Below are positions 1 to 64,000 of a DNA stretch of 64,000 nt, piece by piece. The DNA lies in NCBI RefSeq assembly GCF_009017275.1, contig NZ_WBZC01000024.1, positions 1-64,000 on the forward strand, in the 5' to 3' direction. Position numbers and translations under genes: made by a program. Within the stretch, counting starts at the first letter, position 1; each line of letters starts with the position of its first letter. Below the pieces are notes generated by a model. That model ran no database searches. It saw only the letters and a list, made by a program, of their open reading frames with translations, and was not told the origin of the DNA. This stretch comes from Alkaliphilus pronyensis (GTDB lineage Bacteria > Bacillota > Clostridia > Peptostreptococcales > Natronincolaceae).

Positions 1-96
1 TGACATATTACCAGATTGCTTTTGTTATAGTTTTAATATATTATATCATATTATCTATGTTAGTCTTATTTCATCTCAGCTGATTGATAATGAAAT

Positions 97-126
97 AATA
101 AAAACCGATTTAGCAATCAAATCGGT
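97..126 (-). terminator. Rho-independent terminator of the DUF2225 gene
   Basis: An 8-bp stem (104-111 pairing with 119-126) is followed on the minus strand by a T-rich tail. The stop codon of the upstream minus-strand gene lies inside the hairpin, so the coding sequence runs right into its terminator. Confidence 0.8.
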
Positions 127-818
127 TGAGATTGAATATGTTTTTTAGTTGTGTCGTATTCTTCCTTTGCCCTTCTCCACTGCTCCCTAATTTTCAGTTG
201 AAGCTGTCTTTTTTTCTTTATTTCTGGATTGTCTAAGGCTTTATTATACCAATGTATGGCTTCTTTATATCCTCCAAAGCGTCGACTTAGCTCGCCTATT
301 AGATATGCCATAGTAACCTCATCTAATCCACCAGCTGGCAATTTTTCTTGACTATAGGACTCGAGAAAAAACTTCAGGGCATATTTTAGATACTCTGTCT
401 CGGTTGGATTATTCTGCTCCCTATAAATCCATGCAAGCCGCAGGCAAAGGCTGCCGGCGTATGCCTTAGATTTTTTTAATAGCTGGGCAAGAACTAAAGC
501 CAATTTGAAAGCTTCAATTGCCTCTGAAGCACTTCTTACTTTCCCAAAGTCTCTCTTTAACCATCTGGTTCTCACATGTTTAAAAACTATATCTTTTTGA
601 GGCTTGCTGAGCTCTATGTATTCACTTTCAGTTCCACTATATCCGCACTCTGGGCAAACCCAAACCAGATAGTAGCTTGGGTTAATATCCTTATAAATTA
701 TATTATAATCATCTTGCTTTTCTAATATTTTCAACCTTCTGCTCTTTACCATTTTTGTGGTAAATATGTGTTTACACGAAACGCAACAAACAGTCTTATC
801 ATAAAGTAACGTATCCAT
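117..818 (-). CDS. DUF2225 family protein
   Basis: The 233-residue protein begins with a zinc-ribbon-like pair: C12-x2-C15 near the N-terminus and C55-x2-C58 in a CPECGY motif. Between them are the KSRRLK and NPSYYLVWVCPECG stretches I associate with the DUF2225 family. The rest, from about residue 75, is helical and TPR-like (YKEAIHWYNKAL). It has no signal peptide, so it should be cytoplasmic. Its function is unknown. It stands alone with its own terminator, about 130 bp downstream of the vanW-like gene. The family match is from memory of the motif pattern. Confidence 0.8.
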   Translation of the reverse strand: MDTLLYDKTVCCVSCKHIFTTKMVKSRRLKILEKQDDYNIIYKDINPSYYLVWVCPECGYSGTESEYIELSKPQKDIVFKHVRTRWLKRDFGKVRSASEAIEAFKLALVLAQLLKKSKAYAGSLCLRLAWIYREQNNPTETEYLKYALKFFLESYSQEKLPAGGLDEVTMAYLIGELSRRFGGYKEAIHWYNKALDNPEIKKKRQLQLKIREQWRRAKEEYDTTKKHIQSQPI

Positions 819-951
819 TTTTTCGCCTCCATAAAAATCAACTAGATGAAGTAATTATATCAAAGCTTGCCGTAAATATCCATTAAAAAGTATGTAAAAT
901 ACTTATTAATCAATGCTTTAAAGTAGCAAGAAACCATTGCATAAATGCAAC

Positions 952-2397
952 TTAATTTAAGTCGTTTTGTGAATCTTCTTCGTCGGCATTTTCTGAGGCT
1001 TCTGTTGAATTGTTTTCAACTTCTTGAAAGCTTTCTGTTTCAGGTGCTTTGGCCTTTACACCTTCAATGATTACTCCATTAACTGGTGCATAGTAATCAT
1101 TTGATATTAACTCTCTTTTAAACTCTTTTCCCTCCTTTAAGTACAGCTTATAGGTATTTACTCTATAGCCAGGCTTAGGTTCCTTTTCAATTTTTTCTTC
1201 TCCACTATATAGATTTTCATCCTTTATTCTTTTTATTGTAGGCTGTATTGTTTCTATAACCTCTGAATAAAGCTTTACAGTAAAATCATTGGTCTTTTTT
1301 CCATATATGTTTATAATGATTTCATTATTTTTAATATAGCCTTCAATATATACTGGATAGCCTGTATTATTCATAAACTGAAGATCAATATACTCAAACA
1401 CCACTGTAGCATCATGTCCTAGTGGTACATATGCCACAGGTAATGAGTGGTTTTTTCTAGTAATTATCTCTAGGTTTGAACTAATTACGGCATTATATAG
1501 GGTTGTTGAAACTTGACAAATACCTCCACCAAGCCCTGGCACCAACTGTCCATTAATTATTACTGGTGCATATTGATAGCCCTCTTCGACTCCTCTTGGT
1601 CCAGTTGTATCATTAAATGAAAAGACATCATTGGGCATTAGCAATATACCATCTATTTCATTTGTTGCTAATGCTATATTGATGTTTCTACCCTTATCAG
1701 CCCCATTAAAACCAGTTTTAAATTGACCTAAAAGGTCTTGTACAGCTTTAAGGTGATTAGAGGCTATGTTGGCCTTAATCTCATTTACTGGTATCTCTAT
1801 AGGCTGGCTGGAGAAGCTATTTAATCTTGCTTTTATTTCTTTTTCTAAAGCAAGACTATTAAGCCTATAACCTGGCACATCATCTGTAATTATAAAGCTA
1901 CCATTTTTTCTTATAATAGAGGCGTTTGTTGCCTCTATATTTACTTTATTTTCAATAGCTAAAGCTATTCTCTCTATTGCTTCTTCATTGTATGAAGCCT
2001 CTAGCTTAATAATTTCTGGATTTTTCTTAAGTCCATATATTTTTCTTAGGTTCTTCCACCAGCCACCTTCTCTCCCTATGTCATATGCCAGCTTTATAGC
2101 TTCCTCGTACTTATAATTGAAATCTACATAGGAATAATTATATTTCCATTCATCATTATGGGTCTTTAATGTTAATTCCTTATTTTTTAACTCCTCTTGG
2201 AAAACTTCTTTAACTTTTATTAATGCCTCTTCCTTAGTTAGCTGTCCAACATCAACAGATTCAATATACACATTACTATAAATAGTTGGGCTTTCTAGTA
2301 GTAATGTAATCATCCATATTAGCATTAGTATTATAAAGAATATAATAAATCCAATAACTGAAAGCTTTTTTTTGCTTTTTAAAAACAAAACTTCCAA
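952..2397 (-). CDS. VanW family protein with G5-like C-terminal domain
   Basis: Residues 12-33 form one membrane anchor after a short lysine-rich start, so the bulk lies outside the cell. About 45-190 resembles the peptidoglycan-binding-4 domain that precedes VanW. About 235-365 is VanW-like, with TGPRGVEEGYQYAPVI and GGGICQVSTTLYNA. About 375-450 looks like a G5 domain, and the tail is acidic. The start is TTG at 2397, preceded by GAGGGGTG at good spacing; the nearby ATG is out of frame. Such proteins are thought to act at the cell wall. No glycopeptide-resistance genes lie nearby, so I do not infer resistance. Confidence 0.85.
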   Translation of the reverse strand: MEVLFLKSKKKLSVIGFIIFFIILMLIWMITLLLESPTIYSNVYIESVDVGQLTKEEALIKVKEVFQEELKNKELTLKTHNDEWKYNYSYVDFNYKYEEAIKLAYDIGREGGWWKNLRKIYGLKKNPEIIKLEASYNEEAIERIALAIENKVNIEATNASIIRKNGSFIITDDVPGYRLNSLALEKEIKARLNSFSSQPIEIPVNEIKANIASNHLKAVQDLLGQFKTGFNGADKGRNINIALATNEIDGILLMPNDVFSFNDTTGPRGVEEGYQYAPVIINGQLVPGLGGGICQVSTTLYNAVISSNLEIITRKNHSLPVAYVPLGHDATVVFEYIDLQFMNNTGYPVYIEGYIKNNEIIINIYGKKTNDFTVKLYSEVIETIQPTIKRIKDENLYSGEEKIEKEPKPGYRVNTYKLYLKEGKEFKRELISNDYYAPVNGVIIEGVKAKAPETESFQEVENNSTEASENADEEDSQNDLN

Positions 2398-2585
2398 AAC
2401 ACATCACCCCTCGCTGCATATAGCATGTCATAATCATGACTGCTTATTACAGTTTATTTCAAACTTAATGAATTATTCACCATTATTTATTATTTGTGGA
2501 ATCAAAAAAGCACACCTTAAACTATTAGACTATTATCTAACATTTAAGCTATGCTAAAAAATTATATTTATTATAGGTTAATTGA

Positions 2586-4562
2586 TTACTCCCATTTCAC
2601 AATTATTTCATCTCCACTTTTTATGGGAGCTGTATAATTGGCTGGTTCTCCATTATGCTTAAGGATAAGCTTACCATTTACTTTATTACGGTCGAAGTCA
2701 ATATAGTTGAAAATATCTACAAAAATCATAGGACTTTTATTTCTATTGATTTTAAGGGGGCTTCCATTAAAAATTATTTCCATAGTATTATCCTTGTTAA
2801 AACTGTCCTTTACCTCTTTTTCATCCTCAATCATGATTGCATCCCTAGAGTTTATCTTTTCATCTCCTGTTGCGGCTATTCCATTTATAGATATTTTCTT
2901 CCTCGTAATATCAAGTTTGTAAAAATCACATAAAGCTGTAACGGAATTTATTTCTAATGTCTCAATTTTATCGCCATTTTTAAGTGATTTATTTCCATCC
3001 ACCACCACACCATTAAGCTTTACCTCTTGTACTTGCCTTATATTATTTCCGTTTACCTTTATTTCTTTTTCCATATTTATAATGTCTGATATTTTAGGGG
3101 CAGCGTCTTTACCTGCCTTTGCTGCTATAATTGTTATGTCATCTTCATTCCTTATTACTTCATCTAGGTTAGCTTTTTTATTGTTTACAAATATCTCTGC
3201 AACTTCCCCATACTCTCCAGATACCATCTTCTCTTTACCATTCACATATACAGTAATAGATTTTCCCCTTTTAGGTATTAGGTCTCTAGGATTAAAGCCT
3301 GTTAAGGCTAGTCCATCACTTACCTTTAACTGCTTCGATTGAAACAGCTTTAGCTTTTGATTATTTACTGTTATTTCTAAAAAATCATTTAGCCTGCTTT
3401 CTATTGCCTTTGCTAAAATACCTATAGGAGTTATTCCATCTGGCCCTTCTATTGTAAAATCATTGGATTCAAGGTTTTGAATCATTTTAACCCCTCTAAC
3501 ATTAACCCTTTCTGAGGGCATATCTAGCATTTCTGCAATAATCTCTGGTAAGCTAGGTAATTGGCTTCCTCCACCAATTAAAAACACAACACTGGGGGCT
3601 TTTCCATTTTGACTTATTATATTGTCACATATATCCTTTGCTATGGCTTCAACAGGACCTCTTATTTCTTTAAGTATATCATCAGTCTTTACTTCATGGG
3701 TTAATCCAATGATATCAGTAAATTTTTGCATATCCTCCTTACAAAGATTACACTTTAGCCCTTCAGCTTTATCAAAGTCAAGCAAGTATGACTTTGCAAT
3801 TGCCTCTGTTATTTCATCTCCAGCAGTTGATGTCATTCCATAGGCTACAATTGTTCCATCCTTTGTAATTGCAATATCAGATGTGCCGGCTCCAATATCA
3901 ACTAAAGCAATATTTAGTAGTCGTAGGTTTTGTGGTACAGCAACTTCAATTGCAGCAATTGGCTCTAATGTCATATAGCTTACCTCTAGCCCTATTTTAG
4001 ACATAACAGTATGGAGACTATCTACTACTAGATGGGGTAAAAAGGTGGCTAAAACATCAATTTTAACTTTATTGCCACGATGTCCTAGTAAATTAGTTAT
4101 AAGTCCATCATTTAAGTAGCTATTGACAATTGTATGTCCTATACAAAAATAATCTGTTAACTCACTTGCCTCTTCTTCAAGCTGCATCTGTGCCCTCTGT
4201 AAAGCTTCTATTTCCAAAGTATTAACTAAATGCTTATCTATAGGCTTTGCTTCATCTATGGTTTTTTCCACTTGAACTCGACAGGTTTTTAGAGCTCTAC
4301 CAGCAGCAGCAATTGCTACCTCCTTCAGTTGGCAGCCGGCCTTCTCTTCAAGCTTTTCCTTTACCTTCCTTGCCACCTGTACAACGCCTTCAATATCATG
4401 TATTTGTCCATCATACATTGCTCTAGTCTGATGAAATTCTATGGCACTATGTTTAACTTTTATTTTTCCATTTTCATGGCTCCCTAGCAGTCCAACAACA
4501 CTACGTGTTCCAATGTCTAGGGCAAAAATTACTGGATTTTTATCTAATTCATTGGTTTTCAT
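2586..4562 (-). CDS. FtsA/PilM-like actin-family ATPase with long C-terminal extension
   Basis: The 658-residue protein has the actin-fold signature: phosphate 1 near residue 13 (FALDIGTRSVVGLLG), phosphate 2 near 220 (VDIGAGTSDIAI) and the adenosine motif near 330 (FLIGGGSQLP). This matches FtsA-domain proteins of Clostridia. From about 390 to the end is an extension of short repeated VNGK/VNG-type beta segments, roughly three or four units. A normal FtsA is about 420 residues and ends in an amphipathic membrane helix, which I do not see here. It is probably not the divisome FtsA, since ftsZ is not beside it. GAAAGGATG precedes the ATG. Confidence 0.8.
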   Translation of the reverse strand: MKTNELDKNPVIFALDIGTRSVVGLLGSHENGKIKVKHSAIEFHQTRAMYDGQIHDIEGVVQVARKVKEKLEEKAGCQLKEVAIAAAGRALKTCRVQVEKTIDEAKPIDKHLVNTLEIEALQRAQMQLEEEASELTDYFCIGHTIVNSYLNDGLITNLLGHRGNKVKIDVLATFLPHLVVDSLHTVMSKIGLEVSYMTLEPIAAIEVAVPQNLRLLNIALVDIGAGTSDIAITKDGTIVAYGMTSTAGDEITEAIAKSYLLDFDKAEGLKCNLCKEDMQKFTDIIGLTHEVKTDDILKEIRGPVEAIAKDICDNIISQNGKAPSVVFLIGGGSQLPSLPEIIAEMLDMPSERVNVRGVKMIQNLESNDFTIEGPDGITPIGILAKAIESRLNDFLEITVNNQKLKLFQSKQLKVSDGLALTGFNPRDLIPKRGKSITVYVNGKEKMVSGEYGEVAEIFVNNKKANLDEVIRNEDDITIIAAKAGKDAAPKISDIINMEKEIKVNGNNIRQVQEVKLNGVVVDGNKSLKNGDKIETLEINSVTALCDFYKLDITRKKISINGIAATGDEKINSRDAIMIEDEKEVKDSFNKDNTMEIIFNGSPLKINRNKSPMIFVDIFNYIDFDRNKVNGKLILKHNGEPANYTAPIKSGDEIIVKWE

Positions 4563-4681
4563 CTACGACATCCTTTCCAAATACACCTTTCATATGACAT
4601 ATTTCTGCATAAACTTGCTTTTTCCTTTTTATTAAATGAAAAACATATGTAAAGTATTTGAAGGAATTATCCCAGCGAAAC

Positions 4682-5329
4682 CTAATTTGTATTGCTACTA
4701 ATCTTCTTATAATATAAGCAGTTATTATTTAATTGACAGCCTCCACAAAGTGGATTTCTAGCTTTACATACCCTTCTACCGTGATAAATTAACCAGTGAT
4801 GGGCTTCAGACCAAAGGCTCTTTGGTATGTTTTTCATCAGCTGCTCTTCTGTTTTAAGTACATCCTTAGATTTGGCAAGACCTAGTCTGTTTGAAACTCT
4901 AAATACATGGGTATCAACAGCTATAGCATCCTGCCCAAAAACATTGCTGATAACAACATTCGCAGTCTTTCTGCCTACCCCAGGCAATAGAATCAATTTT
5001 TCCCTATCATTAGGTACTTCTCCGTTATATTTCTCAAGAAGTATTCTACAGGTGGCTAGTATGTTTTTACTTTTACTTCTGTAGAAGCCGCAGCTGTGAA
5101 TCCACTTACCCAGCTCTTCCTCTGTTAGCATTAAAAACTCCTCAGGGCTATTGTATTTCTTAAATAGTTTAGCAGTAACCTGATTGACTCTTTTATCGGT
5201 ACATTGAGCAGCCAATATTGTTGCTATAAGTAGTTGAAATGGACTTTCATATTCAAGCTCACTTTCAGCACCTGAGTAAAGCTTTTCTAAAACCTCTAGT
5301 ACTTCCTTAGTTTTTTTCTTTGATAGCAT
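4682..5329 (-). CDS. nth: Endonuclease III
   Basis: This is the DNA glycosylase/AP lyase that removes oxidised pyrimidines. The helix-hairpin-helix motif LPGVGRKTANVV carries the catalytic lysine (K121), and the catalytic aspartate is D139 in AVDTHV. A C-terminal [4Fe-4S] motif C-x6-C-x2-C-x5-C is complete (C188, C195, C198, C204). At 215 residues it has the normal family length. It starts at ATG after GGAG, 24 bp downstream of the DUF503 gene, and is probably cotranscribed with it. Confidence 0.95.
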   Translation of the reverse strand: MLSKKKTKEVLEVLEKLYSGAESELEYESPFQLLIATILAAQCTDKRVNQVTAKLFKKYNSPEEFLMLTEEELGKWIHSCGFYRSKSKNILATCRILLEKYNGEVPNDREKLILLPGVGRKTANVVISNVFGQDAIAVDTHVFRVSNRLGLAKSKDVLKTEEQLMKNIPKSLWSEAHHWLIYHGRRVCKARNPLCGGCQLNNNCLYYKKISSNTN

Positions 5330-5353
5330 TTTAAGCAGCTCCTTACCTTTTAG

Positions 5354-5644
5354 CTAAAGGACTTCAACATCATAGTCGGTAATATCAAATCTTCCATCCC
5401 TTTCAATAAACTTTATTACACTATTGATTATTTCATCTGCATGCTTTCTACTATTGCTTACACAGGAAAAGCCAATTTCAGATACCTGCCACTTATCCAA
5501 TTCTCCTACCTCTGCAATAGAAACATTAAATCGTCCTTTAACCCTTTCAATTACACTCTTAATTATATGTCTCTTCTCCTTTAATGAATTTACCTCAAAT
5601 AGCATTAATCTTAAACTACATATGCCTACCAGCATTTCCCCCAC
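5354..5644 (-). CDS. DUF503 family protein
   Basis: A 96-residue cytoplasmic protein with the family pattern: an initial beta strand, then LKEKRHIIKSVIERVKGRFNVSIAEVGELDKWQVSEIGFSCVSN (positions about 20-63). Its role is unknown. It sits 19 bp after the RND pump gene and just before nth, so it may be read from the efflux transcript. Confidence 0.85.
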   Translation of the reverse strand: MGEMLVGICSLRLMLFEVNSLKEKRHIIKSVIERVKGRFNVSIAEVGELDKWQVSEIGFSCVSNSRKHADEIINSVIKFIERDGRFDITDYDVEVL

Positions 5645-5663
5645 ATCCTTAATGTCTGTAATA

Positions 5664-8600
5664 TTATTTAAGCTTTAACTTAATATCATCAAATACTGAA
5701 TAAATTACAGGTATAACCACTAAAGTCAGTATTGTTGACACCAATAGTCCTCCAATTACCACTATAGCCATAGGTGCTTGAATTTCTGCTCCTTCACCAA
5801 TACCTAGGGCTAAGGGTAAAACTCCTAAAATAGTTGTACAGGTTGTCATTAATATTGGTCTAAATCGTGTTTTACCAGCTGTTACTATTGCCGCTTCCTT
5901 TTCTACCCCCTTTTTACGTAGCACATTAATATAGTCTATCAATACAATTCCATTATTTACAACTATTCCTGCTAAAACTATGGCTCCTATTAAAGCAGGA
6001 ACACTCATGGCTTTTTGGCTTATAAACAGTCCTAGAGCACCACCTGAAAAGGCAAGTGGAACTGACATCATAATCGTAAAAGGATGAATTAAAGATTGAA
6101 ATTGTGATGCTAATATCATATATACCAATAATATAGCTAAAATAACAACTAAAATCAAACTAGAAAATGCTTCTTCCAGCTGTTCCTTCTGACCCCTAAA
6201 GTGATAGGTATAGCCTGGTGGAAACGTATATTTATTTAGCTTATTTTCTATATCCTTTATTATACTATTAAGATCCCTGTTAAGTATAGAAGCACTTACT
6301 GTTACTGCCCTTACCTGTTCTCGCCTTCTTATTGTATTTGGTCCCCTAACAGTTTCAATTTCTGCCACCTGTTGAAGAGGAACACTAATGCCTAATGGTG
6401 TAGGTATAGGGGTATTAATAAAGCTTTCAATGCTATTACTAAAAATTTCTTCTCCTGTGACTATCACTTTAGTTTCTTTACCATCCTCATATAATGAGGT
6501 TGTAACAGTACCCTCCAATAGACTTTTTATGTAGCCTGCCACCTGCATTCCCTGTAGCCCATATTTTGCAGCTACCTCTCGATTTACTCCTATGGCAAGC
6601 TGTGGACTACTCTCTTGAAGGTTGGATACTACCTCTCTTGTTCCCTTTACCCCTTCTATTAAACCAATTACCTCCTTTGATATTCTTTGTAGCTCATCAA
6701 TTTCATCCCCTCTAATTTCAAGCTCTATAGGAGATCCCCCAAAGCCAAAGGACATAATTGAAGAGGAGGTAGTCACCTTAATATCTGCTCCAGCTATAGT
6801 ATTTAAATCCCTTCGTATCCTGTCAACAATTTCATTTGTCGAATCACTACGAAGCCTTCCATCTACAAGCCTTCCGTCAATAGAAGCACGATTTTTGTGT
6901 TTAATACTGCTGGAATAGTATATATCTCCACCACCAATATTTGTAAAAATTGTTTCTACCTCTTCATGGTTTTTTAATATTGACTCCACCTGATTTACAA
7001 TTTCTTCCGTATCAATTAATGATGATTGTTGTGGTAGTTTTATATCTATATTAAAGGTTCCTTCATCAAATTCCGGAAAATATTCTGCCCCCACAAAAAA
7101 AAGTGAGGTTAAAGAGATTATAAAAAATGCAAGTGCTAGCAATAAAGCAGTTATTCTATTTGCTAGGCTGAATTCAAGTATTTTAGAATAAATTTTACTT
7201 GATAGCTTTAGTAGTTCATTAAACCTATTATGGCTTCTACTCTGTTCTATATTACTATTGCTATCATTACGGCTTAATAATCGTGAAGAAAGCATTGGTA
7301 CCAGAGTTATTGAGGTTAGCAGGGAAGCTAATAGTGCAAAGGTGACGGTTAAGGCTAATTCTCTAAAAATTTCAGCAGTCATACCTTCTACAAATACAAT
7401 TGGCAAAAATACAGCCAGTGTAGTAAATGTAGATGCTGTAACCGCCATGGTTACCTCCTTAGTACCATTAATTGCTGCTAATTTAGTACTACTTCCCTCT
7501 TCCCTAAATCTATGGATGTTTTCTGTTACAACTATTCCGTTATCAACCAGCATACCTACACCTAAAGCAAAGCCACCTAAAGAAAGTAAATTTAGGGTTA
7601 AATCGAAAAAATACATTAGGGTGAAGGTGGCTAAAACAGATATGGGTATAGCCAATGCAATAACCGTCGTGCTTCTACCACAGCGTAAAAATAAATATAA
7701 TACTAAAACAGCTAATATACCACCATAAATTGCAGTTTTGCCCACATTACCAATTGCGTTTTTTATGTATAGGGACTGATCAATTATAGGCTCTATTTTC
7801 AAATTAGTTATGTCGGTTAACCTAGAAATCTCTTCATTAACCTCATTTGCAACCTTAACAGTATTTGCAGTAGGCTGTTTTTGCAATGTAACTCTAATAC
7901 TTACCTCACCGTTCATTCTTGCTATTTCAGAGGTGCTATTGCTTATTAGTTCAATTGATGCTACTTCCTTTAGTAATACTACTGTTCCAGTTGGTGTGGG
8001 TATAGCTAAATTTTCGATCTCTTCTATACTTTGAAACTCACCAATATATCTTATAAGCCTTGTATTATTGCCATCCTTTAACTCACCAATTGGTAAATTT
8101 ATGTTTTCCAGCTTTAATAAATTTATCAGCTGATTTATGTTTAATCCTAGATTAGTCATTGCCAATGTATTAACCCTAATTAATAGTATATTTTCTGTTC
8201 CTCCTGATATTGAAACAGCGGCAACTCCCTTTAATCTTTCTAATTTAGGCTTTATGCTTTGCTCCACCATTTGCTGTAATTGATTCAAGTCATTATTACC
8301 GGTAACTGCAATTATCATTATTGGCATCCCATTAGGGTCTATTTTTAAAACCATGGGATCTGAAACATTTTCTGGGAAATAATTTTTCACTAGGTCGATC
8401 TTCTCCCTCATTTCTAATGCTGCAAATTCCATGTTTGTATCTTGATTGAATTCTACAATAATACTTGCACTTCCCTCAATAGTAGTTGAGCTAATCCTCT
8501 TTACATTGTATACCATAGCAACTGCTTCCTCTAATGGTTTAGTAACCATATTTTCGATTTCGAGAGGTCCAGCTCCTGGGTATTGAACACTAACTACTGC

Positions 8601-8732
8601 CACTGGAACATTCATTTTAGGTAATAAATCAATAGATAGCCTAAATAGAGAAACTGCTCCAATAAGAATAATCAATGCCATTAGCATAATTACTGAAATA
8701 TGTCTCTCTACTGCCCAGTTTATTATCTTCAA
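5664..8732 (-). CDS. RND-family efflux permease (AcrB/SwrC type)
   Basis: At 1022 residues it has the RND length and layout: a first membrane helix near 10-30, a large outer domain, a cluster of helices near 330-470, a second outer domain and a closing helix cluster near 840-1015. The helix-4 motif GMLVDNGIVVTENI keeps only one aspartate of the usual DD proton-relay pair, the second being Asn. This is an HAE1-like drug, lipid or surfactant exporter driven by the proton or ion gradient; the substrate cannot be read. Its ATG overlaps the adaptor stop by 4 bp (ATGA), so the two are translationally coupled. Confidence 0.93.
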   Translation of the reverse strand: MKIINWAVERHISVIMLMALIILIGAVSLFRLSIDLLPKMNVPVAVVSVQYPGAGPLEIENMVTKPLEEAVAMVYNVKRISSTTIEGSASIIVEFNQDTNMEFAALEMREKIDLVKNYFPENVSDPMVLKIDPNGMPIMIIAVTGNNDLNQLQQMVEQSIKPKLERLKGVAAVSISGGTENILLIRVNTLAMTNLGLNINQLINLLKLENINLPIGELKDGNNTRLIRYIGEFQSIEEIENLAIPTPTGTVVLLKEVASIELISNSTSEIARMNGEVSIRVTLQKQPTANTVKVANEVNEEISRLTDITNLKIEPIIDQSLYIKNAIGNVGKTAIYGGILAVLVLYLFLRCGRSTTVIALAIPISVLATFTLMYFFDLTLNLLSLGGFALGVGMLVDNGIVVTENIHRFREEGSSTKLAAINGTKEVTMAVTASTFTTLAVFLPIVFVEGMTAEIFRELALTVTFALLASLLTSITLVPMLSSRLLSRNDSNSNIEQSRSHNRFNELLKLSSKIYSKILEFSLANRITALLLALAFFIISLTSLFFVGAEYFPEFDEGTFNIDIKLPQQSSLIDTEEIVNQVESILKNHEEVETIFTNIGGGDIYYSSSIKHKNRASIDGRLVDGRLRSDSTNEIVDRIRRDLNTIAGADIKVTTSSSIMSFGFGGSPIELEIRGDEIDELQRISKEVIGLIEGVKGTREVVSNLQESSPQLAIGVNREVAAKYGLQGMQVAGYIKSLLEGTVTTSLYEDGKETKVIVTGEEIFSNSIESFINTPIPTPLGISVPLQQVAEIETVRGPNTIRRREQVRAVTVSASILNRDLNSIIKDIENKLNKYTFPPGYTYHFRGQKEQLEEAFSSLILVVILAILLVYMILASQFQSLIHPFTIMMSVPLAFSGGALGLFISQKAMSVPALIGAIVLAGIVVNNGIVLIDYINVLRKKGVEKEAAIVTAGKTRFRPILMTTCTTILGVLPLALGIGEGAEIQAPMAIVVIGGLLVSTILTLVVIPVIYSVFDDIKLKLK

Positions 8733-9871
8733 GCCCCATCACCTCTAACTATTATTGGTGTGTTTTCATCAACGTAATGCTGTCCCTTTACAATTACCTG
8801 GTCTCCTGTGGTTAGCCCTTTAACCACCTCAATCATTTCTCCTCCATCTATCCCTAGTGTTAAGTATTTTTTTTCAGCTCTGCCATTTTTATTTATAAAA
8901 ACATATACTAGCTCCTCATCATATAGTAGGGCTTTTTTGGGAATTATTATGGCCTCTTGCTTTTGTGCCAATAGGATTTCCACATATGCAAAGGAGCCAG
9001 AGCTATACTTCTTGTCGGAATTCTTTATTACTATTTCAACCTGATAAAGTCCATGTCTTGGGTCTGCTATTGAATTAATCAGTGAAATAGTTCCTATAGA
9101 TTCAATTTTATCTGATATGATTTTTACTTTTTCCCCAAGTCTAATATTCTTTAATAGCTTATTATTTACCTGTAGCACCGCCTTCAATGAATTGGTATTG
9201 GAGATAAGTATTGCCGGTTGAGTATTGAAGGGTATTTGATTTTCAGTTATATTAACTTGTGAAATAGTTCCGTCTATTGGGGAGTAGTACTCAAATTCCT
9301 TCAACTGCTGAAGAGCATAAGAATATTGCTGCTTTGCCTGCTGTAGCTGTATTTCTAAGCCTTGTAGTGAGTTATTGTTTTCTCCATAGGCTGGTTTAGA
9401 TAGTTGGCTGTCAATAGCATTAATTGGGTTTGCTTTTTTGCTATAGTCTAAAAAAACCTGAAGCTGCTCCTCCTTTAATTTGCTTTGATTATCTAAAGTA
9501 CCTTTTTGAAGTAGATATGCTTTTCTAGTATAGTCATAGTTCATTTTCGTTAGCTCCACTTCCTTTCTAGCATATGACTTATCTAGCTCAAATAAAAAAC
9601 TACCTTCATTTACTTCTTCTCCTACTTTAGCCTCTAGCTTTGTTACCTTAAGTCCTGGAGTTTTAGGAATTATCATTGAGGTTTCATAGGGTGTTAATTG
9701 GGTAGATAATGTAACCTTATTTTTTATTTCTCCTACCTTAGCCTCTGTAACTTCTACAGTAATATCTGCTTCCTTTGGCATCTTTTCCTGATGAGAGCAT
9801 CCAGTATTTAATGAAGTAGCAGCTATAAAAAATATTACAAGTATGAATAATGTTCTTTTTTTAGTCTCCAT
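8729..9871 (-). CDS. RND efflux adaptor (membrane-fusion) lipoprotein
   Basis: A 380-residue exported protein. The signal peptide (7-20) is followed by a possible lipobox cysteine, C25 (LNTGC), suggesting a lipoprotein tethered outside the membrane. Biotinyl-lipoyl-like halves occur near 55-100 and 195-215 (YSPIDGTISQVNI), separated by a coiled-coil hairpin near 105-190, followed by the beta-barrel and membrane-proximal domains. This is the HlyD/AcrA fold expected beside an RND pump. It is the first gene of the two-gene operon. No outer-membrane TolC-like partner is present, as expected for a monoderm. Confidence 0.9.
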   Translation of the reverse strand: METKKRTLFILVIFFIAATSLNTGCSHQEKMPKEADITVEVTEAKVGEIKNKVTLSTQLTPYETSMIIPKTPGLKVTKLEAKVGEEVNEGSFLFELDKSYARKEVELTKMNYDYTRKAYLLQKGTLDNQSKLKEEQLQVFLDYSKKANPINAIDSQLSKPAYGENNNSLQGLEIQLQQAKQQYSYALQQLKEFEYYSPIDGTISQVNITENQIPFNTQPAILISNTNSLKAVLQVNNKLLKNIRLGEKVKIISDKIESIGTISLINSIADPRHGLYQVEIVIKNSDKKYSSGSFAYVEILLAQKQEAIIIPKKALLYDEELVYVFINKNGRAEKKYLTLGIDGGEMIEVVKGLTTGDQVIVKGQHYVDENTPIIVRGDGA

Positions 9872-9933
9872 AAAACCCCTCCATGTGTTTTGCTTTATCT
9901 AAAAATATCCCCAATTTACTACTTATTTAAACT

Positions 9934-9977
9934 AAAAAAAGCAAAAGAAAACCACCTCAGTTAATTGAGATGGTTTT
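9934..9977 (-). terminator. Rho-independent terminator after kbl
   Basis: A 12-bp stem with a 6-base loop (9948-9959 / 9966-9977) is followed on the minus strand by a T-rich run. It separates tdh-kbl from the efflux operon. Confidence 0.85.
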
Positions 9978-9994
9978 GTAAAACAGCTATTTAT

Positions 9995-11182
9995 TTATAA
10001 TATTCTCATGTCTTCTCCAACCTTCTTAAATACTTCTACTGCTCTATCTAGCTGTTCCTTTGTATGTCCTGCTGTAACCATACATCTTACACGTCCTGTA
10101 CCTTTAGGTACTGTAGGGAATACTATTCCAGAAACAAACACTCCCTTATCGAATAGCTTTTTGCTGAACTCCATAGTTTTCGCTTCTTCTCCAATAATAA
10201 CTGGAGTAATTGGAGTTTCGCTCTTACCTATATCAAAGCCTAGCTTGCTGATTTTTTCTTTAAAGTATTTAGCATTATCCCATAGCTTATCTGTATATTC
10301 TGTGGTGCTCATTAATATTCTAACGGCCTCCATTATTGAGCCTACTGCAGCTGGTGGTAATGAGGTGCTGAATAATAAAGGTCTACCTCTATGACTTAAC
10401 CAGTCCCTCATTGTTTCGCTTCCTGCAACATATCCTCCTATAACTCCTATTGCCTTTGAAAGTGTTCCAATAGTAAAGTCTACTCTTCCATGAAGACCAA
10501 AATGATCAACTGTACCACGTCCACTTTCTCCCAACACTCCAGATCCGTGGGCATCATCAACATATGTCATTGCCCCATACTTTTCTGCTAGCTTAACTAT
10601 ATCAGGAAGAGGTGCAATGTCACCATCCATACTAAAAACTCCATCTGTTATAATAAGTACATTTCTATAGTTGTCACGCTTTTCCTTTAAAACCTCTTCT
10701 AGGTGATTCATGTCTGCATGTTTAAATACTGTTTTATCTGCTCTACTTAAGCGAGCTCCATCTATAATACTTGCATGATTTAATTCATCAGAAATTATAA
10801 GGTCGCCCTTTTCTGTTACTGCTTGAATGGTACCGGCATTACAATTGAATCCCGATTGGAAAACCATAACTGCTTCTTCACGTTTAAATTCAGCTAAAAG
10901 CTTTTCCATGTCTTCGTGAATATCCATATTTCCTATTATGGTACGAACAGCACCAGCACCTACTCCATACTTTTCAACAGCTTCTATTGCTGCTTTTTTT
11001 AGCCTTGGATGACTTGCGAACCCTAAGTAGTTATTGGAGGATAGGTTTATAACCCTTTTTCCATTTAAAGTTACCTCCGACTCATTGGCACCCTCTAAAA
11101 CTGGCAGCTTTCGATAAACACCATCATTCTTTAATTCTTGAATTTTTTCCTTAAGAAAGCTTAATTCATGTATGCTTGACAT
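9995..11182 (-). CDS. kbl: Glycine C-acetyltransferase (2-amino-3-ketobutyrate CoA ligase)
   Basis: This is a PLP enzyme that cleaves 2-amino-3-ketobutyrate with CoA to glycine and acetyl-CoA, the second step of threonine breakdown. The 395 residues carry the alpha-oxoamine synthase signatures: [15 protein letters not shown] near 209 and the PLP lysine K243 in [15 protein letters not shown]. Length and spacing match E. coli Kbl. AGGAGG precedes the ATG. The gene follows tdh by 77 bp, and together they complete the pathway. Related acyl-CoA synthases (BioF) share the fold; the tdh neighbour decides the call. Confidence 0.95.
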
Positions 11183-11259
11183 TTTTTAACTCCTCCTTCT
11201 TTTATAAATCAACATATTAACATTATTCACAAGTGAGTCATAATATAATCTACCCAATT

Positions 11260-12330
11260 TTATTTAGTATAATTATCTAATATTTTTTTTGTTGGGTACA
11301 GAACAACCTTTCCACAGTTACCATTCTTCATAAGCTCAAAGCCCTCTTCAAAATCCTCCATAGGAAGTCTGTGGGTAATTATAGGCTCTAGGTTTAGGTT
11401 GCCTGACTCAATTAATCCCTTTACCTGGAACCATGTGTCGTACATCTTTCTACCAACAATACCTTGCATTGTTATTCCTTTAAACACAACATCATTGGCA
11501 ATATCTATTGCTACTTCCTTAGTTGGAATACCCAGTAGAGACATTCTGCCTCCCAGCTTAATATACTTTAATGCCTGTTGAATAGCTATTGCATTACCTG
11601 ACATCTCTGCAACTACATCAACACCTAATCCATTTGTTTCCTCTAGTACCCTTTTAACAGGGTCCTCCTTTAAAGGATTAATTACTATATCTGCACCAAG
11701 TTCCTTTGCTAAATTAAGTCTGTACTCATTTACCTCTATAGCAATTACCTTTGCTGCACTTACTGCCTTAGCTACAGCAACAGTCATAATTCCAATAGGA
11801 CCACATCCAACAACCGCTATGGTTTTACCTATTATTTCACCAGCCATTACTGTATGGGCTGCATTACCTAATGGCTCTTGAACTGCAAGATATGCAGGGT
11901 CAATGCCCTTTGGGTTTTTCCATGCATTGCTCTCTGGTATAGATACATACTCAGCATATGTACCATTAGTATCTACTCCTAATATAGCAGTATCCTTACA
12001 TATATGGGCGTTACCAGTGGTGCATAGGTCGCACACTCCACATACAATATGGGTTTCAGCAGATATAATATCTCCAACCTTTATGGAAGAAACATCTTTA
12101 CCTACCTCTACAACCTCACCTGCAAACTCATGTCCCATAACATAAGGAGGCTTAATCCTTTTTTGAGACCATTCATCCCAGCTATAAATGTGATAGTCTG
12201 TACCACATATAGATGTTGCCAGTACCTTTACTAATACATCCTTTGGCCCTACTTTGGGTATTTCCATTTCTGACAGTTGGGCTCCTTCACCTGCTTGTCC
12301 TTTAATGATAACCTTCATTTTGCCTTCCAT
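11260..12330 (-). CDS. tdh: L-threonine 3-dehydrogenase (zinc, medium-chain)
   Basis: It oxidises threonine to 2-amino-3-ketobutyrate with NAD+. The 356 residues show the catalytic zinc cysteine in SICGTDYHIY, the GHEFAGEVVEVG motif, the four-cysteine structural zinc site CGVCDLCTTGNAHIC and the Rossmann motif VGCGPIGIM. AGGAGG lies 8 bp before the ATG at 12330. It is first in the tdh-kbl operon. Related sorbitol or butanediol dehydrogenases share the motifs, but the TDYHIYSWDEW string and the kbl partner support Tdh. Confidence 0.93.
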   Translation of the reverse strand: MEGKMKVIIKGQAGEGAQLSEMEIPKVGPKDVLVKVLATSICGTDYHIYSWDEWSQKRIKPPYVMGHEFAGEVVEVGKDVSSIKVGDIISAETHIVCGVCDLCTTGNAHICKDTAILGVDTNGTYAEYVSIPESNAWKNPKGIDPAYLAVQEPLGNAAHTVMAGEIIGKTIAVVGCGPIGIMTVAVAKAVSAAKVIAIEVNEYRLNLAKELGADIVINPLKEDPVKRVLEETNGLGVDVVAEMSGNAIAIQQALKYIKLGGRMSLLGIPTKEVAIDIANDVVFKGITMQGIVGRKMYDTWFQVKGLIESGNLNLEPIITHRLPMEDFEEGFELMKNGNCGKVVLYPTKKILDNYTK

Positions 12331-12509
12331 TTTTAAAACCTCCTATAGTATTATTCCCCATTGGATTAACTGTAATATGTATTCCAGTGATGCACATACT
12401 ATTATTATACTACATAAAAAATGAAAATCCTTCTTATGTTAAAAAGTTGTAAAATTAAATTTATTTCAATAGTTGTAAAGGTTGCTGCTAAAAATAAATC
12501 CTTTTAAAT

Positions 12510-12542
12510 CAACAAAAATAAAGACCTCCGCTGGAGGACTTT
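12510..12542 (-). terminator. Rho-independent terminator after the Lon-like gene
   Basis: An approximately 10-bp stem with one mismatch and a 3-base loop (12520-12529 / 12533-12542) is followed on the minus strand by ATTTTTGTT. The rest of the 235-bp gap between this gene and tdh is AT-rich leader of tdh, with a TATAAT-like hexamer but no convincing -35. Confidence 0.75.
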
Positions 12543-12565
12543 ATTGTTATTTTTTTATCAATATA

Positions 12566-14923
12566 TTATGTCTTTTGCTTTTCTTCTGCTTTTTTTCTAT
12601 AGTAGGCTAGCTTGTTCTGAATTTTTGTCATTATATCATCGTACTTTTCTCCCATTATTAGCTCCATACCCTCATTCACATGCTTAATTCCATATATATG
12701 GAAGCTGTTATTTTTAACTGCTTCTATCACATCATCTGCCAGCATTAGGTTTTCAATATTCTGATAGGGTATTATTACTCCTTGCTTTCCTGTTAACCCC
12801 CTCTTTTGGCAAAGATTAAAAAAGCCTTCTATTTTTTCTGTTACACCACCTACAGGCTGAATATAGCCCTTTTGATTAACTGAACCAGTTACCGCTATAT
12901 ATTGCTTAATTGGTATTCCTCCAATGCTTGATAATAAGCCATAAAGCTCTGCACTGGAAGCACTGTCACCATCTATACCTCCGTAGGACTGTTCAAAGCA
13001 TATGCTGGCAGATAATGTTAAGGGATAATCCTGAGCAAATTTTTCTGAGAGATAACCCAGTAAAATTAAAACTCCTTTATCATAAATATCTCCACTCAGA
13101 TTTACTTCCCTTTCAATGTTTGTTATTCCCTCCCGACCTGCATTACTTGTAACGGTTATTACATTGGGCCTTCCAAAGCTATAGTCCCCTACAGTAATTA
13201 TTGAAAGTCCATTAATAACTCCTACCTTTTCACCCTTAACATCTATAAGAATTTGCCTTCTTTCAAAGGCTTCTTCTACTCTATCCCTATGCTTATTTTG
13301 CCTATAATGTCTGTTTTTTATTGCTTCCTCAACATCAATTTTTCTAACAATACTACTTTTGCTATTAGCTGCATAAGCGTTTGCTTCAGCTATTATCTCT
13401 ATTATTTTGCTAAACTTGGCAGACATTTTTCTTTGGTCACTTACCAATCTTGAGCTATACTCTATTACCTTGCCTACACTTTCCTTGTTAAAGGGTCTTA
13501 AGTCCTTAGCTTTGGTGTAGCTATTTATATATTGTGCCAGCTTCAATTCATTTTCTTCATTACGTTCCATGGCATCATTAAAGTCCACGAATATTTTAAA
13601 ATGCTTTTTGAAATCTTCATCATATTCAGTTAGTAAATAATATAAGTACTCACTGCCAGTAAGTATTACTTTAAAGTCAACAGGTATAGGTTCTAGCTTT
13701 ATTGAAGCTACATCCATAATTCCCAACTGACTACCTGGATTTTCAACCACTATCTCCTTAGTTAAAATAATTCTTTTTAAGGTCTCATATGTATATGGAT
13801 TTGACAATAGCTTATTTGCCTCTAATATTAAATATCCTCCGTTTGCAAGCTGTATTGCACCTGGCCTAATCTGTAGAAAATTTGTTTTCATAATACCATT
13901 TTCATTACTATATTCTATATTCCCAGTTAAACGACTAAGGGTTGGATTAAATTCAACTATCATTGGTGCTCCTTCTAGCCCACTGTTATCAATAAAAAGA
14001 TTAACCCTGTATCTTTTGAAGAAGCTATCATTTTTTATTTTTACGGAATCGTAGGTTAAGGCCTCATTTTCATCTAAAACAAAGTTAAATATATTTTCAA
14101 CTATATCAGCTTCCACCCTTTCAAAATGCTCAACCACCCTTTTACATTCCCTGTATTTTTCTTTGAGGATATTAATAATTGGCTTAACAACAAATAAAGC
14201 CACACTGGTTTCTAGCTGTAATAGCTTTTTTTTAGTTGCCCTCTCTATGTTTTTTATTTTCAGCAGAACCTCTAGGGCTACCTCTTCTAAATCTCCTTTG
14301 TTTTGTTCTAATTCCTTTATTGCAGCCTCATCTAATTCTTCTAAATCGTCATCCGTCAGTTCCTTATCCTGTAGCTGAGGTTTAAACAAAAATCCTGTAC
14401 TACTCCACTTAATTATATAGCTTTTCTCCTTTGCATAATTTGTTAAATAGGATAGGTACATGTTTTTTTCATCCTGAAACATCTTTACTATTTCATTTCT
14501 TTGTCTATCATAATCATCACTGTTAAAGGCTTGGGAAACCTGTATAACTAATTCTTCTAGCATCTCCTCCATGTCTTTTTGAAAAAGCCTCCCCATACCA
14601 GCCGGCATATTTAGTGCTATGGCCTTATCGGTTTGACTAAAATTATAAACATAGCACCAATCATCTGGTACTGGCTTTTCCTTTGATACCTTTTCAATTA
14701 TTGATTTTGCATATGTGGTTTTACCTGTTCCTCTAGGTCCACCCATATAAATATGATAATTGTCTGCATTAATAGAAAGAACAAAAACCATTGCCTTCTC
14801 TCCACGGCTCTGACCTATAATTCCTTGTAGCTCCTGAAGCTCATCGGTTGTTTTAAAGTCTAATGCCTCTAAATTACATTCCCTCTTTAACTGTTCATAA
14901 GATAACTCAGGATACTTTTTCAA
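12566..14923 (-). CDS. Lon-family ATP-dependent protease (LonB-like)
   Basis: An AAA ATPase fused to a Lon serine-lysine protease domain. Walker A GPRGTGKT is near residue 62. The protease serine lies in DGDSAS near 654 and the catalytic lysine in VTEKIEGF near 697. It lacks the N-terminal LAN domain of classical Lon; its insertions and length (about 785) match the COG1067-type proteins of Firmicutes. It is cytoplasmic, with unknown substrates. The frame opens with two TTG codons six bases apart. AGGAGGG is correctly spaced for the second (14923) but too close to the first (14929), so I chose the second. Confidence 0.9.
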   Translation of the reverse strand: MKKYPELSYEQLKRECNLEALDFKTTDELQELQGIIGQSRGEKAMVFVLSINADNYHIYMGGPRGTGKTTYAKSIIEKVSKEKPVPDDWCYVYNFSQTDKAIALNMPAGMGRLFQKDMEEMLEELVIQVSQAFNSDDYDRQRNEIVKMFQDEKNMYLSYLTNYAKEKSYIIKWSSTGFLFKPQLQDKELTDDDLEELDEAAIKELEQNKGDLEEVALEVLLKIKNIERATKKKLLQLETSVALFVVKPIINILKEKYRECKRVVEHFERVEADIVENIFNFVLDENEALTYDSVKIKNDSFFKRYRVNLFIDNSGLEGAPMIVEFNPTLSRLTGNIEYSNENGIMKTNFLQIRPGAIQLANGGYLILEANKLLSNPYTYETLKRIILTKEIVVENPGSQLGIMDVASIKLEPIPVDFKVILTGSEYLYYLLTEYDEDFKKHFKIFVDFNDAMERNEENELKLAQYINSYTKAKDLRPFNKESVGKVIEYSSRLVSDQRKMSAKFSKIIEIIAEANAYAANSKSSIVRKIDVEEAIKNRHYRQNKHRDRVEEAFERRQILIDVKGEKVGVINGLSIITVGDYSFGRPNVITVTSNAGREGITNIEREVNLSGDIYDKGVLILLGYLSEKFAQDYPLTLSASICFEQSYGGIDGDSASSAELYGLLSSIGGIPIKQYIAVTGSVNQKGYIQPVGGVTEKIEGFFNLCQKRGLTGKQGVIIPYQNIENLMLADDVIEAVKNNSFHIYGIKHVNEGMELIMGEKYDDIMTKIQNKLAYYRKKAEEKQKT

Positions 14924-14996
14924 AAGCAAATCCCTCCTGACATAAAGTGATAAGTAAGGCTACTATCATCCTATTCAAAAGGGAGGGTTTGATACA

Positions 14997-16094
14997 CTAT
15001 AAAAGTTCTTGTTCAATATATTTTTTTGTTTTGCTGTCGGTTTCAGTCTTATATATTTTTTCTGCTAATTCCAAGCCTCTAATTCTGTTGAGCTTAGTAA
15101 TACCCCATAGAGCGTATCTTTTTATTTCTGGTCTTGAATCCTTTAGTAGTTTTTCTAAATAGTGTACCACATCACTATCACCATGGTTTACTAAGGCAAT
15201 AATAGCGTTTCTTTGAAGAACTCTTTTGCCTCGCCATCCAGAGGCATTTGCTTTAAATTTTTCCTTAAACTCTTTATTAGATATAAATAATAGCTTTATT
15301 AAGTCCAGCTTGCTGTCTAACTCATTGGGTATAAAGTCTTTACCTGTCATTGGTTTTGCTGTTTTATTGTGGGGGCATATTAACTGACACTCATCGCAGC
15401 CATAAATACGCTTTTCTAAAATACTTCTTTTATCAGGAGGTATATCTTCCTTACCTTGAAGAATATTTGAAATACATCTATGGGGATTTATTGTATAGGG
15501 CTTAAGTATTGCACCACCAGGACAGTTTTCTATACATAAATTACATCCCTTACATTTTGAATCAACAGGTTTATCTGGTTCTATTTGTAAATTGGTTAGC
15601 ATATATCCTATAAAAAACCATGAACCATAGGTTTCGTTAATGAGGGTTGTATTAAATCCATACCAGCCTAATCCTGCCCTATATGCCACCTGTCTATCTA
15701 CCAAAGGGCCTGTGTCTACAAAGCTCATGTATTGAAAGGTCTTATCTATTGTTTTTATATAACCTGCTAAAGCTTCTAATTTTTCATGTAGTACAATATG
15801 GTAGTCTTTTCCCCAGGCTGTTCTTGCCAATTCTCCATAGTATTTATGTTTATTATCTTCTTCAGTATAATAATATGATTGTCCTACAGCTATGATTGAT
15901 TTTGCCTTTTTCATAGTTAAGGCTGGGTCTATTCTTTTCTTAATTTCCTCCTCCTCAAAGCTGGATAATAATCCTAAGTTTTTTCTATGCTCCAATACTT
16001 CTCTAAGCTCCTCAAAGGGTTCAGCAGAGGTGAATCCAATTAAATCTATTCCAATTTTATGACTATACTTAATAATCCTTTGTTTTAAATCCAT
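14997..16094 (-). CDS. queG: Epoxyqueuosine reductase
   Basis: It carries out the last step of queuosine synthesis, reducing epoxyqueuosine to queuosine in tRNA, using cobalamin and two [4Fe-4S] clusters. The cluster motifs are CKGCNLCIENCP near 185 and CDECQLICPHNK near 235. The C-terminal third is HEAT-like (NAIIALVNHGDSDVVHYL). The first ATG (16109) has no ribosome binding site, whereas the ATG at 16094 has GGAG nine bases upstream; I chose the latter. It lies 27 bp after lepB and is probably cotranscribed. Confidence 0.93.
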   Translation of the reverse strand: MDLKQRIIKYSHKIGIDLIGFTSAEPFEELREVLEHRKNLGLLSSFEEEEIKKRIDPALTMKKAKSIIAVGQSYYYTEEDNKHKYYGELARTAWGKDYHIVLHEKLEALAGYIKTIDKTFQYMSFVDTGPLVDRQVAYRAGLGWYGFNTTLINETYGSWFFIGYMLTNLQIEPDKPVDSKCKGCNLCIENCPGGAILKPYTINPHRCISNILQGKEDIPPDKRSILEKRIYGCDECQLICPHNKTAKPMTGKDFIPNELDSKLDLIKLLFISNKEFKEKFKANASGWRGKRVLQRNAIIALVNHGDSDVVHYLEKLLKDSRPEIKRYALWGITKLNRIRGLELAEKIYKTETDSKTKKYIEQELL

Positions 16095-16121
16095 TACCTT
16101 GCTCTCCATTATTAATATAAG

Positions 16122-16655
16122 TTACTTATATAGCAATACCTTTATTTCTTTGATGGGCCATACCTTCATAAGGGCCTTTCCAATTATTTGGTCTTTATGT
16201 ATATATCCAAAGCTTCTACTGTCATTACTGTCATTTCTATTATCACCTAGTACATAAACAGCGTCCTTAGGTATTACACCATTTATATATTTATATGGTC
16301 TTTGTTGATAATCATCCTGAGATATATAGCTCTCCATAACCTCTTGGTTATTAATTATTAAAGAGCCATATTCAATCGAAAAAGAGTCTGTCCCCTTAGC
16401 AACTACCCTTTTAATAAATATTTCATCTTTACTGCTAGGAGGATTAAAAACAATTATATCTCCTTCCTTTATGGTGCTTCTAAAGAAAGGATATTTTATT
16501 ATTAGCAATCTATCTTTATTATTTATTGTTGGTTCCATCGATTGACCTTGTACTACTGCAAAACTGAAAAAGAAGGTCTCTATAAGTAAGGCAATTATAA
16601 ATGCCACTACAATTATTTTAAACCACTCTATTATTATAGCTCTAATCCTCTTCAT
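16122..16655 (-). CDS. lepB: Signal peptidase I
   Basis: A 177-residue membrane protease that removes signal peptides outside the cell. One N-terminal helix (about 8-32) is followed by the catalytic serine in GQSMEPTI (about S38), the catalytic lysine in IFIKRVVAKG (about K81) and the GDNRNDSNDSRSFG box. The length suits the short Gram-positive type. A second copy lies at 22964-23521. Ribosome binding site AGGAG. Confidence 0.95.
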   Translation of the reverse strand: MKRIRAIIIEWFKIIVVAFIIALLIETFFFSFAVVQGQSMEPTINNKDRLLIIKYPFFRSTIKEGDIIVFNPPSSKDEIFIKRVVAKGTDSFSIEYGSLIINNQEVMESYISQDDYQQRPYKYINGVIPKDAVYVLGDNRNDSNDSRSFGYIHKDQIIGKALMKVWPIKEIKVLLYK

Positions 16656-16752
16656 TATATCACAACTCCTATAGCACTGTACTTATTAAATAATACTGTC
16701 CCTTTTGCTATAGTATGATTAACTTTTATGGCTTTTAACCATAAATTAGGCA

Positions 16753-16790
16753 ATAAAAAACAACGATTAGATTATATCGTTGTTTTTTAG
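16753..16790. terminator. Terminator between DUF456 gene and lepB
   Basis: A 9-bp perfect stem (16759-16767 / 16776-16784) is flanked by A-run and T-run on both sides, so it could work in either direction. It ends the DUF456 transcript on the minus strand. The rest of the 207-bp gap is unremarkable AT-rich DNA. Confidence 0.8.
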
Positions 16791-16862
16791 CTATTTTATT
16801 TTTAGTCTTCCTGCAGTAGTTTTTTTAATTACCATTAAGCTTATGCATCCTTAGTAAAGGTC

Positions 16863-17357
16863 TTATATGGCACCCCCTTTAAATAATAGATATATAAAGG
16901 AGCTAAGTATAATTCCTACAATAATAACATTTATAAAAACACTTATTACATAGCCTAATATTGCGGCACTACCACTTTTTACTGCTGTGGAAATATATTT
17001 ACCCGACATTAGTTCACCTAATAAAGCCCCTAAAAACTGACCCATAAGTAGTCCCAGTATATTAAACATTATAAGACCTACTACTCCCCCAACCAACATT
17101 CCAATGAAGCCCAAACGACTAATACCAAATTTCTTTGCCGTTAAAAAGGATGTAAAGTAATCAGCTAAAATACCAATAAGGGTTAACAGGCTAAATATAA
17201 CTATTGCCTTAATTGAAACAATAGCAAAGCCTGTAGACCAGCTATATACAAAAACACCTATTAAAACTAATATTGTTCCAGGTAGCATAGCTGTAAATAT
17301 ACCAATAGTTCCAAATAGTATTAAAATAATACTTAATAATACGTAAAAACCCTGCAT
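16863..17357 (-). CDS. DUF456 family membrane protein
   Basis: A 164-residue, glycine-rich integral membrane protein with about five hydrophobic segments (roughly 4-25, 28-48, 50-75, 80-108, 130-158). The glycine-zipper pattern (MLVGGVVGLIMFNILGLLMGQFLGALLGELMSG) is what I associate with DUF456. Function unknown. It is a single gene with its own terminator downstream. Confidence 0.75.
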   Translation of the reverse strand: MQGFYVLLSIILILFGTIGIFTAMLPGTILVLIGVFVYSWSTGFAIVSIKAIVIFSLLTLIGILADYFTSFLTAKKFGISRLGFIGMLVGGVVGLIMFNILGLLMGQFLGALLGELMSGKYISTAVKSGSAAILGYVISVFINVIIVGIILSSFIYLLFKGGAI

Positions 17358-17399
17358 ACTATCACCCTAGAGTATGATTTTTTATTATTGCATTAGTTT

Positions 17400-17429
17400 A
17401 ATTAATAAAGCGTGGTTTATCCACGCTTT
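17400..17429 (-). terminator. Terminator overlapping the end of the winged-helix regulator
   Basis: AAAGCGTGG pairs with CCACGCTTT across a short loop that contains the TAA stop of the gene. An AT-rich tail follows on the minus strand. Confidence 0.75.
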
Positions 17430-17995
17430 TTGGGTGTTACTTTTGGAGTTCCAATAAGAGCTAAATTATATGGGTGCAAACTCTTGTCCCCTTTATCACC
17501 CTTTTTGTCCCTTATGAGCTCTGCAATGTAATTGTCAACCTTTTCAATTAGTTCCTTCATTTCTTCTGGTGTCATATAGATTTCGTTATGGTGAAGAATA
17601 AATTTTTTATATTCTTTTGGATTTTCTGCTGCTCTGTAAAAATCTTCACTAATTTTTTCAAAAATCGACAATATTGCTTGATTTAATGATTGCATTACAT
17701 CATCATCCAAATTCTGCATAAAGTTCTTATCAATAACCAACATTTTAGCTGCTGGTAAATAATATTTCTCAATTATTCCCGATTTTACTCTTTCATCTAC
17801 AAGCTCTAAAATTCCAACCTTTACCAGACTCTTGATGTGATAATTAACCTTTGCATGGGGCTCTCCCAATTTATCAGCAATCTGTTTAGCTGATTGTGGT
17901 TGATCCCCTTCGAAGCATTCAAAAACATCTACCCTATATGGATGAGATATTGCTTTAATTTGCTCTAGCTCTCTTAAAACAAGTATATCCTTCAT
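17417..17995 (-). CDS. Winged-helix (ArsR-like) transcriptional regulator
   Basis: A 192-residue protein. Residues about 5-80 form a winged helix (LEQIKAISHPYRVDVFECF, then AKQIADKLGEPHAKVNYHIKSLVKVGILELV). The remaining helical part (about 95-180) may bind a ligand or dimerise. There are no metal-binding cysteines, so it is not a typical metal sensor. The open frame extends further upstream, but AAAGGGG directly before the ATG at 17995 marks that as the start. Its target is unknown. Confidence 0.82.
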   Translation of the reverse strand: MKDILVLRELEQIKAISHPYRVDVFECFEGDQPQSAKQIADKLGEPHAKVNYHIKSLVKVGILELVDERVKSGIIEKYYLPAAKMLVIDKNFMQNLDDDVMQSLNQAILSIFEKISEDFYRAAENPKEYKKFILHHNEIYMTPEEMKELIEKVDNYIAELIRDKKGDKGDKSLHPYNLALIGTPKVTPKKRG

Positions 17996-18092
17996 GTTTT
18001 TTTCCCCTTTTAATACAATTTTTATACACCTATTTATAATTATATTGTTTTTTATTTTTCTTGTCAAAGAATTGATTAAAAATATGTAACAA

Positions 18093-19004
18093 TTAGAAAA
18101 TTGACAGATTAAATTCTTTAGATAGCTCTTCTAATACTTTAACTCCTGCAATACTATTACCCTTACTATCCAGTGAAGGTCCTATAACTCCAATGCCCAT
18201 TTTACTTGGTACCACTGACATAATACCGCCACCAACCCCACTTTTTGAAGGTATGCCAACATTGATTGCAAACTCACCAGAAGCATTATACATTCCACAG
18301 GTAAACATAAATGTCTTAGCAATTTTAATATATTCCTCAGATATTAGCCTCTCATTTGTTTCCTTTAAAACCCCTTTATTTCCAATAAATGCAGCGATTC
18401 TAGCTATATCCTTGCATGTAACTTCAATAGAGCACTGTTTAAAATATAAGTCCAAATCCTCTTCAACATCTCCCTGTAGTATCCCTACATCCCTCATATA
18501 ATAAGCCATTGCCCTATTCTTATCTCCAGTGCTTTTCTCCGATAGATATACCCTATCATTAATCCCTAGCTTTGGGTTATTGGTTATAGCTCTAAAAAAG
18601 CTAATAATTCTATCAAATTTTTCTTTATAACTGCCATGTATCATTGAAGTTACAGCTATTGCCCCCGCATTTATCATGGGATTAAAGGGCTTAGATGGCT
18701 GAACAAGCTCAAGCTTCATCATGGAGTTAAATGCATCACCTGTTGGCTCCATTCCTACCTTTTGAAAAATCTCCATGCCATTGTCCTCTAAAGCGATTAG
18801 GAGCGTTATTACCTTAGATATACTTTGGATGGTGAAGGGATACATATAATCACCGGCTCCCCATTCTTCACCTTCAACAGTGGAAACATAAATGCCTAGA
18901 GCATTTTTATTTGCATTACTTAGCTCAGGTATGTAACTGGGCAAATTCCCCTCCTCAATATATTTTCTATTATTTTCTAATATCCTCTTTAGCTTAACTT
19001 CCAA
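18093..19004 (-). CDS. glsA: Glutaminase A
   Basis: It hydrolyses glutamine to glutamate and ammonia. The 303 residues match the beta-lactamase-fold glutaminase: the S-x-x-K pair in FTIQSISKVITL, MINAGAIAVTSMI, and the C-terminal GIPSKSGVGGGIMSVVP loop. The start is TTG, with GGAAGGTGA at proper spacing. It sits 97 bp beyond the winged-helix gene start and 29 bp after the kinase gene. It is cytoplasmic. Confidence 0.95.
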   Translation of the reverse strand: MEVKLKRILENNRKYIEEGNLPSYIPELSNANKNALGIYVSTVEGEEWGAGDYMYPFTIQSISKVITLLIALEDNGMEIFQKVGMEPTGDAFNSMMKLELVQPSKPFNPMINAGAIAVTSMIHGSYKEKFDRIISFFRAITNNPKLGINDRVYLSEKSTGDKNRAMAYYMRDVGILQGDVEEDLDLYFKQCSIEVTCKDIARIAAFIGNKGVLKETNERLISEEYIKIAKTFMFTCGMYNASGEFAINVGIPSKSGVGGGIMSVVPSKMGIGVIGPSLDSKGNSIAGVKVLEELSKEFNLSIF

Positions 19005-19033
19005 TTAGCTCACCTTCCAATTCTTAAGAATTA

Positions 19034-20719
19034 TTAGTTAAAGGCACTTCCTCCTATAAACTCTCTTAATATTGAAGTTCTTGGAATATCCACTTCATTT
19101 TCCAAAGCTACAAAATAGCTTAAAAACTTCAAAAGTCTTTTAGCCTCAGAATAATAGGGGCTACTGGAATCAACCTGTCTAAGCAATGGCTCTGCACTTT
19201 TCTTTAAAAGGCTTAACTCGTAAAAAAGGGCTGAATTAAACATTATGTCGGCATCCTCTTGGAAGGGAAATATGTTTTTTTCTTCTCCTCTTCTTACAGA
19301 CTCCCAAAGGGAAAGTGTTCTAACAGCATCATTTGATCTATATTTATAGTCTCTAACTATCCTTCTAACTAAACGTGTATCAGTTGTTGGAATTCTATTA
19401 TGTTCATCAATATTTAATTGAGTTAAAGCACTAATATATATTTTAAACTTATTGCTTTTGTCAATAGATTTTGTTAACTCATCATTAAGAGCATGAATTC
19501 CTTCAAGTATTATCGGCTGATTTTTCGAGATTTTTAATGCTTCTACCATGTATTCTCGTTTTCCAGTATGAAAATTGAACCTCGGAAGGATAACCTCCTC
19601 CCCATTTAATAGGGCGGTAAGATCTTTATTGAATTGATCAAGGTCTATGGCATATAATGACTCAAAATCATATTCACCAAATTCATCTAAGGGTGTCTTT
19701 TCTCTATCCACAAAGTAATCATCTAATGATATAGACACTGGCTTTACACCATTTACCTTTAATTGTATCATTAGCCTTTGTGCAAAGGTTGTCTTTCCAG
19801 ATGACGTGGGCCCAGCAATCAAAATCACTCTCTTATTATTAGGATCATCTGTAATCATATCTGCTATCTCTGCAATTTTCTTTTCATGTAATGCTTCAGA
19901 AATCCTAATAAAATCACCCTCCTGCTTTGAAACAATTAAATCATTTAAAGAGGCAACATAATCAATTTCTAATATTTGGCCCCAATCCTCAGATTCACGG
20001 AATACTTTAAACAGCTTTGGATGCTCCTTAAACTCTCCAATTTTACCCTGTAGTTTTTTCTGTGGGAATTGAACTACTATCCCAGGTTTATAATACTTTA
20101 GATTAAAATCCTTAAGATAGCCTGTTGATGGCACCATATAACCATAAAAATAATTTTTTAACCACCCACATTGGTATATGTTTATGTAGGGCTTCTCCCT
20201 ATACTTTAGTAATCTAACCTTACCCATTTGTCCATAATCTCTAAAAATATCCTTTGCTTCATCAACTGGTATTCTACTTTTTGTAAAAGGTACATCTTCC
20301 TTTATGATTTCTTCCATTCTAGCTTTAATTCTTTCTACGTCATTCTCATCTATTGCTCTTTTATAATGAACCTCACAATATAAGCCTTCACTAATAGAGT
20401 GTTCTACGGATACCTTACACCCTGAAAACAGCTCCATGCATGCCCTAATAAACACAAAAACTATACTCCGTTGATAAATACGAGAGCCAATAGTGGTTGT
20501 AATTGATAAAAACTTTATTTCGCAATCTTCGTCTACAGCATAGTTTAACTCCTTTAATTCATTGTCTACTAATGCTGCCACCAGTTGTATCTCACTTTTA
20601 TTCTTTAAGCTGTTGGCTATTTCTTCAAGCTTACTACCCTTTGGATATTCAAATGCTTCGTTATTAATGGTTGCTTTTATACATTGCTTTTTATTGACTA
20701 ACGAATTTTTCTTTGTCAT
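19034..20719 (-). CDS. TGS-domain uridine kinase-like nucleoside kinase
   Basis: The first 270 or so residues resemble the TGS and second additional domain of threonyl-tRNA synthetase. The C-terminal half is a uridine kinase/phosphoribulokinase fold with Walker A AGPTSSGKTTFAQRL near 300 and DDYFVDREKTP just after. This fusion is common in Clostridia and Thermotogae and is annotated as nucleoside kinase; the natural substrate is not certain. It lacks the synthetase catalytic core, so it is not ThrRS. Confidence 0.88.
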   Translation of the reverse strand: MTKKNSLVNKKQCIKATINNEAFEYPKGSKLEEIANSLKNKSEIQLVAALVDNELKELNYAVDEDCEIKFLSITTTIGSRIYQRSIVFVFIRACMELFSGCKVSVEHSISEGLYCEVHYKRAIDENDVERIKARMEEIIKEDVPFTKSRIPVDEAKDIFRDYGQMGKVRLLKYREKPYINIYQCGWLKNYFYGYMVPSTGYLKDFNLKYYKPGIVVQFPQKKLQGKIGEFKEHPKLFKVFRESEDWGQILEIDYVASLNDLIVSKQEGDFIRISEALHEKKIAEIADMITDDPNNKRVILIAGPTSSGKTTFAQRLMIQLKVNGVKPVSISLDDYFVDREKTPLDEFGEYDFESLYAIDLDQFNKDLTALLNGEEVILPRFNFHTGKREYMVEALKISKNQPIILEGIHALNDELTKSIDKSNKFKIYISALTQLNIDEHNRIPTTDTRLVRRIVRDYKYRSNDAVRTLSLWESVRRGEEKNIFPFQEDADIMFNSALFYELSLLKKSAEPLLRQVDSSSPYYSEAKRLLKFLSYFVALENEVDIPRTSILREFIGGSAFN

Positions 20720-20793
20720 AAATATCCCCCTATGTTTTCTATGTTTTTCTGTTTATTAATAGTTATATATTCATATCTCTTTCTATGTATAAG

Positions 20794-20827
20794 TAAAAAG
20801 TTCCTGCTAGCAACAGGAACTTTTTAG
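20794..20827. terminator. Terminator downstream of the CBS gene
   Basis: A 12-bp perfect stem (20795-20806 / 20814-20825), symmetric with an A-run and a T-run, serves the minus-strand CBS gene ending at 20833. Confidence 0.85.
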
Positions 20828-20832
20828 TCTAT

Positions 20833-21261
20833 TTACATCATTGGTCTACTAGGTGTTGATATTTCGCTTAAGGCGTGTCCAGCATCATTTTCGTAAATGT
20901 TTTGTACTGCTAAGTCTCCTATCGAAACCATTCCTATAATCCTGCCATTTTCTATAACCGGCAGTCTTCTAATCTGCTTTTCTCCCATTAATCTTGCTGC
21001 TTCATGGACATGCATGTCGGGAGAAACATAAATTACCTGCTTAGACATAATTTCACCAATATCGTCACTACTGGTTAATCCATCTACTACACCTCTTATT
21101 ACTATATCTCTATCAGTTACTATACCTATTGGATAATTATTTTCATCACATATGGGAACAGCTCCAATATTTAAATCCCTCATTTTTTTTGCCACCTCTG
21201 CAATTGATGTATTTGAGTTGGCAGCAATAATATTACTAGTCATAACATCTCTTACCTTCAT
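20833..21261 (-). CDS. Two-CBS-domain protein
   Basis: A 142-residue cytoplasmic protein made of two CBS domains (about 1-60 and 70-130), each ending in the GIVTDRDIV / GMVSIGDLA motif. Such proteins bind adenine nucleotides and regulate a partner, which cannot be identified here. GAGGAGG precedes the ATG. It is transcribed alone, in the same direction as the receiver protein upstream. Confidence 0.9.
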   Translation of the reverse strand: MKVRDVMTSNIIAANSNTSIAEVAKKMRDLNIGAVPICDENNYPIGIVTDRDIVIRGVVDGLTSSDDIGEIMSKQVIYVSPDMHVHEAARLMGEKQIRRLPVIENGRIIGMVSIGDLAVQNIYENDAGHALSEISTPSRPMM

Positions 21262-21345
21262 GTTTCAACCTCCTCATTTTTTTTCATAATTAGCATTTGT
21301 TTTTTTACTGTTTTTTATGAGTAGGTTAGCAAACAAAAAAGTTGT

Positions 21346-21768
21346 TTATTGAATTTTTTCACCACAGTATGGGCAATGCAGAAAGGTTTCTTCAATTTGG
21401 TTATTACAGTTTTTACATAATGGCTCCTTCATATGGCTTTCAATCATGCCTACAAGGTTTTTAATTGTTACTGGAGTGTGGATAATTCCATCTACTTTAT
21501 TAAATTTTTGGTAGTTTATTTCATTAGAAGAGGACAAATAACAGTTTGCATTTGGAAATTTTTCCTTTATCTTATTTATAAGTCTATCACCAGTTGTATC
21601 AACCATAATATAGTTTACAAATATATAGTTGGGTTGATAGGCTTCAACAATATCTAAGGCATTGTACTCATCAGCAATTTTTACATCATACCCAAGCTTA
21701 CTTAATAAGTCAAATAAAACAATTGCTTCAAACTTAGAATCATTTACAATAAGTACTTTTCTTTTCAT
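21346..21768 (-). CDS. Degenerate receiver domain with C-terminal zinc ribbon
   Basis: Residues 1-112 follow the CheY fold (KRKVLIVNDSKFEAIVLFDLLSKLGY). The usual phosphate-accepting aspartate is Asn (PNYIFVNYIM, about N53), and the conserved lysine before proline is Thr (IIHTPVTI). Residues 117-140 are a zinc ribbon of two C-x2-C pairs (CKNCNN and CPYCGE). It probably cannot be phosphorylated in the usual way and may act as a binding module. No histidine kinase is adjacent. The 288-bp gap upstream (21769-22056) is AT-rich with a G-rich island. Confidence 0.75.
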   Translation of the reverse strand: MKRKVLIVNDSKFEAIVLFDLLSKLGYDVKIADEYNALDIVEAYQPNYIFVNYIMVDTTGDRLINKIKEKFPNANCYLSSSNEINYQKFNKVDGIIHTPVTIKNLVGMIESHMKEPLCKNCNNQIEETFLHCPYCGEKIQ

Positions 21769-22056
21769 TTTACCACCTACGATATTTATACTTTATTGGG
21801 TTTTCGACTTTTTTTATCTATATCCTTCATTTTTAACAATTTTTTATCATTATTTTTTATGGGGGGACGGGGTTGTTAACACTCTCAGCTTAGTAAGCGA
21901 AACACATTATTATGTTCGACAGTATACAAAAAATTCAAGCTTTGAAAATGCTATAATGTAATTATTGAGATAAATCATCTGATATAACAAAGCACGGATA
22001 AACAGGAAGGTTAATTATGGACGTGATAGTATTGTAGTTAGAAGGGAGGAGTTATT

Positions 22057-22917
22057 GTGGATTTGCTTAACAGATTAAGGGACAGCATAGACTATTTAGA
22101 GGAGCATTTGGAGGATAAGCTTGATATTGACCAAGTGGCAAAAATTTCATTAACCTCAAAGTTTCATTATCAAAGATTATTCCATATGATTACTGGTATT
22201 ACAGTAGCAGAGTATGTAAGAAAAAGAAGACTAACCCTTGCCGCCCAGATGCTTGCCACCTCAAATGCAAAAGTCATAGATGTAGCATTAAAATATGGCT
22301 ACCAATCTCCAGAAGCATTTACTAAGGCCTTCTACAGGATTCATGGTATTAATCCTTCTGAGGTTAGGGATAAGGGTATTGTTTTAAAGGCATATCCACG
22401 ACTATCCTTTCAATTACAAATAAAAGGAGAGAAAGCAATGAATTATCGAATCGTTGAAAAATAAAGCTTTAAGGTTTTTGGGGTTTCCAAAAGAGTAACC
22501 ACGGTGGATGGAGAAAACTTCAAAGTGATTCCTAAGTTTTGGGAAGAGGTAAATGAAAATGGTACTTGTAAGGCTTTAGTGAGCTATAATGGGGATTTAG
22601 GAATGCTAGGCATTTGTGCAGATTTTAACCATGAAGCAGAGGAGTTTACCTATATGATAGCCTCTGAAAAAACAATTGCAAATGTGCCAGAGGGCTTTGA
22701 AGAGAGGGAAATTCCAGCAGCCACCTGGGCAATTTTCCAGTCTGTTGGTCCTATGCCCACCGCTATACAAGAGGTATTTAAAAGAATCTATTCAGAATGG
22801 TTCCCTGCAACTGGTTATGAGCATGCCGATGCTCCTGAGCTAGAGGTGTATTTACCAGGTAATCCAGAAGCAGAAGACTACAAATGTGAGGTTTGGATTC
22901 CAATAATTAAAAAATAA
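22057..22917 (+). pseudogene. AraC-family regulator with GyrI-like domain, broken by one in-frame TAA
   Basis: One continuous frame holds an AraC DNA-binding domain (residues 1-110, two helix-turn-helices), a linker and a GyrI-like effector-binding domain (ending VWIPIIKK). A single TAA at 22462-22464 interrupts it after MNYRIVEK, and coding resumes in the same frame with SFKVFGVSKRVTTVDGENFKV. Homologues as I recall them read through here with an acidic residue, so GAA to TAA is the simplest event. The start is GTG at 22057 after AAGGGAGGAG. The first part could still make a 135-residue DNA-binding fragment; the second could restart at GTG 22504. Confidence 0.82.
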
Positions 22918-22938
22918 TACTAATCCTTAAGGAATAAG

Positions 22939-22963
22939 TGACGGGGGGTATCCCCCCCCGTCA
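22939..22963. terminator. GC-rich hairpin between convergent genes
   Basis: TGACGGGGGG pairs with CCCCCCGTCA around a very short loop. It lies between the AraC pseudogene and lepB, which converge. There is no good T-run on either side, so termination is likely but not proven. The long G and C tracts stand out in this AT-rich DNA. Confidence 0.55.
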
Positions 22964-23521
22964 TTAGTTTATGAAACCTAGTTTATTGAAGGGATAAAGC
23001 CTTAGAAAAGCCTTACCCACAATTTCATCAATATCAACTAAACCAATAGATTCATCTCGACTATCTCTACTATTGCCCCTATTGTCTCCCATAGTAAACA
23101 CCTTTCCCTCAGGCACTTCTATTTCCTTGCCCTCAACGGCTTTTCCTTCTGTATATACATTTTCTAAGTAGGGCTCATCTAAAGCCCTTCCATTTAAATA
23201 AACAATACCATCTTCAACTAAAACAGTATCGCCAGGTATTGCTATTATCCTTTTTATTAAAAGCTTATCTCTACCCATAGAGGTTTTTAAATCCGATTGA
23301 AATACTACAATGTCTCCATTTTCAGGCCCAGATCTTTTATAAAGAAGTCTATTAATTATTAAAAAATCATATTCCTGTAATGTCGGACTCATTGAGTGTT
23401 GCCTTACAATTGTAGGTTTTACAAAGGTTGTTATTAATAATGCAATTGCTACTGATAATACGATAGTTTTAATCCATTCAATTATTTCATTTTTCACTAT
23501 AATCCCCCTGACGCCTTTCAT
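22964..23521 (-). CDS. lepB: Signal peptidase I (second copy)
   Basis: An N-terminal membrane helix is followed by the serine box RQHSMSPTLQ, the lysine box LLIKRIIAIPGD and the GDNRGNSRDSR box, making a complete type I signal peptidase of about 185 residues. Two starts are plausible: ATG at 23521 after AAAGGATC, and GTG at 23497 after AGGGGGA. I give the longer. Two signal peptidases are common in spore formers. It differs clearly in sequence from the copy at 16122-16655. Confidence 0.92.
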   Translation of the reverse strand: MKGVRGIIVKNEIIEWIKTIVLSVAIALLITTFVKPTIVRQHSMSPTLQEYDFLIINRLLYKRSGPENGDIVVFQSDLKTSMGRDKLLIKRIIAIPGDTVLVEDGIVYLNGRALDEPYLENVYTEGKAVEGKEIEVPEGKVFTMGDNRGNSRDSRDESIGLVDIDEIVGKAFLRLYPFNKLGFIN

Positions 23522-23606
23522 TTTTGATCCTTTATATATTTTATCACTGGAATAACTTGAAAGCAACTATTGGAGAACAACGGAAGATAAAGGGGGAGTA
23601 AATTAT

Positions 23607-23963
23607 TTAAACTATCAAAAACTCATCAATAACTTCAATTAGGTTATCAGAATTAATATTGTCCTTTATATCGTCCCACACTACTTCTTCATCCATAACA
23701 AGAATAAGCTGTGGAACATCATGTGTCACCTCTAACAGCTCTTCAACTGCTTCAGATAACTCAATATCTTCCCTGACAAAAACTACTGTAAACACAATGT
23801 CATCCTCTGTATCTTCAATAAAATTAACATATTCTTGGTAAGCATCTTCACTTTCCTGTAGCTTATCATCATGCTTAAATATAAATACTGGCTTTTTATT
23901 TGATCTTTTTATTAGCTTTTCTAGTTCAGTTATAGATGTTAGCTTCTTTAATTTTTTAGCCAT
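23607..23963 (-). CDS. YtxJ-like thioredoxin-fold protein without cysteine
   Basis: The 118 residues follow the bacillithiol-system YtxJ family: KPVFIFKH near 29, a mixed helix-strand core, and HDVPQLILVMDEEVVWDDI near 83-100 with the cis-proline. The family's active-site cysteine should lie just after FKH, but the sequence there is DDKLQESEDAY, and the whole protein contains no cysteine. It therefore cannot do thiol chemistry. The protein is strongly acidic. The family call is from motif memory and is moderate. Confidence 0.6.
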   Translation of the reverse strand: MAKKLKKLTSITELEKLIKRSNKKPVFIFKHDDKLQESEDAYQEYVNFIEDTEDDIVFTVVFVREDIELSEAVEELLEVTHDVPQLILVMDEEVVWDDIKDNINSDNLIEVIDEFLIV

Positions 23964-24085
23964 AGTAATCCCTCCAATAACTTATTATTAATAATTGTAT
24001 ATTATCCTTTATTGGATATTATAACTGTTTGAATAAATATTATGTAATTTGCTTTACATATATTAAAATTTACATTGGTCTCCAG

Positions 24086-24114
24086 TTGAACTAATTACAA
24101 TCTAATGGTATTCT
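24086..24114 (+). promoter_or_regulatory. Putative sigma-A promoter of the MltG-like gene
   Basis: TTGAAC (24086-24091), a 17-bp spacer and TATTCT (24109-24114) lie 36 bp before the start codon. Confidence 0.5.
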
Positions 24115-24150
24115 TTTAATATATGGTTTTAGCAGAAAGGATTGAGCTTT

Positions 24151-24681
24151 ATGGAAAAATTAAAGGACTTAATACATGATTTTACTGATATTTTACTGGC
24201 TCTTGTTATTGTAGCTGTTATGATTGCTGTAGTTACATATAATTTAGGTGATTGGTTTGAGTTTGATAAGGATGTAAACGCCGCCCAAATACCAGATGCT
24301 ATTGAAGCCGATACCCCTAATAATCCTGTTGTAATAGCAGATGACAGTGAGGAAGCTTCACAGGAAAACCATGAAGAAGACATGGAAGAAAACACAGATG
24401 AAGTAGTTGATGAAGAAAATACTGAAGAAGAAATAGTTGAAGATGAGGCTTCATCCCCTATAACAGTTGTTGAGGTTAAGGAAATAGTCATTCCCAACGG
24501 TACCCCTGGTGTAGGAGTTGCTAAAATACTACAGGAAAACGGGTTAATTGAGAACACAAGCGACTTTATTAAAGCTGCTGAAGAGCTACAGCTTGATATT
24601 AAGCTAAAATCAGGCACCTTTTTTATTCCAACCAGTGCTTCAATTGAAGATATGGTTAAAACAATAGCTAAAGTAAACTAA
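24151..24681 (+). CDS. Membrane-anchored protein with MltG N-terminal-like domain only
   Basis: This 176-residue protein starts at ATG 24151 with AGAAAGG ten bases upstream. One membrane helix (about 15-33) is followed by a long acidic linker rich in Glu and Asp (about 55-105). The C-terminal 65 residues resemble the LysM-like N-terminal domain of YceG/MltG: IPNGTPGVGVAKILQENGLI, then LKSGTFFIPTSASIEDMVKTI. The catalytic transglycosylase domain is absent. It may bind peptidoglycan near the membrane. It is a single gene, convergent with the HAD gene. Confidence 0.75.
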   Translation: MEKLKDLIHDFTDILLALVIVAVMIAVVTYNLGDWFEFDKDVNAAQIPDAIEADTPNNPVVIADDSEEASQENHEEDMEENTDEVVDEENTEEEIVEDEASSPITVVEVKEIVIPNGTPGVGVAKILQENGLIENTSDFIKAAEELQLDIKLKSGTFFIPTSASIEDMVKTIAKVN

Positions 24682-24693
24682 GCTGTAAGTTAT

Positions 24694-24725
24694 AAAAGGG
24701 AGGGTTTTTAAAAACCTTCCCTTTG
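24694..24725. terminator. Bidirectional terminator between convergent genes
   Basis: AAAGGGAGGGTTTTT is directly followed by its near-complement AAAAACCTTCCCTTT. It serves both the plus-strand gene ending at 24681 and the minus-strand HAD gene ending at 24728. Confidence 0.85.
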
Positions 24726-24727
24726 CT

Positions 24728-25393
24728 TTAGCCTACTTTGCTTTCCTCTAATAAAAGCTCCTCCATAGACTCAATATAGTAATCTGCTATATCCTTAAGC
24801 TCTTCAATATGCTTTTCGGAATATTTATCATGGACAGCTACTACCTTCATGCCAGCTGTTTTTGCAGCTAAAGCACCTGCTACAGTATCTTCGAAGGCCA
24901 ATGTTTTTACTGGATTAACTTGCAATTTTTCAGAGGCCTTTAAAAATACGTCTGGGTATGGCTTACCTCTACTAACCTCACAGGAGGTAACTATAGAGAT
25001 AAAATATTTATGTAGATCATGCTGCTGTAATACCGCCTCTAAAAGCACTCTACTACAGCTAGTGGCTATGCCCATTTTTACTCCCTTATATTTTAACACC
25101 TCTAACAATTCTTTGGCCCCTGATTTCAGAGCGACACTATTCCTATAATAATGATGGGCCATATTTATCCATTCTGCTTTAATTTCCTCTATAGACTCAT
25201 TTAGCTTAAAGGTTGCCTTAAAATACTTTGCTGTTTCTGTAAAGCTTTTTCCCTCTGTTTGCTTCCCAATGTCCATTGGAACATCCAAGCCCCTTTTATG
25301 TAAATAATCTATATCAATTATTTCCCATACATACATAGAATCAATTAAAGTGCCATCTAAGTCAAAGATAGCTGCTTCAATATTATTAAGCAT
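24728..25393 (-). CDS. HAD-superfamily phosphatase (beta-phosphoglucomutase-like)
   Basis: A 221-residue cytoplasmic HAD hydrolase of subfamily I. Motif 1 is FDLDGTLIDS (nucleophile D11), motif 2 IATSCSR, motif 3 the lysine in SRGKPYPDVF, and motif 4 LAFEDTVAG. A helical cap lies at about 20-85. Substrates of this group are sugar phosphates or similar; this one cannot be assigned. GGGGGGAA precedes the ATG. Confidence 0.9.
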   Translation of the reverse strand: MLNNIEAAIFDLDGTLIDSMYVWEIIDIDYLHKRGLDVPMDIGKQTEGKSFTETAKYFKATFKLNESIEEIKAEWINMAHHYYRNSVALKSGAKELLEVLKYKGVKMGIATSCSRVLLEAVLQQHDLHKYFISIVTSCEVSRGKPYPDVFLKASEKLQVNPVKTLAFEDTVAGALAAKTAGMKVVAVHDKYSEKHIEELKDIADYYIESMEELLLEESKVG

Positions 25394-25467
25394 TAATAAA
25401 TTCCCCCCTTATTTAATACAAAAACTTTTCGCAAGTTAACATACTAATTTAAACAAAATAAAAACAG

Positions 25468-26175
25468 TTATATTTCGTCATCATTAATTCTATTAAACTT
25501 ATCTCTGCTTTCTTTTGTATATTTATTCAGCTTAATTAAGTTCATTCTCCATAGGTAAATTACATAGGGTATAAATAATAGCATAAGAAATGGTACATTT
25601 GCCATTAGTATGAAATTAAATAGTCCATGTAAAAGTATTGGTATAATCAAGGATCTTGAATAATAGACCCTCTTAAGCTTAGGTTCTTCGGTGTACTTTG
25701 CCAGTGAAAGATAATAGCCCATTGTAACTGCAAAAAGGGTATGGGCTGGTACAGATAGTATTCCCCTCATTATTCCTACATAATAGTTTCCTGAAAACCT
25801 AAAAGCTACATACATAATGTTTTCTATAGTTGCAAACCCCAATGATGAAAAAACACAATAAACTATACCGTCTAATTTTTCGTTAAAGTACTTGCTGTTA
25901 TAGGCACCCTTTATTACAACTAATCTCTTAAAATACTCCTCAGTAAAGCCTGCTACAACAAATGCTGTATAGCCTATACCTAATATTCCAGGAAAAACAT
26001 TTAACATCAATAATAGCTTTTCAACGAAAAAAACTGGTATAACCGTTAAAGCACCATAAACAAACATTTTAATTAAAAGGGATGTAGGCTCTCTATCGTA
26101 ACGATCTGCCAAATATATGGCTAGTCCAAGGGCTATGCTTGGAGTTATAGCAATTAAGAATAGTCTAGTAATCAT
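25468..26175 (-). CDS. PrsW-family intramembrane metalloprotease
   Basis: A polytopic membrane protein with about seven hydrophobic segments. It has the PrsW signature motifs: TEEYFKRLVV, the VPAHTLFAVTMGYYL histidine and the PILLHGLFNFIL histidine. In B. subtilis, PrsW starts cleavage of an anti-sigma factor; no anti-sigma gene is adjacent here, so the substrate is unknown. The frame opens at 26205, but AAAGGAG sits just before the ATG at 26175, which I take as the start. Confidence 0.85.
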   Translation of the reverse strand: MITRLFLIAITPSIALGLAIYLADRYDREPTSLLIKMFVYGALTVIPVFFVEKLLLMLNVFPGILGIGYTAFVVAGFTEEYFKRLVVIKGAYNSKYFNEKLDGIVYCVFSSLGFATIENIMYVAFRFSGNYYVGIMRGILSVPAHTLFAVTMGYYLSLAKYTEEPKLKRVYYSRSLIIPILLHGLFNFILMANVPFLMLLFIPYVIYLWRMNLIKLNKYTKESRDKFNRINDDEI

Positions 26176-26301
26176 GGTTAGCTCCTTTCTTAAGGAATGC
26201 TTCATAATATATAGTATAAAAAAATAATTGACTTCTATCCACCATAAACTATTCCTAATATTGACAGAGGCAATTAAGATACAATATATTATATATTTAT
26301 A

Positions 26302-26724
26302 TTAACGGTTCTTACCCTCTAAAATTGCTGCCCTCTCATGTGCCCTATTAATTAAGGCTTTTTTATTAACGATATGTCTTTCTTGTATACCACGGGCTAT
26401 TTCACCTAATTCATCAAAGCAAGTGGCGGATATGAAAACTGTGTTTCCTTTAATCTCTTTAACTCTAGCTTCAATTGTAACAGTAACCCCTTGTAGAGTA
26501 GGTTTTTCATGGGATAATTCTATTTTTTTAACTACTGAAACAAAGCCCTCTGGAATATTTTTACCAACAAGCTGAACTGCTGCCTCTATCATCATTGTAA
26601 CCAGAGATGGTGTTGTAAATAAGGTTTCCATCCCCTCTCTACCAAAGCTAACACTACTATCATAATAATCAACCTTCTTTTGTATTGAATGGGTCATACC
26701 TTCCTTTAAGTTTATCTCTATCAT
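26302..26724 (-). CDS. Hotdog-fold thioesterase (FlK-like)
   Basis: A 140-residue protein of the fluoroacetyl-CoA thioesterase-like group: FTTPSLVTMMIEAAVQLVGKNIPEGFVSV and HEKPTLQGVTVTIEARVKEIKGNTV. These are acyl-CoA thioesterases of uncertain substrate. The longer frame begins at 26778, but GAGGAGG five bases before the ATG at 26724 fixes the start. Confidence 0.85.
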   Translation of the reverse strand: MIEINLKEGMTHSIQKKVDYYDSSVSFGREGMETLFTTPSLVTMMIEAAVQLVGKNIPEGFVSVVKKIELSHEKPTLQGVTVTIEARVKEIKGNTVFISATCFDELGEIARGIQERHIVNKKALINRAHERAAILEGKNR

Positions 26725-26842
26725 ATGACGGCCTCCTCTGTGTATAATTATACTTTTATATATATTAAAATATATCATATTGCAGGGTGTTGAGCCAGTA
26801 AAAATTCATAAAGAAAACTTAGTTCTTAGGTGATGTTTTGAG

Positions 26843-27931
26843 CTATTTAAGTTTTCTTAGCTTAGCTACTAATAAAGTTACAGAAGGTAATCCGTATAAA
26901 ATTGGTAATGTGTAGAATGGAAATACATTGTCTAAAAAATTAGTAAGCTGGGGGCTTCCTTCTACTGATATCAGTGTCAGAATTATCAATGCTATTGTAA
27001 CAGGTAGTACGAAAGGTCGGTGATTTTGCTTTTTAAAAAGCTTAGAAAATGAAAAAATTAAAATATACATAAAGACGGATAATTTAACGAAGTTGCCTGC
27101 TAAATTAACTGAAACAAACAATACATCATACCTTCCTATGAAATCACTTGGGCTTATATATCTAACAAGGGTATAAAATGGGCTTATTAAATGCTGGCGA
27201 AGGGGACCAAATACTGCTGTGTAGAAAAATTCATTAATAATCCCACCTATTCCGATCAAAATTATAGTTATCATAGAGTATTGAGTTATTTTTTTTTGCT
27301 GTTTGACATTTGGAACCAAAAACAGTATAAACATTATTTCACCCGCCCATGCAAGTGGTGCTAAGCTAGACCGTATTATGTTATTAAACCCGTCATCAAA
27401 AACAGGTTGTAGGTTCTCAATATTAACTTCAGGCATATTCATAAGGAACAGTACAAAAAGTGTTCCAAAGGTTATTAAAAAAATAAACTGCCCTGAACGT
27501 GCAACACTTTCAATTCCATTATGTACAGCATATACCGAAGGAATAATTATTATTAGTACTACTATTAACAGAGGCGTTCTGGGAAGTAATGATATTTTCG
27601 TAAAAGTTGAAATTTGCCATATAACAAAGCTTGTTGTATGTAATAACCAAATAAAAAAAATAGCTATTAATATTTTCCCTATCCATATACCAAACACATT
27701 TTCTACACAGCTAACAAAGTCTTTTTCAGGAAATTTTTTAGCCAATGCTCCTATTACTAAGCTCAGTCCGAGGCCACCAATTATAAATATAACTGCTGCA
27801 ATCCACGCATCCCTAGGTGCATGTCTACCTATTAAAACAGGAAGGGTTAGTACAGCAGTACCCATAATTGTCCAAAACATAATGCTAATAAGTTGTCCTC
27901 CATCTATTACTTCTTTCCTCAAGCTATTCAC
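26843..27931 (-). CDS. Spore germination permease, GerB subunit (receptor 1)
   Basis: A 362-residue membrane protein of the GerAB/ArcD/ProY family (APC superfamily) with about ten membrane helices; it begins QLISIMFWTIMGTAVLTLPVLIGRHA. In a germinant receptor the B subunit is thought to bind the germinant in the inner spore membrane. It is the last gene of a gerA-gerC-gerB operon, starting directly after the gerC stop. Confidence 0.92.
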   Translation of the reverse strand: MNSLRKEVIDGGQLISIMFWTIMGTAVLTLPVLIGRHAPRDAWIAAVIFIIGGLGLSLVIGALAKKFPEKDFVSCVENVFGIWIGKILIAIFFIWLLHTTSFVIWQISTFTKISLLPRTPLLIVVLIIIIPSVYAVHNGIESVARSGQFIFLITFGTLFVLFLMNMPEVNIENLQPVFDDGFNNIIRSSLAPLAWAGEIMFILFLVPNVKQQKKITQYSMITIILIGIGGIINEFFYTAVFGPLRQHLISPFYTLVRYISPSDFIGRYDVLFVSVNLAGNFVKLSVFMYILIFSFSKLFKKQNHRPFVLPVTIALIILTLISVEGSPQLTNFLDNVFPFYTLPILYGLPSVTLLVAKLRKLK

Positions 27932-29125
27932 CTACTTAATACTTTTTCTTATAATAGGCTTACTTATAAAATCTGTTCCTATTATTTTTGCATCTACCTT
28001 TACAACTATATCAATATCCTGGTATATCATATCCCAGTTATCTCGATAATTTTTCCAGATATCAGGTTCCTTTGCATGAATAAATCTGCCAATGCCTAAA
28101 GCATCTGAACCAAGTTTCTGCATCAAACTAACTGAACTTTTGATTTCTTCTTCTGCAACTTTAGAAAATTTCTCCTCCAAATCCTTTAAGGCCTTATCGC
28201 AGAAATCTGTATATAAATGACTTTCTGCAATATTCCCTTTAAGCTTCACATCGTATTTAATACCTACTCTATCTGAATTTGTAGTTAAGCTTCTATTCAC
28301 TTTAACCTGATTATATGCATAAGTAATATTTTCATTATTAATTTCAGTAGCAAACGTATCTCTGTTTGCTAAACCCTTAAGTATTTTAAATCCTTTTGTG
28401 TCTTCTCTATCTAGTATTCCAACCATTTTATCCTTGTGGAACAATGCTGTCTTATTTATAATTACTGCTTTATCGACATTATATTTTACTACTTCTGTAG
28501 GAGTAATGATTTCTATGATTGGAGCCCATGCATCCTGCCCCTCTGTAACAACATCTTCTGCAAATTTTTTTATATCTTTATGGTGAAAACGATCTCCTTC
28601 TTGAGAACCTTTTTCAAGGATAGCAACGATTTCGTCAGCAACACCATCTTCAAATTCAGGAGATGCAGCTAAAGAATTAGAAACACGTCCATTAGATATT
28701 ACAATATAGTTTCTCAGCCTAAGGTCTCTCTTTCTAAGTAAATAATCTAGAGTTTCCCCTACCCCTCTTTGAGCCAATTTTTCTCCTAGGATGATAATTT
28801 TATTATCATCTAAAAATATGAATCTGGGAACTCGTACTGTAAACTTATTGATAGCCTCTTCTAAGCTCTTTCCTTGTGATCTTGCCACCCAAGGCTGTGC
28901 TTCCATCTGTGATCCACCTTCTTCCCCATCCTGAGTTTGTTCTCCTCCCGAAGACTGTTTTGTAGCAATGAAAAATATCTCATATTTGTCGCTATCATTT
29001 ATGGGTATATCTATAGCCAATGCATCCGTCAGCAATAGTTCTTCAGTCTCCCTACGGTCCCAACAGCTACACAGCAGTACTAACATAAAAGCTATACTCA
29101 ATGAAGTTTTAAGTATTTTAAACAT
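27932..29125 (-). CDS. Spore germination lipoprotein, GerC subunit (receptor 1)
   Basis: A 397-residue Ger(x)C family protein. The signal peptide ends in a lipobox cysteine (LLCSC, about C20) followed by the typical WDRRETEEL. The C-terminal portion (about 215-380) is the germination domain. It is anchored on the outside of the inner spore membrane with the A and B subunits. Its start overlaps the last base of gerA, and its stop abuts gerB. Confidence 0.92.
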   Translation of the reverse strand: MFKILKTSLSIAFMLVLLCSCWDRRETEELLLTDALAIDIPINDSDKYEIFFIATKQSSGGEQTQDGEEGGSQMEAQPWVARSQGKSLEEAINKFTVRVPRFIFLDDNKIIILGEKLAQRGVGETLDYLLRKRDLRLRNYIVISNGRVSNSLAASPEFEDGVADEIVAILEKGSQEGDRFHHKDIKKFAEDVVTEGQDAWAPIIEIITPTEVVKYNVDKAVIINKTALFHKDKMVGILDREDTKGFKILKGLANRDTFATEINNENITYAYNQVKVNRSLTTNSDRVGIKYDVKLKGNIAESHLYTDFCDKALKDLEEKFSKVAEEEIKSSVSLMQKLGSDALGIGRFIHAKEPDIWKNYRDNWDMIYQDIDIVVKVDAKIIGTDFISKPIIRKSIK

Positions 29126-30675
29126 TATTTTTTGTCACTACCCTTCCACCATCGTTGACGTATTTTATTGGATTTAGCTGTTTGTGTAGGCCTCTTTTTC
29201 ATGAACTGAATGGGAACTCTAATAATAAAATCCTTCCAGTCGGATAGAGATAAAGGGCTGATAGGAGAAAGGTAGGGCACTCCAAAGCTTCTTAATTGAG
29301 ATATGTTAACTAGAATTATTAAGCTTACTGCAATAATTCCAGGTATTCCTAAAATACCCCCTGCAAATAAAACTATAAAGGTTAATAATCTGTAAGCATT
29401 GGTTGCTTCAGTAATAGGGATTGTAAATGAGCATATGGCCGTAAGAGCTACAACTATTATTGAAGGAGGTGATACCAATTTTGCACTAACTGCTGCCTGC
29501 CCAATTACCAGTGCCCCAACTATACTTACCGCTTGCCCTACAGCTCTGGGAAGACGTACCCCTGCTTCTCTTAGTATCTCAAAGGCAAACACTAACATAA
29601 ACATTTCTAGAAATATTGGAAAAGGAAGCTTTTCCCTTGCATCAGCCACTGCTTTTAACAACTTATTAGGAATCATTTCGTGATGATATGAAAATATAGC
29701 TACATACAATCCAGGCAATAAAAGGTTAATGTTTAAAGCAACAACTCTTAAAATTCTTGCAAAGCTTGCTGTAAGATACTTAGTACTATAATCTTCAGCC
29801 GACTGGATAAACTGAGTTATAACCGAGGGAGCAATTAAGACAAATGGTGAATTATCCATAAGCACTACAACCCTTCCTTCTAATAGACAACTGCAAGCTC
29901 TATCTGGTCTTTCTGTAGTATAGCTTGTACTAAATAATGAAAAAGTGGAATCGTCTATCATCTCTTGAAGCATGCCTAAATTTATTATCCCATCAATGTC
30001 AACTCTTTCAATCCTTTGCCTAACCTCCTCCAACAAATCCTCCAAAACTACACCTTCTATATAGGCAATATTAATTTCCGTATTAGTTATCCTACCTTTA
30101 GTAATCTTTTCTATCTTTAACTTAGGATTTTTTATCATTCTTCTTACTAAGGAAGTGTTTGTCCTTATATTTTCAACAAATCCAGCCTTCATTCCCTTAA
30201 TAACAGTTTCTGAAGCAGTCTCCTCAACGGCCCTCTCCTTCCAACCTATGGCCTCAACAGAAAAAGCAACACTCTCATTTTCTATTAATATACCTATACC
30301 TCCAGAGATAATTTTCATTACTAATGAATCTAGGTCTTTTTCAATATCTACACTTCCAACTGTAAGAAGGTGATTGTATACCCCTTCATGTATTGATGCT
30401 ACTTCATCTTTTTCGAATTCGAATTTAATTAATGGCTTAAGAATGTTTTCCGATACAAAAGTAGGATCCACCATACCGTTGATTAAAAAAATATAGGCAT
30501 TAATCCCCAATCCATTTATTATTTTTATAGGGCGATACTCTACATCACAGCATTTAGATAGCTTATTTTTAATGTAATCTATATTTTCAACAAAATCCTT
30601 AGAAAACATATTTGTATTTTTTGATTCATCAATTTCCTTTAACTTTTTTTTGTTGTTGCGAAAAAGCTTACTCAT
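29125..30675 (-). CDS. Spore germination protein, GerA subunit (receptor 1)
   Basis: A 516-residue GerA-family protein. The cytoplasmic N-terminal part (about 1-270) contains the conserved GFVENIRTNTSLVRRMI motif and SLFSTSYTTERPDRACSCLLEGRV. The C-terminal half has about five membrane helices (AGVRLPRAVGQAVSIVGALVIGQAAV). It is first in the operon. A terminator at 30829-30857 separates it from cotJC, and a possible sigma-G promoter lies at 30736-30765. Confidence 0.93.
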   Translation of the reverse strand: MSKLFRNNKKKLKEIDESKNTNMFSKDFVENIDYIKNKLSKCCDVEYRPIKIINGLGINAYIFLINGMVDPTFVSENILKPLIKFEFEKDEVASIHEGVYNHLLTVGSVDIEKDLDSLVMKIISGGIGILIENESVAFSVEAIGWKERAVEETASETVIKGMKAGFVENIRTNTSLVRRMIKNPKLKIEKITKGRITNTEINIAYIEGVVLEDLLEEVRQRIERVDIDGIINLGMLQEMIDDSTFSLFSTSYTTERPDRACSCLLEGRVVVLMDNSPFVLIAPSVITQFIQSAEDYSTKYLTASFARILRVVALNINLLLPGLYVAIFSYHHEMIPNKLLKAVADAREKLPFPIFLEMFMLVFAFEILREAGVRLPRAVGQAVSIVGALVIGQAAVSAKLVSPPSIIVVALTAICSFTIPITEATNAYRLLTFIVLFAGGILGIPGIIAVSLIILVNISQLRSFGVPYLSPISPLSLSDWKDFIIRVPIQFMKKRPTQTAKSNKIRQRWWKGSDKK

Positions 30676-30735
30676 ATTAGCACATCACTCCACTCCACAG
30701 TAAAACTTGATTCTATTATTCTCAAACTATCAAAC

Positions 30736-30765
30736 AATAATGTATAGTAATTAGTAGATTTACTC
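30736..30765 (-). promoter_or_regulatory. Possible sigma-G promoter of germinant receptor 1
   Basis: On the minus strand GAGTA, an 18-bp spacer and CATTATT resemble the forespore sigma-G consensus (GNATA, N18, CATNNTA), with one mismatch in each box. The distance to the gerA start is about 60 bp. Forespore expression is expected for ger operons. Confidence 0.35.
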
Positions 30766-30828
30766 AATAAACCATTTTGGTTTTTTCCGACACTGTTTTG
30801 TGAGCATATCTTACTATTAAATGTAATA

Positions 30829-30857
30829 ACAAAAAAGCCCGTAGAAAATCTACAGGC
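30829..30857 (-). terminator. Terminator of the cotJABC operon
   Basis: A 9-bp stem (30837-30845 / 30849-30857, with one G-U pair) is followed on the minus strand by six T. It closes the cotJ operon before gerA. Confidence 0.85.
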
Positions 30858-30934
30858 CAATCTCATCCTATATTTATTTATCTCAGCGACGTTACTTACA
30901 CTTAATAGATTTGCCTCCATCACATCAACATAAG

Positions 30935-31507
30935 CTAATATACCTTCTTAGCCTGCTGATATTCCTGTACAATTCTTAATGCCTCACCAAATCTTTGGAA
31001 GTGTACAACCTCCCTTTCCCTCAAAAAGCTTAAAGCATCCTTTATGCCTGGGTCATCTGTTAATTTAATTAAATTTTCATAGGTGGACCTAGCTTTTTGC
31101 TCTGCTGCCATATCCTCATGTAAATCTGTTATTGGGTCTGCATGGGCTTGAATATAGCCAGCTGTCCATGGCACTCCATTTGCATCGGATGGAAATAAGG
31201 CCCCATCTCTAATAGCGTAAAAGGAACCCAAATTTGCAGCCTCCAGCTGTTCAACTGTAGCATCCTTTGTTAACTGATAAATCATTGTTGTTATTATTTC
31301 AACGTGGGCCAGCTCCTCTGTACCTATGTCAGTTAATAGTGCCTTCGCTTCATTGGTTGGAATTGTATAACGCTGATTTAAGTATCTGATTGCTGCTGAT
31401 AGCTCGCCATCAGGTCCTCCGTATTGGGTAAGTAAATATCTTGCCATCTTCAAATCACATTTACCTATTCTTACTGGATATTGTAGTTTTTTTTCGTAAA
31501 TCCACAT
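30935..31507 (-). CDS. cotJC: Spore coat protein CotJC, manganese catalase family
   Basis: A 190-residue ferritin-like protein of the manganese catalase family. The metal-ligand Glu/His positions are in GTEELAHVEII, EDMAAEQKARSTYENL and REREVVHFQRF. CotJC is a known coat component that may remove hydrogen peroxide. It is last in the cotJA-cotJB-cotJC operon, 16 bp after cotJB. Confidence 0.95.
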   Translation of the reverse strand: MWIYEKKLQYPVRIGKCDLKMARYLLTQYGGPDGELSAAIRYLNQRYTIPTNEAKALLTDIGTEELAHVEIITTMIYQLTKDATVEQLEAANLGSFYAIRDGALFPSDANGVPWTAGYIQAHADPITDLHEDMAAEQKARSTYENLIKLTDDPGIKDALSFLREREVVHFQRFGEALRIVQEYQQAKKVY

Positions 31508-31523
31508 TTTTTTCCCCCCTTAA

Positions 31524-31778
31524 CTAATATTGTTCTTCCCAAGGCCATGGGCTTTCAAGCCAACGCCATGGATATTGACTTGGAGAAAAACCAAAATTTA
31601 ATAAAGGCCCATATTTCATTTCATACTCATGCTTTAGGGTTGCTATTAGATTTGAATAATGATTAAATTCCATTAAAGCTTTTTGATCATACATATGGGT
31701 ATCTAAATATAGTTGAAGCTCAACAGCTGCAAACTCTGCCTCTTGTATTTGTAGTAATAGTTCAGCCCTTTCATTCAT
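31524..31778 (-). CDS. cotJB: Spore coat protein CotJB
   Basis: An 84-residue protein with the CotJB pattern: an N-terminal helical ELLLQIQEAEFAAVELQLYLDTH, and a C-terminal aromatic segment with several tryptophans (YPWRWLESPWPWEEQ). The start overlaps the last base of cotJA. Confidence 0.9.
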   Translation of the reverse strand: MNERAELLLQIQEAEFAAVELQLYLDTHMYDQKALMEFNHYSNLIATLKHEYEMKYGPLLNFGFSPSQYPWRWLESPWPWEEQY

Positions 31779-32008
31779 TATTCTTCTCCCCCCATCCTAT
31801 TGGCCTTTGGCATATATGGCTGATACAGCTCAGGAAACAATGTACCTTTTCTTAATGCTTCTGCTGTCGTAGGAAATGTTATAGGACATTGCTGGTAGGG
31901 TACATAAGCATGTGCCATCATAACACATACAGGCATAAAGGGTATTGGATAAATTCCCCTATGTGTTCCCATCATCCTCTGTTGATTATAGGGATCCATA
32001 TGATACAT
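31778..32008 (-). CDS. cotJA: Spore coat-associated protein CotJA
   Basis: A 76-residue protein rich in Pro, Tyr and Met, with the CotJA pattern MAHAYVPYQ and LRKGTLFPELYQPY. First gene of the operon, with AGGAG before its ATG. The 150-bp upstream region holds the ppiB terminator at its far end. I did not find a convincing sigma-E promoter, although mother-cell expression is expected. Confidence 0.9.
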   Translation of the reverse strand: MYHMDPYNQQRMMGTHRGIYPIPFMPVCVMMAHAYVPYQQCPITFPTTAEALRKGTLFPELYQPYMPKANRMGGEE

Positions 32009-32110
32009 TTTTTTACTCCTCCTTAATTTTCTAAATAAATGTGTTACAATATTTTATTCTTTTATTAGAATTTGGTTACCTTGAAAAGAAGGAGCAATAT
32101 TAAATGGTAT

Positions 32111-32142
32111 AAAAAAACACCAGAAATATATTCTGGCGTTTT
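32111..32142 (-). terminator. Terminator of ppiB
   Basis: AAAACACCAGAA pairs with TTCTGGCGTTTT across a 5-base loop. A run of T follows on the minus strand. Confidence 0.85.
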
Positions 32143-32158
32143 ACTGTTTTCTTATCAA

Positions 32159-32683
32159 TTAAATTACTTCAGGTTCAGGATATTCTATACCATAAGTATC
32201 TACTGTCATTTCCTTAATTCTTTGGTCTTCAACTGGCTTGTCTCTAAAATCCCTGTCCACAGCTACTATTTCATCTGCTGACTCTATTCCTTCAATTACC
32301 TTTCCAAAGGCTGCATAATCACCGTCTAGGTGGGGGGAATCAGCCACCATAATAAAAAACTGTGATCCTGCTGAGTTTGGGTTTTGGGCTCTTGCCATTG
32401 ATAAAACACCCTTTGTGTGCTTTAAGCTATTGTCGAAGCCATTACCATTGAATTCGCCCTTTATTCCATAGCCTGGGCCTCCAACACCCATTCCTTGTGG
32501 GTCTCCACCTTGAATCATGAAGCCTGGAATTACCCTATGAAAAATCAAGCCATCATAAAAGCCTTTTTTAACTAAAGAAAGAAAATTGTTTACTGTATTA
32601 GGTGCCACTTCTGGATATAGCTCTGCCCTCATTTGCTTACCATTTTCCATTGTTATTGTTACAATAGGATTTTGCTTACTCAT
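32159..32683 (-). CDS. ppiB: Peptidyl-prolyl cis-trans isomerase, cyclophilin type
   Basis: A 174-residue cytoplasmic cyclophilin with catalytic and binding motifs FHRVIPGFMIQGGDP, GVLSMARAQNPNSAGSQFFI and LDGDYAAFGKVIEG. There is no signal peptide. It starts 13 bp after mnmA and is likely cotranscribed. Confidence 0.95.
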   Translation of the reverse strand: MSKQNPIVTITMENGKQMRAELYPEVAPNTVNNFLSLVKKGFYDGLIFHRVIPGFMIQGGDPQGMGVGGPGYGIKGEFNGNGFDNSLKHTKGVLSMARAQNPNSAGSQFFIMVADSPHLDGDYAAFGKVIEGIESADEIVAVDRDFRDKPVEDQRIKEMTVDTYGIEYPEPEVI

Positions 32684-32696
32684 TATATCAACCCTT

Positions 32697-33812
<1,116 letters not shown>

Positions 33813-33825
33813 TTAAAAAAAGCCT

Positions 33826-34311
33826 TTATATAATGTAATTTATCATACATATTCGGTTTGACATATTAAGGCCTCTATAAACTTCTTCCTGCCAAATATC
33901 CTGTAATTCCATTGGTAATTTAGTTGTTTCTTCAAAGCCAAGCTTCTTGTATAAGTTATACGCCCAAGGAGCATTACTATAGCAAATTAATGATACTATT
34001 TTACTTTCAGATAAAAAAGGATTATGCTTTACTAAAGATGATCCTATACCTTTTTTGTGATGTCTAGGGTCAACAGAGATTTCTTCTAAATGACTATATT
34101 CACTATATTTTCGCCATGCAGCATATCCTAGTATTGAATTATTTTCTTCATAAACTATTACTATAGCATCTTTTATTAGTTCTAAAAGATTTTCTTCAGT
34201 TCTTGGAGACGCTTCCTCCTTTGTAAAACCTGCTTGATAATAGATATCTGTTGCCAATTTTTCTATTTCACAAAGTCTCTTAATGTCTGATGTTTTTCCT
34301 TTCCTTAACAT
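33826..34311 (-). CDS. GNAT-family N-acetyltransferase
   Basis: A 161-residue acetyltransferase: EEISVDPRHHKKGIGSSLV is the acetyl-CoA binding motif A, and SNAPWAYNLYKKLGFEE is motif B. The substrate is unknown. It is first of a possible three-gene run with mnmA and ppiB. Confidence 0.85.
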   Translation of the reverse strand: MLRKGKTSDIKRLCEIEKLATDIYYQAGFTKEEASPRTEENLLELIKDAIVIVYEENNSILGYAAWRKYSEYSHLEEISVDPRHHKKGIGSSLVKHNPFLSESKIVSLICYSNAPWAYNLYKKLGFEETTKLPMELQDIWQEEVYRGLNMSNRICMINYII

Positions 34312-34368
34312 AATTATCCCCCTACATCTTTATTTTACCATAATCTGTTGTATTTATTTAATATATGT

Positions 34369-35457
34369 TTACCTACACTTAAAAAATTTTGGATCTAGCT
34401 TTTTTATATCGGAGTAATAAAGCTCTCTATTTCCTTTATATCCGATAGTTTTACCAAAGTATAGAGTTTCTAAAATTTTACGGGTCTGATTACCTACACA
34501 GTTATCTTGATGGTTTTGACATTCAACACATGTGTCTATAGTAGCAATAAGGCTCTCCTTCAAACTGTTGTAATCAAAACGTTTTTTATTACATAATGGT
34601 ATTCTCCATTTTAAATCGGAAATATACTTTTCATTTCTTTCAGCTGCTTTTAAACAATGGCTTAGACAATAAACTGTACATTCACTTTTTGAACAATAAT
34701 CATTTTTACAGCTGCAAATTCCCTCAATAGTGTTTTGCATTCTTTTTGTATTTATATATAGCCTATCTGCCACTTGCTTAAATGGTGTAGTTTCATTATT
34801 CTTAATTTTTATTAGCTTAGTAATCAAATAAAGTAAAGTGACTGCAAGGGTTAATATGAAACCAGCAATTATTTGGGGCTTTAGAAAATATTGTGGAGTA
34901 GAGTCCTTTAGTGCTAATAAACCAAAAATAATAAAAATACTTGATGAAATCAGCTTCATAGTAGTTTCTGGTATTCTTTTTCCTAGCTTACTTCCAACCC
35001 AAACTCCTATTCCACTTGTAGCAAGCATACCCATTACAGTACCCAATAATATAAAGAATGGATAGGATGCTGTGGTGGCTAAGGTAATTGCTGTTAGTTG
35101 GGTTTTGTCTCCAAGCTCTCCAATAAAAAATGCTGCTGCAACAGTTATTATAGGCCCGTAGCTTCTATTACCATCATTTGCTTCAGCATTGTCTTCATCT
35201 ATCTTTAAAGACCATATACCGAAGAAAATAAAGGCTAATGCAGAAATAAATCTAATAGCTTCTAATGGAACGATGTGGGTTAAATAGGTACCTAAAATAA
35301 TTGCTAGTCCATGATTTAGTAAGGAGCCAACAAAAACACCCATAAGGACCTTATGGAAAGAATATTTTGATGCAAAAGCCATAGCAAAAATCTGGGTTTT
35401 ATCACCCATTTCTGCTAAGAAAATAAGTAAAAAGGCTTTAATAGATTCTTGTATCAT
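34369..35457 (-). CDS. TMEM165/GDT1 (UPF0016) family manganese exporter with Cys-rich tail
   Basis: Residues 1-210 are the UPF0016 transporter: two repeats, each with an E-x-G-D-K-T-Q motif (AEMGDKTQ near 15, GELGDKTQ near 103), and six membrane helices. The family exports Mn2+ or Ca2+. A yybP-ykoY manganese riboswitch in its leader supports Mn2+ export. The usual protein is about 200 residues; here about 150 more follow in the cytoplasm, with eleven cysteines, including GICSCKNDYCSKSEC and CVECQNHQDNC. That tail may bind metal. AAAGGAG precedes the ATG. Confidence 0.9.
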   Translation of the reverse strand: MIQESIKAFLLIFLAEMGDKTQIFAMAFASKYSFHKVLMGVFVGSLLNHGLAIILGTYLTHIVPLEAIRFISALAFIFFGIWSLKIDEDNAEANDGNRSYGPIITVAAAFFIGELGDKTQLTAITLATTASYPFFILLGTVMGMLATSGIGVWVGSKLGKRIPETTMKLISSSIFIIFGLLALKDSTPQYFLKPQIIAGFILTLAVTLLYLITKLIKIKNNETTPFKQVADRLYINTKRMQNTIEGICSCKNDYCSKSECTVYCLSHCLKAAERNEKYISDLKWRIPLCNKKRFDYNSLKESLIATIDTCVECQNHQDNCVGNQTRKILETLYFGKTIGYKGNRELYYSDIKKLDPKFFKCR

Positions 35458-35477
35458 ATAACTACTCCTTTAAATAA

Positions 35478-35632
35478 AATAAGAGCAGACCTTTAAGTTT
35501 AATAGACTAAAAAACCCTAGCCTACTAAACGTAAAAGTCTCGCTCCTTTAGTTCATTCTAAAGTGTATAGAACCAGATCTATAGATCAGTATGTTGACTC
35601 TATACGCAGTAATCTGCAGCTACTCCCTTTTA
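35478..35632 (-). promoter_or_regulatory. yybP-ykoY manganese riboswitch with terminator-like hairpin
   Basis: On the minus strand the leader opens with AAAGGGAGTAGCTGCAG, has GTCAACATACTG in the middle and closes with AGCGAGACTTTTACG. These are the conserved ends of the Mn2+ riboswitch (aptamer about 35530-35632). The closing strand can also pair with 35482-35505 to form a long hairpin ending in a T-rich stretch just before AAAGGAG, which would be the off state. Mn2+ should stabilise the aptamer and allow expression of the exporter. Confidence 0.88.
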
Positions 35633-35712
35633 ACTATTAAATGCTATCATATTTGGTATAGGCTGTCAAGGACAACCCTCCATTAAGACATATTATAGCT
35701 TTTACAAATTAC

Positions 35713-37074
35713 TTAATTATATTCAATAACCCTTTTAACCCATTTTTTTGATGCTACCCTACCAAAGCCTACAACCATCTTAATTATTTCCTCACAAGAA
35801 ACCAATACAACCACAAAATGTATTGGCAGCCTCCATATGTGGGCACCAATAAACACCATTGGTACTCCAAATAACCAAACACTAGACAGCTCTAAAAACA
35901 ATGAAAACCTAGTATCTCCACCGCTTCTTAATATACCAATTATAAGTATAATGTTGTAGAACTTAAATGCCATAAATAGTGCAAAAACCCTTAGTATTCT
36001 TACTGCGTTTAGACTTACAATTTCAGAAACATTAAAAAGCCTTATAACATATGGTGCCAGTATAATCATTATTATACCAATAATTCCACCTGTTATAATA
36101 CCCATAGCTGAAAACTTTTTTGCATAATCTACAGCCTTTTTTTCTTGATTTGCACCAATAACATTTCCAATCATAACTGCACTTGCATTCCCTAAGCCCA
36201 TTCCTATAACTTGAAAAATCCCCTGTATTGTAAGGGCTATTTGAACAGATGCTACTGCCTCTGTACTAATTCTAGCATAGGAAACAGAATACATGCTCAT
36301 TCCAAGAGCCCACAATGCTTCATTTAATATTACTGGTGTAGTTGTGGCCATTACCTGCTTCAAAAACCCTTTAGATATTTTAAATACTTTAAGACTTTTC
36401 ACGGCAAGTACTTCATAGCTATGGTATATATATGAAAGTATTAATATGGTTTCTAAAATTCGTGATAATAGTGTAGCGATAGCTGCACCTTTTATTCCTA
36501 AGGGTGGTATACTTCCAACTCCAAATATTAAAACAAAGTTTAATAAGGTATTGCCCAGTAAAGAGATGGCGCTTACCATCATAGGTAGCTTTGCGTTACC
36601 TGTACTTCTCAATATAAAGGAATATGCAAAGCTTATTCCAGTGAAAACATAGCTAAAGGATACAATTCTTAGGTATTCACTGCCTAATTCTATTACCTTT
36701 ATATCCTCAGTAAATATTTTTAATATAAACTGTGGAAAAACAGCTGCAGCAACAAAAAACACAAAGCTAAAGCTTAGCCCTAAAGCTAAGGCTAGTCCCA
36801 ATACCTTTTTTATACTATTTATGTCTTGTTTGCCCCAGTATTGTGCAGTAAATATAGACATACCACTGTTAATTCCAAAAAGTATTAAAACAAAAATAAA
36901 GAAAACTTGATTAGATAAACCAACAGCTGCTATTTCTGCTGCTCCTAGGTTACCAATCATTACTGTATCAACTGCATTTAAAGAGGATGAAATTAGATTT
37001 TGTAAGGCTATAGGTATTGCAATAGAAGCCATTACTTTGTAAAAGTCTTTATACCTAGTTTTTTGCTGTAGCAT
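35713..37074 (-). CDS. MATE-family multidrug or metabolite exporter
   Basis: A membrane protein of about 453 residues with twelve hydrophobic segments and the MATE opening MASIAIPIALQNLISSSLNAVDTVMIGNLG. It is a Na+- or H+-driven exporter of unknown substrate. Two starts are possible: TTG at 37092 (AGGAG eight bases upstream) and ATG at 37074 (GGAG eight bases upstream). I chose the ATG. Confidence 0.92.
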   Translation of the reverse strand: MLQQKTRYKDFYKVMASIAIPIALQNLISSSLNAVDTVMIGNLGAAEIAAVGLSNQVFFIFVLILFGINSGMSIFTAQYWGKQDINSIKKVLGLALALGLSFSFVFFVAAAVFPQFILKIFTEDIKVIELGSEYLRIVSFSYVFTGISFAYSFILRSTGNAKLPMMVSAISLLGNTLLNFVLIFGVGSIPPLGIKGAAIATLLSRILETILILSYIYHSYEVLAVKSLKVFKISKGFLKQVMATTTPVILNEALWALGMSMYSVSYARISTEAVASVQIALTIQGIFQVIGMGLGNASAVMIGNVIGANQEKKAVDYAKKFSAMGIITGGIIGIIMIILAPYVIRLFNVSEIVSLNAVRILRVFALFMAFKFYNIILIIGILRSGGDTRFSLFLELSSVWLFGVPMVFIGAHIWRLPIHFVVVLVSCEEIIKMVVGFGRVASKKWVKRVIEYN

Positions 37075-37166
37075 TATTGTATCTCCATTCAACTGTGATT
37101 CTCCTATAATATATAATAAACCTTTATTTTGAAAAAGTATAGCTTTAACAAATATTTTTATATAGT

Positions 37167-37189
37167 TTATATCATAGTTGTGATATAAT
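37167..37189 (+). promoter_or_regulatory. Inverted repeat overlapping a TATAAT box before thiT
   Basis: TTATATCA (37167-37174) and TGATATAA (37181-37188) form a perfect 8-bp inverted repeat with a 6-bp centre. The right arm contains TATAAT (37184-37189), a likely -10 box for the thiT leader. It could be an operator in the divergent MATE/thiT region. No good -35 is visible. Confidence 0.4.
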
Positions 37190-37219
37190 ATTATTGCACA
37201 GATAAGAAAACTTAAAAAA

Positions 37220-37299
37220 ATCGCTAGGGGCGCTTTAAGCTGAGAGGAATGAATCCAACCCTTTGAACCTGTAGGTTAATACCTGCGAAGGAAAGCGAA
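37220..37299 (+). promoter_or_regulatory. TPP (THI-box) riboswitch
   Basis: The conserved parts are all present: CTGAGAGGAATG, ACCCTTTGAACCTG, GGTTAATACCTGCGAAGGAAAGC. The closing stem pairs TCGCT (37221-37225) with AGCGA. It lies directly upstream of thiT and should shut the gene off when thiamine pyrophosphate is plentiful. Confidence 0.96.
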
Positions 37300-37306
37300 T
37301 TCTTAT

Positions 37307-37341
37307 TAAAACATGTAGAGAATTCCTTTTCATGTTTTTTT
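37307..37341 (+). terminator. Regulated terminator of the TPP riboswitch
   Basis: AAAACATG (37308-37315) pairs with CATGTTTT (37331-37338), followed by T-rich sequence. Two GAATTC copies (37297-37302 and 37320-37325) could pair with each other to form the competing antiterminator. Confidence 0.7.
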
Positions 37342-37380
37342 GTTTGTCGCTAAATAAAAAAAACTAAAAGGAGTGTTGAA

Positions 37381-38013
37381 ATGTTTAGTAAGCTATTAGA
37401 ATTAAAACCTGTTACATTGGCTATTTTAGCTGCTTTGCTAATAATAGCTGTAGTTTTTTACATTTTAGGTAAAAACAAAAAAAATATGAAGTTTAATACC
37501 CGTATAATTGTGTATGGAAGCCTATGTATTGCATTGTCTTTTGTTTTATCCTACATTAGGCTTTATCGTTTCCCACAAGGGGGAAGCATTACTCCTGCCA
37601 GTATGCTGCCTATGTTTATATTTGCCATAATGTTTGGACCACTACCTGGAATAATTGCTGGCTTTTCCTATGGGTTATTAAACACTATACAAGATCCCTT
37701 CATAATCCATTGGGCACAGTTTTTACTTGATTATCCACTGGCCTTTGGTGCTTTAGGTCTAGCAGGTCTGTATAAAAAAAATATTGCAATCAGCTGCTTC
37801 ATTGGTGGCTTCGGTCGCTTTTTTATGAGCTTTTTATCCGGTGTGATTTTCTTTGGCTCCTATGCCCCAGAGGGTATGAATGTTCTATTGTATTCTCTTA
37901 TTTATAATGGTTTAATAATAGGCTCCGATACACTAATTTGTATTATTATAAGCCTTGTACCACAGGTACAGGCAGCAATTAAACGAGTAAGCTCTGGTAA
38001 TTTAACTCAGTAA
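37381..38013 (+). CDS. thiT: Thiamine transporter ThiT (ECF substrate-binding subunit)
   Basis: A 210-residue membrane protein of the ThiT family with about six helices: YGSLCIALSFVLSYIRLYRFPQGGSITPASMLPMFIFA, where the GGS-P-SMLP part is the family hallmark. It binds thiamine and needs the shared ECF energising module, which is not in this window. The TPP riboswitch upstream confirms the role. It has one extra N-terminal helix (about 8-32) compared with the shortest family members. Confidence 0.95.
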   Translation: MFSKLLELKPVTLAILAALLIIAVVFYILGKNKKNMKFNTRIIVYGSLCIALSFVLSYIRLYRFPQGGSITPASMLPMFIFAIMFGPLPGIIAGFSYGLLNTIQDPFIIHWAQFLLDYPLAFGALGLAGLYKKNIAISCFIGGFGRFFMSFLSGVIFFGSYAPEGMNVLLYSLIYNGLIIGSDTLICIIISLVPQVQAAIKRVSSGNLTQ

Positions 38014-38017
38014 AGCA

Positions 38018-38077
38018 AAACCTCCAAGGTAGACCCTGTAATTAATTAATTTACAGGTCATCGTTGGAGGTTTTTTA
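38018..38077. terminator. Terminator between thiT and the P-type ATPase gene
   Basis: CCTCCAA (38021-38027) pairs with TTGGAGG (38064-38070), enclosing an inner CCTGTAA/TTACAGG stem, followed by six T. The minus-strand side also has a T-rich run, so it can serve the convergent ATPase gene. Confidence 0.85.
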
Positions 38078-38142
38078 TTGGATATTAATTTTAAAAAATT
38101 GTATATATTAAACGAAGCATGGGAGAAAAATATTATATTTAT

Positions 38143-40503
38143 TTATACATCTTTAATATTCATTGCCCTCATTGCATTAAATACTGCAATAATTGTAACA
38201 CCCACATCAGCAAATACAGCCTCCCACATAGATGCTATTCCTGTAGCCCCTAGTAATAAAAAAATAAACTTAACACCCAGTGCAAAAACAATGTTTTGCC
38301 ATACAATTTTTCTTGTTCTTCTTGCAATTTTTATTCCAGTAGATACCTTAGAGGGTTCGTCTGTCATTATAACTACATCTGCTGCTTCTATTGCTGCATC
38401 CGACCCAATTCCCCCCATTGCTATTCCTATATCTGCCCTTGCCAACACAGGGGCATCATTTATTCCATCACCCACAAACACCAGCTTACCCTTGCCAGTA
38501 TTCCTTTTATCCAAAAGCTCTAATTTATCAACCTTCTGGTGGGGAAGAAGCTCAGCATAAACCTCATCTAGCCCTAATTGATTAGCCACTTTATCAGCAA
38601 CTGCTTTACTATCACCAGTTAGCATAGCAATTCTTTTTATCTTCATATCCTTTAAAGCCTTAATTGCCTTTATTGAGTCATCCTTTATTTCATCAGCAAT
38701 TAATAAATACCCCATATATTTTTCATTTATAGCTATGTGAACAACCGTTCCAGTAGCCTTTGAAGAGGGAAGAATGATGTTTGCCTGCTTCATTAATTTA
38801 CTGTTACCTGCAATAACTCTCATCCCTTTAACCGTTGCTTTAACCCCATAGCCAGCTACCTCTCGATAGTTTTCAATTAGGCTATTATCAATTTCTTTTT
38901 TATAGGCTCTTTTTATGGACAATGCAATTGGATGATTTGAGTAGCCTTCAGCATAGGCTGCATATTCAAGTAAAGAGGCCTTATCTATTTCTGCAACCGT
39001 CTCTATTGCAGTTACCTCAAAGACTCCCTTTGTTAGGGTTCCAGTTTTATCAAAGACTATAGTTTCGACGTTATTAAGGGCTTCAAGATAATTACCACCC
39101 TTAACTAAAACGCCAGCTCTTGAGGCTCCCCCTATTCCTCCAAAAAAGCCAAGGGGAATTGAAACCACCAATGCACAAGGGCAGGATATTACCAAGAAAA
39201 TCAATGCTCTATATATCCATTCAGTAAAGGTTGCACCATTAACTAATATGGGTGGTATAATTGAAATAACAACAGCTATTCCAACAACTACAGGTGTATA
39301 ATATCTCGCAAATTTTGTTATAAAGTTTTCCGTCGGTGCCTTTCTAGTGGTGGCATTTTCAACTAAGTCAAGAATTTTAGAAACCGTTGATTCCCTAAAG
39401 CTCTTTGTTACTTCAATAGTCAGTAATCCATTTAAATTAATTGAACCGCTTAACACCCTACTGCCTACCCCTACATCTCTTGGTACCGATTCTCCCGTTA
39501 GTGCCGATGTATCCAGCATCGAATTACCTTCGACTACTTCACCATCTAGGGGAAGCTTTTCTCCTGGCTTAACAATAATAATATCTCCAACCTGTACCTC
39601 CTGTGGTGAAATGGTTTTGGTACCAGCCTCGGTCTTTAAATTGGCATAGTCTGGTCTAATATCCATCAGTGACTCAATAGACCTTCGTGATTTATTAACA
39701 GCCATACTTTGAAAAAACTCACCAACTCGGTAGAACAGCATAACTGCAACTGCTTCAGGATATTCTTTTATTGCAAAGGCTCCAAAGGTAGCTATAGCCA
39801 TAAGAAAATTCTCATCAAATATTTGTCCCCTTAGAATATTGTTACCAGCCTTTAATAGTACCCTTCCCCCTACCAATAGGTAGGAAAGGGTGTAAAGTGC
39901 TATCTCTATAGATGTAGGTAGCTTAAAAATAAGTGTAATAGCAAATATTACTGCTCCAATAATTAAGGTTGATTCCTCTTTGATATTGGTTTTTTCTTTA
40001 AGTGAAAAGCTTTTATCCTTAGAGCCATTCCCCTCATCTACAATATTAACCTCAGGTTCTATTGCCTTTATTATTTTTGCTGCCTCCCTAACTGCTTCTT
40101 CTAATTCTGATTCACTGTAGGCTTCAATTAATAGCCTCTTAGCTGTAAAGTTTACAGCAGCATTTTTTACACCAGATAGTTTACTTAATTCTCTTTCAAT
40201 TTTAGCTGCACAGTTGCCACAGCTTAAGCCCATTAACAATAGAGTTTTCTTTTTTAATTTAGATATTGTCTTTTCACTAATAACCACATGGGGCTCTAAA
40301 TTATTAATAGCCTCTTGAGTTTGCTGTAATATTTTATTAATTTCATCTGTATTAGTAATTTCAATTGATAGGGTTTTAGTTATAAAGTTCATATTTGCAT
40401 TAGCTACCCCGTCTAATTCTTTAACTCTAGCTTCTATTTTAGAGGCGCAATTAGCACAATCAAGGCCCTCTAAAACAAATTCTTTTTTGATGACTTTGCC
40501 CAT
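38143..40503 (-). CDS. Zn/Cd/Pb-exporting P-type ATPase with two metal-binding domains
   Basis: A 786-residue P1B-ATPase. Two heavy-metal-associated domains start the protein (GLDCANCASKI near 13, GLSCGNCAAKI near 93). Then come the membrane helices, the TGES actuator motif near 350, the SCPCALV transport site near 445, the DKTGTLTKG phosphorylation site near 488 and the GDGINDAPVLA hinge near 690. CPC with the family layout indicates divalent Zn/Cd/Pb rather than copper, and the CadC/SmtB-type repressor directly upstream supports this. Confidence 0.93.
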   Translation of the reverse strand: MGKVIKKEFVLEGLDCANCASKIEARVKELDGVANANMNFITKTLSIEITNTDEINKILQQTQEAINNLEPHVVISEKTISKLKKKTLLLMGLSCGNCAAKIERELSKLSGVKNAAVNFTAKRLLIEAYSESELEEAVREAAKIIKAIEPEVNIVDEGNGSKDKSFSLKEKTNIKEESTLIIGAVIFAITLIFKLPTSIEIALYTLSYLLVGGRVLLKAGNNILRGQIFDENFLMAIATFGAFAIKEYPEAVAVMLFYRVGEFFQSMAVNKSRRSIESLMDIRPDYANLKTEAGTKTISPQEVQVGDIIIVKPGEKLPLDGEVVEGNSMLDTSALTGESVPRDVGVGSRVLSGSINLNGLLTIEVTKSFRESTVSKILDLVENATTRKAPTENFITKFARYYTPVVVGIAVVISIIPPILVNGATFTEWIYRALIFLVISCPCALVVSIPLGFFGGIGGASRAGVLVKGGNYLEALNNVETIVFDKTGTLTKGVFEVTAIETVAEIDKASLLEYAAYAEGYSNHPIALSIKRAYKKEIDNSLIENYREVAGYGVKATVKGMRVIAGNSKLMKQANIILPSSKATGTVVHIAINEKYMGYLLIADEIKDDSIKAIKALKDMKIKRIAMLTGDSKAVADKVANQLGLDEVYAELLPHQKVDKLELLDKRNTGKGKLVFVGDGINDAPVLARADIGIAMGGIGSDAAIEAADVVIMTDEPSKVSTGIKIARRTRKIVWQNIVFALGVKFIFLLLGATGIASMWEAVFADVGVTIIAVFNAMRAMNIKDV

Positions 40504-40533
40504 TGTAGTTCCCCCTTACTTCTGTCAAAATTG

Positions 40534-40944
40534 CTATTTTGGATTTGTGTGTTGTATATGCTCAAAGCCCTCATCAAATATGTTTTTCACATGATCATCG
40601 TCTAATGAGTAATATACGACCTTCCCTTCTTTTCTATACTTAACAAGTCTTGCTTGCTTTAATACCCTTAACTGGTGGGATATTGCCGACTGTGTCATGT
40701 TTAGTAGGGCTGCAATATCACAAACACACATTTCAGATGCGAAAAGGGCGTATAGAATTCTTATTCTTGTTGTATCACCAAAAACCTTAAACAGTTCTGC
40801 AAGGTCATACAATTTTTCCTCCTGTGGCATATTCTCACTTACCTTGTGTACTATTTCCTTATGTATAATATTACAGCTACAGGTATCTAGCTCCTTCTTC
40901 TTAATATTAATCACCCTCTTTTTATTATATGAATTATTGTTCAT
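40534..40944 (-). CDS. ArsR/SmtB-family metal-sensing repressor (CadC-like)
   Basis: A 136-residue winged-helix repressor: FGDTTRIRILYALFASEMCVCDIAALLNMTQSAISHQLRVLKQARLV. The ELxVCD-type metal-binding motif (MCVCDI) and N-terminal cysteines (CSC near 22-24) are the CadC pattern for Cd, Pb or Zn. It lies 30 bp before the exporter gene and should repress both. The ATG at 40944 has no ribosome binding site and lies within the likely operator, so the true start may be a little downstream (for example the GTG at codon 11). Confidence 0.9.
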   Translation of the reverse strand: MNNNSYNKKRVINIKKKELDTCSCNIIHKEIVHKVSENMPQEEKLYDLAELFKVFGDTTRIRILYALFASEMCVCDIAALLNMTQSAISHQLRVLKQARLVKYRKEGKVVYYSLDDDHVKNIFDEGFEHIQHTNPK

Positions 40945-40985
40945 GTGTTCATATATATTTTATAGCTTTTTCATATTTATGTCAA
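40925..40985 (-). promoter_or_regulatory. Sigma-A promoter and 12-2-12-like operator of the metal-resistance operon
   Basis: On the minus strand TTGACA (40985-40980), a 17-bp spacer and TAAAAT (40962-40957) form a strong sigma-A promoter. Just downstream, TATATGAACACATGAACAATAA then TTCATATA contains ATGAA-N6-TTCAT, the core of SmtB/CadC operators. Bound repressor would sit at about +1 to +25. Confidence 0.75.
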
Positions 40986-40998
40986 TAAATATCTATGG

Positions 40999-42099
40999 CT
41001 ATATTTGTGACCTTACTCTAATAGTCAGATAAAGCAATATGGGTATTGGTGCAAATAGGGGTATTGATAGTAAAAAATAAGGAACAGTGGATGTAAGTAT
41101 GAAATCGAATCTAGGAACAAATAATGGCATAGAAACACCACAAAGCAAACCAATTGGCAGGGCAAATGTTTTAACATCCTTTATGTCAAAAAATTCACTT
41201 GTAATTTCGCACATTGCATAATAGGTTAATATAAATTTCATAAAGGTCACGCAATAGAATATAGCAAGAAACAGGGCATCAAGTCTTTCAATAACATCTC
41301 CCAGTTCAATCAATCGAATAGCCGAAAAAGGAGGAAAGGTGCGTGTTATTAAAGTAGCCTCATCGAAGGCAGCTATAGATGCAATAGATCTGAGGGTAAG
41401 CAAAATGGTGGCAGTAAGAATCGAAAAACACATGTACTTAAGTAGCTTACTTTTACTACTATTTTTTAATGAAATATTTTTATATAAAAATACTATAGGC
41501 AATATTTGAGCATATGGAAAATTCATATTAGGAATTGCTCCTAGAAATACTGGTCTAAATCCTTCAGCCATTATTGGCGTAATATTTAAAAAATCCAGCT
41601 TAGGAATAAGCAATATAAATAAGCCACAAAACACAATTACGGTTGCAGGTATAAGTAGCTCTATTAATCTTGCAATAGTCTCTAGCCCTAGCTTTACTGC
41701 ATAAATTGCAGGTACAATAAAAAATATTATAAAAATGGAGCCAGGAGTCTCTGGCATGGTTATTTCTCCAAAGTAATAAACATCAGATATTATTAAGGTG
41801 GCTAGGAAATAAAAAAATAAAAAATAATAGATATTTACTATGGCTCCTAAAAACACTCCCCAGTTGTTTTTTATTATTTTAGTCATTGAGTGGTCTTGGT
41901 ATTGGCTTTGTGGCAGGTAATGACTTAAAACTACTATATAAGCAACAATAGATGCAAATATATTAGAAATCCACACATCATGACCTGCTTCGTTTACACC
42001 AGGTAAATAAATAATAATTGCACCACCTAATTGTGCTAAGATTATCAGCAAAAACTGATATAGAGATATTTTAACTGAACTATTTTCACTAATAGACAT
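40999..42099 (-). CDS. Spore germination permease, GerB subunit (receptor 2)
   Basis: A 366-residue GerAB/ArcD/ProY family protein with about ten membrane helices (KISLYQFLLIILAQLGGAIIIYLPGV at the N-terminus). It is transcribed divergently from the gerA-gerC pair at 42178-44966, with 78 bp between them, and completes a second germinant receptor. It ends near the promoter of the metal repressor. Confidence 0.9.
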   Translation of the reverse strand: MSISENSSVKISLYQFLLIILAQLGGAIIIYLPGVNEAGHDVWISNIFASIVAYIVVLSHYLPQSQYQDHSMTKIIKNNWGVFLGAIVNIYYFLFFYFLATLIISDVYYFGEITMPETPGSIFIIFFIVPAIYAVKLGLETIARLIELLIPATVIVFCGLFILLIPKLDFLNITPIMAEGFRPVFLGAIPNMNFPYAQILPIVFLYKNISLKNSSKSKLLKYMCFSILTATILLTLRSIASIAAFDEATLITRTFPPFSAIRLIELGDVIERLDALFLAIFYCVTFMKFILTYYAMCEITSEFFDIKDVKTFALPIGLLCGVSMPLFVPRFDFILTSTVPYFLLSIPLFAPIPILLYLTIRVRSQI

Positions 42100-42177
42100 T
42101 ATTTCACTTCTTTCATAAATATAAATTATGTAATATTTTTACCAAGCTAGAGCAAATTATTCTTAAGTAGGAAGGAA

Positions 42178-43818
42178 GTGATTATTATTAAGAAAAATCG
42201 TAATAAGCTAAAGAAGCCACAGAAGCTTTCTAATATAGAGGACAGAAAAGAAGAAGTAAGAATTTTTGATGATAATATGACTCAGTTTACCCACCAGCTT
42301 CAGGCAAATATTAATATTATTAATGAGTACTTAGGAGAAAATGTGGACTTAGCATGTAGATATATAGATATAAACACCATACCAATAACTAGGGCTGCTA
42401 TAATTTTCATTAGGAGTATTGCCGATACCCAGAAGCTTGAAGCTACAGTAATAGAGCCTCTTGCCCACAATATCCTTCAAAGCTTAAAAAAAGACAGCTA
42501 TGATGACTATTCTAAAACAGCCGATGCTGTTAAGGACTTAGTTACTAATAGTGAAGTTGAAGGCATATTTGATGTTAATACCTCTATTGACGCCCTTTTG
42601 AAGGGTAATGGTATTTTGTTTATAGATGATAATCCTATTGCATTTAAAATAGGCATAGTTAAGGAAAGCGAAAAAAAATATGCTGATGCAAAAACAGAGA
42701 GGGTAATAATGGGGCCTCAGGAGGCCTTTGTTGAGGATATAGAGGCCTTTGTTGAGGATATAAACGAAAACACATTTATGCTGAGAAAGAAAATAAATTC
42801 ACCCCATTTCATAGTTAAGGAGATTATTATTGGAAGACATTCTAAAACAAAGGTTAGAATAGCTTATTTAGATAATTTAGTTAAATCCTCCATTGTTGAT
42901 GAGGTTTTTTTCAGATTAGAAAAGATTGATGTAGATGGAATTATGGGGTCATCTTCTGTATCAGAGTATATTTCCGATTCACCAGCAAGCCTTTTCCCAA
43001 CAATTTTTAGTACTGAAAGGCCCGATAGAATACAAGCTATGCTTTTAGAGGGTAGGGTTGCTATAATAAGTGATGGATCTCCTATAGCTTTAGTGGTGCC
43101 TTGTGTTGCAGGAGATTTTTTTTCTACTCCAGAGGATTATTATTTAAATTTTTATTTTACCTCCTTCAACAGATTACTAGGTTATATAGGGGCAATTTTT
43201 GTAATGTTTGCCCCATCAATATACATAGCCTTTACCACCTATCATCAAGAATTGCTTCCCACCAGCTTAGCCCTTACTATCTCAGGTACAAGACTAGGTG
43301 TACCTTACCCTGCTTTTCTTGAGGCTCTACTTATGGAGATATCCTTTGAAGCCCTTAGAGAAGCAGGAACTCGGTTACCTATCCACGCAGGACAGGCAGT
43401 TAGCATTGTTGGTGCCCTAATAATTGGTCAATCTGCTGTTGAAGCTGGTCTAGTTTCACCAACAGTAATAATTGTAGTTGCCTTTACTGCAATCTTTTCT
43501 CTTGCTATGCCCTTTAATAATTTTTCAATGGCTTTAAGATTAACTAGGTTTTTAAATATGACCTTAGCAGCCATTCTTGGTATTTACGGTATTATGACAG
43601 GTGCTCTCATTATTTTATTAACTCTATTATCCTTAAGAGCCTTTGGTACCCCCTTTATGCTGCCCTTTAGTCCCTTAAACCTACAGGATTTAAAGGACTG
43701 GGTATTAAGGTTTCCTCAATGGGCAATTACAAAGAGATCATCATATTTTTCTATAAACCCTCAAAAAAAAGCAGACAACCTAAAGCCAACACCAAGTGAC
43801 GAAGGGATGAAAAAATGA
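42178..43818 (+). CDS. Spore germination protein, GerA subunit (receptor 2)
   Basis: A 546-residue GerA-family protein: a cytoplasmic N-terminal domain (to about 300) and about five C-terminal helices (AGTRLPIHAGQAVSIVGALIIGQSAV). It carries SLFPTIFSTERPDRIQAMLLEGRV as in receptor 1. The conserved GPQEAFVEDINENTFMLR region contains a perfect 7-residue duplication (EAFVEDI twice). The start is GTG at 42178 with GGAAGGAA very close by; no ATG occurs before codon 34. Its stop overlaps gerC by 4 bp. Confidence 0.9.
   Translation: MIIIKKNRNKLKKPQKLSNIEDRKEEVRIFDDNMTQFTHQLQANINIINEYLGENVDLACRYIDINTIPITRAAIIFIRSIADTQKLEATVIEPLAHNILQSLKKDSYDDYSKTADAVKDLVTNSEVEGIFDVNTSIDALLKGNGILFIDDNPIAFKIGIVKESEKKYADAKTERVIMGPQEAFVEDIEAFVEDINENTFMLRKKINSPHFIVKEIIIGRHSKTKVRIAYLDNLVKSSIVDEVFFRLEKIDVDGIMGSSSVSEYISDSPASLFPTIFSTERPDRIQAMLLEGRVAIISDGSPIALVVPCVAGDFFSTPEDYYLNFYFTSFNRLLGYIGAIFVMFAPSIYIAFTTYHQELLPTSLALTISGTRLGVPYPAFLEALLMEISFEALREAGTRLPIHAGQAVSIVGALIIGQSAVEAGLVSPTVIIVVAFTAIFSLAMPFNNFSMALRLTRFLNMTLAAILGIYGIMTGALIILLTLLSLRAFGTPFMLPFSPLNLQDLKDWVLRFPQWAITKRSSYFSINPQKKADNLKPTPSDEGMKK
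42721..42762 (+). repeat. Exact 21-bp tandem duplication inside gerA (receptor 2)
   Basis: Positions 42721-42741 and 42742-42762 are identical over 21 bases, encoding EAFVEDI twice in frame. Receptor 1 has the segment once, as do GerA proteins in general as I recall them. Confidence 0.95.
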
Positions 43819-44966
43819 AAAAAAAGCTTATACTATTAACAATGCTATTTATCGTTGTCTTTACCACCTCATGCTGGAGCAGAAGAGAAATTGAGGATTT
43901 AGGCTTTGTAATGGGCTTAGGAGTATCAAAAACCGAGGATGGCTTTTATAGAGTTGTGGCACAGCTGGCAAATCCTAACTATATAGTAGCTGAAAGCCCA
44001 GAGCCAACCTCTATATATACTATTATGAAGGCTGAAGGCCTTACTGTTTTTGATGCCCTTAGAAACTTATCAAAGATAGGTAAGAGAAGATTATATATTG
44101 CCCATCTTTCAACAATTGTAATACATGAGGATGTTGCAAAGGAGGGTCTTCGTAAAATAATGAGTCTATTTGTACAGGATATGGAGCTTAGGCTGGCATC
44201 AAATATTCTCATTAGCAGAGTTCCCCCTGAGGAAATATTCGATACACCCAATAGAATCGCTGCAACTCCTGCAGTTGCCCTAGAAATAATAGCCGATAAT
44301 TATGGAGCCAATTCAAAAATATATGTTTCTGATTTGCTGAAGGCAGTAGATGCAGCCAGTAATCCATCTATGAATTATGTTACTGCCCTTGTGGAAAAGC
44401 TATCACCACCAACTAAAAATGAATTCCCTCAATTAATTTTAAGCAAAATAGCTGTATTTAAAAACGATAAACTGGCAGGGTATTTAGACCATGAGGATGG
44501 ACAAGCCTATAACTTAATAACAAATAACTTTCAAATTGGTTTGATTGTGTTTGAGACTAAAGATGGCTCCGATAAAATCGTAATAGAGGTTTTAAATTCA
44601 GAGGCTAAAATTACCCCTAAGTTCATTAATAATCAGGTTCATTTTGATGTTAAGCTAGAGGTTGAAGGTAGTATTGCTGAACGTATGCCTTTACATCTGA
44701 AATACTATCAAATAGATTTTAATGAAATACAGGAGCAGTTTGATATAGTTTTAAAGGATAAGCTTAAAAGGGCTTTTTTTATAGCACAGCAGCACTATAA
44801 AATTGATTATTTCAATTTTTATAAGTACTTCTACAGAGAATATCCAAAGGAGTTTAAGGATATGATGGATAATTGGAATAATGTATTCTCAAATGCAAAA
44901 ATCAATATAGAAATAAATAGTAAAATAGAGCATACAGCCCTTAATAAAAACAGAGGGAGGATATAA
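43815..44966 (+). CDS. Spore germination lipoprotein, GerC subunit (receptor 2)
   Basis: A 383-residue Ger(x)C family protein with a signal peptide ending in the lipobox FTTSC (about C20), then WSRREIEDLGFVMGLGVSKTEDGFYRVVAQLANP. The C-terminal germination domain spans about 200-370. It overlaps gerA by ATGA and is followed by a small membrane-protein gene. Confidence 0.92.
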   Translation: MKKKLILLTMLFIVVFTTSCWSRREIEDLGFVMGLGVSKTEDGFYRVVAQLANPNYIVAESPEPTSIYTIMKAEGLTVFDALRNLSKIGKRRLYIAHLSTIVIHEDVAKEGLRKIMSLFVQDMELRLASNILISRVPPEEIFDTPNRIAATPAVALEIIADNYGANSKIYVSDLLKAVDAASNPSMNYVTALVEKLSPPTKNEFPQLILSKIAVFKNDKLAGYLDHEDGQAYNLITNNFQIGLIVFETKDGSDKIVIEVLNSEAKITPKFINNQVHFDVKLEVEGSIAERMPLHLKYYQIDFNEIQEQFDIVLKDKLKRAFFIAQQHYKIDYFNFYKYFYREYPKEFKDMMDNWNNVFSNAKINIEINSKIEHTALNKNRGRI

Positions 44967-44972
44967 AACATA

Positions 44973-45155
44973 GTGGATGCCGTAATCTTTGTAGTTACTG
45001 TTGTAGCTTTGTTAATAGATTACAATAGGATAGAAAATAAAAAGAAGGAAGTAAAATATATTTATATTATCATCGTGTTAGCTGCTGGTGTTATTGCTTT
45101 TGCAGAAAGACAAGACTTTGTTCGAGAAATGCTATTTGAAAATCTAATTGAATAG
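44973..45155 (+). CDS. Small membrane protein of the germination operon
   Basis: A 60-residue protein with two hydrophobic stretches (about 2-16 and 27-44) separated by a charged loop (DYNRIENKKKEVKY). It starts with GTG 6 bp after gerC; GGGAGG lies about 12 bases upstream, a little far. I do not recognise a family. Position suggests it is part of receptor 2, perhaps like the small D subunits of some ger operons. Confidence 0.55.
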   Translation: MDAVIFVVTVVALLIDYNRIENKKKEVKYIYIIIVLAAGVIAFAERQDFVREMLFENLIE

Positions 45156-45264
45156 TTATATTTTTCTGGAGTTAAAAAACTATATATAATAATGAAATAG
45201 GATACACAACCACTCCCTTTAATACATATAGATAAATATAGTATAAAAGGAATGGAGTGATTTT

Positions 45265-45714
45265 ATGGGTGTATTTACCTCTGAGGCTAGCTTGATTTCT
45301 TCTATAATACGTATGCTTATAATAATTATAATACCTATTTTTTTACTCTACTTTATTTCACTACTAAATAAATATGTTAAAGAAATAAATAGAGAAATAG
45401 AGAATTATCGCTATACAAAGCAGGAAAAAATGCTGGAAATGATTATTCAAACTGTTGTTAATTCCGTTTGTCAAACTTATTTAGATGATATTTATAGACA
45501 AAATAGTAAAATAACCGAAGAAGAAGAATTAATAGCCTACAATATGATTAAAGAAAAGTCTATTAAAATCATAAGTGAAGCAGCTGCAGTAGAGCTGGCA
45601 GATAAATATAATAATCTTGATAAATGGCTGGAGAATAAAATCTATTACTACCTATCCATTGAAATATCTTCTTTGCAATCCAGTGATGGCTGTAATGGGG
45701 AGGTATTTGCATGA
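45265..45714 (+). CDS. Holin-like protein 1 (phage LL-H type)
   Basis: A 149-residue protein with one N-terminal membrane helix (about 14-35) and a charged helical body: TVVNSVCQTYLDDIYRQNSKITEEEE, ending NLDKWLENKIYYYLS. This matches the phage holin LL-H family layout (one helix, then a segment ending in a D-x-W-x-x-x-I motif). It shares that ending with the gene at 46915. Its stop overlaps the amidase start by 4 bp. No other phage genes are near. The role may be release of, or access for, the adjacent wall hydrolase. Confidence 0.72.
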   Translation: MGVFTSEASLISSIIRMLIIIIIPIFLLYFISLLNKYVKEINREIENYRYTKQEKMLEMIIQTVVNSVCQTYLDDIYRQNSKITEEEELIAYNMIKEKSIKIISEAAAVELADKYNNLDKWLENKIYYYLSIEISSLQSSDGCNGEVFA

Positions 45715-46922
45715 AAATAATAATAGATTCTGGCCACGGAGGAAAAGAATCTGGTGCCATAGCATTTAATACAAAGGAAAAGGACTTGAATATTATTTTT
45801 GCTAGCCTATTGGCTGATGAGCTTGAGGGACTAAAGCATTCTGTCGATAGATCCTTGATTAATGATAAATATTATTCCCCCAATGAGTTAGCTGATTATA
45901 TAAATGGCTCTGGTGCTTCAATATGTGTTTCCTGTCATAACAATGCATTTAATGGTAGTGTTAGAGGCTTTGAGGTAATCCATAGTATTCATTCTAATGG
46001 TCAGCTGGCAAAGCTTGTTTTAGATGAGGTTAAAAAAACCAATTTTAAGGTAAGACGGGCATTTAGTAGAAAAAGTACTGTTCCTTCCAATGCTGGAGAA
46101 AACTACTATTATATAATTAGACTAACATATCCTATGGTGGAAACTATAATAGTTGAGTTCGGATTTATGGATAATTATGAAGACTTTCAAGCCCTTAATA
46201 ATCCTGAATGGCAAAGGATGCTCACTAGCGGAGTTGCAAAGGGTATAAGTAGGTATATAGCTTTAAACAGTAAAACAAGTATTATAGGTGAATCTATATT
46301 ATCTGCCCTCCAGTTAAAAAGGGCCTTAAGGGCTGTTAATAAAAATGTTGATACAGAAATTGTGGATATATACTACCAGCTATCTAAAATATATGGTATT
46401 AAGGCAGATTTAGCCTTTATTCAATCTATTTTTGAAGCAAACTGGCTTAGATTTACTGGTGTAGTGAAACCCCGTCAAAATAATTTTTGTGGTCTTGGAG
46501 CTACTGGTCCCGATAATCCTGGTCTATCCTTTCCTACAATGGAAATAGGGGTTGAGGCACATTTACAGCACTTATTTGCTTATGCTTCAAAGCTTCCTCT
46601 TCCAAGTAATCGAAAGCTTTATGACTCTAGGTTTCATCTAGTGACAAGGGGTAGTGCCCCCAATTGGCAGGATCTTAACGGAAAATGGGCAGTGCCGGGT
46701 AAGGATTATGGCGAAAGGATTGTAGCCCTGCAGCAAAGAATATTAGAGAAGCCACAACCACCTCAACAACAAGACCATTGGGCTCAAAAATGTCACGATG
46801 AATTAAGGGAGGCAGGCTTACTATATAATAATCATTCCGATTCCTTAGATGAAGCTGCCAGTAAAGGAGTTGTATTTTGCTTGATTAATCGTCTAAGAAG
46901 GGAGGTAGCTAAGAATGAGTAG
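45711..46922 (+). CDS. N-acetylmuramoyl-L-alanine amidase with glucosaminidase domain (endolysin-like)
   Basis: Residues 1-180 are a zinc amidase (Amidase_3): IIIDSGHGGKESGA, SCHNNAFNGSVRGFEVIHS and IVEFGFMDN supply the His, His and Glu. Residues about 205-345 look like a glucosaminidase domain (LAFIQSIFEANWLRFTG, then QNNFCGLGATGPDNPGLSF). A short tail beginning DHWAQKCHDELREAGL resembles endolysin tails. It lacks a signal peptide, so a holin or another route would be needed for export. It overlaps holin-like genes on both sides by 4 and 8 bp. Confidence 0.88.
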   Translation: MKIIIDSGHGGKESGAIAFNTKEKDLNIIFASLLADELEGLKHSVDRSLINDKYYSPNELADYINGSGASICVSCHNNAFNGSVRGFEVIHSIHSNGQLAKLVLDEVKKTNFKVRRAFSRKSTVPSNAGENYYYIIRLTYPMVETIIVEFGFMDNYEDFQALNNPEWQRMLTSGVAKGISRYIALNSKTSIIGESILSALQLKRALRAVNKNVDTEIVDIYYQLSKIYGIKADLAFIQSIFEANWLRFTGVVKPRQNNFCGLGATGPDNPGLSFPTMEIGVEAHLQHLFAYASKLPLPSNRKLYDSRFHLVTRGSAPNWQDLNGKWAVPGKDYGERIVALQQRILEKPQPPQQQDHWAQKCHDELREAGLLYNNHSDSLDEAASKGVVFCLINRLRREVAKNE

Positions 46923-47313
46923 CCTTCTATATATTATCTCAAATCTAATAATTATTGTATCGACGGTAATATTAATAGCCTTTGGTCTTAAACTAATTAG
47001 AAGTCTAAATAGGGAGAGTAAGCTTATAGGTAATATTGAATACACCGATGAGTTATTTAATCGTATAGATAGTATTATTTTGGTAAGTGTTATTACAGTT
47101 AGTAATACTATGGTCAACAGACTGAAGAATGAAAAAGCATTTTTTCAAAAAGAAAAGGAGGAGGCTTTTGAAGAAGCGAAAAATCGTATTGCTAATATTA
47201 TAAATACTCAAGATACCCAACACATAGGTGCCTATATAGATAATATAGATGAGTGGATTGATAATAGAATTGAATACTACGTTAGGACATTAAAAACAAG
47301 TAATTATGTTTAA
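46915..47313 (+). CDS. Holin-like protein 2 (phage LL-H type)
   Basis: A 132-residue protein with one N-terminal helix (about 5-27) and a charged body, VSNTMVNRLKNEKAFFQKEKEEAFEEAKNRI, ending NIDEWIDNRIEYYVRTLK. The ending is clearly homologous to NLDKWLENKIYYYL of holin-like protein 1, so the two are paralogues flanking the hydrolase. It overlaps the amidase stop by 8 bp. Confidence 0.72.
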   Translation: MSSLLYIISNLIIIVSTVILIAFGLKLIRSLNRESKLIGNIEYTDELFNRIDSIILVSVITVSNTMVNRLKNEKAFFQKEKEEAFEEAKNRIANIINTQDTQHIGAYIDNIDEWIDNRIEYYVRTLKTSNYV

Positions 47314-47393
47314 TAATTAATTTCTGTAAATATTTGATATATTTTATGTTTATATTATAATTTAAGTAATTAAACTTTTGAGGAGGATTATTA

Positions 47394-47903
47394 ATGGCTA
47401 GCTTTAGAGAAATAAAACCAGAGGAAATTGAAAAAAATCCATTTCATGCTATTGGAAAGGATTGGATGCTTATTACTGCTGAAAAGGATGGGAAAGTAAA
47501 CACCATGACGGCAGCATGGGGTGGATTAGGGGTTATGTGGAATAAAAATGTAGCATATATCGTTATTCGTCCACAGCGTTATACAAAGGAGTTTGTAGAT
47601 GCCTCTAATACATTCTCTTTGACCTTTTTTGATAAGGGCTTTGAAGATGAGCTAACTTATTTAGGCAGAGTATCCGGTAGAGATGAGGATAAAATTTCAA
47701 AGCTAAATATGACTGTTGAATATTCTGAAAAAACACCCTATTTTACCAATGCAAATCTTGTGGTTATATGCAACAAGCTTTATGCACAGGATTTTCAAGA
47801 GGATTGCTTTATTGATGATGCAGTTGCTTCAAAGGCTTATCCAGAGAAGGATTATCATACCCTATACATAGGAGAAATAACTAAGGTTCTTGTAAGGGAC
47901 TAG
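47394..47903 (+). CDS. Flavin reductase/flavoredoxin-like protein
   Basis: A 169-residue protein of the FMN-binding split-barrel flavin reductase group: NTMTAAWGGLGVMWNKNVAYIVIRPQRYTKEFVDASNTFSLTFF. It probably binds FMN; the substrate is unknown. AGGAGG precedes the ATG. Single gene, closed by the terminator at 47922-47966. Confidence 0.85.
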   Translation: MASFREIKPEEIEKNPFHAIGKDWMLITAEKDGKVNTMTAAWGGLGVMWNKNVAYIVIRPQRYTKEFVDASNTFSLTFFDKGFEDELTYLGRVSGRDEDKISKLNMTVEYSEKTPYFTNANLVVICNKLYAQDFQEDCFIDDAVASKAYPEKDYHTLYIGEITKVLVRD

Positions 47904-47921
47904 GGAGAGTATTGAAGTAAA

Positions 47922-47966
47922 GGTGCCCCTATATTATTATATAACTAGATAATATAGGGGCCTTTC
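47922..47966. terminator. Bidirectional terminator between flavoredoxin-like gene and asnA
   Basis: GCCCCTATATTAT (47925-47937) pairs perfectly with ATAATATAGGGGC (47949-47961). T-rich sequence follows on the plus strand. Confidence 0.85.
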
Positions 47967-47967
47967 T

Positions 47968-48990
47968 TTATAAAAGTAATATATCTGCTTCTTCACATTT
48001 TTTAATCATGTCCTGTGGCCATATAGATGCTTGAACCTCTCCTATATGGGCTTTTTCAAGGAAAAACATGCAGATTCTTGACTGACCTATTCCGCCACCT
48101 ACGGTATAGGGCAGCTCTTTATTTAGTAGCATTCTATGGAAGGTAAGCTCTTTTTTATCCTCTGCCTTTGCTATTTTCAATTGCTTTACTAAGGCAGCTT
48201 CATCTACCCTTATGCCCATTGATGATAATTCTAATGCCATTTCTAAAACAGGATACCAAAATATTATATCTCCATTTAAGATCCAATCGTCGTAATCCGG
48301 TGCTCTACCATCATGCTTAGTACCCGATAGTAATTTATCTCCTATTTCCATTATAAATACTGCTCCCTTTTCCTTTGCAATTGCATCCTCCCTCTCCTTT
48401 GGTGAAAAGGATGGAAATCTATCCTCCAGCTCTTGAGTTGTTATAAAGAAAATATTATCTGGTAAGGATTTTTTGAAGCTAGGATACAATTTACATACCT
48501 CATCCTCTGTTCTCTTGAATACTCTATATATCTTTTCAACAATTTCCTTTAAAGCACTGGATTTTCTTTCTTCCTTTGAAATCACTAGCTCCCAGTCCCA
48601 CTGATCTACATAAATAGAGTGTATGTTATCAAGATCCTCATCTCTTCGTATTGCATTCATATCGGTATAAATACCTTCTCCCCTGTTAAAGCCATATCTA
48701 TGGAGGGCCATACGTTTCCATTTAGCTAAGGAATGTACTATTTCAACCTGCTTTCCGCCAACTCCTTTCACATCAAAGGATACAGGCCTTTCAATTCCAT
48801 TAAGATTGTCATTTGTACCTGTTTCTGGCTCTACAAACAAAGGTGCAGATACTCTTGTTAAGTTAAGCTCATAGGCTAAGGCTGATTCAAAAAAATCCTT
48901 TATTTGCTTTATTGCAATTTCTGTTTCTTTTATTCCAAGAGGTGATTTATAACCCTTTGGTACTTTTAATGAATTATTTAGCTTTGTCAT
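47968..48990 (-). CDS. asnA: Aspartate-ammonia ligase (asparagine synthetase A)
   Basis: It makes asparagine from aspartate, ammonia and ATP, and has a class II synthetase-like fold. The 340 residues include [56 protein letters not shown] and the C-terminal [23 protein letters not shown] precedes the ATG. An Asn T-box leader controls it, so expression rises when charged tRNA-Asn is scarce. Confidence 0.96.
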
Positions 48991-49072
48991 ATAATTATTC
49001 CTCCTTCTTTTTGTTAGGAAACCTAATAGCTTTTTCCATGGCCATGGTTATTCATCTTAGGTTTTTAAATAT

Positions 49073-49350
49073 AAAAAAACCCTTCATCCCTATAGTAAGG
49101 GACGAAAGGTTTAACTTCCGCGGTACCACCCAAATTAGTACAATACTCACTTAATCAGTACAGAAGAGCTTCTTCGATACTTACCTGTTTATAACGGTTA
49201 GGCTCCGACTAAGCCTACTTTCCAATATGGATTTCGGTTAGCAACTCCGAGATGTTCTTCAAAATAGGCCTCGTACTGGTCTTCCACTATCACCAGCTCG
49301 CTTAAACTATCTCCTAAGTCTACTCTTCTCTTCTTCGTCTTTGATATTTT
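49073..49350 (-). promoter_or_regulatory. T-box riboswitch, asparagine-specific, upstream of asnA
   Basis: On the minus strand the T-box bulge GGGTGGTACCGCGG lies at about 49116-49131, followed by a terminator (CCTTTCGTCCC / GGGATGAAGG and seven T, 49073-49105). Upstream is a long stem I (to about 49350). In the expected specifier region GAAGAACATC holds an AAC (Asn) triplet at 49254-49256. This accounts for half of the 546-bp gap between asnA and the lipoate ligase; the rest is AT-rich. Confidence 0.93.
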
Positions 49351-49536
49351 ATTAATCTAAATTATATAATACTAAAAATCAGTTGTCAACAATAAATTGC
49401 ATATTTATTAATTAATATGGATTGTTATAGATAAGCTATTGATTTTAACAAATAATTATAGAATATTTTAAATAATTGATATATTCTATTGTATGTAGGG
49501 TATAAATCATAAGACAAAATTTTAGGAGGTTAAGCT

Positions 49537-50529
49537 ATGATACGAATTCAAAACAAATCAACTGATCCACATTTTAATCTTGCATTGGAGGAATATGCTC
49601 TAAAAAACATGAATATAGATGATTCAATTATTATTTTATGGCAAAATGAACCCTCTGTAATTGTTGGTAGAAATCAAAATACCATTGAAGAGATTAATAA
49701 CAGGTTTATAAAGGATAATAACATAAATGTTGTTCGTCGTTTATCTGGTGGTGGTGCTGTCTATCACGATTTAGGTAATTTAAACTTTACATTTATAACT
49801 AATAGAGGCAGAGAAAGCACAAAAAACTTTGAAAGCTTTACCCGACCTGTAATTGAAACACTAAAGCAATTAGGAGCTCCTGCTGAGTTCTCTGGTAGAA
49901 ATGATATAACCATTGATGGGAAGAAATTTTCAGGAAATGCCCAATATACCTATAAAAATAAGCTACTACATCATGGAACAATTTTATTTAACTCTGATTT
50001 AACAGTTGTTCAAGAGGCCTTGAATGTACAGGCTGATAAAATAGAGTCTAAGGGTATTAAGTCTGTAAAGAGTCGTGTTATAAACATTTTACCCTACTTA
50101 AATAAACCCTTAGCTTTAAAGGAATTTGTTGAAATATTAGCTAACAATATGTTTACCCATTATAATCAACAGCCTAAGGAGTATACTCTAACTGATAAGG
50201 ATATAGAAGCTATACAAGCTTTAATGGATGAAAGATACAAAAAGTGGGAGTGGAACTTTGGAGAATCCCCCGCCTTTACTATTCAAAAAAAGCGTCGTTT
50301 CTCAGGTGGTAGTATAGATATACGTTTAAACGTAAAGGATGGTATTATAAAGGATTGTAAAATTTTTGGTGACTATTTTGGTGAGCTAGATACTAATGAT
50401 TTAACTAATCAAATGCTTAATCTTAAATTTAATGAGGCTGCTATAGCAACACTGTTGGATAAGGTTGAATTTTCTCAGTATTTTACTCATATTAATAGGG
50501 ATGAATTTTTAGACTGCTTATTCAACTGA
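49537..50529 (+). CDS. lplA: Lipoate-protein ligase
   Basis: A 330-residue enzyme that attaches lipoate to E2 and GcvH lysines using ATP. The motifs RRLSGGGAVYHDLGNLNFTFI and KFSGNAQYTYKNKLLHHGTILF are typical, and the C-terminal accessory domain (about 250-330) is present. AGGAGG precedes the ATG. It lies next to, and convergent with, a 2-oxo acid dehydrogenase operon whose E2 carries a lipoyl domain, its likely target. No lipoate synthase is in the window, so the cell may scavenge lipoate. Confidence 0.94.
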   Translation: MIRIQNKSTDPHFNLALEEYALKNMNIDDSIIILWQNEPSVIVGRNQNTIEEINNRFIKDNNINVVRRLSGGGAVYHDLGNLNFTFITNRGRESTKNFESFTRPVIETLKQLGAPAEFSGRNDITIDGKKFSGNAQYTYKNKLLHHGTILFNSDLTVVQEALNVQADKIESKGIKSVKSRVINILPYLNKPLALKEFVEILANNMFTHYNQQPKEYTLTDKDIEAIQALMDERYKKWEWNFGESPAFTIQKKRRFSGGSIDIRLNVKDGIIKDCKIFGDYFGELDTNDLTNQMLNLKFNEAAIATLLDKVEFSQYFTHINRDEFLDCLFN

Positions 50530-50587
50530 TTGTTGATTTTAAATACTTTTTCTGAAAATTTTAGACTGAAAAGGGCTTTTTAAAGTA

Positions 50588-50625
50588 TAAATGATGGATG
50601 GTCATTTGACCATCCATCATTTATT
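50588..50625. terminator. Bidirectional terminator between lplA and lpdA
   Basis: ATGATGGATGGTCA pairs with TGACCATCCATCAT (50591-50620) with almost no loop, flanked by AT-rich tails. It serves both convergent genes. Confidence 0.85.
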
Positions 50626-52003
50626 TAAAAATATGAATTGGCTTATCAATTGCCCCGTGGGCAGCCTCCATTACTATTTCTGATAGAGTTGGGTGAGGGT
50701 GAATTGCCTTTGCAAGCTCGTGGACAGTCCCCTCAAGCTCCATAGTTGTTACAGCTTCTGCAATCATGTCGGTTGCATGGGCCGCCAAAATGTGTACCCC
50801 CAGCACCTCACCATATTGCTTATCTGCTACTATTTTTATAAAACCCTCACTTTCTCCTTCTGCTAATGCCTTTCCATTTGCCGCCACTGGAAAGCTACTG
50901 GTAATAACATCATATCCTTGCTCCCTTGCTTCCTCTTCTGTTAGTCCAGCAGTTCCCACCTCTGGGAATCCATATATACAGGAGGGTACTTTTTTATAGT
51001 TTATACTGGATTCCTTACCCATTATGTTTTCTACTGCTACTATACCTTCGGCTGATGCTACGTGGGCAAGGTTGTATTTTCCATTCACATCTCCAATTGC
51101 ATATATCCCCTTTATGTTTGTTTCCATCTTTTCATTGGTGACAATTCCATTTTTATCAATTTTAAGACCAATATGTTGAAGCCCATTAACATTAGGAGTG
51201 CTTCCTACACTAATTAGTATTTTATCACCCTCAAGAGTCTTCTCTATACCATTATTCTCAATAGTTACAGTATTTCCATTTACCGCCAGTACATTAGAAT
51301 TAAAAAGTATGTTAATTCCCTTCTTCATCATTAGCTTTGCCATACCTTCTCTTATATCCTTATCTAGGCTACCTAAAATTCTATGGGATCTTTGAATAAT
51401 ACTGACTTCAACCCCTAGTGTGTTAAACAAAATAGCAAATTCAGTACTAATTACACCACCCCCTAGTATGACTAGCTTTTTGGGAAGCTCCTTTTGCTCC
51501 AAAAGCTCCTTGCTGGTTATGACAATACCTGACTCAATAGACTCCTTTATACCCTTAATATCTGGTATAAAGGGGGAAGCTCCAGTTGCAATTATTAAAT
51601 TTTTTGTCCTTAGTGTAGTATCCTTTACCTTTATGGTGTGGCTATCTAGCACCTCACCAAGACCTGAGTACACATCTACACCATTTCCCTTTAAAAGAGC
51701 CTTTACTCCACCTGTGAGCTGTTTAACGACTTTATCCTTACGCTGAAGCATTTTAGTCCAATTAATAGTAACCCTACTTATATCCTCTATATCAATACCA
51801 AACTCCTTAGAATTCAATATATCCTCATACATCTTCCCACTTTTTAAAAGGGTTTTGGTGGGGATACAGCCCCAATTAAGGCATACTCCACCAATCTCTC
51901 CCTTTTCAACTAAGGCTGTTTTTGCACCCATTTGGGCAGCCTTTATGGCAGCCACATAACCCCCTGGGCCTCCTCCTAGTACTACAATATCATAATCCTT
52001 CAT
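50621..52003 (-). CDS. lpdA: Dihydrolipoyl dehydrogenase (E3)
   Basis: A 460-residue FAD disulfide reductase: GGGPGGYVAAIKAAQMGA, the redox pair in GGVCLNWGCIPTKTLL (C41, C46), and HPHPTLSE with the catalytic histidine near the C-terminus. It has no extra lipoyl domain. Last gene of the complex operon, 12 bp after E2. It reoxidises the E2 lipoamide with NAD+. Confidence 0.96.
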   Translation of the reverse strand: MKDYDIVVLGGGPGGYVAAIKAAQMGAKTALVEKGEIGGVCLNWGCIPTKTLLKSGKMYEDILNSKEFGIDIEDISRVTINWTKMLQRKDKVVKQLTGGVKALLKGNGVDVYSGLGEVLDSHTIKVKDTTLRTKNLIIATGASPFIPDIKGIKESIESGIVITSKELLEQKELPKKLVILGGGVISTEFAILFNTLGVEVSIIQRSHRILGSLDKDIREGMAKLMMKKGINILFNSNVLAVNGNTVTIENNGIEKTLEGDKILISVGSTPNVNGLQHIGLKIDKNGIVTNEKMETNIKGIYAIGDVNGKYNLAHVASAEGIVAVENIMGKESSINYKKVPSCIYGFPEVGTAGLTEEEAREQGYDVITSSFPVAANGKALAEGESEGFIKIVADKQYGEVLGVHILAAHATDMIAEAVTTMELEGTVHELAKAIHPHPTLSEIVMEAAHGAIDKPIHIFK

Positions 52004-52015
52004 AGTGTTAGCCTC

Positions 52016-53272
52016 CTAACTTAAAATCAGCAGCATAGGATTACTGAGATATTCTTTAAATTTACTTAAGAATCTTCCTGCATCTCCGCCGTCTATAACA
52101 CGATGATCAATACATAGGGTTATTGCCATAATATCTCTTATTATGATTTCACCATTTAATACTACTGGTTTTTTTGTGATTTTGCCAATACCTAGTATGG
52201 CTACTTCAGGATGCTTTATTACTGGAATTCCCGAGGCTGCCCCAACAGCACCATAATTAGTAATGGTAATAGTTCCATTTTGAAGTTCTTCTATATTTAA
52301 AGCTTTATTCCTAGCTGCATCAGACAACTTTACTACTTCCTTAGCAATTTGAAATATTCCCTTTTTATCTACATCCTTAACTATAGGTACAATCAAGCCA
52401 TCAGAAGTATCAGTAGCAATTCCAATATTATAGTATTTCTTTAATATCATCTCCTGCTTTTCATCATCATAGCTACCATTGAAAAATGGGTACTCTTTAA
52501 GGGTTAAGGTTAAGGCCTTCATAATAAATGGCATATAGGTTAGCTTAATGCCTTCATTTAATGCAGTTTCTTTAGACTCCTCCCTAAAGGCCACTAAGTC
52601 CGTTACATCTATTTCATCCATGGCGGCAGCATGGGGTATTACAGACTTTGAAAGCACCATATTCTTAGCAATGGTCTTACGCAGCATTGATAATGGTACT
52701 CTTTCCTCTATAGAAGGGTTTGCTGGGGCTTCCTTAAAGCCTTTTCCTTTTTTATTTAATTCTTCCTTCCTTCGATAAATATCTTCCTTCAATACTCTTC
52801 CAGCTGGACCCGTTCCCTTTACAATGCTTATGTCTATATTTAAATCCTTTGCCAGCTTTCTTGCAACAGGTGTTGCCAATACCTTAGTGGTTTGCTCCAT
52901 AACTTCTTCTGTATGGTTTTCGTTGCTGGCTTCTATTATTTGTGAAGAAACCGACAGTTCTCCCACAACTCCTGCACTTTTCTCTTCACCTTCACCAACA
53001 GCTTCCTTTTCAGTATTAGCACCTTCACTTCCATCATCTATTTTAACAACAACATCACCTACATGTATGGTATCTCCCTCTTCACCTATTAGCTCAACTA
53101 TTTCTCCCTTTGTAGGTGATGGTATTTCTGCATTAACCTTATCAGTTTCTACTAAAAATAAAGAATCTCCATCCTTTACCTTGTCTCCTACTTTAACCAT
53201 CCATTTTAAGATTTTACCCTCATGTATTCCTTCACCTATATCTGCGAATTTAAACTCAAACAAACTCTTCAC
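52016..53272 (-). CDS. Dihydrolipoamide acyltransferase (E2) of a 2-oxo acid dehydrogenase complex
   Basis: In order it has one lipoyl domain (1-78, lipoyl lysine in VETDKVNAEI), a linker, a peripheral-subunit-binding domain (about 130-165, ATPVARKLAKDLNIDISIVKGTGPAGRVLKEDI) and a catalytic domain ending with HRVIDGGDAGRFL. The 418 residues suit a Gram-positive E2 core. It is 5 bp after E1 beta. The acyl group is probably acetyl, judged by E1, but branched-chain acyl or acetoin use is not excluded. Confidence 0.93.
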   Translation of the reverse strand: MKSLFEFKFADIGEGIHEGKILKWMVKVGDKVKDGDSLFLVETDKVNAEIPSPTKGEIVELIGEEGDTIHVGDVVVKIDDGSEGANTEKEAVGEGEEKSAGVVGELSVSSQIIEASNENHTEEVMEQTTKVLATPVARKLAKDLNIDISIVKGTGPAGRVLKEDIYRRKEELNKKGKGFKEAPANPSIEERVPLSMLRKTIAKNMVLSKSVIPHAAAMDEIDVTDLVAFREESKETALNEGIKLTYMPFIMKALTLTLKEYPFFNGSYDDEKQEMILKKYYNIGIATDTSDGLIVPIVKDVDKKGIFQIAKEVVKLSDAARNKALNIEELQNGTITITNYGAVGAASGIPVIKHPEVAILGIGKITKKPVVLNGEIIIRDIMAITLCIDHRVIDGGDAGRFLSKFKEYLSNPMLLILS

Positions 53273-53277
53273 CTCCT

Positions 53278-54255
53278 CTAAAATTCAACTACCTCTTTTA
53301 TTTTCTTGATAATTTTCTCTGGACTAATTAAAAAATGATGCTCTCCCCTAGGTAGTGGTATAGTTATATCAAAGCCTGTTATTCTAGTGGGAGGTGCCTC
53401 TAAATATAAAAAGGCTCCTTCATTAACTGTTGATATAAGCTCTGCTGCAACACTAAAGGATTTTACAGCCTCATGAACAGCTGCAAATCTCCCTGTTTTC
53501 TGAACTGATTTTATTATCGTCTCCTTGTCAAGTGGGGATATAGTTCTTAAATCTATTAGCTCCACTGAAATCCCTTCCTTCTCCAGCTGTTTAACTGCCT
53601 CCTGCACCTGTGGAACCATAGCACCATAAGTAACAACTGTTATATCCCTTCCCTCCTTTATTACCTTGGCTTTGCCTATAGGAATAATATAATCCTCTTC
53701 TGGTACCTCCTGCTTAAATGCCCTATATATACGCTTAGGCTCCAAGAAGATTACTGGGTCTGGGTCTCTAATTGCAGCTAAAAGTAAGCCCTTAGTGTCG
53801 TAGGGGGTTGAGGGAATAACTACCTTTAACCCAGGTATATGGGCAAATATTGCCTCTAGGCTTTCTGAGTGATGCTCTAAAGCCCTAATTCCGCCTCCAT
53901 ATGGGGCTCTTATTACCATAGGTAAGCTAAACCTACCTCTCGAACGATTCCTCATTCTTGCTGCATGGGCAATAATTTGATTCATTGCAGGTAGAATAAA
54001 TCCTGAAAACTGTATTTCTACAACAGGCTTTAGTCCGTTAATTGCCATTCCTATAGCACTTCCCACTATACCTGCCTCAGCAAGGGGTGAATCAAAGCAT
54101 CTATCCTTACCATATTTTTTCTGTAGTCCAACTGTTGCACGAAATACTCCCCCCTCATAACCAACATCCTCACCATATACAACAAGGGTATTATCTCTCT
54201 CCATTTCATGATCTAATGTATGGTTTACTGTATTTAATATATTCATTAATGCCAT
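53278..54255 (-). CDS. 2-oxo acid dehydrogenase E1 beta subunit
   Basis: A 325-residue transketolase-like subunit: GEDVGYEGGVFRATVGLQKKYG, PLAEAGIVGSAIGMAINGLKPVVEIQF and LIDLRTISPLDKETI. It pairs with E1 alpha to decarboxylate the 2-oxo acid with thiamine diphosphate. Its ATG shares a base with the E1 alpha stop. Confidence 0.94.
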   Translation of the reverse strand: MALMNILNTVNHTLDHEMERDNTLVVYGEDVGYEGGVFRATVGLQKKYGKDRCFDSPLAEAGIVGSAIGMAINGLKPVVEIQFSGFILPAMNQIIAHAARMRNRSRGRFSLPMVIRAPYGGGIRALEHHSESLEAIFAHIPGLKVVIPSTPYDTKGLLLAAIRDPDPVIFLEPKRIYRAFKQEVPEEDYIIPIGKAKVIKEGRDITVVTYGAMVPQVQEAVKQLEKEGISVELIDLRTISPLDKETIIKSVQKTGRFAAVHEAVKSFSVAAELISTVNEGAFLYLEAPPTRITGFDITIPLPRGEHHFLISPEKIIKKIKEVVEF

Positions 54256-55340
54256 TATTTTTCACTCCCTTCAAGGTTGCTTTTATATTCTTTAAGCTGC
54301 TCCTCTAAAATCGGAGTCATAGTTTCATAGTGATATTTAAATATATCCTCTAAAGGGGTTTCTCCTGAATTTTCAACCCTTTTAAAGGTAGCATTAACAA
54401 GCTCCTCATACTCTTCAATTTGCTTTTGATCCCTTTCTTCACTCCACAGTTCATTGTTTATCAAGTATTTTTTCAGGCGTTCTACAGGATCCTTCTTGGA
54501 CCATTCCTCCACCTCACTGTCTTCCCTATAGATGGATGGATCATCAGAGGTTGTATGGGGTCCTAAGCGATAGGTGACAGCTTCTATAAGGGTTGGTCCT
54601 TCTCCTTTTCTTGCTCTTTCTACCGCATCTTTAGCAGCTAAATACATTGCAAATATGTCATTACCATCAACCTGTATTCCTGGTATTCCATATGCTACAG
54701 CCTTTTCTGCCAGTGTTTTGGTTTTGGTTTGTACATGTCTTGGTACAGATATAGCATACTGGTTGTTTTGTATAATTACTATAAGGGGGGCATCGAAAAC
54801 CGCTGCAAAGTTCATTCCTTCGTGGAACTCTCCATGGGATGTGCCTCCATCTCCAACAAATGCCATTGTGACATGATCCTCTCCCTTATATTTACTTGCC
54901 ATTGCAAGTCCTGCCCCATGATTAATTTGTGAAGAAATTGGCACCGATACAGGTAGCATTTTAACATTTTCCGGGAATTTACTCCCCATTTCGCTACCAT
55001 ACCAGTAAAGGTAAACTTGCTCTAAAGGTACTCCTTTATAGAACCATGCCCCCAGCTCTCTAAAGGCTGGCACCAGCCAATCTCTTTCTTCAGTTGCAGC
55101 TATAGCCCCTAATTGGGCTGCCTCCTGACCACGATTTGGAGCATAGGTTAGCATTCGCCCTTGTCTTTGATATTGTAAAGCTTTGGTGTCGGCTATTTTT
55201 GTAAGCAACATCATCTTATATAATTCTAGTATTTTTTCATCCTTTATTTGTGGCATCAAATCCTTTTTTACTATGTTTCCTTCAATATCCATAATAGAAA
55301 GCATCTTACCCTCTAATGGTGAATATTTTTCTATTAGCAT
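54255..55340 (-). CDS. pdhA: 2-oxo acid dehydrogenase E1 alpha subunit (pyruvate dehydrogenase-like)
   Basis: A 361-residue subunit with the thiamine diphosphate motif GDGGTSHGEFHEGMNFAAVFDAPLIVIIQNN and the phosphorylation-loop-like YRLGPHTTSDDPSIYR. Its length and the motif YAPNRGQEAAQLGAIAA resemble Bacillus PdhA more than the shorter AcoA or BkdAA, so I favour pyruvate. First gene of the E1a-E1b-E2-E3 operon, with GAGGAGG upstream. A working pyruvate dehydrogenase is notable in an otherwise anaerobic gene set. Confidence 0.88.
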   Translation of the reverse strand: MLIEKYSPLEGKMLSIMDIEGNIVKKDLMPQIKDEKILELYKMMLLTKIADTKALQYQRQGRMLTYAPNRGQEAAQLGAIAATEERDWLVPAFRELGAWFYKGVPLEQVYLYWYGSEMGSKFPENVKMLPVSVPISSQINHGAGLAMASKYKGEDHVTMAFVGDGGTSHGEFHEGMNFAAVFDAPLIVIIQNNQYAISVPRHVQTKTKTLAEKAVAYGIPGIQVDGNDIFAMYLAAKDAVERARKGEGPTLIEAVTYRLGPHTTSDDPSIYREDSEVEEWSKKDPVERLKKYLINNELWSEERDQKQIEEYEELVNATFKRVENSGETPLEDIFKYHYETMTPILEEQLKEYKSNLEGSEK

Positions 55341-55427
55341 CTTCCTTCCTCCTCTTATACATCTATAATTTCTATTTTTTATTTACCCTAATTCTCAATT
55401 ATTAATAATTTTTGTTTTGTTATATTA

Positions 55428-55460
55428 AATAAAAAAACAGATAGTTTTTAACTACCTGTT
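55428..55460 (-). terminator. Terminator of the FAD oxidoreductase gene
   Basis: AACAGGTAGT pairs with ACTATCTGTT (minus-strand reading) over a 5-base loop, followed by TTTTTTATTT. Confidence 0.85.
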
Positions 55461-55486
55461 ATAATATAGACAAACCCTCAATTTTT

Positions 55487-56974
55487 TTATGAAATAAAGC
55501 TTTGTTTTTCTTTCTTGCAAATACGCATTATTGTGTCTTTTCCTGTAACCACTGCCACTGGTAGACCCCCAGGAGGCTGTAGCCATTGTCCGCTTAAAAA
55601 TATATTATTTATACCTTTAATCTTACCTGAATGGTCAAGGCTTTTCCCCTCAATTGTTGGTAAAAATGCCATGAAGGAGCCCCTATAGGCGTTACAATAT
55701 CTTTCATAGGTAATAGGAGTTACTACATCCAATACTTTTATTTTACCCTCCATTTCTGGAAATCTTTTTATAATTGCTTCTACAACTTCATTTCCTATTC
55801 TTAGCTTTTCCTGTTTATAGGCCTCCTTGTTTTTAGTCAGCCTACTCCATTCATCATAATCCTGCTGAAATTGGTTAATTGCACAGGTAAGTACAGTGTG
55901 ACCCTCTGGTGCAAAGGATGGTTCATAGCTATAATGTGCTAAGGTTAAATGTTCTATGTTAGACCCATTAATCTTAAAGCTATTAATTGGAAATCGCAAG
56001 GTTCGGGGTATATCCCCCACTAGCCCCTCATAACCTAAAGCAACATATATATTTGATGCCAATGGATAATCCTTCGGGTTATTATATCTCATTTGAAAGG
56101 CTTTATCATTATATTTTCCCTCTAATAGTCCCTCATATAGCACATGGGCATCACAGGCGGCAATAAAATAATCTGCTTCAAAGGTTTCACCATCTTTACA
56201 AATAACCCTACTAACTTTTTTTTCATTTATTATGAGTTTAAGGGCTTCACAGGAAGCTACAATTTTTCCCCCTAAAGCAGTATATTTTTTAGCCATTCTC
56301 ATTGCCATCTCTTTTGATCCACCATATGGTATAGATGCATTTCCATTGGCAAAGGACGCCAATGCAAAAAACAATGTAGAAGCACTATAGCCTTCTGGTA
56401 GAAAGTTAGCTAAAGTATTTCTAATGGCTGGATGTTTGAATCTACTGGCATATTCCTTTAAGGCAATTTTACTGTATTTTTTAATTATAGTACCTGCCTC
56501 CTTCATAGATGCAAACAGCTTGATTTTCTCAAATACATTCATTAAATCCATAGGCTTATCTGTAGGTATCTCAAATGAATTAAGCCTTGAAACATCTTCA
56601 CACAAAATTTCTATTTCGGCTTTATCCTCCGGTGAAATTGAAATCCAGCTACTTCTCAATTTATCAATATCTCTGTATAGGTTAACAGTAAAATCCCCAT
56701 GTTCACAAGACATAAAGGTATCTGGATGATAAATATCTACATCCTCTAAAGCACCAACTGTAGTCCAAAGCTTATGTAATGAGGTTCCCTCTTTTGTTCC
56801 AACAAGCCAGTGGATACACCCATCAATGTGATACCCTTCTCTGTTCCAGCCTGTACATTCTCCACCAGGTGTATGGTGCTTTTCTAAAATAATACTTTCA
56901 AATCCATTCTTTTGAGCAAAAATACCAGCACTTAAGCCAGCAACTCCACCACCAATAATAACAATCATCTTCAT
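55487..56974 (-). CDS. CrtI-like FAD-dependent NAD(P)/FAD oxidoreductase
   Basis: A protein of about 495 residues with an N-terminal dinucleotide fold, IVIIGGGVAGLSAGIFAQKNGFESIILEK, then PGGECTGWNREGYHIDGCIHWLVG, and a C-terminal FLSGQWLQPPGGLPVAVVTGK. It belongs to the phytoene desaturase/retinol saturase-like group. No carotenoid genes are near, so the substrate is open. The ATG at 56974 has GGGAG seven bases before it and is preferred over the ATG at 56992. Confidence 0.87.
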   Translation of the reverse strand: MKMIVIIGGGVAGLSAGIFAQKNGFESIILEKHHTPGGECTGWNREGYHIDGCIHWLVGTKEGTSLHKLWTTVGALEDVDIYHPDTFMSCEHGDFTVNLYRDIDKLRSSWISISPEDKAEIEILCEDVSRLNSFEIPTDKPMDLMNVFEKIKLFASMKEAGTIIKKYSKIALKEYASRFKHPAIRNTLANFLPEGYSASTLFFALASFANGNASIPYGGSKEMAMRMAKKYTALGGKIVASCEALKLIINEKKVSRVICKDGETFEADYFIAACDAHVLYEGLLEGKYNDKAFQMRYNNPKDYPLASNIYVALGYEGLVGDIPRTLRFPINSFKINGSNIEHLTLAHYSYEPSFAPEGHTVLTCAINQFQQDYDEWSRLTKNKEAYKQEKLRIGNEVVEAIIKRFPEMEGKIKVLDVVTPITYERYCNAYRGSFMAFLPTIEGKSLDHSGKIKGINNIFLSGQWLQPPGGLPVAVVTGKDTIMRICKKEKQSFIS

Positions 56975-57095
56975 TTTTCCACTCCCTATCATTGCTTTTT
57001 AGTTTTAGTCTGTAATATCAAATATTATATGTATCTATTGTTATATATCATTAGTTATATATTAATTTACTGGGGCTTCTATGTCAAGTAAAATA

Positions 57096-57125
57096 ATAAA
57101 AAAAAAACTAGGAATTCACCTAGTC
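57096..57125 (-). terminator. Terminator of the hydrogenase operon
   Basis: ACTAGG pairs with CCTAGT around the last codons: the TAG stop of hydA is part of the stem. At least nine T follow on the minus strand. Confidence 0.8.
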
Positions 57126-58862
57126 TCTTTTATCTTTATTATTTTTGCTTCTATCAATATAGTGGGTGTGGAGAAGTTTATGGGATTTCTCTCCTAATGG
57201 CTCTATTAAAAACTCCTCATATAATTCTTTTATTGCAGGGTTTTGATGTGATTTTCTAAGCTCTGATTGTAAATCCACTTGATAAATTGCTTCAATTCTC
57301 TTTTCCTTAATACTGTTTGTTGCTGGTATAGGCTGACCGCCCCCACCTATACAGCCACCAGGACAACACATTATCTCTATAAAATGATAATTTGCCTTAC
57401 CTTCTTTAATTAAGTCCAATAGTATTTTAGCATTTTTAAGACCATTGGCAACTGCAACATTAACATCTAAATCACCTACAGGAATAGTTGCCTCTTTAAA
57501 TCCCGCAATGCCCCTTAAATTCTTAAAGTCTATTTTATCTAACTCATCACCTGTAACAACCTCATAAACTGTTCGTAGGGCAGCCTCCATAACACCACCT
57601 GTTGCTCCAAACACAGCAGCTGCACCTGTTGATAATCCTAGAGGTACATCAAAATCCTCTTCCTCTAATTCCCGTAGTTGTATTCTCGATTCCCTTACCA
57701 TTTTAGCTAATTCTCTAGTTGTTATAACTATATCAACATCGTAATAATCATTTAAATGCATTTCTTCCCTTTTGGCTTCAGTCTTTTTTGCTGTACAGGG
57801 CATAATTGAAACCACAACTATATCTTCAGGCTTTAAACCCATCTTCTCTGCATAATATGATTTTACTAAAGCACCAAACATTTGCTGTGGTGATTTACAA
57901 GTTGATAAATGCTGTAGTAGCTCTGGATAAAAGAACTCTATATATCTAATCCAACCTGGACTACAGGAGGTTAGCATAGGAAGCTTACCACCACTCTTTA
58001 TCCTATGGAGTAGCTCATTGCCCTCTTCTATTATCGTTAAGTCTGCTGTAAAGTTGGTGTCGAACACCTTATCAAATCCAATTCTTTTTAAAAAGCTAAC
58101 TATTTTTCCTGTTACTATACTACCGGTCTCCATACCAAATTCTTCACCTAGTACTACCCTTACAGCAGGTGCAATTTGAACTACTACATGCTTATTGGGA
58201 TCCTCTAATGCCCTCCAAACCTCCTTTGTATCCTCCTTCTCATAAATTGCGCCTACAGGACAAACATTAATGCACTGTCCACAGTAAACACACGGTACTT
58301 CTGAAAGACCTTTTTCATAGGCAGGGGCGATTTTCATGTCACAGCTTCTATTTACATTATATATAGCTCCCACCCCTTGAACATCATTACAGACCTCTAT
58401 ACATCTACCACACTTTATACATTTGGTCTGATCTCTAACTATCGAGAAGTTTGATTGGTCTATTGGTAACAAATCAACAACCTTATCCAAAAACTCTTCT
58501 TCAATGTTTAATTCTTGACTTAAGGTTTGCAGCTCACAATTACCATTTCGTTTACAGCTAAGACACTGGCTGTTGTGATTAGCAAGAATTAGGTTTAAAA
58601 CCATTTGTCTAGCTTCTCTAATCCTTATTGTATTTGTTTTAATCTCCATACCCTCTTTAACTGTAGTGCAACAGGCAGCAGCAAATCCATTTGCTCCAGC
58701 TATTTCAACAATACATACTCTACAGTTGCCTTTAACATTTTGATCTGGGTGATAGCACAGGGTAGGAATATTTATTTGTGTTTTTCTTGCCGCTTCAAGT
58801 ATAGTGGTGTCAGGTGGTACACTAACTTTTTTTCCATCTATAATTATTGATATTTTATCCAT
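57120..58862 (-). CDS. hydA: NADH-linked [FeFe] hydrogenase, catalytic subunit (HydA/HndD-like)
   Basis: A 580-residue enzyme. In order: [2Fe-2S] domain (C36, C47, C50, C64/65), His-Cys3 cluster (H96, C100, C103, C109), two [4Fe-4S] clusters (C148-C158, C191-C201) and the H-cluster domain. H-cluster loops are TSCSPGW near 298, IMPCTAKK near 354 and MCCPGGCIGGGG near 498. Loop 1 has Ser where most enzymes have a second Cys. The upstream frame is longer, but the ATG at 58862 begins the conserved ISIIIDGKKVSVPPDTTILEAA domain and overlaps hydB by 8 bp. It evolves or consumes H2 with electrons from the diaphorase subunits. Confidence 0.94.
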   Translation of the reverse strand: MDKISIIIDGKKVSVPPDTTILEAARKTQINIPTLCYHPDQNVKGNCRVCIVEIAGANGFAAACCTTVKEGMEIKTNTIRIREARQMVLNLILANHNSQCLSCKRNGNCELQTLSQELNIEEEFLDKVVDLLPIDQSNFSIVRDQTKCIKCGRCIEVCNDVQGVGAIYNVNRSCDMKIAPAYEKGLSEVPCVYCGQCINVCPVGAIYEKEDTKEVWRALEDPNKHVVVQIAPAVRVVLGEEFGMETGSIVTGKIVSFLKRIGFDKVFDTNFTADLTIIEEGNELLHRIKSGGKLPMLTSCSPGWIRYIEFFYPELLQHLSTCKSPQQMFGALVKSYYAEKMGLKPEDIVVVSIMPCTAKKTEAKREEMHLNDYYDVDIVITTRELAKMVRESRIQLRELEEEDFDVPLGLSTGAAAVFGATGGVMEAALRTVYEVVTGDELDKIDFKNLRGIAGFKEATIPVGDLDVNVAVANGLKNAKILLDLIKEGKANYHFIEIMCCPGGCIGGGGQPIPATNSIKEKRIEAIYQVDLQSELRKSHQNPAIKELYEEFLIEPLGEKSHKLLHTHYIDRSKNNKDKRD

Positions 58863-60150
58863 GGCTTTTACCCTCCCCCTTAAAATTACATACTCCTGTT
58901 GAGCAATACCCGTTGATATGCTCTTGAAACTCATCCTTAAAGTGCTTTAGTAGGCTAAGGACAGGTATCGGCGCAGCTTGCCCTAATCCGCAAAGGGAGG
59001 AATCTCTCATTATAGTGGCAATATCCTTTATAATTTGCATATCTCTTTCTGTCCCAGATCCATATATCATTCTGTCAATAGCTTTAATAATATGTCTATT
59101 GCCTTCTCTACAGGTGGTACATTTACCACATGATTCGTGTTTAAAAAATTCAGTAGTAACCCTCATAAAGTCTAATATACAGCAGGAATCATCAACCACT
59201 AGTATTGCACCTGAGCCTATTCCAATATTGTGTTTTTTAAACTCATCAAAATCCAGCTCTAAATCCAATAGTAATTCTGGCAAGCAGGCACCAGAAGATC
59301 CCCCCACCTGTATAAACTTTAGCTTTTTATTACCCTCTAATCCACCACATATGTCATAAATTATCTCCCTTAAGCTGATGCCAAATTCAACTTCAAAAAC
59401 CCCTTTATTAACAACATTTCCACTTACTGATATCAGCTTTGTACCTTTACTACCCTTTGTTCCTAGTTTCAAAAACTCCTCGGCACCCTGAGATATTATT
59501 AAAGGTATATTTGCTAGGGTTTCTACATTATTTACTAGGGTAGGTTTTCCCCACAATCCACAATTAGGAGGATATGGCGGCTTAAATCTTGAGCTTCCAC
59601 TGTTACCTTCAATTGACTCAATTAAAGCTGTTTCCTCACCACATACATATGCACCTGCTCCTGACCTCACCTCAATGTCAAAACTAAAGTTTTGGCCTAA
59701 GATGTTTTCTCCTAGATAGCCTTCCTTCTTTAAAATATTTATAGCTTTTTTAAATAAATCTATTGAATTTGGATACTCCCCTCTAATATAAATATACCCT
59801 TTGTATGCACCAACAGCATATGCTGAAATCATCAGACCCTCTATCACCTGAAATGGGCATCCTTCTAATAAAGCCTTATCCTTAAAGGTGCCAGGCTCTC
59901 CTTCATCAGCATTACATACTACATATTTTTCTTCATCCCCCTCTGCCGCAACAAGCTGCCATTTAACTCCAGTTGGGAAGGAGGCTCCTCCTCTTCCCCT
60001 TAGCCTCGATTCTTTTATTTCATCAATAACCTCTTGAGGAGACATATAAAATAATGCCTTTTCTAAACCTAAAAAACCACCATGCTCTCTATACTCCTTT
60101 AAGGATAGGGGCATTATTTTGCCGCATAGTTTTGATACGAAGCTTTTCAT
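58855..60150 (-). CDS. hydB: Hydrogenase diaphorase subunit (NuoF-like, HydB/HndC-like), short form
   Basis: A 431-residue NuoF core: RGRGGASFPTGVKWQLVA and the NAD/FMN region, SGAGAYVCGEETALIESIEG, then the [4Fe-4S] site ESCGKCTTCREGN with SLCGLGQ. It oxidises NADH with FMN. Compared with usual HydB/HndC subunits it lacks both the N-terminal thioredoxin-like [2Fe-2S] domain and the C-terminal two-cluster ferredoxin domain, ending soon after YCSTGVCNFK. The N-terminal domain is encoded separately (60642-60998). AAAGGAGG precedes the ATG, directly after hydC. Confidence 0.92.
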   Translation of the reverse strand: MKSFVSKLCGKIMPLSLKEYREHGGFLGLEKALFYMSPQEVIDEIKESRLRGRGGASFPTGVKWQLVAAEGDEEKYVVCNADEGEPGTFKDKALLEGCPFQVIEGLMISAYAVGAYKGYIYIRGEYPNSIDLFKKAINILKKEGYLGENILGQNFSFDIEVRSGAGAYVCGEETALIESIEGNSGSSRFKPPYPPNCGLWGKPTLVNNVETLANIPLIISQGAEEFLKLGTKGSKGTKLISVSGNVVNKGVFEVEFGISLREIIYDICGGLEGNKKLKFIQVGGSSGACLPELLLDLELDFDEFKKHNIGIGSGAILVVDDSCCILDFMRVTTEFFKHESCGKCTTCREGNRHIIKAIDRMIYGSGTERDMQIIKDIATIMRDSSLCGLGQAAPIPVLSLLKHFKDEFQEHINGYCSTGVCNFKGEGKSHG

Positions 60151-60624
60151 CTATACAGCCTCCTTTCTTAAGCTATCTACAAGCTGCCATACCTTTTCTT
60201 CCGTTAGGTTTCCATAAACCATATCATTTATTTTTACAGCAGGGGCAATTTGGCATCCTCCAAAGCAACTGGTATACTCTAAAGAAAATAGTCCGTCTGC
60301 TGTTACTTCTCCTAAGGAAATGCCTAGGGCATCTTGAAAGGCTTTAGCAATAGTTTTTGAATTGTTAACATAGCAAGGACCACTGTTACAAACCTGAATA
60401 ACATATTTCCCCTTCTTGCTTGTTGATAGCATTGAGTAAAAGGAAGCTACACCATATGCTTTACTCAATGGAATATTTAATCCTTTTGATATTAGGTTTA
60501 GCTGCTCCTCTGTAATATAGTTCTGTTGATTTAGTGACTGGCATTGTATTAAAACCTCAATTAACTTATCAGGTGTATTACCGATTTTTTCAATTGCCTC
60601 CATTGTGTTGTTTTCTAAATCCAT
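60151..60624 (-). CDS. hydC: Hydrogenase NuoE-like [2Fe-2S] subunit (HydC/HndA-like)
   Basis: A 157-residue thioredoxin-fold subunit with the four cluster cysteines in VCNSGPCYVNN and SCFGGCQIAPAVKIND. An N-terminal helical part (about 1-75) matches NuoE. It passes electrons between the flavin subunit and the hydrogenase. It abuts hydB and is 17 bp after the small ferredoxin gene. Confidence 0.94.
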   Translation of the reverse strand: MDLENNTMEAIEKIGNTPDKLIEVLIQCQSLNQQNYITEEQLNLISKGLNIPLSKAYGVASFYSMLSTSKKGKYVIQVCNSGPCYVNNSKTIAKAFQDALGISLGEVTADGLFSLEYTSCFGGCQIAPAVKINDMVYGNLTEEKVWQLVDSLRKEAV

Positions 60625-60641
60625 ACTAACCCTCTCCCTTT

Positions 60642-60998
60642 TTAAATTTTAATAATCCATTCAGTCATCTCTTCATTCAGTACAGCATGGGAAACTATAA
60701 TTTGCTTTGCCTTATGGGCTGTAACAAACTCATATGTGAACCTTTCCCCCTCAGGTGTATATATATCTAGTAAAGGCTCCTTAGAGCATAGTCCTATACA
60801 GCCTGTTGTCTCAATGATAACGTTGTCAAGCCTGCCAGATGCAATAGCTTCTTGTAATGCTTTTAAAACTTCATTTGCCCCTACTACAACACTACATTTA
60901 CCATAGCCCAATACCGCTCTAAACTTCCCTTTATGCTTTTTTCGTAGGGCCTCCTCACTGGAATTTCTTAAGGAATTATAAAAATCTATATAACTCAT
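60642..60998 (-). CDS. Thioredoxin-like [2Fe-2S] ferredoxin (HndB-like)
   Basis: A 118-residue protein of the HndB type: CSVVVGANEVLKAL, then IETTGCIGLCSKEPLLDIYTPEGERFTYEFVTAHKAKQII. It corresponds to the N-terminal domain fused to NuoF in many hydrogenases. First gene of the operon, with AAAGGAGG before the ATG and the sigma-54 promoter about 40 bp upstream. Confidence 0.88.
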   Translation of the reverse strand: MSYIDFYNSLRNSSEEALRKKHKGKFRAVLGYGKCSVVVGANEVLKALQEAIASGRLDNVIIETTGCIGLCSKEPLLDIYTPEGERFTYEFVTAHKAKQIIVSHAVLNEEMTEWIIKI

Positions 60999-61036
60999 AT
61001 AAAGAACCTCCTTTAATATTTGTTGCTAATATAAAT

Positions 61037-61052
61037 TGCATATTACATGCCA
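61037..61052 (-). promoter_or_regulatory. Sigma-54 (-24/-12) promoter of the hydrogenase operon
   Basis: The minus strand reads TGGCATGTAATATGCA. It matches the consensus TGGCACG-N4-TTGCA at 14 of 16 positions counting the free spacer, with GG and GC exactly at -24 and -12. It lies about 40 bp before the first hydrogenase gene, and a sigma-54 activator gene is immediately upstream. Confidence 0.85.
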
Positions 61053-61095
61053 ATAATCATTAAAATTAGTATTTTATTTAGAAAATTCATTATTT

Positions 61096-61150
61096 TTCAA
61101 TAATTGCTGTATTACTGGTTTCTAACACCTCTTAAATTCCTTCAATAATT
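61096..61150 (-). promoter_or_regulatory. Possible activator-binding repeats upstream of the sigma-54 promoter
   Basis: AATTATTGAA (minus strand) occurs twice, at 61096-61105 and 61141-61150, 45 bp apart, about 70 and 115 bp before the predicted transcription start. The nearer copy overlaps a perfect inverted repeat ATTATT-N4-AATAAT (61089-61104). Spacing suits a sigma-54 activator enhancer, though AT-rich DNA makes chance repeats likely. Confidence 0.4.
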
Positions 61151-61154
61151 AAAA

Positions 61155-61194
61155 TTAAAAACAAAAGAGGAAGCCTAGTATTATAGCTTCCTCC
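61155..61194 (-). terminator. Terminator of the sigma-54 activator gene
   Basis: AGGAAGC (61168-61174) pairs with GCTTCCT (61186-61192). CTTTTGTTTTTA follows on the minus strand. It shows that the regulator and the hydrogenase operon are separate transcripts. Confidence 0.8.
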
Positions 61195-61212
61195 TTTAAT
61201 GCTCTTTTGCAT

Positions 61213-63876
61213 TTAATCATGCTTAAGTGCATTATTCTTTATATATTTTTGTAGCTTCCTTACAACAGTTGATTGGTTTACTCCTAAAGCTTTGGCCATT
61301 TCATAGGTATTATTATATTTTTCATAGGCCCTTTCTAATAGCCTTCTTTCAATTGTTTCTAAAGCTTCCTTTATTGGTACTATACCATCGACTGTTATCT
61401 TATCCTTAATATCATATTTATCTTCAATAAGGTACAGGGGTAAATTCTTTTCATCAATTATATCATTCTTTGTTGTAACTACAAGCCTTTCAATTACGTT
61501 TTCCAGCTCTCTAACATTTCCTATCCACCTATATTTCTTTAGTATCTCCTCTACTCCTATTGTAATGCCTTTGTTGCAGCCATACTTTTGATTATACTTA
61601 TTAATAAAATGATAGCAAAGGGGAATTATATCGGCTTTTCTCTTCCTTAGTGGTGGAATTTCTATTGGTATTACATTTAGTCGGTAATATAGGTCTGATC
61701 TAAAATTCCCCTCTTGAACCATCTTAAATAAATCTCTGTTAGTTGCAGCAATTATCCTAACATCTACATTTGTCTCTGTTACCCCACCTAATCTTATAAG
61801 CCTTCTCTCTTGTATTACCCTTAACAGCTTTACTTGTATGTTTAGTGGTATTTCTCCAACCTCGTCAAGAAAAAGTGTACCTTTATGGGTAAGCTCTATT
61901 AAACCTGGCTTTCCACTTTTTTGTGCACCTGTAAATGCTCCTGTCTCATATCCAAATAGCTCAGATTCTATTAGGTTCTCTGGAATTGCACCACAGTTAA
62001 TGCTTATTAATGGTTTATTATTTCTTTTACTAAGCTTATGAATAAATTTTGCCAGTACTTCTTTTCCAACTCCAGATTCCCCTAAAATAAGAACCGTTGA
62101 ATCGACGGGTGCAACATTACTGGCTGTTTGAAGTATCTTTCCCATTGCCAAGCTATTTGCCACTATGTTTTCACTTTGATATTTATATTTCTCAGCTTTA
62201 ATAGTACCCTTTTCCCGATATTTTTCTAATCTCATAGTTTCTTCTATTTGTTTTTTTAACTTGTTCAATTCATCAATATCCCTCACATTAGTAATAACCC
62301 TTTCTATGCTACCCTCCTCATCAAATATTGGTGTACCAGTAGCAAGGCCTTTTTTATTATTAATAATATCTTGAATAAAGGATATTCTTCTTTTTTCCTT
62401 TAAGGTTAAGAGTGTAGCAGATGGAAAAATTATTTCACTCATTTCCATATCCCGTAAATCTTTTTGATGGCAATCCTTTTCACACCCTATCATTCGTTGC
62501 CATGCTTTATTGCTTTTCAGTATTCTTCCACAGGCATCAGTTACAACTATTCCATCGTATGAAGATTCTATAATTGTTTCTAGCTCATCCTTCAATAAAG
62601 ATGTTTCCTTTAACCTTTCACTAATTTCTTTATTTAACCTATCCTTTTTTACCAATAGGTATGGTAGACACATATCGGCCTCAGCTATTCCCTGAAAGAC
62701 TGCTATAGCCTTATTTTTACAGGTGCTATACCCACACGCACCACAGTTTAGCTCATCCTCCTCAGTATATTTAAAGGTAAATTCTAATATTTTTTTAATT
62801 TCTTCGTTGGAGGGCAAGGAAACTATACTTCTTCTATTTCTAAAGCTCCTATTTAGATCTATTTCACTACTTATATCTACCTTTTTTGATAACTCAGCTG
62901 TTTGCTTCTTTTCTTCATAGTAATTATTTATTAAATTTACTTTTTTATAGTAGTTTAAGTCGCTGTCTATTTTAGGTCCCTCTATACAACCCTTACACAT
63001 TAATACGTCTATCAAGCTAACATCAATCTGATTTTTAGATAGAACATCTATCATTTGAAAGCAATCTCTTTCATTGTATATGGTTTCTAATTGGTTATAT
63101 CTGAACTGACTACCTAAATCAAGATTCTTTTCAAACCCTATGGATAATGGAAAGAGCCTTCCTGTATGGGATGGTGGACTGTCAAATTCCTCCTCCTCAA
63201 TGTTTTCCAGCTTTATGTTATGGGAGTTAAATATCTCCTTAATTTCTTCAAAGGTTAAAGCAATATTAATAATATTATTGAATTGAGGATCAAGGGCTTC
63301 TGCTTTTTTAGCAATACAAGGCCCTATAAATACTAGCTTTACATCTTCATCTTTAAATTTATCTCTTATTATTCTTCCTGTAGCAATCATAGGTGATGCA
63401 AGTGCTGTCAGGTATTGTATTAGCTCTGGGTAATGCTTTTCAATTAAAGAAACAAATGCTGGGCAGGTTGTGCTTAAATATATATTATCTTTATTCTTTT
63501 CAATTAGTTTTTCTAATTGTTTACTCAATACCTCTGCCCCTACTGCTACCTCCCAAACTTGATGGAAGCAAATTTTTTTCAATGCACCTATTACCCTCCC
63601 ATAGGAATGGGGAAAAAAGCTTACAATAAAGGAGGGAGCTAAACAGGCAATAACCTTTGAGCTATTCCTTAACAGCTCTAGGGTTTGTAATTTATTGTCT
63701 AAAACTATTTTTGCGTTTTGTGGACAGCTCCTTACACATTTTCCACAGCTAATACACCTTGAGTGTATAATACTGGCCTGTCCTTGATTAATCTGGACTG
63801 CATCGACAGGACAGTTCCTTACACAAGAATAGCACTGCTTACACTGATTCTTTTTAACATTTATTATATCCTGCAT
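61213..63876 (-). CDS. Sigma-54 activator fused to ferredoxin, H-cluster-like and PAS domains
   Basis: An 887-residue protein. Order: 2[4Fe-4S] ferredoxin (C12-C22, C41-C51); hydrogenase H-cluster-like domain (about 70-330) with loops STTCPAF (C138), GPCIAKKAE (C187) and MCKGCIEG (C294, C297); an Fe-S motif NCGACGYSTC with C403; PAS (about 430-535); AAA+ ATPase with GESGVGKE near 599, GAFTGA near 646 and FLDEVGEI near 669; helix-turn-helix (about 855-876). GAFTGA marks contact with sigma-54. The H-cluster loops differ from catalytic enzymes, suggesting sensing rather than turnover. The start at 63876 is preferred over GTG 63888 because GGGGGTGA is eight bases upstream. Confidence 0.92.
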   Translation of the reverse strand: MQDIINVKKNQCKQCYSCVRNCPVDAVQINQGQASIIHSRCISCGKCVRSCPQNAKIVLDNKLQTLELLRNSSKVIACLAPSFIVSFFPHSYGRVIGALKKICFHQVWEVAVGAEVLSKQLEKLIEKNKDNIYLSTTCPAFVSLIEKHYPELIQYLTALASPMIATGRIIRDKFKDEDVKLVFIGPCIAKKAEALDPQFNNIINIALTFEEIKEIFNSHNIKLENIEEEEFDSPPSHTGRLFPLSIGFEKNLDLGSQFRYNQLETIYNERDCFQMIDVLSKNQIDVSLIDVLMCKGCIEGPKIDSDLNYYKKVNLINNYYEEKKQTAELSKKVDISSEIDLNRSFRNRRSIVSLPSNEEIKKILEFTFKYTEEDELNCGACGYSTCKNKAIAVFQGIAEADMCLPYLLVKKDRLNKEISERLKETSLLKDELETIIESSYDGIVVTDACGRILKSNKAWQRMIGCEKDCHQKDLRDMEMSEIIFPSATLLTLKEKRRISFIQDIINNKKGLATGTPIFDEEGSIERVITNVRDIDELNKLKKQIEETMRLEKYREKGTIKAEKYKYQSENIVANSLAMGKILQTASNVAPVDSTVLILGESGVGKEVLAKFIHKLSKRNNKPLISINCGAIPENLIESELFGYETGAFTGAQKSGKPGLIELTHKGTLFLDEVGEIPLNIQVKLLRVIQERRLIRLGGVTETNVDVRIIAATNRDLFKMVQEGNFRSDLYYRLNVIPIEIPPLRKRKADIIPLCYHFINKYNQKYGCNKGITIGVEEILKKYRWIGNVRELENVIERLVVTTKNDIIDEKNLPLYLIEDKYDIKDKITVDGIVPIKEALETIERRLLERAYEKYNNTYEMAKALGVNQSTVVRKLQKYIKNNALKHD

Positions 63877-64000
63877 AATAAGTTTCACCCCCTTATTGTT
63901 TTATATGTATATTTAGCTTCAGTTATATTTCTTTGTTAAATTTTTCTACAATTAATTTCCTTTTCCTTTTTTTTTATAAATTTTTATAATAAAAGAGGGC

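Follow-up and report, generated by a model that had tools for sequence, protein, structure and literature searches.

Introduction

In B. subtilis, the sigma-K-dependent amidases CwlC and CwlH act in mother-cell lysis (PMC517825), and B. thuringiensis needs CwlC for the same event (PMC9397120). In C. difficile, a part in this event was proposed for two sigma-K amidase genes, CD2184 and CD1898, the second of which forms an operon with CD1897 (PMC3789822). No holin partner is described for any of these amidases in the three papers, and the cited literature explains neither the exit of signal-less mother-cell wall hydrolases nor how lysis is timed. Type 10 secretion systems and TcdE are holin-lysin modules of phage type that the host itself operates; they serve toxin or chitinase release (PMC10847048, PMC12150058). 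YwcE of B. subtilis (Real et al. 2005), which we know through its citation in PMC11736430 alone, is also among the closest known systems. In phages, holins of PHROG family 13712, the family of the cassette's holins, stand beside an endolysin, as in Roseburia phage Shimadzu, Faecalibacterium phage FP_Lagaffe and Mu-like prophages of the order studied here.

We analyzed a three-gene holin-lysin-holin cassette in a stretch of 64,000 nucleotides from Alkaliphilus pronyensis (contig NZ_WBZC01000024.1), hereafter the window. Like CwlC, CwlH, CD1898 and CD2184, each proposed or shown to free the spore, it has an amidase and a candidate promoter of the late mother-cell type, but here the enzyme has two domains and is coupled to two holins. 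Like the type 10 systems and TcdE, it resembles a host-run phage module, but no cargo was found at the cassette. It shares with the phage cassettes a PHROG 13712 holin beside an endolysin; these differ in having a single holin of the family within a full phage and, for the Mu-like copies, in lacking sigma-K-type boxes.

Results

A three-gene unit recurs in spore-forming Clostridia

The cassette consists of three overlapping open reading frames on the same strand (Table 1), with overlaps of 4 bp (holin A/lysin) and 8 bp (lysin/holin B). In this, and in placing gerA, gerC and a small membrane gene upstream on the same strand, the first-pass annotation of the window was right, the latter by our domain search of the window. 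The cassette is present once in the window's own genome. A weak third "holin" match there (G000:C49) was rejected, being by our own reading of the sequence a divIC-like gene adjoining a yabQ-like gene.

Table 1. Coordinates of the cassette, its upstream signals and the adjoining ger genes in the window
Feature	Position	Strand	Description
gerA - gerC - small two-TM gene	42178-45155	+	Neighbor outside the cassette; GerA 1.5e-151, Spore_GerAC 3.9e-37
Sigma-K-type promoter candidate	45205-45232	+	CACA 45205-45208, 16-bp spacer, CATATAGA 45225-45232; 40 bp 5' of start codon; position and boxes conserved across the seven loci
Ribosome-binding site of holin A, GGAGTG	45254-45259	+	Read from sequence; conserved in L018, L019, L020
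Holin A	45265-45714	+	149 aa; PHROG 13712 match 1.9e-15
Lysin	45711-46922	+	403 aa; Amidase_3, glucosaminidase and C-terminal SLH-like repeat; no signal peptide
Holin B	46915-47313	+	132 aa; holin A paralogue; PHROG 13712 match 2.7e-14

A search of 98 relatives yielded four further genomes with the cassette, namely G001 (same genus), G004 and G005 (same family) and G093 (same order); two more copies were found in Geosporobacter ferrireducens (L023, genome G123) and in the Clostridia MAG SKW182 (L024). The unit thus recurs in six genomes besides the window's, which represent two or more families of spore formers, so that the arrangement is not due to chance. Both holins flank the lysin in all seven. 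Lysin and holin B overlap by 8 bp in every genome but Geosporobacter, where the overlap measures 11 bp, or 8 bp if counted from the second Met. The distribution is patchy (4/20 genomes of the family, 6/394 of the order), and the holin A of G005 is broken by a transposase-bearing insertion. This insertion is flanked by a 122-bp direct repeat (96% identical; L020:8194-8315 and 10197-10318), unusually long for an IS target duplication. In G068, which belongs to the same order and probably represents C. difficile, no holin adjoins either of two lone leaderless amidases, one of which has a promoter pattern similar to that described below.

The lysin and the paired holins

The lysin carries Amidase_3 (3.3e-33) and Glucosaminidase (1.1e-7) domains. 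Its N terminus, MKIIIDSGHGG, is already the start of the catalytic fold, hence the absence of a signal peptide, as had been annotated; a leaderless amidase domain is also what a sigma-K mother-cell lysis hydrolase would show. By our own reading of the sequence, the C terminus holds one copy of an SLH-like repeat in the window and three in SKW182. Across the cassette genomes, the lysins are 61-70% identical to that of the window, and residues H9, E23, H76, E149 and E242 are invariant in all seven. We take H9, E23 and H76 to be zinc ligands, E149 to be catalytic and E242 to belong to the glucosaminidase activity.

Holin A and holin B have one N-terminal membrane helix each. They are 28% identical in the window (E value, 4e-5), and reciprocal profile matches in all seven genomes identify them as paralogues. 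The PHROG 13712 "holin" profile matches all seven holin A proteins (best, 1e-29) and the window's holin B over most of their length, suggesting that the small outer proteins act as holins. The description of the pair as paralogous LL-H-type holins therefore stands as to paralogy and holin family; the LL-H label corresponds to a subthreshold PF09682 (Holin_LLH) match of holin A, at 17.7 bits against a cutoff of 24.9, and only one of the seven members matches this profile at all. Pfam also matched holin B to OFeT_1 or GerPC, and holin A to anoctamin and others, but these scores too were below cutoff and the assignments were rejected. Structure models, built from shallow alignments of three sequences, are all-helical for both proteins, with a long N-terminal helix and a helical C-terminal part (pLDDT, 79.9 for holin A and 79.4 for holin B); in holin A, a long helical remainder follows the membrane helix. 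A Foldseek comparison with BFVD gave no significant match (best E value, 0.009; an LL-H holin at 0.04).

In two trees, holin B of the seven genomes forms one clade with 98-100% support. The trees differ on holin A, which one of them places among phage holins and the other in a weakly supported group of its own; holin B may thus have arisen by duplication of holin A or have come from a second phage. SKW182 is basal among both A and B, as would be expected from a single old assembly of the unit. The window's holins sit on long branches.

Phage relatives and the absence of a surrounding prophage

The locus shows the core of a phage lysis cassette, phage-holin-family membrane proteins beside a leaderless peptidoglycan hydrolase. 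Holin A of SKW182 resembles the single holins of phages Shimadzu (34% identity; 3e-16) and FP_Lagaffe (34%; 9e-9), each encoded beside an endolysin. The holin family is present in 11 of the 394 genomes of the order, six of them being the cassette genomes, in which the holins are paired. By our own reading, five single copies (the second locus of G004, and G012, G025, G070 and G336) are surrounded by Mu-like head and transposase genes, the one holin lying close to a gene of amidase type; a sixth, in G251, was too fragmentary to classify. In G004:C1, what is probably a Mu-like element in three copies encodes a 226-aa sigma factor related to the spore sigma-K (TIGR02846, 6e-36, the scores being identical); a holin of the cassette's family lies about 5 kb away (coordinates 428247, 2028112, 4503562 and 433659, 2033524, 4498330; L181).

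None of the seven cassettes lies in a phage or prophage. Inspection of their neighborhoods revealed no phage structural genes beside any copy; around the window cassette, in line with the first-pass annotation, none occurs within about 10 kb on either side, where the genes are housekeeping or transport genes. The two-holin layout was not seen in the phages or prophages inspected, and scans of IMG/VR with the lysin and both holin alignments returned no cassette. In G005, tandem tyrosine recombinase genes that resemble a recombinase-trio element are found 3 kb from the cassette (L020:15134-18358).

These data bear on whether the genes are merely what a dead phage left behind, with no role for the host. 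A cryptic remnant would fit the broken copy in G005 and the occurrence of the holin family in phages of Clostridia and in the order's Mu-like prophages. Against this, seven genomes keep the same unit although its sites are unrelated; the overlaps are nearly identical, the putative catalytic residues do not vary, the non-phage promoter candidate is conserved, and the two-holin layout is foreign to the phages and prophages inspected. Neighborhoods and conservation rule it out as the main reading, and we consider it improbable. The earlier proposal of a domesticated lysis module is instead supported by the presence of the unit in seven genomes, in none of them within a prophage, and by its phage-derived families.

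The ger linkage is local

Only in the window and in G001, of the same genus, does the cassette adjoin ger genes. In both, a gerB-type permease gene (40999-42099 in the window) is divergent from gerA-gerC. Orthologous gerA genes of G004, G005, G093 and Geosporobacter lie elsewhere than the cassette, which has as neighbors an ABC exporter and an arginine-deiminase-like gene in G004, DUF4183/DUF11 and YheCD-type genes in G005, and CBM96/DUF6385 and glycosyltransferase or sugar-ABC genes in Geosporobacter and SKW182. Since the cassette is kept as a unit while its neighbors change, the ger linkage is local. Membrane genes of the CBO0543 family were seen near the G004 cassette (L019:10792-11307) and, on a plasmid of Priestia filamentosa, close to a related amidase gene that stands alone (L073:10732-11295).

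The first-pass annotation had joined the cassette to the germination operon, and this does not hold: among the cassette genomes, the gene order with ger is present in the window's genus only, and the 109-bp gap between the small two-TM gene and holin A contains the cassette's own promoter-like site. No terminator was found in this gap, and its predicted RNA fold is not better than that of shuffled sequences. Relatives with the cassette in a complete prophage, and in no case close to ger, would have spoken against that annotation; copies in other genera do lie away from ger, but no copy is in a prophage. Comparison of the ger orthologues thus rules out the cassette as part of the ger operon. 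A germination function in which the lysin digests the cortex as an operon component, suggested by the position directly 3' of gerA-gerC and the small membrane gene in the window and G001, is accordingly very improbable, given the unlinked ger orthologues of four other genomes, the separate mother-cell-type promoter and the absence of any match to a cortex-lytic domain family, which also leaves the earlier suggestion of spore-cortex breakdown without support.

The changing neighborhoods bear equally on a sporulation-timed, largely nonlytic export device of the type 10 kind, in which the lysin or another cargo would leave through the holins and reshape the wall of the mother cell or the surface of the spore. 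Host holin/lysin export systems such as the T10SS and TcdE exist, and some cassettes have possible spore-surface genes nearby (DUF4183/DUF11, YheCD and CBM96/DNRLRE). However, neighbors differ in every genus and no conserved one among the cassette neighborhoods offers itself as cargo, which makes this reading unlikely and leaves the toxin-like protein release proposed earlier without a candidate.

A candidate sigma-K-type promoter precedes holin A

Start codons were fixed by aligning the proteins. The CATA nearest to holin A on its 5' side then begins 40 bp before the start codon in the window, G001 and G005, 41 bp in G004, 37 bp in G093 and Geosporobacter and 43 bp in SKW182. An AC-type box stands 15 or 16 bp upstream of it in all seven loci. 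The -35/-10 boxes are CACA/CATATAGA in the window, CACT/CATATACT in G001, CACA/CATATAAT in G004 and Geosporobacter, AACC/CATATTAT in G005, CACC/CATATAAT in G093 and AACA/CATAAAAT in SKW182. Six of the seven cassettes fit a strict pattern; that of the window is degenerate, its -10 box departing from CATATAAT at two positions. In 249 gene-upstream regions drawn from the loci retrieved, the strict pattern was found four times besides the cassettes, or before 4 of 243 background genes, two of these four being a yabQ-like sporulation gene and a DUF4183 gene. It precedes none of 10 Mu-like prophage holin and lysin genes. For 6/7 against 4/243, Fisher's test gives a P value of 5e-9 (2e-8 with close relatives merged), values that are optimistic, as the pattern was drawn after seeing the sequences.

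At the C. difficile sigK promoter, sigma-K has a -35 AC and a -10 CATATAAT, while the sigma-E -35 motif is ATA (PMC3789822); the spacing of sigma-K boxes is about 15 bp in B. subtilis (PMC517825). The parts of the strict pattern agree with these sigma-K boxes and this spacing. The -10 box is common to both factors, and the cassette promoters do not have ATA at any consistent position. The boxes would be used by sigma-K and, with less likelihood, by sigma-E. The sigK gene is present in 6/6 genomes tested, and CACA-N16-CATATTAT is found upstream of it in five cassette genomes. As this site may be read by sigma-E, sigma-K or both, it points to mother-cell control and not to pure sigma-K control. 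DpaA_N, sought as a positive-control promoter gene, had no match in the cassette genomes. The sigK gene itself is intact in G000, G001 and G005 but split, in the manner of skin-like elements, into halves separated by about 4 to 8 kb in G004:C1 (2523462-2527774), G093:C61 (96312-104287) and G123:C1 (5732881-5740707).

Discussion

Our analysis indicates that the three genes are probably a captured phage lysis module, supplemented by a second holin and placed under late mother-cell (sigma-K-type) control, which lyses the mother cell to release the spore. The simplest function for a leaderless two-activity lysin with two holins, located outside any phage and behind a promoter of the late mother-cell type, is to lyse the mother cell and so release the spore; among the options raised earlier, mother-cell lysis is the one that the conserved promoter supports. 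The genes would then form a stably domesticated lysis cassette of spore-forming Clostridia. Late in sporulation, the mother-cell sigma-K RNA polymerase would transcribe it from the promoter directly before holin A, and the leaderless lysin would build up in the mother-cell cytoplasm. Holin A may then open the mother-cell membrane, holin B serving as partner or as a timing brake (antiholin). The lysin could thereby reach the wall and cut the stem peptide with its amidase domain and the glycan strand with its glucosaminidase domain, so that the mother cell would burst and free the finished spore. The sequences themselves show the gene content and domains, the conservation as a unit, the lack of phage genes, the phage relatives of the families and the conserved promoter-like boxes; use of the boxes by sigma-K, holin action of the small proteins and the lysis are inferred from these.

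We count against this explanation the broken holin A of G005, the patchy distribution and the -10 box shared by sigma-E and sigma-K. The copy in the window could be decaying, judging from its degenerate -10 box and the long branches of its fast-evolving holins.

More tentatively, we speculate that one ancient capture of a phage module, the addition of a second holin to give a holin/antiholin pair and a sigma-K promoter together created a developmental death switch, in which holin triggering would time mother-cell lysis as it does in phage infection. If true, this would explain how a leaderless mother-cell hydrolase reaches the wall.

Compared with the described systems, what appears to be new is the complete holin-lysin-holin unit in a mother-cell lysis role for which sigma-K amidases are already known. 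Run from a sigma-K-type promoter, such a unit would answer the questions of hydrolase exit and lysis timing in a concrete way that can be tested; one member of the cassette group, Geosporobacter ferrireducens IRF9, is a named strain whose genome is complete. If our reading is correct, these would be phage lysis genes serving cell development, and not virus or toxin release.
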